DNA of 33,342 nt from an uncultured Gammaproteobacteria bacterium (lineage in GTDB: Bacteria > Pseudomonadota > Gammaproteobacteria > CAMYKB01): assembly GCA_947258875.1 (NCBI GenBank), contig CAMYKB010000003.1, positions 76,358-109,699 on the forward strand. Reading direction: 5' to 3'. A program made the translations under genes and the position numbers. The notes beneath the pieces were generated by a model. The model saw nothing but the letters and a program-made list of their open reading frames with translations. It did no database searches and was not told the origin of the DNA. Numbering within the stretch: the stretch's first letter is position 1; every line of letters begins with the position of its first letter. Shown piece by piece: positions 1-33,342 of this stretch.

Positions 1-1
1 G

Positions 2-907
2 ACGCTCTATAAGCGTTTGTCAGCGCAAAAAAATCTTAAAGTGTATTCACCATCAATCCTGAATGATTTAACGCTCAAATCGCATTGTGTTAGCGCTGAC
101 GTTACATTTGAAAACAAAAAAAGCAAAAATTCACGCTTGCACATCGAAACACGCGTATTAATTGCTGCAGATGGCGCTGATTCACGTGTTCGTAAGCAGT
201 TGGGCATCGATGTGCAACGTGATGACTATCATCAAACCGCAATTGTTACCAACATCACGACGTCAAAACCTCATCACAACACTGCGTATGAACGTTTTAC
301 ATCATCTGGTCCGTTGGCGTTGTTACCCTTGAGTGAAAACCGGTGCTCGTTAGTGTGGACACACAATCAGTGCGACGTAGATGCGACGATGCAACTCGAC
401 GATGTCGGATTTCTTTACAGTCTGCAGGAATGTTTTGGTTTTCGACTGGGCCGATTTACCAAAGCGGGTAAACGACATGCCTATCCGTTGTCACTGCTAC
501 GTGCCACAGAAGTGGTGCGGCCGCGTGTTGCGTTACTCGGGAATGCCGCGCATACATTGCACCCGGTTGCGGGGCAGGGCCTGAACCTGGCGTTGCGCGA
601 TGTCGCAGTGCTGGCCGAGTTGCTGTTTGCGGCCGCCCAGCAGCATGACGACCCTGGTAATGAGTTGCTATTAAAACAGTATGCCGCGTGGCGTGTGCAG
701 GATTTAAAGCGCACCGTCGGTTTTACCGATACTTTGGCGCGCGTATTTACCAATCCGTTGGCACCATTGGCGCATGCGCGCGGTCTTGGCCTGGTTGCTG
801 TTGATCTCATTAAGCCTTTGCGTAAACGACTGGTCGAGCAAAGTACTGGTTTGCGCGGTGGCAACACGCAATTGGGCTGTGGACTTGCCTTGGGGGAATA
901 CACTTAG
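2..907 (+). CDS. ubiH: UbiH-type FAD-dependent ubiquinone biosynthesis hydroxylase, 5'-truncated by window edge
   Basis: The frame is open from base 2, so the gene starts upstream and the N-terminal FAD-binding Rossmann motif is outside the window. What remains (about 301 residues) carries the second flavin motif, AADGADSRVR, and the C-terminal FAD/ribityl motif GNAAHTLHPVAGQGLNLALRD, both diagnostic of the UbiH/UbiF/UbiI/VisC aromatic-ring hydroxylases. The wording GNAAHTLHP rather than GDAAH is typical of UbiH, which hydroxylates a polyprenyl phenol ring during ubiquinone synthesis. The stop TAG (905-907) overlaps the GTG start of the next paralogous hydroxylase, so the two are translationally coupled. 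The assignment as UbiH rather than another ring hydroxylase is from motif wording and gene pairing. Confidence 0.85.
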   Translation, partial: TLYKRLSAQKNLKVYSPSILNDLTLKSHCVSADVTFENKKSKNSRLHIETRVLIAADGADSRVRKQLGIDVQRDDYHQTAIVTNITTSKPHHNTAYERFTSSGPLALLPLSENRCSLVWTHNQCDVDATMQLDDVGFLYSLQECFGFRLGRFTKAGKRHAYPLSLLRATEVVRPRVALLGNAAHTLHPVAGQGLNLALRDVAVLAELLFAAAQQHDDPGNELLLKQYAAWRVQDLKRTVGFTDTLARVFTNPLAPLAHARGLGLVAVDLIKPLRKRLVEQSTGLRGGNTQLGCGLALGEYT

Positions 908-2109
908 TGTCCCGGCAAACCGATGTCGTCATCATTGGTGGTGGTGTAGTCGGCATCACACTCGCCAGTGCGCTCGGCCTACAGGGCAGGCAGGTTGTTG
1001 TTGTTGAGGCACGTGAACCGGTAGCTTTCAAGCCCGATGATGAATATGATCTGCGCGTGTTTGCAGTCAGTCCCGGATCGCAGGCGATTTTCACGGCACT
1101 GGGTGTATGGCCCATGATTAGTGCGCGCCGCATTTCACCGTATCGGCACATGCATGTGTGGGATGCCGGCGGTAACGGGCAGATCGATTTTGATTGTCTC
1201 GATGTTGGCGAGCCGCGCTTGGGGCACATTATTGAAAATCGTGTGTTACAGGATGCCCTGTTGCAACGCCTGCATGAGTTGCCCAATGTCCAATGGTGTT
1301 GTCCTGATAGTCTTGCTGACTTTGAGGTTGCTGACTGTGGTGTAGAGGTACGACTGCAGAGTGGTTCGGCTTATTCAGCAAGTTTGCTGGTAGGTGCGGA
1401 CGGCGCTGCGTCAAGAGTACGTCAGCACGCCGGTTTTTTGTATCAAAAACGTGCCTACGAACAGCAGGCCATAGTGGCTAACATCACCACTGCACTGCCA
1501 CATCAGCACACGGCATGGCAGCGCTTTTTGCCCAGTGGGCCGTTGGCGTTCCTGCCGCTGGCTGACGGCAGTATTTCGATTGTCTGGTCTACCACACAGG
1601 CCGATCGACTGTTGACGCTCGATGATACGGCCTTCTGTGAGGCGTTGGCTGAAGCCTTCGACTACAAACTTGGTGAAGTCACATCGAGCACACCGCGTGT
1701 CGCATTCGCATTAGCCGGTGGTCAGGCAGAACCCTATGTTGGTGAGCGGATTGCTCTGGTTGGTGATGCTGCACACAGTATTCATCCGCTGGCCGGGCAG
1801 GGTGCTAATCTCGGCATTACTGATGCGGCAGTGCTGGCGCAAGTGTTGGGTAGTAGCACGCGTGATATGGGTGGTTTGCGGACGCTGCGCCGCTATGAAC
1901 GTGCCCGCAAGGGTGAAAATATTCTGATGATGCGTGCTATGGAAGGATTCAAAACCTTGTTTGGCAGTGCCTCATCGCCTATCACGCAACTGCGGAATAC
2001 GGGGCTCAGTCTCACCAATAACCTGCCGGCAGCCAAGCGTATGCTGATGCGGCATGCCATGGGACTCTCCGGTGAACGACCTCAACTGATACGTCACACT
2101 TCCGTGTAG
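907..2109 (+). CDS. ubiI: UbiI/VisC-type FAD-dependent 2-octaprenylphenol hydroxylase
   Basis: A 400-residue protein of normal length for the family. The N-terminus has the dinucleotide-binding signature VVIIGGGVVGITLASALG (residues about 7-24), the middle has GADGAASRVR, and the C-terminal third has GDAAHSIHPLAGQGANLGI, the second FAD motif. It is a paralogue of the upstream gene; for example both contain a xAIVxNITT...GPLAxLPL block. UbiI-type enzymes add the C5 hydroxyl in aerobic ubiquinone synthesis, often paired with ubiH. The start is GTG at 907, overlapping the upstream stop. Downstream only 14 bp separate it from the convergent tupA-like gene. UbiF or another position-specific hydroxylase cannot be excluded by eye. 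Confidence 0.82.
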   Translation: MSRQTDVVIIGGGVVGITLASALGLQGRQVVVVEAREPVAFKPDDEYDLRVFAVSPGSQAIFTALGVWPMISARRISPYRHMHVWDAGGNGQIDFDCLDVGEPRLGHIIENRVLQDALLQRLHELPNVQWCCPDSLADFEVADCGVEVRLQSGSAYSASLLVGADGAASRVRQHAGFLYQKRAYEQQAIVANITTALPHQHTAWQRFLPSGPLAFLPLADGSISIVWSTTQADRLLTLDDTAFCEALAEAFDYKLGEVTSSTPRVAFALAGGQAEPYVGERIALVGDAAHSIHPLAGQGANLGITDAAVLAQVLGSSTRDMGGLRTLRRYERARKGENILMMRAMEGFKTLFGSASSPITQLRNTGLSLTNNLPAAKRMLMRHAMGLSGERPQLIRHTSV

Positions 2110-2123
2110 ATTCTTTGCTGTGA

Positions 2124-3008
2124 TTAATCAGAATCCGGGTTAGCGATGCACGCAGGTGGTGCTTGAGTTGATTGAGCGGCGTTGGGAAAAAACAGTTGTT
2201 GACCGTTGTGTGTGAAGCCGGCAATTGCACGTTGCCCTTTTCCCGAGATCAGCCAGTCGATAAAGCACTGCGTGTCCTGTGCTTTCACATGGGGATGCCT
2301 CGCGGGGTTTACCAGGATCACCCCGTATTGATTCAATAACGGCGGATTACCTCGCAGCATTAAGCGCAGATTGTCCTTGTTGGTAAAACTCATCCAGGTT
2401 CCGTAATCCGTGAGCGCGTACGCATCGATGGCATTTGCCAGGTTTAGGGTTGCGCCCTGGCCCGAACCCGTCTCACGATACCATTGACCACTGTACTGTT
2501 GGGGGTCGATGCCGCTATCTGACCACAGGCTGAGTTCTTGTTTGTGAGTGCCGCTATCATCACCGCGCGATGTGAAGCTGGCCCGAGCAGTCGCGATCTT
2601 GCGCAGTGCCTCGACGGCATTATCCATGCCCCTGATTCCCGCCGGGTCAGCAGCTGGACCCACGATGACAAAATCGTTATACATCACGTCATAACGTCTT
2701 AGGCCATAACCCTGGCGCACGAATTGTTCTTCGGATAGTGGGTGGTGAACAAACAGCGCATCGACATCACCTCTTTCGGCAAGATTGATGGCGCGGCCAG
2801 TACCCGCAATGATAGTGCGCACCTGGATGCCAGCCGCCTTTTCAAATGACGGGAGGATGTGTGCAAGCAATCCCGAATTGTCGGTGGAGGTTGTCGATGC
2901 CACGGTAATAAAGCGATTGCCGGCATGCGTGACCTGGGTGGCAGGCAGTAGGGTTAAACAGGCCAGGAGTATTACAAGCAGGCACGGTCTGGTGCAAGAC
3001 ACGAACAT
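2124..3008 (-). CDS. tupA: Tungstate (TupA-like) ABC transporter periplasmic binding protein
   Basis: A 294-residue exported protein. The N-terminus is a signal peptide (charged start, then a Leu-rich stretch ending near ATQVTHA). Mature sequence opens with VASTTSTDNSGLL, the TTTS-type oxyanion-binding motif typical of TupA/WtpA-like tungstate binders, followed by GTGRAINLAERGDVDALFVH, also typical. It delivers tungstate (or possibly molybdate) to the membrane permease. It is the last gene of a minus-strand set: PCuAC, permease, ATPase, binding protein. The usual family order has the binding protein first. Specificity for tungstate over molybdate is inferred from the motif, not proven. Confidence 0.85.
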   Translation of the reverse strand: MFVSCTRPCLLVILLACLTLLPATQVTHAGNRFITVASTTSTDNSGLLAHILPSFEKAAGIQVRTIIAGTGRAINLAERGDVDALFVHHPLSEEQFVRQGYGLRRYDVMYNDFVIVGPAADPAGIRGMDNAVEALRKIATARASFTSRGDDSGTHKQELSLWSDSGIDPQQYSGQWYRETGSGQGATLNLANAIDAYALTDYGTWMSFTNKDNLRLMLRGNPPLLNQYGVILVNPARHPHVKAQDTQCFIDWLISGKGQRAIAGFTHNGQQLFFPNAAQSTQAPPACIANPDSD

Positions 3009-3034
3009 TCTAATTCGCCATATGCAATATTGCT

Positions 3035-3823
3035 TCAGTAGAGTAACTCACCCGAGATGAATGCGGCGGCCTGTTTGCTTTGGGGGCGTTCGAAAAATAT
3101 CTTGGCCGGTGTTTGTTCCAGCAGGCGGCCGCGATTCAGGAATAAGACTTCATCTCCCAGGCGTTGTGCCTGCCCCATATCGTGTGTCGTCATGATTACC
3201 TTGGTGCCTTGTTTACGGATAGCGCTGATCAACTGCTCAACTGCATAGCTAGCCCCCGGATCGAGCTTGGATGTCGGTTCATCCATGAGCAACACCTCTG
3301 GCTGCGTGACCCAGGCGCGCGCAATCGCCAGGCGCTGTTGCTCGCCGCCTGACAGCACTCGCGCGGAACGTCGCGCCAGGTGATTAAGGTTGGTGAGCTC
3401 CAGGGCCTCTGTAACACGTTCACGACGTTGCTTGCGGGGCACACCCCTCGCAGCTAATGCGTAATCGATATTGGCAGCGGTCGAACGGCGCAGCAACACC
3501 GGTTTTTGGAAAACCATTGCGACGTATGGGCGCGCCTGCACTGGATTCAGTCCGGACCAGGAGATGTTGCCTGATGCGGGTGCGATTAATCCCTGGCAAA
3601 TCCTTAGTAACAGGCTTTTACCTGCACCGTTGGGTCCAAGAATAATGGTGCTGTTACCCGCGGTCAGTGTGCATGATACGTATTTGAGTAGCCGTTGTTG
3701 ATTTGCCTCGTAACACAGCTCAGAAATCACCAGTGGCAAGACGGGTGATTTGCAGGTTTGCTCCTGTTCCGGCGCAGCTTTGCCGGAGTCCAGTTCAATG
3801 ATAGTGGCGGTAGGCTGTGTCAC
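3035..3823 (-). CDS. tupC: ABC transporter ATP-binding protein, tungstate type
   Basis: A 262-residue ATPase with Walker A GPNGAGKS, signature motif LSGGEQQRLAIARAW, Walker B VLLMDEP and the H-loop TTHD, in the right order. The first 25-30 residues before the ABC core are a non-conserved extension. It would power uptake of tungstate through the adjacent permease. Its start overlaps the 3' end of the permease gene by 29 bp, and the binding-protein gene begins 26 bp after its stop, so all three are probably one transcript. The family also includes phosphate and molybdate ATPases; the tungstate call rests on the TupA-like neighbour. Confidence 0.85.
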   Translation of the reverse strand: MTQPTATIIELDSGKAAPEQEQTCKSPVLPLVISELCYEANQQRLLKYVSCTLTAGNSTIILGPNGAGKSLLLRICQGLIAPASGNISWSGLNPVQARPYVAMVFQKPVLLRRSTAANIDYALAARGVPRKQRRERVTEALELTNLNHLARRSARVLSGGEQQRLAIARAWVTQPEVLLMDEPTSKLDPGASYAVEQLISAIRKQGTKVIMTTHDMGQAQRLGDEVLFLNRGRLLEQTPAKIFFERPQSKQAAAFISGELLY

Positions 3824-4499
3824 GGATCGATTGTGCAGTGAAAGTGAGTGTAATAGACAGGCCGATGAGTATTAGTCCCAGCGCCAATGCCAGTGCCAGG
3901 TTGCCCTTGCTGGTTTCAAGCGCGATAGTCGTCGTCATGACGCGCGTCACGTGATTAATATTGCCGCCGACGATTAGTACCGCACCGACCTCCGCGCTGA
4001 CGCGGCCAAAGCCGGCAAGTACCGCGGTCAGTAAACTAAAGCGGCCATCCCAGAGCAGCGTGCGCATTGCACGCAGCGGGCCTGCGCCCAGCGAACGCAG
4101 TTGTTCGTCATATTCTTCATTCAGGTCCGCGACAGTCTGCTGGGTGAGGGCCGCGATAATGGGCGCCGCCAGCATAAACTGCGCAATCACCATGGCCGTA
4201 GGCGTAAACAGCAAGCCGAGCGGGCCCAAAGGACCGGAGCGGGAGAGCAGTAGGTACACGACTAAACCAACCACAACGGGTGGCAGACCCATGAAGGCAT
4301 TTAACATTGCAACGATGAAACCTCGCCCCGGAAAGCGATACAGCGCCAACGCAGCACCCAATGGCATGCCTATCAGTGCTGCGAATAGAGTCGCGAGCAG
4401 GCTTATCTGCAGGGAGAGTAATACGATTTCCAACAGATCGGCATCCAAGTGTAGGATCAGGCTGGCGGCGGTGCCGAAGGCAGAGCTCAAGTCGCTCAT
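3795..4499 (-). CDS. tupB: ABC transporter permease, tungstate type (TupB-like)
   Basis: A 234-residue integral membrane protein with about five or six hydrophobic segments and the cytoplasmic EAA-type loop (EQLRSLGAGPLRAMRTLLW, about residues 136-154) that docks on the ATPase. The conserved GLPPVVVGLVVYLLLSRSGPLG block is characteristic of TupB/ModB-like permeases. It lies 8 bp downstream of the PCuAC lipoprotein gene and overlaps the ATPase gene by 29 bp, which argues for a single operon. Start at ATG 4499 (minus). It would form the tungstate channel with the TupC-like ATPase. Confidence 0.84.
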   Translation of the reverse strand: MSDLSSAFGTAASLILHLDADLLEIVLLSLQISLLATLFAALIGMPLGAALALYRFPGRGFIVAMLNAFMGLPPVVVGLVVYLLLSRSGPLGPLGLLFTPTAMVIAQFMLAAPIIAALTQQTVADLNEEYDEQLRSLGAGPLRAMRTLLWDGRFSLLTAVLAGFGRVSAEVGAVLIVGGNINHVTRVMTTTIALETSKGNLALALALGLILIGLSITLTFTAQSIRDTAYRHYH

Positions 4500-4507
4500 G
4501 GCTGTTG

Positions 4508-4954
4508 TTATTGCCCGGGTTTCCTGACAGGAACATCTATGCTGATTTCTTTGCCATTGTCCACACGTAGCGTAATGGTAACCACCGAGCCGCTGCTTAG
4601 CGGGGTAGTAGGTTGCATCAACATCATATGGTAACTCCCGGGTTCAAGGCTGATGCTGCCTTGGGCCGGCACCACCAGGCGCGGTTGCATCTCCATGCGT
4701 GCGACACCATCAACCTCGAAGGAGCGATGAAATTCAATTTCACCGAAGGCTTCGCTATGAGCGGAGATGAGTGTGTGGGGTTGTGTGTCATTATTGGTCA
4801 CCACCATGTAACCGGCCAGCATCATGGCATTCGGAGGGGCCTCGCGGATCCAGGCATCCTGTACCGTCAATCCCGACGGCGGCGGCTCTGTTCCGCAAGC
4901 GCTCATAAGTAGTAACGATAAAAGAATAGTTAGTGGGTTTGGGCTACGTAACAT
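4508..4954 (-). CDS. PCu(A)C-family periplasmic copper chaperone, probable lipoprotein
   Basis: The mature part matches PCuAC (DUF461) domains: DAWIREAPPNAMMLAGYMVV, then the copper-site pattern of a His (EFHRS), a Met in the MEMQP segment, and HMMLM near residue 115. This is the H-M-HxM arrangement that binds Cu(I) for delivery to cytochrome oxidase. I chose ATG 4954 because it gives a compact lipoprotein signal ending in the lipobox LMSAC; an in-frame ATG at 4996 would add 14 residues. It is followed after 8 bp by the tungstate permease gene. PCuAC genes more often sit with sco or copper genes, so this location is unusual. Confidence 0.85.
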   Translation of the reverse strand: MLRSPNPLTILLSLLLMSACGTEPPPSGLTVQDAWIREAPPNAMMLAGYMVVTNNDTQPHTLISAHSEAFGEIEFHRSFEVDGVARMEMQPRLVVPAQGSISLEPGSYHMMLMQPTTPLSSGSVVTITLRVDNGKEISIDVPVRKPGQ

Positions 4955-5079
4955 AATAAAACCATATAAAAAAAGTGGACATAACGAGCTACTCATACAT
5001 TATATAGTGACATTGCTGACCATTGCGCGGATGGCTTTAAGACCGTTGGCAGCTGGTATATAGTACGTCGCATTCACCG

Positions 5080-5250
5080 CTCGTTGGGAGAGACCCTGCA
5101 AGGCAGGGCGCCGAAGGCGCAAAGCCGCCCGGAAACGCTCAGGCAAAAGGACCAGCGAGAGGTAATCAACTCTGGAGAGCGGCCCGACGGGGTCCACCGA
5201 AGGGGAGGTTCTACTTTGGATGGAACAATCTCTCAGGTAACAGGACAGAG
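5080..5250 (+). promoter_or_regulatory. Tandem glycine riboswitch (gcvT motif, two aptamers)
   Basis: Two consecutive aptamers are visible. Aptamer 1 is closed by P1 arms CTCGTTGG (5080-5087) and CCAGCGAG (5152-5159) and contains GGAGAGACC, the GCCGAAGG core loop and CTCAGGCAAAAGGACC. Aptamer 2 is closed by CTCTG (5170-5174) and CAGAG (5246-5250) and contains GGAGAG, CACCGAAGGGG and CTCTCAGGTAACAGGACAG. These are the conserved blocks of the cooperative glycine riboswitch. It sits directly upstream of gcvT, so glycine should control the glycine-cleavage operon. A possible extended -10 (TG then TATATA at 5057-5062) lies just upstream, with no convincing -35. Confidence 0.93.
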
Positions 5251-5294
5251 GGGCGGCCAGCATGCAGCGATGCATTGTTGGCCGCCCCTTTTTT
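5250..5294 (+). terminator. Intrinsic terminator of the glycine riboswitch expression platform
   Basis: A GC-rich stem, GGGGCGGCCA (5250-5259) paired with TGGCCGCCCC (5279-5288), is followed at once by six T. It begins at the last base of the second aptamer's P1 stem and ends 13 bp before the gcvT start, so it lies between riboswitch and gene. This placement indicates control by premature termination. Known glycine riboswitches upstream of gcv genes are usually ON switches; which state forms with glycine bound here cannot be read with certainty from sequence. Confidence 0.85.
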
Positions 5295-5307
5295 ATTGGA
5301 GGTTTTA

Positions 5308-6396
5308 ATGACGCAACGCACAGCCCTGTACGACGCCCACGTTGCGAGTGGTGCACGCATGGTCGATTTTGGCGGTTGGATTATGCCGCTACATTATGGC
5401 TCGCAGCTCGAGGAGCATCATCAGGTTCGCAAGGATGCCGGTATGTTCGATACCTCGCACATGACGGTGGTTGATGTGGAAGGCACGGGCGCCAAAGCCT
5501 ATTTGCAATATCTGTTTGCCAATGATGTAGCCAAGCTGAAAACGCCAGGCAAAGCCTTGTACAGCTGCATGCTCAATGAACAGGCCGGGGTGATCGATGA
5601 CCTGATCACATACTACTTATCTGATACCTTTTACCGGGTGGTTGTTAATGCTGCGACCCGTGAAAAAGATATTGCCTGGTTGCAGCGGCAGGCCAAGGCG
5701 TTTGAGGTGAACCTCATTGAGCGTAATGAGTTGTCGATGATCGCCATCCAGGGACCAAATGCGCGTAACAAAGCGCTGGGATTATTAACGGATGAAGACC
5801 GCGTAACGGCGCAGGCACTTAAGCCCTTCTCGGCAGCGCAGTTGGGTGATTTATTTGTCGCCCGCACAGGCTACACTGGTGAAGACGGTTTTGAAGTCAT
5901 ACTGCCGAACGCACGAGCCGCAGATTTTTGGCGGGGCCTGGTGGCTGCAGGTGTGCAACCGGCCGGGTTAGGTGCGCGTGATACCCTGCGTCTGGAAGCA
6001 GGCATGAATCTTTACGGCACCGATATGGATGAAAGTATTACGCCATTGGAATGTGGTTTGAGCTGGACGGTCGCCTGGGAACCGGTAGAGCGTGAATTCA
6101 TTGGTCGTGCTGCAATTGAGGCCCAGCGTGCAGCAGGCCCGGCGTGCAAATTTGTTGGTCTGGTGCTGGAAGGCAAGGGTGTGCTTCGGGGTCACCAGAA
6201 AGTTGTCGTTGCAGGTGTTGGTGAAGGTGAGATCACAAGCGGTACGTTTTCACCTACACTCAAGGTGGCCATCGCTATGGCGAGGGTGCCTGCAGCCACC
6301 GGCGACCAATGCCAGGTCGAGATCCGTGGCAAGCTGTTAACGGCGAAAGTGGTTAAGCCACCGTTTGTGCGCAACGGTAAATCTTGTCTGGATTGA
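5308..6396 (+). CDS. gcvT: Aminomethyltransferase, glycine cleavage T protein
   Basis: A 362-residue protein matching GcvT: N-terminal [21 protein letters not shown], the [16 protein letters not shown] folate-site block, and [10 protein letters not shown] further on. It transfers the methylene group from the lipoyl arm of GcvH to tetrahydrofolate, releasing ammonia. I chose ATG 5308 because it has a strong ribosome-binding site (GGAGG, 5298-5302) immediately before it; the frame is open further upstream but that runs through the riboswitch terminator. It is the first gene of gcvT-gcvH-gcvPA-tpx-gcvPB under the glycine riboswitch. Confidence 0.96.
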
Positions 6397-6443
6397 TTTA
6401 TATTAATTTCCGATTTTATATTGAAGATTTTAGGGAGTGAAAG

Positions 6444-6836
6444 ATGAGTGATATCCCAGCAGAATTAAAATACACCAGGTCCCATGAATGGGTGCGCGAT
6501 AACGGCGATGGCACAGTAACAGTCGGTATCACCCAGCATGCGCAGGAACTACTGGGTGACCTGGTATTCGTTGAACCCCCCGAGGTCGGTAGCAGCTACG
6601 CAGCTGCGGAAGCCTGTGCTGTGGTCGAGTCCGTGAAAGCGGCATCCGATGTGTATACACCGGTAGCCGGTGAGATTATCGAAGGCAATAACGCACTCGC
6701 CGATGCCCCGGAGCAGGTCAATCAGGACGCTTATGGCGAAGGTTGGTTGTTCAAGTTGAAGTTGGCCAACGCTGACGACCTCGGTAACCTGATGGATGCC
6801 GATAGCTACACTGCGCAGGTGGAAGCAGAAGCCTAG
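6444..6836 (+). CDS. gcvH: Glycine cleavage system H protein (lipoyl carrier)
   Basis: A 130-residue protein of the normal length. It carries the lipoylation segment [12 protein letters not shown] with the acceptor lysine at residue 65. The N-terminal YTRSHEWV and the GEGWLFKL segment are typical. GcvH shuttles the aminomethyl group from the P protein to the T protein. The start ATG 6444 has a GGGAGTG ribosome-binding site 5' of it. It lies 47 bp downstream of gcvT, in the same direction. Confidence 0.97.
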
Positions 6837-6906
6837 TCCATATCGTAGTCGGTTCGTTATTTCATTATATTGTTGTCATTTTGTGTGACCCGAGTTTGTA
6901 ACTGCC

Positions 6907-8268
6907 ATGCCTTTCATTCCCCATACCGAAGACGAAGTACGTGAAATGCTGTCGACTATTGGTGTCGACACCATTGATGACCTGTTCGACGAAATACCCG
7001 CAGAATTGCGGGTTAAGTCCCTGGATGGTATTCCCGAGGGTCTCAGCGAAATGGAAATCACGCGCCTGATGCATGCGCGTGCGGCACAGGATGGCAGCCC
7101 GTTGAACTTCGTTGGTGCCGGAGCCTATGAGCACCATATTCCGGCTGCGGTTTGGCAGATCACAACGCGCGGTGAATTTTATACGGCATACACGCCGTAT
7201 CAGGCCGAAGCCTCGCAAGGCAGCTTGCAGCTCATCTATGAATATCAAACCATGATGACGCGCCTCACCGGTCTGGATGTCTCCAATGCCTCGTTGTATG
7301 ACGGCGCTTCGGCGTTGGCCGAGGCGGTGTTGATGGCGGTGCGCTGCAACCGCAAATCGAAGTCCAAACGCATCCTGATGCCGCGGACTGTACACCCGGC
7401 CTATCGTGCCACCACACACAATATTGTGCATAATCAGGAGATCGAGCTGGTTAATGTGCCGTTTAATGCTGAAACCGGGCGCACCGACCTTACGGAGCTT
7501 AAACAATACGAAGGTCAGGACATTACCGCCCTGGTGATCACGCAACCCAATTTCTTTGGCGTGCTGGAAGAGGTCGATGAACTCACCGCATGGGCGAAAC
7601 AGCACAACATCATGGTGATTGCGGTGGTGAACCCCGTAACTCTGGCGTTACTGAAGCCGCCGGGCGAGTGGGGTGATCACGGCGTTGATATTGTCTGTGG
7701 TGAAGGTCAACCGCTGGGTGCGCCGTTATCTTCGGGTGGGCCCTATTTCGGTTTTATGTGTTGCCAGCAAGCACATGTGCGGCAAATGCCGGGGCGTATC
7801 GTCGGCCGCACTGTGGATGCCGACGGCAAACCAGGTTTTGTCCTCACCCTGCAGGCACGTGAACAGCACATCCGCCGTTCCAAGGCGACCTCGAATATCT
7901 GTACCAACCAGGGTCTGGTTGTTACCGCGGCCACCATACATATGGCCTTGCTGGGCCCGCAGGGCCTGGAGCGGGTCGCTTCGAGTTGTTTTGTAAATAC
8001 GCAACAACTCGTTCAGGCATTGACTAAAGTTGATGGCGTCGAACCCATGTTTAGTGGCGAGATATTCCATGAGTGCGTATTGCGCCTTAGTAAACCAGTC
8101 GGCGAAGTGCTGGACAAACTGGCCGATCATGGCATAGTCGGTGGCTATCGACTGGTTGACGATTATGCGGATCTTGAAGGTGGTCTGCTGGTCTGTGCAA
8201 CAGAGACCAAGACAGAACAGGATATAGAACACTACAGGCGCGCGCTGTCCGACATCATACAGTCATAA
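6907..8268 (+). CDS. gcvPA: Glycine dehydrogenase (decarboxylating) subunit 1, P protein alpha part
   Basis: A 453-residue protein corresponding to the N-terminal half of glycine decarboxylase. It begins [15 protein letters not shown] and contains the [16 protein letters not shown] and [20 protein letters not shown] blocks typical of GcvPA. It works with GcvPB as the two-subunit (alpha2beta2) form of the P protein, which decarboxylates glycine and loads GcvH. The PLP lysine is in the other subunit. The start is ATG 6907 without an obvious Shine-Dalgarno. The partner gene follows after an intervening tpx. Confidence 0.95.
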
Positions 8269-8297
8269 TTCGGTTGGGTTCTGGAAGGAGGGTCATC

Positions 8298-8801
8298 ATG
8301 GCTACAATTACACTACAAGGTAATGAGATTCATACCAACGGCGAGCTCCCGGCAGTCGGCGAAGACGGCCCTGACTTCCGTCTGGTCGACAAGGATCTGG
8401 GTGATGTGAGTCTGGCTGACTTTGATGGCAAGACAAAGCTTTTGAATATCGTACCCAGCTTGGAGACTTCTGTGTGTGCTGACTCCGCAAAAAAATTCAA
8501 TGAAGTCGCCGCAGGCCTGAAAGACGTGATCATTCTGGTGATTTCTGCCGACCTGCCATTTGCCATGTCCCGTTTCTGTGCTGCCGAAGAGATAGACAAC
8601 GTGGTGATGCTATCAATGATGCGCTCACGTAGCTTTGCCAAGGATTACGGCGTTTTGATTGAAGATGGCCCGCTAGCGGGTATCAACGCGCGCGCGATTG
8701 TGGTGCTGGATGAAGACAACAAGGTTGTGTACACCGAAATGGTGCCGGAGATCGCGCAAGAGCCTGATTATGATGCAGCGCTGGCGGCGCTTGCAGGCTG
8801 A
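8298..8801 (+). CDS. tpx: Thiol peroxidase (Tpx, atypical 2-Cys peroxiredoxin)
   Basis: A 167-residue protein closely matching Tpx. The peroxidatic Cys60 sits in PSLETSVCADS and the resolving Cys94 in LPFAMSRFCAAEE, matching the known Tpx pair (Cys61/Cys95 in E. coli). The C-terminal YTEMVPEIAQEPDYDAAL block is also standard. Tpx reduces hydrogen and alkyl hydroperoxides with thioredoxin. ATG 8298 is preceded by GGAGGG, a strong ribosome-binding site; the frame is open slightly upstream but lacks such a site. It lies between gcvPA (29 bp) and gcvPB (23 bp), all in one direction, so it is probably co-transcribed with the glycine-cleavage genes. Confidence 0.95.
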   Translation: MATITLQGNEIHTNGELPAVGEDGPDFRLVDKDLGDVSLADFDGKTKLLNIVPSLETSVCADSAKKFNEVAAGLKDVIILVISADLPFAMSRFCAAEEIDNVVMLSMMRSRSFAKDYGVLIEDGPLAGINARAIVVLDEDNKVVYTEMVPEIAQEPDYDAALAALAG

Positions 8802-8824
8802 ATGTTCCGGGTTACTGAAATAAG

Positions 8825-10297
8825 ATGAGTGAGAAGAAGCAGGGTATGTTGATATTTGAACATTCACGCACAGGTCGCCGCGCATACGCACAGGCACCAC
8901 TGCAGGTTGCCGCCACCGATGGCCTTCCAGAGCGATTCCGGCGCGCCCGGCGCGCGGACTTGCCAGAGCTGTCGGAGCTGCAGGTGGTGCGTCACTATAC
9001 GCGTCTTTCGCAAAAGAATTTTTCTATCGACACCAACTTCTATCCGCTTGGTTCCTGCACCATGAAGTATAACCCGCGTGCTTGTAATAGCCTTGCTATG
9101 CTGCCAGGGTTCCTCGATCGCCACCCCTATGCACCCGATCGCTTCAGTCAGGGTTTCTTGGGCTGCATGTTTGAGCTGCAGGAAATGCTCAAGGAAGTCA
9201 CAGGTATGCAGGCCGTGTCGTTAACACCCATGGCTGGTGCACAGGGTGAGTTTGCCGGTGTTGCCATGATTCGCGCCCATCATGTGGCGCAGGGCGATGA
9301 TGCGCGCACCGAGATCCTGGTGCCCGACGCTGCCCACGGCACCAATCCGGCCACCGCGATCATGTGTGGCTACAAGGTTAGAGAGATTCCCACCGATAAA
9401 AACGGCGATGTCGACATGCCCGCGCTGAGGGCTGCCGTGGGTCCCCAGACTGCGGGCCTGATGCTGACTAACCCGTCAACGCTCGGTGTCTTCGAACGCA
9501 AGATCAAGGAAATCGCAGCAATTGTGCATGACGCCGGTGGCTTGTTGTATTACGACGGTGCCAACCTTAATGCTATTCTGGGTAAGGTACGCCCCGGCGA
9601 CATGGGTTTTGATGTCATCCATATGAATCTACACAAGACCTTTTCCACACCGCATGGTGGTGGTGGCCCGGGTTCCGGCGCAATTGGTGTGGGCAAGCGC
9701 TTGCAGCCGTATATGCCAATCCCTGTTGTCGCAAGACAGGATGACGGCTACGCCTGGCTGAGCGAAAAAGATCTGCCGCAAACCATCGGCCGTTTGTCAG
9801 CGTTCGCAGGCAATGCCGGCGTGCTGCTGCGCGCTTACATTTACATGCGTATGCTGGGCCGCGATGGTATGCACCGCGTCGCTGACTTTTCCACCCTCAA
9901 CGCCAACTACGTGATGAAACGGCTTGCGGAGCAGGGTTTTGATCTGGCCTTTCCCGAGCGGCGTGCCACCCATGAATTCATCGTTACGCTCAAGCGTCAG
10001 GCGAAACAATTGGATGTCACGGCAATGGATTTTGCCAAGCGTTTACTCGATTATGATTATCATGCCCCGACAACCTATTTCCCGCTATTGGTGCCCGAGT
10101 GTTTGCTTATAGAGCCGACAGAATCTGAGCCAAAGGAAGAGCTTGATGGCTTTATCGACGCAATGCTTGCTATCCTGCGTGAATCAGAGACGGATGCCGC
10201 CAAGGTCAAGGGTGCGCCCTATACACAACCTAATCGGCGCTTCGATGAAGTCAAGGCAGCACGCGAGCTGGATGTTAAATTCGCCACTAACGCATAA
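8825..10297 (+). CDS. gcvPB: Glycine dehydrogenase (decarboxylating) subunit 2, P protein beta part
   Basis: A 490-residue protein equal to the C-terminal half of glycine decarboxylase. It contains [30 protein letters not shown], and the PLP-binding [18 protein letters not shown] with the Schiff-base lysine at residue 271. It forms the active P protein with GcvPA. The gene is the last of the riboswitch-controlled set; dgkA begins 13 bp after it in the same direction and may be part of the same transcript. Confidence 0.96.
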
Positions 10298-10310
10298 CCA
10301 CCCACTCTGA

Positions 10311-10673
10311 ATGGCCAATAGCGGTAACAAGGGAGTGACCCGTATTATCAAGGCTGCCGGTTATTCCTGGCAGGGCTTTAAATCCGTGTACAAACACGAG
10401 GAGGCCTTTCGCCAGGAAACCGTACTGTTTATCGTCATGGCGCCACTTGGTATGTGGCTGGGAGATACTGGTGTTGAGCGCGCGTTATTGCTCGGCAGTT
10501 TGTTCATTGTACTGATAGTAGAGATGCTAAATTCCGCGTTAGAAGCCGCGATTGACCGTTTCGGTCCCGAGCATCACGAGTTATCCGCTCGCGCCAAGGA
10601 CATGGGTTCTGCTGCCGTGTTTCTTTCGTTGGTCAATCTTGCAGTGGTGTGGTTGCTGGTGTTGGTAATTTAA
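10311..10673 (+). CDS. dgkA: Diacylglycerol kinase (prokaryotic DgkA)
   Basis: A 120-residue membrane protein with three hydrophobic segments, the size and fold of DgkA. The conserved EEAFRQE near residue 30 and VEMLNSALEAAIDR near residues 64-77 form the active site. It phosphorylates diacylglycerol to phosphatidate at the inner membrane, recycling lipid produced by membrane-derived oligosaccharide and LPS modification. It follows gcvPB by 13 bp. Confidence 0.93.
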   Translation: MANSGNKGVTRIIKAAGYSWQGFKSVYKHEEAFRQETVLFIVMAPLGMWLGDTGVERALLLGSLFIVLIVEMLNSALEAAIDRFGPEHHELSARAKDMGSAAVFLSLVNLAVVWLLVLVI

Positions 10674-10719
10674 CATGGTGGTACTATCTGTTTCCCAATT
10701 GATCCTCGGTGAGTGATGT

Positions 10720-10965
10720 ATGGCTAAAATTAATAATGATGCATTAACTGCGTTCATCATTCTATTACTGGTATCATTAGGCGGAAACATCTATCAGTTC
10801 CTGGATGGCCAGGAAGCATTTTAGAATTATATTGATGAAAAATTTGAGAAGCAGAAGGCGGAAAGCTCTTTGGTTATCATGCGTAACTATCGCGAAAAAG
10901 TGGTAGCGACCTGCGAGGCAGCAGATGGTGTTGGTGCGACTGATAGTAATGATTTGGAAAAATAA
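10720..10965 (+). pseudogene. Small membrane-anchored protein gene interrupted by an in-frame TAG
   Basis: ATG 10720 opens a frame encoding a 34-residue peptide with one hydrophobic helix (ALTAFIILLLVSLGGNIY) that stops at TAG 10822-10824. The same frame then continues for 46 codons without a further stop to TAA 10963-10965 (NYIDEKFEKQKAESSLVIM, then a Lys/Glu-rich end with one Cys). Read through, this is an 80-81 residue protein with an N-terminal membrane helix and a charged, probably helical tail. A single-base change, for example CAG to TAG, would explain the interruption. I do not recognise the family. Many genes in the window end in TAG, so general amber recoding is unlikely. Confidence 0.55.
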
Positions 10966-11098
10966 GCTATGAATTTGTTCTATTGCTACGGAGAATTGCT
11001 AAGGACAAGGCTGTTTATTGAAGTGATGTCTGTCATTGTGCTGGTCTAAGAATGGACTAAACTTGTCTATGATAAGTATTTGAGAAATGAGGTCGTTG

Positions 11099-11608
11099 AT
11101 GATGAATCGAATAATACTCCTGCTTTGTGGCGTGCTGTTACCGGCATGCCTTTTCGTTCCCTTGCATGCCGCAGAAGAACAGCCGGTTGCCATTAATATC
11201 AAGCGTCTGTCGATGGAAATGGCGCTCAAGATGGCGCAGGCGGCAATTACCGAATGTCGTAAACAGGGGGTACAGGTTGGTGTGACGGTTGTCGACCGGG
11301 GCGGTCACCCTCAAGTCATCCTGCGCGACGTGCTGGCGATGGACCTAACGCTCGATATCAGCCGTAAAAAGGCTTATACGGCCATGTCATTCAATACGGA
11401 CACCTCACAACTGGGTACGCGCGCTGGTTCCGCGCTCGCGCAACAGGAAACCCTGATGTTCTCTGCCGGTGGTGTCCCTGTGACCGCTAGCGGCACCATC
11501 CTGGGTGGTATTGGTGTCAGTGGAGCGCCCTCCGGCGCCACTGATGAGAAATGCGCTAAAGCCGGCGTTGCGGCAGTAACCGATGATTTGGAGATGGGTA
11601 CGATGTGA
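11099..11608 (+). CDS. Secreted GlcG/HbpS-like (DUF336) protein
   Basis: The protein has a signal peptide (MMNRIILLLCGVLLPACLFVP, cleavage near HAAEE) and a GlcG/HbpS-type (Haem_degrading, DUF336) domain of about 140 residues: LSMEMALKMAQAAITECRKQG, VTVVDRGGHPQVILRD, ISRKKAYTAMSFNTDTSQL, and GGVPVTASGTILGGIGVSGA. Family members bind haem or small cofactors; the function of most is not established. The frame is open from 11087, but ATG 11099 or 11102 better fits a GAGG ribosome-binding site at 11089-11092 and a clean signal peptide. It stands alone between short intergenic gaps. Confidence 0.85.
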   Translation: MMNRIILLLCGVLLPACLFVPLHAAEEQPVAINIKRLSMEMALKMAQAAITECRKQGVQVGVTVVDRGGHPQVILRDVLAMDLTLDISRKKAYTAMSFNTDTSQLGTRAGSALAQQETLMFSAGGVPVTASGTILGGIGVSGAPSGATDEKCAKAGVAAVTDDLEMGTM

Positions 11609-11733
11609 ATATCGCTCTGCCCCAGAATGGGCGAGTTGATTTTATATATAACTGTTGGGCGTTACTTGGGGTCAATTATTTAACTTCAAATGAAACCTGG
11701 ACTACATATATATGCTTTGAATAGGTGTGTGCT

Positions 11734-11907
11734 ATGAACGGACCAGAAAAAAATATAGAAACCAAGAGAGTAGCCTGCAAGGTATGCCTAAAAGAGATAC
11801 CCCGATCAGATGCAAGGGCTGAAGAGGTGAGCGATTACGTGTTGTATTTTTGTGGTCTTGACTGCTATGAAAAATGGCAGAAAGAAAACGGCTCGAATGA
11901 AGAATGA
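11734..11907 (+). CDS. Small cysteine-rich protein resembling DUF3330
   Basis: A 57-residue protein starting at ATG 11734 (a GTG 9 bp upstream is also in frame). It contains ACKVCLKEIPRSDA and, later, DYVLYFCGLDCYEKWQK. The CxxC plus CxxxC pattern is that of a small treble-clef/TRASH-like metal site, and the wording resembles DUF3330 proteins, which are often found near metal-resistance or transport genes. No partner is adjacent: the neighbours are a DUF336 protein and a 322-bp gap. Probably zinc-binding; function unknown. Confidence 0.65.
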   Translation: MNGPEKNIETKRVACKVCLKEIPRSDARAEEVSDYVLYFCGLDCYEKWQKENGSNEE

Positions 11908-12229
11908 CTTGGAGTGTCAGGGTGTGTTCGATAGGCTGTGATCGCGCGTGATTGAGTACTCTGTTCTGTTGGTTCTGTATCGATCATCAAGCTAACCGGA
12001 AGAGCGTAAAGACAAGTCATCTGAGGATGACTGAAGCCTGATTCTCTTCAGTCCTTCCGCATATCTCAGCGATAACCGGTTCCGTTGTGCCGACATCTTT
12101 GCTGTTGCCATTCTCGCAGGTAACGAAGTGATTGCGTGTTGGCCGTTGATTGACTTATTGTAACCATGCTGACAGGCAACCTTCGCGGCAGGCTGGTCGA
12201 TTTCTATTGTGGTATAAACGGTATTACCC
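11908..12229. other. 322-bp intergenic region with two small hairpins, no gene seen
   Basis: No credible coding frame. Two inverted repeats stand next to each other: AGTCATC-TGAG-GATGACT (12015-12032) and CTGAAG (12031-12036) with CTTCAG (12046-12051), sharing two bases so that they would compete. Neither is followed by a T-run. They could be part of a leader or small RNA for the gene at 12230, or chance. Confidence 0.3.
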
Positions 12230-12664
12230 ATGAATAATAATATTATTGCTGATATTGAAAACATCTCCAGACAATTTCTTGCTTTATACCAGGGTAGTGT
12301 GTCATGGAAATGGGATGTGCATCGGATCAGTGCGGCACTTGCCGAGTTCGCTGTGGAAGAAGAACCGAAAGTGCGTGCAGTTCTGTTGCAACATTTCACA
12401 GACGTCTGGAATGTCACCAATATCGATTCTGCACCGGAGAATGTACAACAGATCCAACAGCGGTTCGGTACGCTCCGGCCTGGGCAGATGTTATTCGCTG
12501 CGGATACTGACAATGATGTCTCTCTGTTCTGTGCGTGGTGGCCATGGAGTAATGGCCAAACGTTCTCGATTCGTGTCTCGTTGTTTTGCAATTCCATGAC
12601 TGCAGGGGAAGAGGATGATTTGAATAAGGCCATGCGGGACTGCTTCGGCATTGAGGACGAATAG
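12230..12664 (+). CDS. Hypothetical protein, 144 residues
   Basis: I do not recognise this protein. It is soluble, acidic, and rich in aromatic residues (SWKWDVHRI, CAWWPWSNGQTFSIRVSLFC). It has no signal peptide or membrane segment. The start ATG 12230 follows an AT-rich stretch. The stop precedes the start of the methionine sulfoxide reductase gene by 13 bp, so the two are probably co-transcribed. Consistent codon usage and no competing frame support it being a real gene; nothing visible gives a function. Confidence 0.65.
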   Translation: MNNNIIADIENISRQFLALYQGSVSWKWDVHRISAALAEFAVEEEPKVRAVLLQHFTDVWNVTNIDSAPENVQQIQQRFGTLRPGQMLFAADTDNDVSLFCAWWPWSNGQTFSIRVSLFCNSMTAGEEDDLNKAMRDCFGIEDE

Positions 12665-12677
12665 CCAGTACGGATGC

Positions 12678-13139
12678 ATGAGTAAGGCCGTGACATATGG
12701 TGAGGTTATACCGCGGATAGACGCACTTGTTAGAGGTGAAACCGATCCGGTAGCGTTGATGGCGACCATTGCCTGTGAGCTTTATCATGCCTTTGAGTAC
12801 TTTGATTGGGTGGGGTTTTACAGGAATATCGGTGACGATACGCTCAAGATCGGGCCATATCAGGGCGTTCATGGCTGTCTGACTATTCCATTTTCACGTG
12901 GCGTCTGTGGTCAGTGCGCGCTCACGCGGACGCCACAAATCGCGCCGGATGTCTCCAGACTGGACTATCATATTGCCTGTTCTTCAACTACTCAGTCAGA
13001 AATCGTGGTACCGGTATTTTCAGCCGGAGATGATCTTGTTGCGGTGCTGGATATTGATTCGGATCAGTTGGATATGTTTGATACCGAAGATGAACTGCAA
13101 TTGCAGGAGATCGTTTCCGTGTTCCGCATGATTGATTAA
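12678..13139 (+). CDS. msrC: GAF-domain free methionine-(R)-sulfoxide reductase
   Basis: A 153-residue single GAF-domain protein matching fRMsr (MsrC/YebR). The core reads FDWVGFYR, LKIGPYQGVHGCLTIPFSRGVCG, DYHIACSS, SEIVVPVFS, and AVLDIDSD. The three functional cysteines are at 67, 77 and 101. The enzyme reduces free methionine-R-sulfoxide using thioredoxin. I chose ATG 12678; an in-frame TTG at 12651 would overlap the upstream gene. It is followed 24 bp later by lemA. Confidence 0.92.
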   Translation: MSKAVTYGEVIPRIDALVRGETDPVALMATIACELYHAFEYFDWVGFYRNIGDDTLKIGPYQGVHGCLTIPFSRGVCGQCALTRTPQIAPDVSRLDYHIACSSTTQSEIVVPVFSAGDDLVAVLDIDSDQLDMFDTEDELQLQEIVSVFRMID

Positions 13140-13163
13140 AAAAACAAAGAACTCCTGTTGTTT

Positions 13164-13715
13164 ATGCTCATATTCCTGATTCTTATAGCGAGTGTCTTGT
13201 TGCTTTGGGCAATCCTCATTTTCAATATGCTGGTGCGTGATCGCAACCGTGTGCATGCTGCGTGGAGCGATATCGACGTGCAGCTGAATCGCCGCTATGA
13301 CTTGATCCCGAGGCTGGTTGAGGCCGTCAAACAATATGCCAAATATGAGCAGTCCAGCTTCGAGGCTATTACCGAGCTGCGTGCGCAGGCACAGAATACG
13401 GCCGTAATTGCCGATAAGGGCCCTTTGGAGGGCGAACTGGGTACGGGGGTGCTGCGCCTTATCGCAGTGGCGGAGTCGTATCCCGATCTCAGGGCCAGTG
13501 AGAATTTCTTATCATTGCAGCGCGACCTGGTTGAGGTTGAGAACCATATTCAATATGCGCGCCGCTATTACAATGGAGCGGTCAGGGAGTTGAATACGCG
13601 TATTGACCGTTTTCCTGATTTGATAATTGCCCGTCAATTGAGGTTTCGGCATGAAGACTATTTTGAGCTGGAGTCTGCCGATAAGCGCGAAACACCAATG
13701 ATTGGCCAGTCATGA
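13164..13715 (+). CDS. lemA: LemA family protein
   Basis: A 183-residue protein with one N-terminal membrane helix (MLIFLILIASVLLLWAILIF) and the LemA helical domain: VHAAWSDIDVQLNRRYDLIPRLVEAVKQYAKYE, then SENFLSLQRDLVEVENHIQYARRYYNGAVRELN. LemA proteins are membrane-anchored with an external helical bundle; their precise role is unsettled. An in-frame TTG lies 6 bp upstream, but ATG 13164 gives the usual start. The stop overlaps the start of the DUF2207 gene (ATGA, 13712-13715), a common pairing. Confidence 0.93.
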   Translation: MLIFLILIASVLLLWAILIFNMLVRDRNRVHAAWSDIDVQLNRRYDLIPRLVEAVKQYAKYEQSSFEAITELRAQAQNTAVIADKGPLEGELGTGVLRLIAVAESYPDLRASENFLSLQRDLVEVENHIQYARRYYNGAVRELNTRIDRFPDLIIARQLRFRHEDYFELESADKRETPMIGQS

Positions 13716-15628
13716 TGAGTGCGCGCATCGCTGTGTTGATGTTGCTTGTTGTCGCTGGTGGTGCTTCTGCCGAAGAGCGGATTCTTTCATTCACAAGTGA
13801 CATCAGTGTTTTCAAAGATGCCACCATGATTGTGACCGAAACCATCCGCGTGCGTGCCGAGGGTAATCGCATACGGCGTGGCATCTTTCGAGATTTCCCC
13901 ACGACCTATCGTGACCGTCTGGGTCATCGCTACCGGGTGGGGTTCAAGGTGCTGAGCGTGATGCGCGGCAACAGTCCGGAGGCGTACCACATTGAATCTA
14001 AGTCCAATGGGGTGCGCATTTATATCGGTAACAAGGATGTGTATCTGCAGCGCGGCGAATACACCTACACATTGACCTACCGTACCAATAGGCAACTGGG
14101 TTTTTTTGAGACTCACGACGAGCTTTACTGGAACGTCACCGGAAATGGCTGGATCTTCACTATTGATGAGGTGACAGCGCGGGTACGTTTGCCCGATGAC
14201 GTGGCAGCGCAAGATATCAGGCTGGAGGCCTATACCGGGTCACAGGGCGCGCAGGGGGAAAACTACAGTGCCCATATTGATAGCGAATCAATAGCGTTAT
14301 TCAAAACAACCACCGCGTTCGCAGCCTTCGAGGGATTGACTGTGGTGGTCTCGTGGCCCAAAGGGATAGTCACTGAACCGGATCTGAAAACGAAACTCGG
14401 CTATTTCGCAAAGGATAATCAACACCTGCTGGCTGGGGCAGTGTTCTTGTGTGCGTTGTTGTTATATTTCCTCATCGTATGGTGGAAGCTTGGGCGTGAC
14501 CCTGATTCCGGTGTGATCTTCCCGCGTTATGTGCCAGCTGAGGGCTTTTCACCCGCATCGATGCGATTCGTCCAGCGGATGCGGTACGACCACAAAACCT
14601 TTGCGTCGGCGATCGTCAATCTGGCGGCCAAAGGATACCTCAGTATTACTGAAGCCTCAGATTATGAGCTGGAAAAAACCGGGAAACAGGTGCTAATGGC
14701 GCCGGGCGAACAAGCCTTGACCGATAAATTGTTTGCCAAGGGCAGTCATGTAACCCTCAAAGATGCAAACCATAAAAAAATCAGCTCGGCTATAAGCGCT
14801 CACAAACGTTCGTTGAAACGTGATTATGAAAAACTATATTTTATTACCAATCTCGAATATTTTGTGATTGGCGTTGTTATTGCACTCGCTATCCCTGCGG
14901 TTATATTTTTAATGCAGGACAAAATAGCCGATGCCGATATAGTGGCTTCGGCTTTTGCTGTGGTATGGACGTGGTCGGTGTTTCGCGCTTTAAAAGGGTT
15001 TGCGGCGGCTTGGATAAATCAAAGCGGTTCGACTGTTGCGCTGGGTGTAAAGGCTCACGGTATGTTCACTCTGGTCGTGGTTGTTTTGCCTGTGATTGTT
15101 TTGGTTGTATTTTTCCGGGATGCGCTGTCGATGGTTTCATTCGGTACGGTTATGTTGGTGGCAGCCGCCTTTGGCGCATGCCTTGTATTTTACAACCTGT
15201 TAAGGTCACCTACGCATCTCGGCCGCAAGTTGTTGGACAAGGTGGAAGGTTTTCGCGAGTATATGATGATCGCTGAGGGCTATGAATTGAAGTCAGCGAA
15301 AACCCCTGAGCTGACACCTGAATTATTTGAGCGTTATTTCCCCTATGCGCTGGCGTTGGATGTGGAGCAGGACTGGTCGGATCAATTCGCCCGGGTATTC
15401 CGTCAACTCGCTGAACAGCAACAGGGATACCAGCCCAGCTGGTACCACGGCAACAACTTCAGTCACAATAATCTACAAAGTTTCGCCTCTGCGATGGGAG
15501 GGTCGCTTAGCTCGGCAATATCATCATCTTCGACTGCGCCTGGTTCGTCCTCAGGCTCATCGTTTGGTGGCGGTGGAGGTGGCTCCTCCGGCGGCGGTGG
15601 CGGAGGCGGCGGTGGTGGTGGCTGGTAA
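13712..15628 (+). CDS. DUF2207 membrane protein with glycine-rich C-terminal tail
   Basis: A 638-residue protein with a signal peptide (ending near GGASA), an extracytoplasmic DUF2207 domain of about 200 residues (ERILSFTSDISVFKDATMIV, IRRGIFRDFP, ELYWNVTGNGW), a membrane segment near residues 230-252 (LLAGAVFLCALLLYFLIVWW), a cytoplasmic part, and more membrane segments near 380-400 and 445-495. The last 35 residues are almost only Ser and Gly, ending in a run of 11 Gly and a Trp. Such tails are common in DUF2207 and in TPM-domain proteins, also partners of LemA. It is translationally coupled to lemA (ATGA overlap). Function unknown, possibly in the envelope. Confidence 0.9.
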   Translation: MMSARIAVLMLLVVAGGASAEERILSFTSDISVFKDATMIVTETIRVRAEGNRIRRGIFRDFPTTYRDRLGHRYRVGFKVLSVMRGNSPEAYHIESKSNGVRIYIGNKDVYLQRGEYTYTLTYRTNRQLGFFETHDELYWNVTGNGWIFTIDEVTARVRLPDDVAAQDIRLEAYTGSQGAQGENYSAHIDSESIALFKTTTAFAAFEGLTVVVSWPKGIVTEPDLKTKLGYFAKDNQHLLAGAVFLCALLLYFLIVWWKLGRDPDSGVIFPRYVPAEGFSPASMRFVQRMRYDHKTFASAIVNLAAKGYLSITEASDYELEKTGKQVLMAPGEQALTDKLFAKGSHVTLKDANHKKISSAISAHKRSLKRDYEKLYFITNLEYFVIGVVIALAIPAVIFLMQDKIADADIVASAFAVVWTWSVFRALKGFAAAWINQSGSTVALGVKAHGMFTLVVVVLPVIVLVVFFRDALSMVSFGTVMLVAAAFGACLVFYNLLRSPTHLGRKLLDKVEGFREYMMIAEGYELKSAKTPELTPELFERYFPYALALDVEQDWSDQFARVFRQLAEQQQGYQPSWYHGNNFSHNNLQSFASAMGGSLSSAISSSSTAPGSSSGSSFGGGGGGSSGGGGGGGGGGGW

Positions 15629-15762
15629 TGTGGCGGCAGGGATTGTTCACATATTTTTACGCCTATGCCTTTGTTGATCTTGATTTAACAGGGTACCCTC
15701 CGCATTGGATTTTCTTCATTCAATATCCGGAAGATTCCGGAGCATGATCAGGGCTGATAAAT

Positions 15763-16551
15763 ATGGAACAGTTATTAACATTAGATAATCTGGTGAGCTT
15801 GGGCTTGTTAATCCTGCTGCAGGCAGTATTGGGTTTCGACAACCTGTTGTATATCTCACTGGAATCCAAGCGTGCCCCTGCAGACAAGCAGGCTATGGTG
15901 AGGCGCCTGGGAATCGGTCTTGCAGTTGGTCTTCGTATCGTACTGCTGTTTGTGTTGATGAAGGTTATCCAGTATTTCCAGGATCCGTTGTTCGGGATAC
16001 ACCTGGACGGCATCATCGAAACCACGTTTAATCTGCATAGCCTGATCGTGCTGCTCGGTGGAGTGTTCATCATCTACACGGCAACGCGGGAAATCTTTCA
16101 CATGATGACGCTGGAAGAAGAGGCGCACGAAGTCAAGAAACCGCAATCCGTCGGCTGGATTATATTCTCGATTGTCGTCATGAATCTTGTGTTCTCTTTC
16201 GATTCTATCCTCAGTGCCATGGCACTCAGCGATGTATTTGTAGTGATGGCGGTGGCGATCGTCATTGGTGGCGCACTCATGATCTGGCTGGCGGACAGGG
16301 TGTCTGACTTTCTGCAAAAGAACAGGATGTACGAAGTGCTGGGCCTGTTTATCCTGTTCGTGGTCGGCATCATGTTATTGTCCGAGGGTGGACATCTTGC
16401 GCACATGCAAATCTTCGATAGCGCCGTCACGCCGATGAGTAAGGCGACCTTCTACTTTGTTATTGGTGTGTTGGTAGCTACTGATATCGTGCAGTCGCGT
16501 TATAAGAGGAAACTACTGGCCATGAAGCAAACCCTGGGTGGGAATGCCTGA
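15763..16551 (+). CDS. TerC family integral membrane protein
   Basis: A 262-residue protein with about seven membrane helices. The signatures are LGFDNLLYISLESKR at the first helix and LVFSFDSILSAMALSD in the middle; the conserved Asp in each is the metal-site residue of TerC/YgdQ/YoaE-type proteins. Members of the superfamily export manganese or supply metal to exported proteins. The stop is 6 bp from the convergent znuA stop, leaving no room for a normal terminator between them. Which metal is moved cannot be told from sequence. Confidence 0.9.
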   Translation: MEQLLTLDNLVSLGLLILLQAVLGFDNLLYISLESKRAPADKQAMVRRLGIGLAVGLRIVLLFVLMKVIQYFQDPLFGIHLDGIIETTFNLHSLIVLLGGVFIIYTATREIFHMMTLEEEAHEVKKPQSVGWIIFSIVVMNLVFSFDSILSAMALSDVFVVMAVAIVIGGALMIWLADRVSDFLQKNRMYEVLGLFILFVVGIMLLSEGGHLAHMQIFDSAVTPMSKATFYFVIGVLVATDIVQSRYKRKLLAMKQTLGGNA

Positions 16552-16557
16552 TCTTGA

Positions 16558-17481
16558 CTACTGGCTGAGGCAGTTTGCCAGTGAATCAGTGATGGCCCGC
16601 ATGAGTGCTTCATACGTCAGCGGGTCGGCCGGCAGTTCTGTGCCCATGACATCGAGTCGTACATAACGGTTCGCGCCATCAGCAAGTACGGCATTTGCCA
16701 CTGCTGGAGCTGATGGCGTTTCACCAAACACACAACGTGACTCGCTCGCTGAAATACTGCGGCGCAGGTTTATCAATGTTTTTACGCCTGGCGGATTGCC
16801 ATGGGAGTCACTGATCGCGCCTAGCGAGTTTAACTGGTAGCGCTTTTCGAAATACTGGTATGCGTCGTGCGCAACCACATAGGGCGTATCCCGCACGGAT
16901 GACAGCCGCTGATTAATCCTGTCATCGAGTCCCTTGAGGTCTTCTATCATGTTTTCGGCATTGTCGCGGTACTGAGCGGCGTTGTGGGGATCAATATCCG
17001 CTAAACGTGTGGCAATAAATGGCACGATGCGTTGCGCATTGACAGGATCGAGCCACAGATGCGGATCAATAGAAGCAACATGTTCATGGGTTGCATGCGT
17101 GTCTCGTCGCCAGCTTTCTTCACTACGTACGGGATACAGGTCAAGGCCCTCGATCTCGACAAGGCTGATGAGCTGTCGTTCTGAAAACTGGTTAGCGAAT
17201 ATCTTTTGCAGGAAGCTTTCCAGTTGCGGGCCAATCTGGATCACGAGATCGGCCCTGTCCAGTTTGCGCCTGTCAGAAGGCCGCAGCGCATAGTCATGCG
17301 GTGAGGCGCCAGCCGGTATCAGCAATTCAGGTGTGCCGACGCCGTCCATTACGCCATCGACCAGTGAGAATATCGGTTTGATCGTGACCAGTACGTGGGG
17401 TGCCTGATGTGCCCTGGCGGCAGGCGTCAGTAGCAGCACGGTCAATAGGGTCAGGCGCAATAAATAATGAAAAGAAGGCAT
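16558..17481 (-). CDS. znuA: Zinc ABC transporter periplasmic binding protein
   Basis: A roughly 307-residue exported protein. The signal peptide is MPSFHYLLRLTLLTVLLLTP, cleaved near ARAHQ. Zinc-ligand regions are GASPHDYALRPSD, HATHEHVASIDPHLWLDP, VVAHDAYQYFEKRY, and GAISDSHGNPPGVKTL, matching cluster A-I ZnuA proteins. The His-rich acidic loop of many ZnuA proteins is short here (HATHEH). A TTG codon one position upstream is also in frame; ATG 17481 is preferred. It is transcribed away from zur-znuCB across a shared Zur box, so zinc starvation should induce both sides. Confidence 0.93.
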   Translation of the reverse strand: MPSFHYLLRLTLLTVLLLTPAARAHQAPHVLVTIKPIFSLVDGVMDGVGTPELLIPAGASPHDYALRPSDRRKLDRADLVIQIGPQLESFLQKIFANQFSERQLISLVEIEGLDLYPVRSEESWRRDTHATHEHVASIDPHLWLDPVNAQRIVPFIATRLADIDPHNAAQYRDNAENMIEDLKGLDDRINQRLSSVRDTPYVVAHDAYQYFEKRYQLNSLGAISDSHGNPPGVKTLINLRRSISASESRCVFGETPSAPAVANAVLADGANRYVRLDVMGTELPADPLTYEALMRAITDSLANCLSQ

Positions 17482-17508
17482 CAATGCTCGCTGGCTAATA
17501 CGATTTAT

Positions 17509-17532
17509 GTAACGTTATAATATAACATCTTC
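17509..17532. promoter_or_regulatory. Zur-binding site between znuA and zur
   Basis: GTTATAATATAAC (17514-17526) is a perfect odd-centred palindrome, in the wider context AACGTTATAATATAACATC. It matches the known gammaproteobacterial Zur box (core GTTATAnTATAAC). It lies 33 bp from the znuA start and 25 bp from the zur start in a 69-bp gap, so it can control both divergent promoters. The TATAAT inside it probably also serves as a -10 element. Confidence 0.88.
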
Positions 17533-17550
17533 AGGCTGGAGGATATTCCT

Positions 17551-18021
17551 GTGGCGGGCAAACAACGAGTAGAGCAGGCTGTGGTGTCGGTCAAGCGCGG
17601 TGTGGCGCAGGCCGAATCGATCTGCAAACAAAATCATGCGCGGCTGACCCCCTTGCGCCGTAGGGTGCTGGAACTGGTACTGATCAGTCGCAAGCCGGTA
17701 GGCGCCTATAAATTACTGGAAGACCTCAAACACGATGACTTCAGTGATGCGCCACCCACGGTGTACCGGGCGCTGGAATTCCTGTTGACACATGGGCTGG
17801 TGCACCGCATCGCCAAATCCAATACCTATGTGGCCTGTACCCATCCACACGATGATCATCACGGGCTCATGTTTGTCTGCCGTGAATGTGGCGAGGCGAT
17901 CGAGTCCGAAGAACATCGGCTGTTGCAGGATATCGGACGCTGTGGTGATGAACACGGGTTTCGTATACCCAATCAAATCGTCGAGATTGAGGGCATCTGC
18001 AGTGCCTGCCGGATGAATTGA
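17551..18021 (+). CDS. zur: Zinc uptake regulator (Fur family, Zur)
   Basis: A 156-residue Fur-family repressor. The winged-helix DNA-binding part contains RLTPLRRRVLELVL and PPTVYRALEFLLTHGLVHR; the dimer part has HPHDDHHGLMFVCRECG and ends GICSACRMN. Two CxxC pairs (110/113 and 150/153) form the structural zinc site, and the His cluster is the sensing region. The start GTG 17551 has a GGAGG ribosome-binding site 7 bp before it. Its stop overlaps the znuC start (TGATG). Genome position with znuABC and the Zur box upstream supports Zur over Fur. Confidence 0.94.
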   Translation: MAGKQRVEQAVVSVKRGVAQAESICKQNHARLTPLRRRVLELVLISRKPVGAYKLLEDLKHDDFSDAPPTVYRALEFLLTHGLVHRIAKSNTYVACTHPHDDHHGLMFVCRECGEAIESEEHRLLQDIGRCGDEHGFRIPNQIVEIEGICSACRMN

Positions 18022-18818
18022 TGGCAATCTCGGATAACAGATTGCTTGCGAGTCTGCGCGATGTCAGTATTGAAACCAACGGGCGCGCGCTGATCAGTCA
18101 TGTGGGGCTGGATGTGCATGCTGGAGAAATTATCACGCTAATCGGGCCCAATGGCGCAGGCAAGACCACGCTGCTGCGGGCGCTGCTGGGCTTGCAGGCA
18201 GTCACCAGTGGTACGGTGCATCGCGCCAGAGGCTTGCGCGTGGGTTATATGCCGCAAAGACTACAGATTGACCCGATTATTCCGCTCAGCGTACAACGTT
18301 TCCTCACACTCAGTCGACGCACCTCGCAGCAGGATGTACAGCGCAGCTTGAAAGAAGTAGGCGCGGCTCATGTGCAGGAGCAGTCGTTACATGTGATATC
18401 CGGCGGTGAACTGCAGCGTGTGTTACTGGCGCGGGCCTTGATGTGTCAACCTGACTTACTGATTCTCGATGAACCCGCACAAGGCGTGGATGTAGTAGGG
18501 CAGAGCGATCTCTATACCCTGATCGGCAGTATCCGCGATCGCTATGGTTGTGGGGTGTTGATGGTATCGCATGATCTGCACCTGGTGATGGAAGCGGCGG
18601 ATTCGGTCATCTGTCTCAATCAACATGTCTGTTGCACGGGGCACCCGGAGGCCGTCAGTCAACATCCGGAATATCTTAAGTTGTTTGGTGATGCGCCATT
18701 GAAGGGTCTGGCAGTGTATACCCATGCACACGATCACGAGCATAACCTGCACGGTGATGTCGTGCCCCTGGCAGAGAGTGAAGAGAAAGAACAGCACGAG
18801 GGCCACGATCATGAATGA
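18021..18818 (+). CDS. znuC: Zinc ABC transporter ATP-binding protein with His-rich tail
   Basis: A 265-residue ATPase with Walker A GPNGAGKTT, signature ISGGELQRVLLARAL, Walker B LLILDEP and the H-loop VSHD. The typical ZnuC segment VGYMPQRLQIDP is present. The C-terminal tail is rich in His (YTHAHDHEHNLHGD and HEGHDHE), which could bind zinc on the cytoplasmic side; such tails occur in several ZnuC proteins. The start ATG 18021 overlaps the zur stop. The last bases overlap the znuB start by 8 bp. Confidence 0.94.
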   Translation: MAISDNRLLASLRDVSIETNGRALISHVGLDVHAGEIITLIGPNGAGKTTLLRALLGLQAVTSGTVHRARGLRVGYMPQRLQIDPIIPLSVQRFLTLSRRTSQQDVQRSLKEVGAAHVQEQSLHVISGGELQRVLLARALMCQPDLLILDEPAQGVDVVGQSDLYTLIGSIRDRYGCGVLMVSHDLHLVMEAADSVICLNQHVCCTGHPEAVSQHPEYLKLFGDAPLKGLAVYTHAHDHEHNLHGDVVPLAESEEKEQHEGHDHE

Positions 18819-19611
18819 TTTTCTGATACGTGCGTTACTGGCAGGTGTGGCCGTGGCGCTGATCGCGGGTCCACTGGGTTCGTTCGTGGTGTGGCGGCGG
18901 TTGGCCTATTTTGGTGACACGCTGGCACATAGCGCATTACTCGGCGTCGCGCTGGGTTTCTTGCTGGGCGTGAGCGTCAACCTGGCAGTGATTGCTGTCT
19001 GTCTCAGCATCGCCATACTGTTGGTGATCTTCCAGCAGAAACAGCAACTCGCCAATGATACCCTGCTGGGGATACTCGCACATGCCGCGCTGTCACTGGG
19101 CCTGGTTGCGATGTCGTTCATCGAGGGCGTGCGCGTCGATCTGATGGCCTACCTATTCGGCGATATCCTTGCCATTACCAGTCACGACCTGGCATGGATT
19201 TATGGCGGTAGTGTACTGGCCTTATTGATACTGCTGGCGTTATGGCGGCCCTTGCTATCGATGACGGTGCACGAAGAACTGGCGCGCGTCGAAGGCGTAC
19301 CCGTCACCTGGGTGAATATCGGCTTGATGCTGTTGATCGCGATTGTGGTCGCCGTCGCCATGAAGATCATAGGTATCCTGCTCATTACGGCATTATTGAT
19401 CATCCCCGCGGCCACCGCGCGACGACTCGCGGGCGGTCCCGAACAGATGGCCGTGGTTGCAGCGCTATTGGGCTGCGCCGCTGTCGGCGGCGGACTGATG
19501 ATGTCGCTGCGATGGGATACCCCAGCAGGCCCATCGATTGTAGTTGTCGCAGCTATATTGTTTGTGGTGATCAACCTATTGCCAATTTTTGGCCGGCGCA
19601 GTCGAACTTGA
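18811..19611 (+). CDS. znuB: Zinc ABC transporter permease
   Basis: A 266-residue membrane protein with about eight hydrophobic segments. The blocks GPLGSFVVWRRLAYFGDTLAHSALLGVALG, DLMAYLFGDILA, and KIIGILLITALLIIPAATARRLA are characteristic of ZnuB/TroC-type metal permeases. The real start is ATG 18811; an 87-bp upstream extension of the same frame lies wholly inside znuC. It completes the zur-znuC-znuB transcript. Confidence 0.94.
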   Translation: MNDFLIRALLAGVAVALIAGPLGSFVVWRRLAYFGDTLAHSALLGVALGFLLGVSVNLAVIAVCLSIAILLVIFQQKQQLANDTLLGILAHAALSLGLVAMSFIEGVRVDLMAYLFGDILAITSHDLAWIYGGSVLALLILLALWRPLLSMTVHEELARVEGVPVTWVNIGLMLLIAIVVAVAMKIIGILLITALLIIPAATARRLAGGPEQMAVVAALLGCAAVGGGLMMSLRWDTPAGPSIVVVAAILFVVINLLPIFGRRSRT

Positions 19612-19676
19612 TCTGTTGCGCGTCGTAAACTCCCTGCAATAATTCATTTTTTCGGATTCCGGGAATCGATAAAGCA

Positions 19677-20024
19677 TAAATCTATAGAAACGATACAAAC
19701 GGCCGTCCCGGCGATGAAGGGCATCAAGCTGGCTTCGGCAGCGTAGATAACCTGGTGGAAGGCCCTAATGGCGAACTGATTATGATCGAAGACAACAAAC
19801 CATCAGATGTCTGGTTTGCTTCTACCAAGACAGACGAGTTTGGTGCTTCACTTAAAGTTAAGCTGCTTGCTTCATTGATTGATCCTGGTGCCGAAGCTAC
19901 GGGTATCTATTTCAACCCAACAGACCCACGCACCCTGTACGTTAATATCCAGCACTCAGCTGCTGACGATGACGACGGCGCTTGGGCTATCACCAGGAAA
20001 GGTCGTGATCACGACAAACACTAA
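19677..20024 (+). pseudogene. 3' remnant of a PhoX/DUF839-type gene
   Basis: The frame is open from just after a TAA (19674-19676) but has no good start. It encodes DTNGRPGDEGHQAGFGSVDNLVEGPNGELIMIED in two conserved pieces, then GAEATGIYFNPTDPRTLYVNIQHS, the C-terminal block of PhoX-type (DUF839) phosphatases, and ends in an Asp-rich stretch. Full-length members are 450-700 residues, so only the last fifth remains; the znuB gene ends 65 bp upstream. It keeps its terminator at 20046-20075. I infer a deletion that removed the 5' part. An in-frame GTG at 19755 could start an 89-residue product, but nothing supports translation. Confidence 0.6.
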
Positions 20025-20045
20025 GAAATATATTTTTCTGGTATA

Positions 20046-20078
20046 AAGAAGGGGTGCTCTAAAGCACCCCTTCTTTAT
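20046..20078 (+). terminator. Strong intrinsic terminator
   Basis: A 13-bp stem, AAGAAGGGGTGCT (20046-20058) and AGCACCCCTTCTT (20063-20075), with a CTAA loop and adjoining T-rich sequence on the 3' side. The A-rich 5' arm makes it potentially bidirectional. It follows the PhoX remnant stop by 22 bp. Confidence 0.9.
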
Positions 20079-20453
20079 TGCGTCGTTGTAAATTTATTCA
20101 GAGAAATACGGGAAATCTTTTTCGGCATCCAGGTGTTTACGTTGTAATTAAACGTGCTGCGATTAGTAGAAATCTTGCTGCTAGTGGCAGTCTCCAAAAA
20201 TACGCATAGCTGTCCAGCGCACTTCATCCGATAACCACCTGTTTGTGTGCATCAACAGACTGCGGAGTCAAATAGTAGGACCAAAAAAGAAAATTGGGGC
20301 CAAAGTGCAATTTCCGCTAATATTAGAAACAATTGCTCTCTGGGTGGGCTTGTGCTGGTATAAATTGAAAAAACAGATGTGAATTAATGTGCCAACGCAT
20401 GATCTGCTAAACCTAAGGCAGCTTATTACGAAACCAGGGTCAATACACAGATA
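20079..20453. other. 375-bp intergenic region, AT-rich, no gene seen
   Basis: No convincing frame on either strand and no strong hairpin. A TGGTATAAA (extended -10-like) lies near 20355-20363, about 90 bp before the DsbD-like gene, but no -35 at a proper distance is visible. The region separates the PhoX remnant from the redox fusion gene. Confidence 0.3.
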
Positions 20454-21764
20454 ATGTTCGGAATCGAAAAAATAGGGCGCTATCTTGTAATTCTTTTCCT
20501 TCTGTTTATTGCGCCTGCGCCTAATGTTCTAGCTTCGAATCAACCTGTCTGGTATGAAAAGGATGTGAATGGCCAGCCTATAATTCATTTATATTTCTTT
20601 TGGTCAAAAAAATGCCCTCATTGTGTTAAGGCGCGACCCGATATTATTGAGATGGGTAAAGAATATCCGTGGCTAAAATTACATTCGCTTGAGTTGATCG
20701 ATTATCCGGAAAACGTACAAACGTATATCGATATGGCAGCGCTGTTTGGTAATGACGCTCGCAGTGTGCCTACATTTATGTTTTGTGGAAATTCACTTAG
20801 TGGCTATGAAAACAAAAACACAACAGGGCAATTATTAAAATCCTATTTACAGGCATGTTACCAATTTGCGAAACAAAGCGACCCTGATAACACCACTGTA
20901 TACAGGCTTGACCAAGATGAATCGCCATCAATCAATGTTCCGTTTTTTGGCAGCATATCTTCAGATGATTATTCGTTACCCGTATTAACCATTTTTATCG
21001 CTGGGATGGATGCCTTTAATCCTTGTGCTTTTTTTGTCTTGTTGTTTTTGCTGAGCATGATGATACACAGTCGAAGCAGAGGTAGAATGGCGCTAATTGG
21101 TGGAATATTTGTTTTTTTCTCTGGCGCTATCTATTTTTTGTTTATGACGGCCTGGTTAAATCTATTTATCTACCTGGGCGAGTTGCATGTAATTACCTTG
21201 ATTGCCGGCTGCATTGCGATATTGATCGCGCTGATTAATATCAAAGACTATTTCTGGTTTAAAAAAGGTTTCTCATTAAGTATCTCTGAGAATAAAAAAC
21301 CCAAGTTGATTGATCGCATTCGCCATTTACTGATGTTGGAATCATTGATCACGGTTATTTTTGCGACTGTTATATTAGCGCTCGTAGCAAATAGTTATGA
21401 ACTGTTATGTACAGCCGGGTTTCCAATGGTATACACAAGGATTTTAACTTTAAACTCATTATCGACTGAAAGTTATTATTTGTATCTTTTGATGTACAAC
21501 CTAATTTATATATTGCCTTTATTGATCATTGTTGCTCTTTTCACGGTGAAGCTCGGGTCACGAAAACTTTCCGAACATGAAGGTATGGTTCTGAAGTTAT
21601 TATCTGGTGTGATGATGTTAATGCTGGGCTTGTTATTGGTTGTATCGCCACAATTACTGAATAATGTGATGGCGGCGGCAGCACTGTTGCTTATTGCTAT
21701 AGGTGTTACCCTGATTATTGTTAAAATAACGGCGCATAGGAAAAATAGCCGCCCCTTGTCCTAA
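20454..21764 (+). CDS. Thioredoxin-like / CcdA-DsbD-like transmembrane fusion protein
   Basis: A 436-residue protein. Residues 1-28 are a signal peptide. Residues about 40-135 form a thioredoxin/glutaredoxin-like domain with active site CPHC (Cys54, Cys57) and the cis-Pro region SVPTF (Pro107). From about residue 175 there are some seven membrane helices; the first has DAFNPCAFFVLLFLLS (Cys191) and a later one LLCTAGFPMVYT (Cys319), equivalent to the paired membrane cysteines of CcdA/DsbD. It thus resembles a DsbD with its periplasmic thioredoxin domain moved to the N-terminus, and would pass electrons from cytoplasmic thioredoxin outward. It is AT-richer than its neighbours and stands alone. 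No exact family name is recognised. Confidence 0.8.
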   Translation: MFGIEKIGRYLVILFLLFIAPAPNVLASNQPVWYEKDVNGQPIIHLYFFWSKKCPHCVKARPDIIEMGKEYPWLKLHSLELIDYPENVQTYIDMAALFGNDARSVPTFMFCGNSLSGYENKNTTGQLLKSYLQACYQFAKQSDPDNTTVYRLDQDESPSINVPFFGSISSDDYSLPVLTIFIAGMDAFNPCAFFVLLFLLSMMIHSRSRGRMALIGGIFVFFSGAIYFLFMTAWLNLFIYLGELHVITLIAGCIAILIALINIKDYFWFKKGFSLSISENKKPKLIDRIRHLLMLESLITVIFATVILALVANSYELLCTAGFPMVYTRILTLNSLSTESYYLYLLMYNLIYILPLLIIVALFTVKLGSRKLSEHEGMVLKLLSGVMMLMLGLLLVVSPQLLNNVMAAAALLLIAIGVTLIIVKITAHRKNSRPLS

Positions 21765-22102
21765 AAACCAGAGATATTGGCCAGCCGCTCAATTTGTGTC
21801 GAGCCGTGTCGTGCCACTTATCGCCACAAAACCTTGATGCCATCCCATCGCTCCGCTTTAAAACTATGAAAAAATAATCTAACAATGAGCGAATTGAGGG
21901 AAAATCGAGTCTGACGCACTACTAATGTCCCACCAACGCGTCATTCCCGCGCAGGCGGGAATCTAGTGAACACGAATGGTATATAAATCAATTGTTTGCT
22001 GAATGTCTGGCCTCGGTAACTGGACCTACCCATAAACATGACGCCTCGATTTCAATCGCTAGAAACGAGGTGGGCCACCAAAAAAAGAGTGCCAAAAAGC
22101 TC
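21765..22102. other. 338-bp intergenic region with a REP-like palindrome
   Basis: No gene is supported; the frame of the downstream acetyltransferase is open back to 21992 but that extension does not look like its family. The only clear structure is the palindrome at 21943-21962. I looked for an attC-like site here, which would mark the left side of the cassette, and did not find one. Confidence 0.4.
21943..21962. repeat. REP-like extragenic palindrome
   Basis: ATTCCCGC (21943-21950), loop GCAG, GCGGGAAT (21955-21962): a perfect 8-bp-arm palindrome in the context CGTC...CTAG. This motif is widespread as an interspersed extragenic palindrome in many proteobacteria. Only one copy is visible in this window. 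Confidence 0.7.
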
Positions 22103-22615
22103 GTGAACCTGAATCTCACAATAAGGAACGAATCTGATGGCGATTTCACAGCAATAACTGATGTGACGGTCGCTGCATTTAAGTCTCTTGAGATCAGCAA
22201 CCATACTGAGCAATTTATAATAGAGGCCCTTCGCGCCGACAACGCTCTCTCTATATCGTTCGTAGCAGAAATTGACGGGCATGTGATCGGACATATCGCG
22301 TTTTCGCCTCTGAAGATTTCAGATGGCGCACAAGATTGGTATGGTCTAGGCCCTGTTTCAGTATTGCCAGAGTTCCAACGAAAAGGTGTTGGCAAGGCTT
22401 TAATAGAGGAAGGATTGTCACGGCTTAAAGATATGAATGCGCGAGGATGTTGTCTTGTTGGACATCCGGAATACTACAGGAAATTCGGGTTTGAGAATGT
22501 ATCGAGCCTTGTGTGCGAGGGAGTGCCCAAAGAGGTGTTCTTCGCTCTTTCTTTCAGCGAGTACATGCCGCAGGGGAAGGTCACTTTTCATGAGGCGTTT
22601 AAAGCAAATGGCTAA
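22103..22615 (+). CDS. GNAT family N-acetyltransferase, probable integron cassette gene
   Basis: A 170-residue GNAT protein (YhbS-like) starting at GTG 22103: LTIRNESDGDFTAITDVTVAAF, then VAEIDGHVIGHIAFSPLKI, the acetyl-CoA site LGPVSVLPEFQRKGVGKALIEEGL in two steps, and HPEYYRKFGFENV. The substrate is not predictable. The frame is open to 21992, but the conserved family start fits 22103. The stop TAA (22613-22615) lies inside the first box of an attC-like site, the hallmark of gene-cassette genes. Confidence 0.85.
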   Translation: MNLNLTIRNESDGDFTAITDVTVAAFKSLEISNHTEQFIIEALRADNALSISFVAEIDGHVIGHIAFSPLKISDGAQDWYGLGPVSVLPEFQRKGVGKALIEEGLSRLKDMNARGCCLVGHPEYYRKFGFENVSSLVCEGVPKEVFFALSFSEYMPQGKVTFHEAFKANG

Positions 22616-22684
22616 CAATAACGTTAACTACGCGCCTGCGGCGCCGGACGCTCCTTCGTCGCACCGGTTACGTTGACGTTAGGC
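22610..22684 (+). other. attC-like recombination site of an integron gene cassette
   Basis: A 75-bp imperfect inverted repeat. It starts with GGCTAAC (22610-22616, one mismatch to RYYYAAC) and ends with GTTAGGC (22678-22684, exact GTTRRRY). Inside, the left arm has AACGTTAA and the right arm TTACGTTG; their pairing leaves an unpaired T, as expected of the extrahelical bases that set strand choice. The centre folds into GCGCC-TGC-GGCGC and a second small hairpin. Length, box order and overlap with the upstream stop codon all fit attC. The presumed recombination point is after G22678. Confidence 0.75.
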
Positions 22685-22772
22685 ATTCCACGTGCCGCGT
22701 CTTAACTGACATAATGCTGTCAGTAGTGTAGATGTATGATTGATACCTCCAACATATACAAGGATAGAAAAA

Positions 22773-23174
22773 ATGGCTAGTGAAAACCTAAGTGTCATTT
22801 CTCACATTTCAATCGGTACGAACAGTTTCGAACGTGCTATTTCTTTCTACGATAAGGTGCTTATTACCCTGGGTTGCAAGCAGATCATGCAGCACCCTGG
22901 TGCAGTCGCTTATGGTCGAGAATTTCCCGAATTTTGGGTGCAAACTCCCATAGATGGAAAGCCTGCCACCGTAGGGAATGGGTCACATATTGGCTTTGTC
23001 GCTAACTCAAAAGAAGAAGTTCATGCTTTTTATGAGGCTGCACTAAACAATGGTGGTGAAGATGATGGCGCTCCAGGTCCTAGACCAGACTATGGTGAAG
23101 CTTATTACGGATGTTTTGTCAGAGATCTGGACGGGAATAAGATTGAGGCAACCTTTTGGAATGAAGAATTATAG
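22773..23174 (+). CDS. VOC/glyoxalase-bleomycin resistance superfamily protein, probable cassette gene
   Basis: A 133-residue single VOC-fold protein: ISHISIGTNSFERAISFYDKVL at the start, HIGFVANSKEEVHAFYEAAL in the middle, and YYGCFVRDLDGNKIEATFW at the end. The His near the start, the His of HIGF and the late Glu are in the positions of VOC metal ligands. The substrate is unknown; relatives are annotated as lactoylglutathione lyase-like. ATG 22773 is used, since the upstream in-frame extension lacks similarity. It begins 89 bp after the first attC-like site and ends 17 bp before a second, weaker one. Confidence 0.87.
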   Translation: MASENLSVISHISIGTNSFERAISFYDKVLITLGCKQIMQHPGAVAYGREFPEFWVQTPIDGKPATVGNGSHIGFVANSKEEVHAFYEAALNNGGEDDGAPGPRPDYGEAYYGCFVRDLDGNKIEATFWNEEL

Positions 23175-23190
23175 GCGTAATTAAAAAAAT

Positions 23191-23234
23191 GCCCAACAAG
23201 CGCGGCAGCAAGCTCCTCACTGCGATCGTTAGGA
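23191..23234 (+). other. Possible degenerate or partial attC-like site
   Basis: GCCCAAC (23191-23197, exact RYYYAAC) and GTTAGGA (23228-23234, one mismatch to GTTRRRY) bracket a 44-bp segment with GGCAG/CTGC pairing in the middle. The position just after the VOC stop is right for a cassette end. The segment is shorter than typical attC sites and its L boxes are weak, so it may be decayed. Confidence 0.4.
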
Positions 23235-23337
23235 TAACCGGGTATGGCCGAAAGTCGATCTTGAGGACAGATGCGTTTGCAGTTAATTCTGTGTGCTGGC
23301 ACAAAACTACGCAGTAGATGCCATTGTCCAATGCGCA

Positions 23338-24105
23338 CTAGCCTTCTTCAGGCCCTGGCAACTGATGTTGTTCTACTGTTTGCTTGACAGACTGGTGTGC
23401 AGTGTCGGCAAGCGTGCGCCGTTCAGTTTGTGTGTCGGTAATAGGCTCGCAGAAGTATATGTTGACGGGGATGGAGGGTTCACTCAGCACCTTGAGTCCG
23501 TGCGTCAATAAATCATTATCATCGATAAATGGCGCGATGGGGTGAACGCCCTGTGGATGGGGGTATACCACTGCCAGTGGTTGCACGGGGACATTGGCTT
23601 CCACCGCCGCCGTAAACAGACGTGGGTGAAAGCGTTGCACGGTTTCGCCGGTGCTGGTGGTGCCTTCGGCGAATAACACCACGTTCATGCCGTGTTGCAG
23701 CCGGTCGCGCATGATTTCTATGGCTTCGGCCGCCGCGTTTTTGCCGCCACGTTTGATGAACAGGGTGCCGGTAGCTGAAGACAGGGTGCCAACCACGGCC
23801 CAGCGACCGACTTCCGACTTGGATAAAAAACTGACGGGCAGGGCGCTGCCGATCGCCATGATGTCCAGCCAGGAAATATGGTTGGCGGCGACCAATGCCG
23901 GCGCGTCGATTGGTATGCCATGTGTTGTCACCCGTAGTCCAACGATCCTGCCGGCCTTGGTCAGCCAGCGGTGCTGGGTGTGTATCTGTCTCGGCGTCAG
24001 GGCCTTGTTTTCAGCGTGACGGAATACCGTGACGACCAACAGTAAGCCCCAAATAATATGTAGCGATAAGCGGAACAGCCGGTAACTGCAGCGTAAGAAG
24101 CCCAT
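23338..24105 (-). CDS. PlsC-like 1-acyl-glycerol-3-phosphate acyltransferase
   Basis: A 255-residue protein with an N-terminal membrane helix (LHIIWGLLLVVTVF). It has the acyltransferase motif I NHISWLD (NHxxxxD), GTLFIKRGG, and motif III VVLFAEGTTS (equivalent to FPEGTRS). Such enzymes add an acyl chain to lysophosphatidate or related lysolipids. I chose ATG 24105; the frame extends to 24195 but that part overlaps the upstream gene. It follows the DUF255 gene by 20 bp on the same strand and is probably co-transcribed. Confidence 0.88.
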   Translation of the reverse strand: MGFLRCSYRLFRLSLHIIWGLLLVVTVFRHAENKALTPRQIHTQHRWLTKAGRIVGLRVTTHGIPIDAPALVAANHISWLDIMAIGSALPVSFLSKSEVGRWAVVGTLSSATGTLFIKRGGKNAAAEAIEIMRDRLQHGMNVVLFAEGTTSTGETVQRFHPRLFTAAVEANVPVQPLAVVYPHPQGVHPIAPFIDDNDLLTHGLKVLSEPSIPVNIYFCEPITDTQTERRTLADTAHQSVKQTVEQHQLPGPEEG

Positions 24106-24125
24106 AGTGTGTCTGACGGTGTGTG

Positions 24126-26201
24126 TTATAGAGAAGCGGTTGTTTCGGTGAGGATGTTTTCCAGTTCCGCTAGTGTAGTGACTGGTGGCGAGCATGTCAT
24201 GCCGTTGCAGACATAAGCGACGACTGAGTCACGCGCTGACTTCTCTGCCAGCGCCGGGGGCAGATCGGCTGCGTCAGCGGGAATCGCCAGGCTGATGCGG
24301 CGCGGTGCATAGGGGGCTGTGCAGGCCTGATGCCATTCGGCTAGCGCCGGGGTATTGCCGCGCAGGATGATTGTCTGTGGCGCGGTGAGTTGTTCTTCAA
24401 AGGCGTTCAGCAGGGTCGCATGAACCATTGGTGATTCGCTGATGGCTTTGGAAGCGTATTTAAGCGTGCGTTCGGCGGCATCGAGATAACGGGTTTCACC
24501 CATGATGTATCCCAGGCGCGCCAGCACAGTGGCTGCGATGCCATTACCTGCCGGTGTGGCCTCGTCAGCGATTACCCTGGGTCTCTGGATCAGCTGTTCA
24601 TGGTCATTGGAGGTGAAATAAAATCCGCCGTTGTCGTTGTCCTCGAAGCGATCGAGCAAGACATCGGCAAGCTGGCAGGCGAACTGCAAGTCTTGGCTGC
24701 GCCATGCGGCTTGCAGCAGTTCAATGATGCCGTCGATGAGGAAGGCGTAGTCATCGATGTAGGCATTCAGATGGGCCTTACCATCTTTATATGTTGCCAG
24801 CAGGCGATTGTCCTGCCACAGCGTGTCGCGAATAAAATCCAGTGCGCGTTGCGCGGATTGTATGTACTCGGGATTATCAAGATGCCGCCCGGCTGCCGCT
24901 ATGCCCTTGATCATGAGGCCGTTCCAGCTGGTAAGGATTTTCTCATCACGGCCGGGGCGGATGCGCTGCTCACGCACAGCGAAGAGTATCTTGCGCGAAC
25001 GATTCAGGCTAGCGCAGAGTTCGTCGATACTCATTTTGAATTGGGTCGCCAGCTTATCGAGTTCTTTGTAGACGTGTAGGTTCCAGTGACCCTCGAAATT
25101 CGCCGGGCGATCCAGGCCGAAATGCTCTGCGAAGATGTCGTAATCCTTTTCGTCCAGCAGCGCCTTAACCTCATCGCGCTGCCACACATAAAACTTGCCT
25201 TCCTCGCCTTCCGAGTCGGCATCGAGTGTTGAGTAATAACCGCCTTGTGGTGATTGCATCTCGCGCATCACCCATTGCGCGGTTTCGTGACTGATGCGTG
25301 CGAACAGCGGGTTGCCGGTGGCGACGGCGGCTTCGCTGCACAGCGCCAACAATGGCCCATTGTCATACAGCATTTTTTCGAAATGCGGGATCATCCAGTA
25401 ATCATCGACCGAGTAACGGCAAAATCCGCCACCGAGTTGGTCGTAGACACCGCCCAGAGTCATTTTTTCCAGGGTGTAGGTCGCGATATGCAGTGCGCGT
25501 TGGTCTTGATGTTCGCCCGCGGTGCTAGCAGCCCAGTGACGCATCAGCCGGTCGAGGTTGCTCGGGTGCGGGAACTTGGGCGCGCTGCCGAAGCCGCCAT
25601 GCTTGTCATCAAAGCTGTGTTCCAGTTGATTGCGGGCAGTATCCAGAACCTCGGCACTCAGCGCGACGGGTTGACCCTCCGACGCATAGATGCGGTCAAG
25701 CGCATCGACGACCGAGGCGTTTTGTTTGTCTATTTCTTCTCTATGTTCGCGGTAGTACTGATCAACTCGCACCAGCAGGTCCTTAAAGGCTGGCAGCCCA
25801 TGGCGTTGTTCATTGGGAAAGTAAGTGCCGCCGAAAAACGGCACGTGGCTGTCGGGTGTGAGGAACATGGTCAGTGGCCAGCCGCCGCTACGACGGGTGA
25901 GCAGCATCTGCGCGGTCTGGTAGATCTTGTCGAGATCGGGACGCTCCTCACGGTCGATCTTGATGTTCACATACAGTGAATTCATGATCTCGGCAGTGGC
26001 CTCATCCTCGAAGGATTCATGTGCCATCACATGGCACCAGTGACAGGCGGAGTAACCGATCGACAGCAGGATCGGTTTGTTCTCACGGCGCGCCAGCTCC
26101 AGTGCCGCCGCGTTCCAGGGATGCCAGGCCACCGGATTATCGGCGTGTTGTAACAGGTAGGGGCTGGTTTCTTCGGCGAGGTGGTTTTTATGCGCAGGCA
26201 T
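24126..26201 (-). CDS. YyaL/DUF255 thioredoxin-domain protein
   Basis: A 691-residue protein of the YyaL family (related to spermatogenesis-associated protein 20). The N-terminal thioredoxin-like part reads [19 protein letters not shown] and [17 protein letters not shown], with CHWC at residues 53-56. It is followed by an (alpha/alpha)6-barrel glycosidase-like region, for example [15 protein letters not shown] and [22 protein letters not shown]. The biochemical role is not established. It diverges from rlmI across a 138-bp gap. Confidence 0.92.
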
Positions 26202-26339
26202 GATGATGATCCGCTATGATTCTGTGCCGCGACTATAGCGCAGACCGGCTGGGCTGTCTCATAACCCTACCGGCCTCCGGGAATGTTGCAGCTCTGTTAT
26301 GATGTGCGCCTTTCTCAGTAAGCCCCCAGGAAGATCTCG

Positions 26340-27539
26340 ATGAGCGAATACGATTTTGCGCCGCTGCGCCTGAAAAAGAACGAAGACAAGCGTCTGCGTG
26401 CCGGGCATCTGTGGGTGTTCAGTAACGAGATCGACACCAAGGCAACACCATTGACGACGTTTGAGCCGGGGCAGCCGGTGGTGGTCGAGGATCTACATGG
26501 CAAGCCGGTGGGTACGGGTTATGTCAATCCGCATTCGCTCATCTGCGCGCGTCTGGTTGGGCGGGACAAGCGCTACCCCTTTTCGTCATCGTTGCTGGTG
26601 CACCGTTTGAAGGTCGCGTTGTCGTTGCGCGAAAAATTGTTTGATAAACCCTTCTATCGCTGGGTGTTTGGTGAAGGCGATGGCCTGCCGGGGCTGGTGG
26701 TGGATCGTTATGACGACGTGTTGGTGGTGCAGCTCACCACGGCGGGTATGGAGGTCATCAAGCAGGACATCATTGCTGCACTGCAGAAGGTGGCAGCACC
26801 CGCGGCCATCCTGCTACGCAATGACAGCAGCGTGCGCAAACTTGAAGGCCTGGAGCTCTATACCGAGACAGCGTTCGGTGAGGTGCCGGAATATGTGGAT
26901 GTCATCGAACATGGCCTGAACTTCAGGGTGCCGTTGGCCACGGGTCAAAAAACCGGCTGGTTTTACGACCAACATGATAACCGCGCCTCGCTGCGCCGCT
27001 TTGTCGAAGGTAAGCGGGTGCTGGATGTGTTCAGCTATGCAGGAGCCTGGGGCTTGCAGGCCGCGGCGGCAGGCGCCACAGAGGTGATCTGTGTCGATGA
27101 GTCCGAGCGCGCACATGGACTCATCCAGCACAACGCCAGTCAGAATGGACTCGTAGACAAAGTGCAGGCTGTGCAGCAGGAGGCATTTGTCGCGCTCAAA
27201 GCTCTGCAGGAAAAGGGCGAGCGTTTCGATGTGATCGTGCTCGATCCGCCAGCCTTTATCAAACGCAAGAAGGACTTCAAGCAGGGCACGCAAGCGTATC
27301 GCCGCATTAACGAACTGGCCATGCGGTTGCTGGAAAAAGACGCCGTGCTGGTGTCGTGTAGCTGTTCGCACCACATGCCGCAACAGGAACTGATGCGGCA
27401 GATGCAACAGGCCGCGCGGCACGTTGACCGTTTCATGCAGATACTGCTGGTCGGTGGCCAGGCGCCGGACCATCCTGTGCATCCCGCGATCCCCGAGACG
27501 GCTTATCTCAAGGCCATCTTTGCACGGCTGACGCATTAA
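26340..27539 (+). CDS. rlmI: 23S rRNA (cytosine1962-C5)-methyltransferase
   Basis: A 399-residue protein. The N-terminal PUA domain (about residues 5-80) begins LRLKKNEDKRLRAGHLWVFSNEI. The Rossmann-fold methyltransferase contains VLDVFSYAGAWGLQAAAAGA (SAM motif I), FDVIVLDPPAFIKRKKDF (motif IV) and VSCSCSHHM (motif VI). These are the RlmI features; the enzyme forms m5C1962 in 23S rRNA. The start ATG 26340 is preceded by an AGGAAG ribosome-binding site. Confidence 0.9.
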   Translation: MSEYDFAPLRLKKNEDKRLRAGHLWVFSNEIDTKATPLTTFEPGQPVVVEDLHGKPVGTGYVNPHSLICARLVGRDKRYPFSSSLLVHRLKVALSLREKLFDKPFYRWVFGEGDGLPGLVVDRYDDVLVVQLTTAGMEVIKQDIIAALQKVAAPAAILLRNDSSVRKLEGLELYTETAFGEVPEYVDVIEHGLNFRVPLATGQKTGWFYDQHDNRASLRRFVEGKRVLDVFSYAGAWGLQAAAAGATEVICVDESERAHGLIQHNASQNGLVDKVQAVQQEAFVALKALQEKGERFDVIVLDPPAFIKRKKDFKQGTQAYRRINELAMRLLEKDAVLVSCSCSHHMPQQELMRQMQQAARHVDRFMQILLVGGQAPDHPVHPAIPETAYLKAIFARLTH

Positions 27540-27594
27540 CAACTCGATTTATCAAGCTGCTCGTCAGTATTACACCGTGTTAAGATAGCGCCCC

Positions 27595-28401
27595 ATGTTG
27601 AAGTATCCGAATATCGATCCCGTAGCCCTCAAGCTGGGCCCACTGAAAATTCACTGGTACGGCATCACCTATCTGGTCGGCTTTATCGCCTTCCTGGTGC
27701 TGGGGCGTATGCGTGCCAGCCGGCCCGGCGCCGTACTCAATAAAGAACAGGTATCTGATTTCCTGTTCTATGGCGTATTGGGCGTGATTATCGGTGGCCG
27801 CCTGGGCTCGGTACTGTTTTATAACTTCGATCATTTCATAGCCAGTCCGTCCATGATTTTCCGCATCTGGGAAGGCGGCATGAGTTTTCATGGCGGTCTG
27901 ATCGGTGTGATCGTGGCGGCCTGGATCTACCAGCGCAGGCAAGGCATCGGTTTTTTGCGCATGGGTGATTTTATTGCACCGTTGGTCCCTATCGGCCTGG
28001 GTTCGGGCCGTATCGGTAATTTTATTAACGGTGAACTCTGGGGCAAGGTGAGTGACGTGCCCTGGGCGATGGTGTTCCCCACTGGCGGCCCCGATCCGCG
28101 GCATCCCTCACAGCTTTATCAGGCGGGGCTGGAAGGCGTGGCCCTGTTCGTGATCCTGTGGCTGTTTTCCAGCAAACCGCGTCCTGCGGGTGCGGTGTCG
28201 GGCCTGTTCCTGGTCTGTTATGGCGCGTTCCGTTTCGTGGTCGAATTTGTGCGCGTGCCGGATGCCGATATCGGCTACCTGGCTTTCGGCTGGGTGACCA
28301 TGGGCCAGGTGTTAAGCCTGCCGATGATCTTGTTGGGAATAGGCTTGATGATCTACGCCTATAAAAATAATGCCTTACCTAAAAAGACCGCCAAGGCATG
28401 A
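27595..28401 (+). CDS. lgt: Prolipoprotein diacylglyceryl transferase
   Basis: A 268-residue inner-membrane enzyme with about seven helices. It contains the Lgt signature [15 protein letters not shown] (Arg139) and the essential His100 in MSFHGGL. It transfers diacylglycerol from phosphatidylglycerol to the lipobox cysteine of prelipoproteins, such as the PCuAC protein in this window. No Shine-Dalgarno is visible; a TAAGAT lies 8 bp before the ATG, so a very short leader is possible. Its stop overlaps the thyA start (ATGA). Confidence 0.95.
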
Positions 28402-29192
28402 AGCAATACCTCGAGCTAATGCGCCATGTGCGTGATCATGGCGTAAAGAAAGAAGATCGCACCGGCACCGGCACCCTGTCGGTATTCGGTCATCAGTCAC
28501 GTTATGATCTGACGCAAGGGTTCCCAGTGGTCACCACCAAGAAACTGCACCTGCGTTCCATCATCCATGAGCTGTTATGGTTTCTGCAAGGCGATACCAA
28601 CATAAAATATCTGCAGGATAACGGCGTCAGTATCTGGAATGAATGGGCCGATGAAAACGGCGACCTGGGGCCGGTTTACGGTTATCAGTGGCGTTCCTGG
28701 CCGGCAGCGGACGGCCGCCATATCGATCAGATCTCGCAGCTTGTCGAGCAGATCAAAAACACTCCGGATTCGCGGCGCATGATTGTCAATGCCTGGAATG
28801 TCGGCGAGCTCGACAACATGGCGTTGCCCCCCTGCCACGCCTTTTTCCAGTTTTATGTGGCCGAAGGCAAATTGTCCTGTCAGTTGTATCAGCGCAGTGC
28901 CGATGTCTTCCTGGGTGTGCCCTTTAATATTGCCTCCTATGCTTTGTTGACGCTGATGCTGGCGCAAGTCACCGGTTTAAAACCCGGCGACTTTGTTCAT
29001 ACCCTGGGCGATGCGCACCTGTATCTGAATCACCTGGAGCAGACCGAATTGCAACTCGGCCGCAAACCGTTTGCCTTGCCGCAGATGAAGATAAACCCTG
29101 ACGTAAAATCAATATTCGATTTCAAGTTTGAAGATTTTGAACTGGTCGACTATCAGTGTCATCCGCATATTAAGGCGCCGGTGGCGGTTTAG
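28398..29192 (+). CDS. thyA: Thymidylate synthase
   Basis: A 264-residue protein, the same length as the E. coli enzyme. The catalytic Cys146 is in [14 protein letters not shown], and the phosphate-binding Arg residues are in [11 protein letters not shown] and [22 protein letters not shown]. It converts dUMP to dTMP using methylene-tetrahydrofolate, generating dihydrofolate that the nearby FolA reduces. It overlaps lgt by 4 bp. Confidence 0.97.
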
Positions 29193-29215
29193 CAGTCTGC
29201 CAGGGCACACAAGCA

Positions 29216-29576
29216 ATGGTTGCTCAGAAGATCATCAGGGGTAAGGATAAAAAACAAGGTCGTTTGTCTGTGAAGCCCGATAAACTAAATATGGGCAATA
29301 CTTATGATGTGCCTCCAAGGTATTACTACGACATCGAGTTCACGTGCAAGGATTGTGGTTCAGAGGAACTTTGGACTGCTGCACAACAGAAATGGTGGTT
29401 CAGAGGAACTTTGGACTGCTGCACAACAGAAATGGTGGTATGAGAAGGCTGGTGGCTATTTTTTTGCGACAGCAGTACGTTGTCGTGCATGTCGCGAGAA
29501 AGAACGCGATAGAAAAAAAGAAGCGAGGAAAAATTATCTTGAAGGAATTGTTCGAAAAAAAGAGATCGACACTTAA
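29216..29576 (+). pseudogene. Zinc-ribbon (zf-trcl-like) protein gene frameshifted by a 40-bp tandem duplication
   Basis: ATG 29216 starts a basic protein with CKDCGSEELW, but the frame shifts and ends at 29443. The intended frame resumes after the second repeat copy and runs to TAA 29576: EELWTAAQQKWWYEKAGGYFF, then RCRACREKERDRKKEARKN. Removing one 40-bp copy restores a 106-residue protein with two paired cysteine motifs (CKDC and CRAC), matching the probable zinc-ribbon domain family. The duplication spans 29355-29439. It lies between thyA and folA on the same strand. Whether the truncated 75-residue product is made is unknown. Confidence 0.8.
29355..29439 (+). repeat. 40-bp perfect tandem duplication
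   Basis: Bases 29355-29399 are identical to 29395-29439, a period of 40 bp. The two units share the 5-bp end sequence GTGGT, which is present at both junctions and at the downstream end, as expected for slippage between short direct repeats. Forty is not a multiple of three, hence the frameshift. Confidence 0.97.
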
Positions 29577-29618
29577 TAGTTCACAAAAATTATCCTGTTG
29601 CACAGTTAATACTATCTC

Positions 29619-30143
29619 ATGATTTCACTTATCGCAGCCATGTCACGCAACCGGGTTATCGGTAAAGACAATGCTATGCCCTGGCATTTACCCGCTGACT
29701 TGCAGTGGTTTAAACAAACTACACTCGGTAAGCCTGTTGTTATGGGTCGCAAGACCTTCGAGTCACTGGGTAGGCCACTGCCGAAACGGCGTAACATCGT
29801 GGTAACGCATGATGCTGGATTCAGTCATGAGGGTTGCGAGGTTGCCAACAGCCTGTGCGAAGTCATCACCATGACCCTCAACGAAGACGAGATCATGATT
29901 ATAGGTGGCGCCAAAATTTACGAGCAGATGCTGCCGGTAGCTGATCGCTTATATTTGACCTACATCGATGCCGAACTCGAGGGCGATACCTGTTTCCCGG
30001 AATTCGACCCACAGCGTTGGCAGGAGATTGAGCGAGTCAATCATGCTGCAGATGAGAACAACCCGCATGCCTATTCCTTTGTTATCCTGGACAGGACGGT
30101 TGAGGCCGAAGGCGCGGGTATTACTTGTGCAATCCCGGCATAG
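29619..30143 (+). CDS. folA: Dihydrofolate reductase
   Basis: A 174-residue protein with MISLIAAMSRNRVIGKDNAMPWHLPADL, split as two conserved blocks, carrying Trp22 and the catalytic Asp27, then VVMGRKTFESLGRPLP and IMIIGGAKIYEQML. It regenerates tetrahydrofolate from the dihydrofolate produced by ThyA. It lies 43 bp after the broken zinc-ribbon gene and about 430 bp after thyA on the same strand. The C-terminal dozen residues extend slightly beyond the usual end. Confidence 0.96.
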   Translation: MISLIAAMSRNRVIGKDNAMPWHLPADLQWFKQTTLGKPVVMGRKTFESLGRPLPKRRNIVVTHDAGFSHEGCEVANSLCEVITMTLNEDEIMIIGGAKIYEQMLPVADRLYLTYIDAELEGDTCFPEFDPQRWQEIERVNHAADENNPHAYSFVILDRTVEAEGAGITCAIPA

Positions 30144-30167
30144 GTTTCGATAGGCGGAATCCGACCC

Positions 30168-30362
30168 ATGAAGCGCAGGATAACCGGTTTTCACCTGGAT
30201 GAATTCGATGACTGGGTCGCCGACCTGGAGTGTTCCCATACACAACACGTGCGCCACAGGCCGCCCTGGCAGAACCGTGCATGGGTGATTGATCCACAGC
30301 AGCGCGAACGTCACATAGGCCGCGAGCTTGATTGCAGGTTGTGTGATGACGAGAACAATTAA
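30168..30362 (+). CDS. DUF3565 family small protein
   Basis: A 64-residue protein: ITGFHLDEFDDWVADLECSH, TQHVRHRPPWQNRAWV, HIGRELDCRLC. The order GFHxDE-WVAxLxCxHxQHVRHxPP...LDCxLC is that of DUF3565. The conserved Cys and His residues suggest metal binding; function unknown. The start ATG 30168 is 24 bp after the folA stop. Confidence 0.85.
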   Translation: MKRRITGFHLDEFDDWVADLECSHTQHVRHRPPWQNRAWVIDPQQRERHIGRELDCRLCDDENN

Positions 30363-30435
30363 ACCACCTCGCTACGAGAGATGATGGAATAGTGTCAGCA
30401 GCTGATGCGTCTATACCTGTATGTGGTTTGAGAGA

Positions 30436-31086
30436 ATGAAACAATCGAGCTTGTCTGTGCTGCTGGGCGTATTGATTGCGCTGTTGCCGGGCGCAGTTCT
30501 GGCTTCAGATCAGCCGATGCCTGAAAACCCGGGTGATGCGCGGGCAGCAGCCTGGAATCGTTTTGCTGATGCCGTATATGCCTTGCACGAACGGCAGATT
30601 GAGTCGCGAGATGTTATTCCTCACGAAAGGGTAGGTAGCTACGTAGACTTCCCGAAATTTTATAAAGAAGTTACATATAAGGATGCTACTGATAAAAGAA
30701 TTCTCAGTCGTATCCGCTGGGAAACGAGACCTCCTGGTAATATCCATACCATGGAAGTGTTTGTCTATGATGAGTCAGGCCGTCTGCTCAGAGACTATGT
30801 GGTTTCATATCTGTTGACACACCGTAATGCACCGTTCGTGACCCTGATCAACCTACATGGCTACGCCGATCATGCGCACGGTTATCGTCAGTTTGATGCT
30901 TCCGGTGAAAAGCTCTACGAACAGTGTGTCGTAACACGCGATGGCCGGGAGACCAGAATCGAGATCCATGATGATGAGTTTCCTTTCGCTCATGAGCCGC
31001 CCCTGGAAGTCATGACTACTGCCGAGTACAAGAGTTGCTTCGACGAAGTGCCGGTAAAGCTGGGTCGCTATGCTGATCCATCCTGA
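30436..31086 (+). CDS. Secreted hypothetical protein, 216 residues
   Basis: I do not recognise the family. It has a clear signal peptide (MKQSSLSVLLGVLIALLPGA, cleavage near VLAS-DQPM) and a mature domain of about 190 residues rich in charged and aromatic residues, with two cysteines (EQCVVT and YKSCFDE) that could pair in the periplasm. ATG 30421 is an alternative start, adding MWFER. It is followed by about 200 bp without a gene. Confidence 0.7.
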   Translation: MKQSSLSVLLGVLIALLPGAVLASDQPMPENPGDARAAAWNRFADAVYALHERQIESRDVIPHERVGSYVDFPKFYKEVTYKDATDKRILSRIRWETRPPGNIHTMEVFVYDESGRLLRDYVVSYLLTHRNAPFVTLINLHGYADHAHGYRQFDASGEKLYEQCVVTRDGRETRIEIHDDEFPFAHEPPLEVMTTAEYKSCFDEVPVKLGRYADPS

Positions 31087-31282
31087 TAGTCATTACGGCT
31101 TGCAGTCGCCTGTTTACTGTTTAAGGAGCCTCAAGCCAGGTCATTCCCGGCATCATTGAACGCGGTGTAGAGGAATAAATTCTCCTGCCATGTCATCCAT
31201 ACCTAATGCGATGAAGTAATTCGGCGATTTATGAGCACAGCGAAACAGTTTGTGCCGTAACCATCAACGACGGAGGATGATC

Positions 31283-32098
31283 ATGAATATACGGCCCACG
31301 ACACGTTGGTGTTTCCGAATCCCGCTTGGCTTACTGTCCTGTGCAGGACTACTGCTGATGCTCGCCAGTTATCCGCTAAAAGCCGAACCGCAAACACGGG
31401 CTGAGGTCGAAAAGATCATCGAAGCAGCCACCCGCTCTATCAAGGCACAACCGAATAAGGGGCAGTTCTATATCGATAGAGGGCAGGCCTATTTTAAGAT
31501 ACATGAATTCGATAAGGCTGCTGAGGATTACAGCAAGGCCATTGAACTGGACGATTCACAGGACGAAGCCTATTTCGGCCGCGGTATGGCGCTGGGCAGG
31601 GCAGGATTCATTGAAGATGGCATCAGCGATCTGACGGTCTACATACAGCGCAACCCTAAGAGTTCGCTAGCTTATACCAAGCGCGGCATACGCAATCTGT
31701 GGCTGGGTGATCGTGGCAAAGCGGAAGCGGACTTTAAAAAGGCCATCGAGCTGGATAGCAGGAATGCTGAGGCGCATGATGATCTTGGTGTGATCTACGC
31801 GCAGCGTGAACAATATCAGGAGGCTGGTTCACACTTCATGACAACCATTAGCCTCGATCCCAGTTACCAGAAGGCGTATCACAACCTGTCGATGGTGTAT
31901 TACCTCACAGGCAATGATTCTGAAGCGCTGGCAACCATCGATAAAGGCCTGCAACTAAGTCCGGAGGCCCGTAATTCGATGATGTTGAAAAGCCTGATCT
32001 TGGAATCCATGGGCAAGCTCGATGAGGCGGCGGCTGTAAAGGAAGTGGCCGAGTTCCTGCCGAAAGGTAATTGGTCCGAGCAGGCGCCGGTACAATAA
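31283..32098 (+). CDS. Exported tetratricopeptide-repeat protein
   Basis: A 271-residue protein. Residues 1-35 are a long signal peptide or anchor (GLLSCAGLLLMLASYPLKA). About six consecutive 34-residue TPR units follow, for example FYIDRGQAYFKIHEFDKAAE, AYTKRGIRNLWLGDRGKAEA, and AYHNLSMVYYLTGNDSEALA. It probably serves as a protein-binding scaffold in the periplasm. ATG 31283 is preferred because GGAGG (31272-31276) lies 6 bp before it; ATG 31277 would be too close. No neighbour indicates a partner. Confidence 0.85.
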   Translation: MNIRPTTRWCFRIPLGLLSCAGLLLMLASYPLKAEPQTRAEVEKIIEAATRSIKAQPNKGQFYIDRGQAYFKIHEFDKAAEDYSKAIELDDSQDEAYFGRGMALGRAGFIEDGISDLTVYIQRNPKSSLAYTKRGIRNLWLGDRGKAEADFKKAIELDSRNAEAHDDLGVIYAQREQYQEAGSHFMTTISLDPSYQKAYHNLSMVYYLTGNDSEALATIDKGLQLSPEARNSMMLKSLILESMGKLDEAAAVKEVAEFLPKGNWSEQAPVQ

Positions 32099-32244
32099 AC
32101 TGCGGTTATCATTCATCCTTGCAGGATTGCATGGAGCGACATCACGAGAATGACTATTTGCGGGCTTGCGGCAAGCAGAAGAATTGCACTGTCATCATTA
32201 GCTGTGCTGCAATAACATACCTATCCTCTGCGGGTTGATTCGCA

Positions 32245-32994
32245 TTGAACTTCAAAGATCATTTTTCCACGCAATCCGTGGGTTATAGCCAATACCGCCC
32301 GGAATACCCGGTTGATCTGTTTCGTTATCTTGCAACATTGACGGCAAATCAAGAATGCGTCTGGGATTGCGCCTCCGGCACGGGACAAGCGGCGCGTGGT
32401 CTGGCGCCATATTTTGATACTGTCATTGCAACCGATGCCAGCGACGAGCAGGTCGCAAATGCATACGGGCCTGATAATGTTGAATTCGCGGTGGCGAATG
32501 CGACGGCCAGCGGCCTGACCGCGGGCACGGTGGACCTCGTCGTTGTTGCGCAGGCGCTGCACTGGTTTGATCTTCAGAAATTTTATTCAGAAGTAAAACG
32601 AGTATTGAAAAACAAAGGGGTTATCGCAGTGTGGTGTTACAGTCTGCACAGAATCTCGCCGCAGATCGATGTCATCATTGATGATCTTTATACCAATATT
32701 GTTGGCTCTTACTGGCCGCCGGAAAGGCGTCTCGTCGAGAGTGGTTACCGCGATCTTGATTTTCCGTTTGAGGGGATTGTATCGCCACAATTTGAGATGC
32801 AGGCGCAGTGGTCATTACAACAACTCACCGGTTACCTGGAGACCTGGTCAGCCACTCAGCGTTATATCGCGCACAAGGGTGAAAGCCCCGTGCCGGATAT
32901 CACTGATCGCTTGCTGGGAGTGTGGGATCCGCCCGATAAGAAACGCACAGTTAACTGGCCTTTAGCGTGCCGTGTCGGTGTGCTTCACCATTAA
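32245..32994 (+). CDS. Class I SAM-dependent methyltransferase (methyltransferase type 11)
   Basis: A 249-residue protein with the SAM-binding block VWDCASGTGQAARGLAPYF, the acidic loop ATDAS, and VDLVVVAQALHWFDLQKFYSEVKRVLKNKGVIAVW in the typical order. Later parts (SYWPPERRLVESGYRDLDFPFE and YLETWSATQRY) match a common family of uncharacterised methyltransferases that begin MNFKDHFS. The start must be TTG 32245, since that family start coincides with it and no ATG is near. The substrate is unknown. Confidence 0.85.
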   Translation: MNFKDHFSTQSVGYSQYRPEYPVDLFRYLATLTANQECVWDCASGTGQAARGLAPYFDTVIATDASDEQVANAYGPDNVEFAVANATASGLTAGTVDLVVVAQALHWFDLQKFYSEVKRVLKNKGVIAVWCYSLHRISPQIDVIIDDLYTNIVGSYWPPERRLVESGYRDLDFPFEGIVSPQFEMQAQWSLQQLTGYLETWSATQRYIAHKGESPVPDITDRLLGVWDPPDKKRTVNWPLACRVGVLHH

Positions 32995-33126
32995 TGAGCT
33001 AATGGCACCTTCATAAGCAACAGCACGCCGTCACGATTTGCTATTTTTGATAATAAGACGGCCTGCGTATAATCTAAATTAGAAACAGTGAGTTACGGAA
33101 GAACATTAGAAATAACTTATTCATGT

Positions 33127-33150
33127 TAAACTGACCGACGGGTCAGTTTA
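33127..33150. promoter_or_regulatory. TetR-family-type operator palindrome
   Basis: TAAACTGACC (33127-33136), spacer GACG, GGTCAGTTTA (33141-33150): a perfect palindrome with 10-bp arms. CTGACC/GGTCAG half-sites are common for TetR/AcrR-type repressors. The regulated gene is presumably beyond the right edge, where no start is yet visible. Confidence 0.6.
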
Positions 33151-33236
33151 GTCAACTGTTGCGATAGACGCATAAGACTAAATAATTATTACAAAGAAAA
33201 ATAAGTGATTGGACGATACGTTGAAGAAATGTTATC

Positions 33237-33299
33237 AAGCGAAGCGTAGTTCTGCTTCAGCAAAACGAGTTTTTGCTGAAGCAGAACTACGCTTCGCTT
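33237..33299. repeat. Perfect 29-bp-arm inverted repeat with 5-nt loop
   Basis: The left arm (33237-33265) starts AAGCGAAGCGTAG and ends CAGCAAAA; the loop is CGAGT; the right arm (33271-33299) is its exact reverse complement. No T-run follows, so it is not a standard terminator. Each arm also holds GAAGC/GCTTC, allowing smaller internal folds. Confidence 0.95.
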
Positions 33300-33342
33300 C
33301 AAAGAGTTCAACATATCCTTCCTGTCTTCTTTATCTTGTATT

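Follow-up and report, generated by a model that had tools for sequence, protein, structure and literature searches.

A perfect hairpin with 29-bp arms, found at the end of a contig from an uncultured gammaproteobacterium, lies within an integron gene cassette and is not a stand-alone element, nor probably a new kind of element. This cassette, with matched attI and attC boundaries, is present in four copies in the same genome, in which the inverted repeat is perfect, imperfect, or largely deleted, with the differences clustering in a single arm. We favor, at a probability of about 0.68, the explanation that an imperfect inverted repeat (quasipalindrome) in the cassette was homogenized by a template switch and that the resulting hairpin was then copied to two loci. 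The hairpin is thus probably a recent mutational by-product.

The hairpin and its cassette

The window, i.e., the whole stretch of 33,342 nucleotides that was analyzed, has its right edge at the end of contig C3. Its relevant features are listed below, together with their counterparts on contigs C11, C38, and C17 of the same genome.

33010 to 33125, plus strand: integron platform remnant, attI side, homologue of the C38 intI promoter region (C3/C38 alignment)
33126 to 33149, no strand assigned: attI-adjacent hairpin, with pairing kept and sequence different in other integron copies
33158 to 33164, plus strand: attI/cassette junction G/TTGCGA, the left boundary of the cassette, marked by a jump in identity and a complementary R'' box
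33159 to 33342, plus strand: first-position gene cassette, visible for 184 of about 262 bp; full-length homologue at C38:31932-32200
33209 to 33342, plus strand: open frame from TTG, no relatives found
33237 to 33265, plus strand: left hairpin arm, shared by the four copies (only the first 20 nt in C17)
33266 to 33270, plus strand: loop CGAGT, 5 nt
33271 to 33299, plus strand: right hairpin arm, identical in C11, a 30-nt imperfect version in C38, mostly deleted in C17

The inverted-repeat search recovered the two arms (29 of 29 positions paired, 100% complementary, 5 nt apart) as the first-pass annotation had described them. Among perfect inverted repeats with a loop of up to 10 nt, the longest had arms of 29 bp in the real window and at most 11 bp in 30 Markov simulations, well above chance, and the next longest perfect inverted repeat within the window measured 16 bp. 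The hairpin region folds very stably as RNA on both strands (z = -10.7 on the plus strand, -11.9 on the minus strand). Both strands are open through it, as had been noted: a minus-strand frame of 41 codons (33314-33189, AGGAAGG upstream) and a plus-strand frame through 33221, which reaches further 5', to the TTG at 33209. Elsewhere in the window, a second perfect hairpin (20043-20078; 16-bp arms ATAAAGAAGGGGTGCT / AGCACCCCTTCTTTAT, 4-nt loop) is possibly a terminator, and an ordinary glycine riboswitch (5075-5164) lies upstream of a gcvT gene (5275-6396).

Several identities were considered for the 29-bp hairpin and rejected. It was already reported to lack a T-run, and none was found; the pairing of a GC-rich stem with a U tract that defines a rho-independent terminator is absent, and this identity was ruled out. 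A known RNA was likewise excluded, given that no Rfam family matched at the gathering score and the sub-threshold matches were generic long stems. For the hairpin itself to be an attC site, its flanking boxes (GTTGAA...TTCAAC) would have to come in the opposite order, but GTT precedes AAC. A protein-coding cassette was rejected for either strand: the frames of the C3 copy have no relatives in Pfam, and searches with the 71-aa ORF of C38 against Pfam, plasmids, viral contigs, and 369 class genomes gave no convincing relative (a single weak protein match, in G170 with an E-value of 0.008, looks like chance on inspection).

The hairpin is placed inside a first-position cassette of about 262 bp by a sharp left boundary, G/TTGCGA, and by an R'' box complementary to it. 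Across this junction, identity in pairwise comparisons rises from 48–87% upstream to 88–97% downstream; at CT/GTTGCGA, it changes from 63% to 96% between C3 and C38, and from 60% to 88% between C38 and C17. A GTT core at attI was found in all four copies, and the motif GTTGCGA departs from GTTRRRY at two positions. The full-length C38 homologue (31932-32200) terminates in an attC site (...ACGTTAGGC), and the right ends of the two complete copies, C38 and C17, have the attC-like arrangement TCGCAAC-AAGTYGCTACATTG...CAATGAGCTYAATAC-GTTAGGC with a bottom-strand fold, in which the R boxes pair at 7 of 7 positions and the stem folds. In both, the R'' box reads TCGCAAC and complements the left boundary exactly. 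This pairing between left boundary and R'' box is the signature of an integrated cassette. By analogy with C38 and C17, the attC of the C3 copy would be located beyond the contig end.

Integron platforms and the probable spread of the cassette

An integron integrase gene or remnant (PF13495; TIGR02249) adjoins three of the four cassette copies (C11, C38, and C17). The window locus lacks intI and has a methyltransferase gene (32245-32994) ahead of the attI remnant, which is included in a 321-bp region of 82.6% identity between C3 and C38. All four platforms, one of them without an integrase, have this cassette in first position. The 3-Mb genome contains at least five integron integrase genes or remnants (C41, C38, C11, C17, and C53), only one of which is intact: the C41 integrase scores 508.7 bits against TIGR02249 (cutoff 265), whereas the fragments of C38, C11, and C17 match below this cutoff. 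C41 carries a full integron with an intact integrase, an attI-like junction, and cassettes with typical attC sites. Downstream of the shared cassette, C38 has another cassette, which carries an attC-like site of its own, and an IS transposase, and C17 has a VOC/glyoxalase gene and more genes of cassette type (the Pfam analysis covered the VOC gene and the 167-aa ORF of C17; the names GFA, YciI, and GNAT come from translations). The window also contains a second integron-like tract without an integrase (21992-23240), in which a GNAT acetyltransferase gene is followed by a good attC (about 22609-22685, GGCTAAC...GTTAGGC) and then by a VOC/glyoxalase gene and a degenerate attC.

The attI-adjacent hairpin differs in sequence among C3, C38, and C41 and retains its pairing. 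Hairpins occur at matching places in C38, C41 (L075), and the related integrons L081, L083, L090, and L097. In 10 of 18 integrons of the class, folding of the 65 nt that precede the presumed attI core surpasses 95% of shuffles, a count that includes C41 itself and in which some cores may be wrong because they were picked by a simple pattern. This hairpin might belong to the structure of attI or act as a transcription signal. No description of it was found in those parts of the literature that our search reached, although it may have been reported elsewhere.

The integrase and attI DNA of C11, C38, and C17 is about 69–73% identical (blastn). The C3, C11, and C38 cassettes share 96–97% identity over their first 80 bp and 90–99% beyond. 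Because the cassettes are more alike than the diverged platforms, the cassette most likely arrived in several platforms after these had diverged. C3 and C11 are also 87% alike over about 60 bp of attI immediately before the cassette and not beyond, a restriction suggesting that the two probably share a short copied tract. The last 99 nt of the window (33244-33342) are identical to the end of C11, which makes the contig break an effect of assembly (graph merge of two repeat copies). The contig end is not the source of the hairpin itself; an assembly artefact was rejected given that two contigs carry the hairpin with 1 bp between them and a third has an imperfect version.

The hairpin had been suggested to be a mobile palindrome, with a search for further copies as the check. 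Such a search did yield three additional sites in the genome (C11, C38, and C17), each of which lies in the cassette too. Apart from these four cassettes the palindrome occurs nowhere in the genome, and no copy was found in the other sequences compared; the suggestion in that form is not supported. What moves is the cassette as a whole, through the action of integrase. Insertion of the palindrome into the cassette as an independent REP- or MITE-like element is already contradicted and can be given almost no weight: it would fit a clean inverted repeat that is mostly missing from one copy, but no copy lies at an unrelated site and there is no target duplication, and C17, which keeps 20 nt of the left arm, looks like a deletion rather than an empty site. 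Comparison with 369 class genomes, plasmids, phages, and viral contigs recovered neither hairpin nor cassette (one DNA match in G160 looks like chance on inspection), an absence that says little because no compared genome is closer than the same class.

States of the inverted repeat among the four copies

The C3 and C11 hairpins differ by 1 bp, located in the left arm. Between C3 and C38, the left arm shows no differences, and the right arm of C38 is an imperfect partner of it, matching over 8 bp at each end with a disturbed middle. The right arms of these two copies differ by 6 events, all within a 16-column block, so that 6 changes fall in the 29-nt right arm, whereas the remaining 156 nt have 4 (p = 0.0012). 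C17 has lost most of the hairpin, with breakpoints at GCTTC direct repeats (33254 and 33296), a usual slippage product of a palindrome. Recent origin, as proposed by the first-pass annotation, is supported by this distribution, in which two of the four copies are perfect or have one mismatch, one is imperfect, and one is deleted, in otherwise similar surroundings.

A concentration of differences in one arm is expected if a template switch homogenized a quasipalindrome, and the 8-bp matches at both arm ends of C38 are what such a switch would need. An imperfect copy exists, and the clustered differences in the one arm are all explained by copying of the other. Under this mechanism, the ancestral cassette would have carried an imperfect inverted repeat at the hairpin position; during replication, the nascent strand would have turned back on itself or moved over to the opposite strand and used the left arm as the template for the right one, giving the fully complementary arms of C3 and C11 in a single event. 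Perfect stems produced at one stroke by template switching have been described (PMC8794818), and mutations associated with quasipalindromes are known from E. coli (PMC7202029). Copying of the end formed by attI and the cassette would then have brought the corrected hairpin to both C3 and C11. A one-off template-switch event, which the earlier annotation had named as the outcome that would undo its own proposal, is thus the best explanation, although its result is present twice; copying of the cassette end between loci accounts for the second occurrence.

From these four copies we infer a change from imperfect to perfect, made by polymerase template switching, and a lack of function. The direction is not proven, given that the only outgroup copy, C17, has lost the informative segment and C38 might be a damaged descendant of a perfect hairpin. 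Parsimony favors it, and so, weakly, does the open frame of C38: this plus-strand frame runs without a stop for 71 codons up to the attC core, and the arm change shifts it in C3 and C11, an argument limited by the lack of convincing relatives of this ORF. The opposite history, in which the perfect palindrome is ancestral (e.g., an inverted duplication at cassette formation) and both C38 and C17 decayed, appears unlikely. It agrees with the instability of long palindromes and with the different alterations of C17 and C38 at the palindrome, but C38 would need several substitutions and indels in one arm and none in the other, against a background of 4 changes in 156 nt elsewhere.

Possible roles and relation to known systems

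A function as an RNA or DNA structure is possible, though no result of the analysis supports one; the same hairpin at two loci could also reflect selection. The cassette may encode a structured small RNA, or carry the 5' structure of a transcript, with the hairpin kept perfect by selection. A role of this kind is conceivable because cassettes without large ORFs can encode sRNAs (sRNA-Xcc1) or carry promoters (PMC6557892) and because a promoter-like pair (TTGCGA-16-AATAAT) begins at the cassette boundary; the very stable fold on both strands and the perfect or near-perfect arms retained in two copies would also fit. We nevertheless regard it as improbable. The middle of one arm was not maintained in C38 and the hairpin is gone from C17, with no compensatory changes; the hairpin has neither a terminator nor an Rfam match at the gathering score, and searches of the 369 class genomes, plasmids, phages, and viral contigs did not recover it. 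The 5' structure of a transcript, raised by the first-pass annotation, is a possibility that gained no positive support. Less probable still, the cassette may be non-coding and serve regulation or enhance recombination, with its long perfect hairpin working as RNA or, while the cassette is being inserted, as folded single-stranded DNA; if true, this role would explain the same cassette in first position at several platforms of the genome.

The cassette resembles ORF-less first-position cassettes (TMB4, PMC6557892; Xanthomonas sRNA-Xcc1) in being short (about 262 bp), bounded by an attI junction and an attC, and, at three of the four platforms, next to an intI gene or remnant, and in having only small or unconserved ORFs. 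It differs from them in its 29-bp perfect palindrome, in its presence at four decayed platforms of one genome, and in being read from sequence alone. As in quasipalindrome correction and template-switch mutations (PMC7202029, PMC8794818, PMC8604942), a clustered change in one arm perfects an inverted repeat that already pairs at both ends; unlike the published cases, the change is seen in four paralogous copies only, and its direction is accordingly deduced. The decayed integrases, short arrays, and cassette genes such as those for GNAT and VOC proteins recall sedentary chromosomal integrons with inactivated intI (Xanthomonas, PMC12444791), from which this genome differs by having at least five integrase genes or remnants in 3 Mb and four platforms that share the first cassette.

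If the hairpin is functional, it would be an addition to the few known non-coding integron cassettes. The imperfect, perfect, and deleted states of one inverted repeat within one genome provide a small natural example of template switching: four copies turn an odd palindrome into a readable mutation and show how template switching can make long perfect stems. They also reveal a single cassette that spread to several old, now broken integron platforms in one genome.
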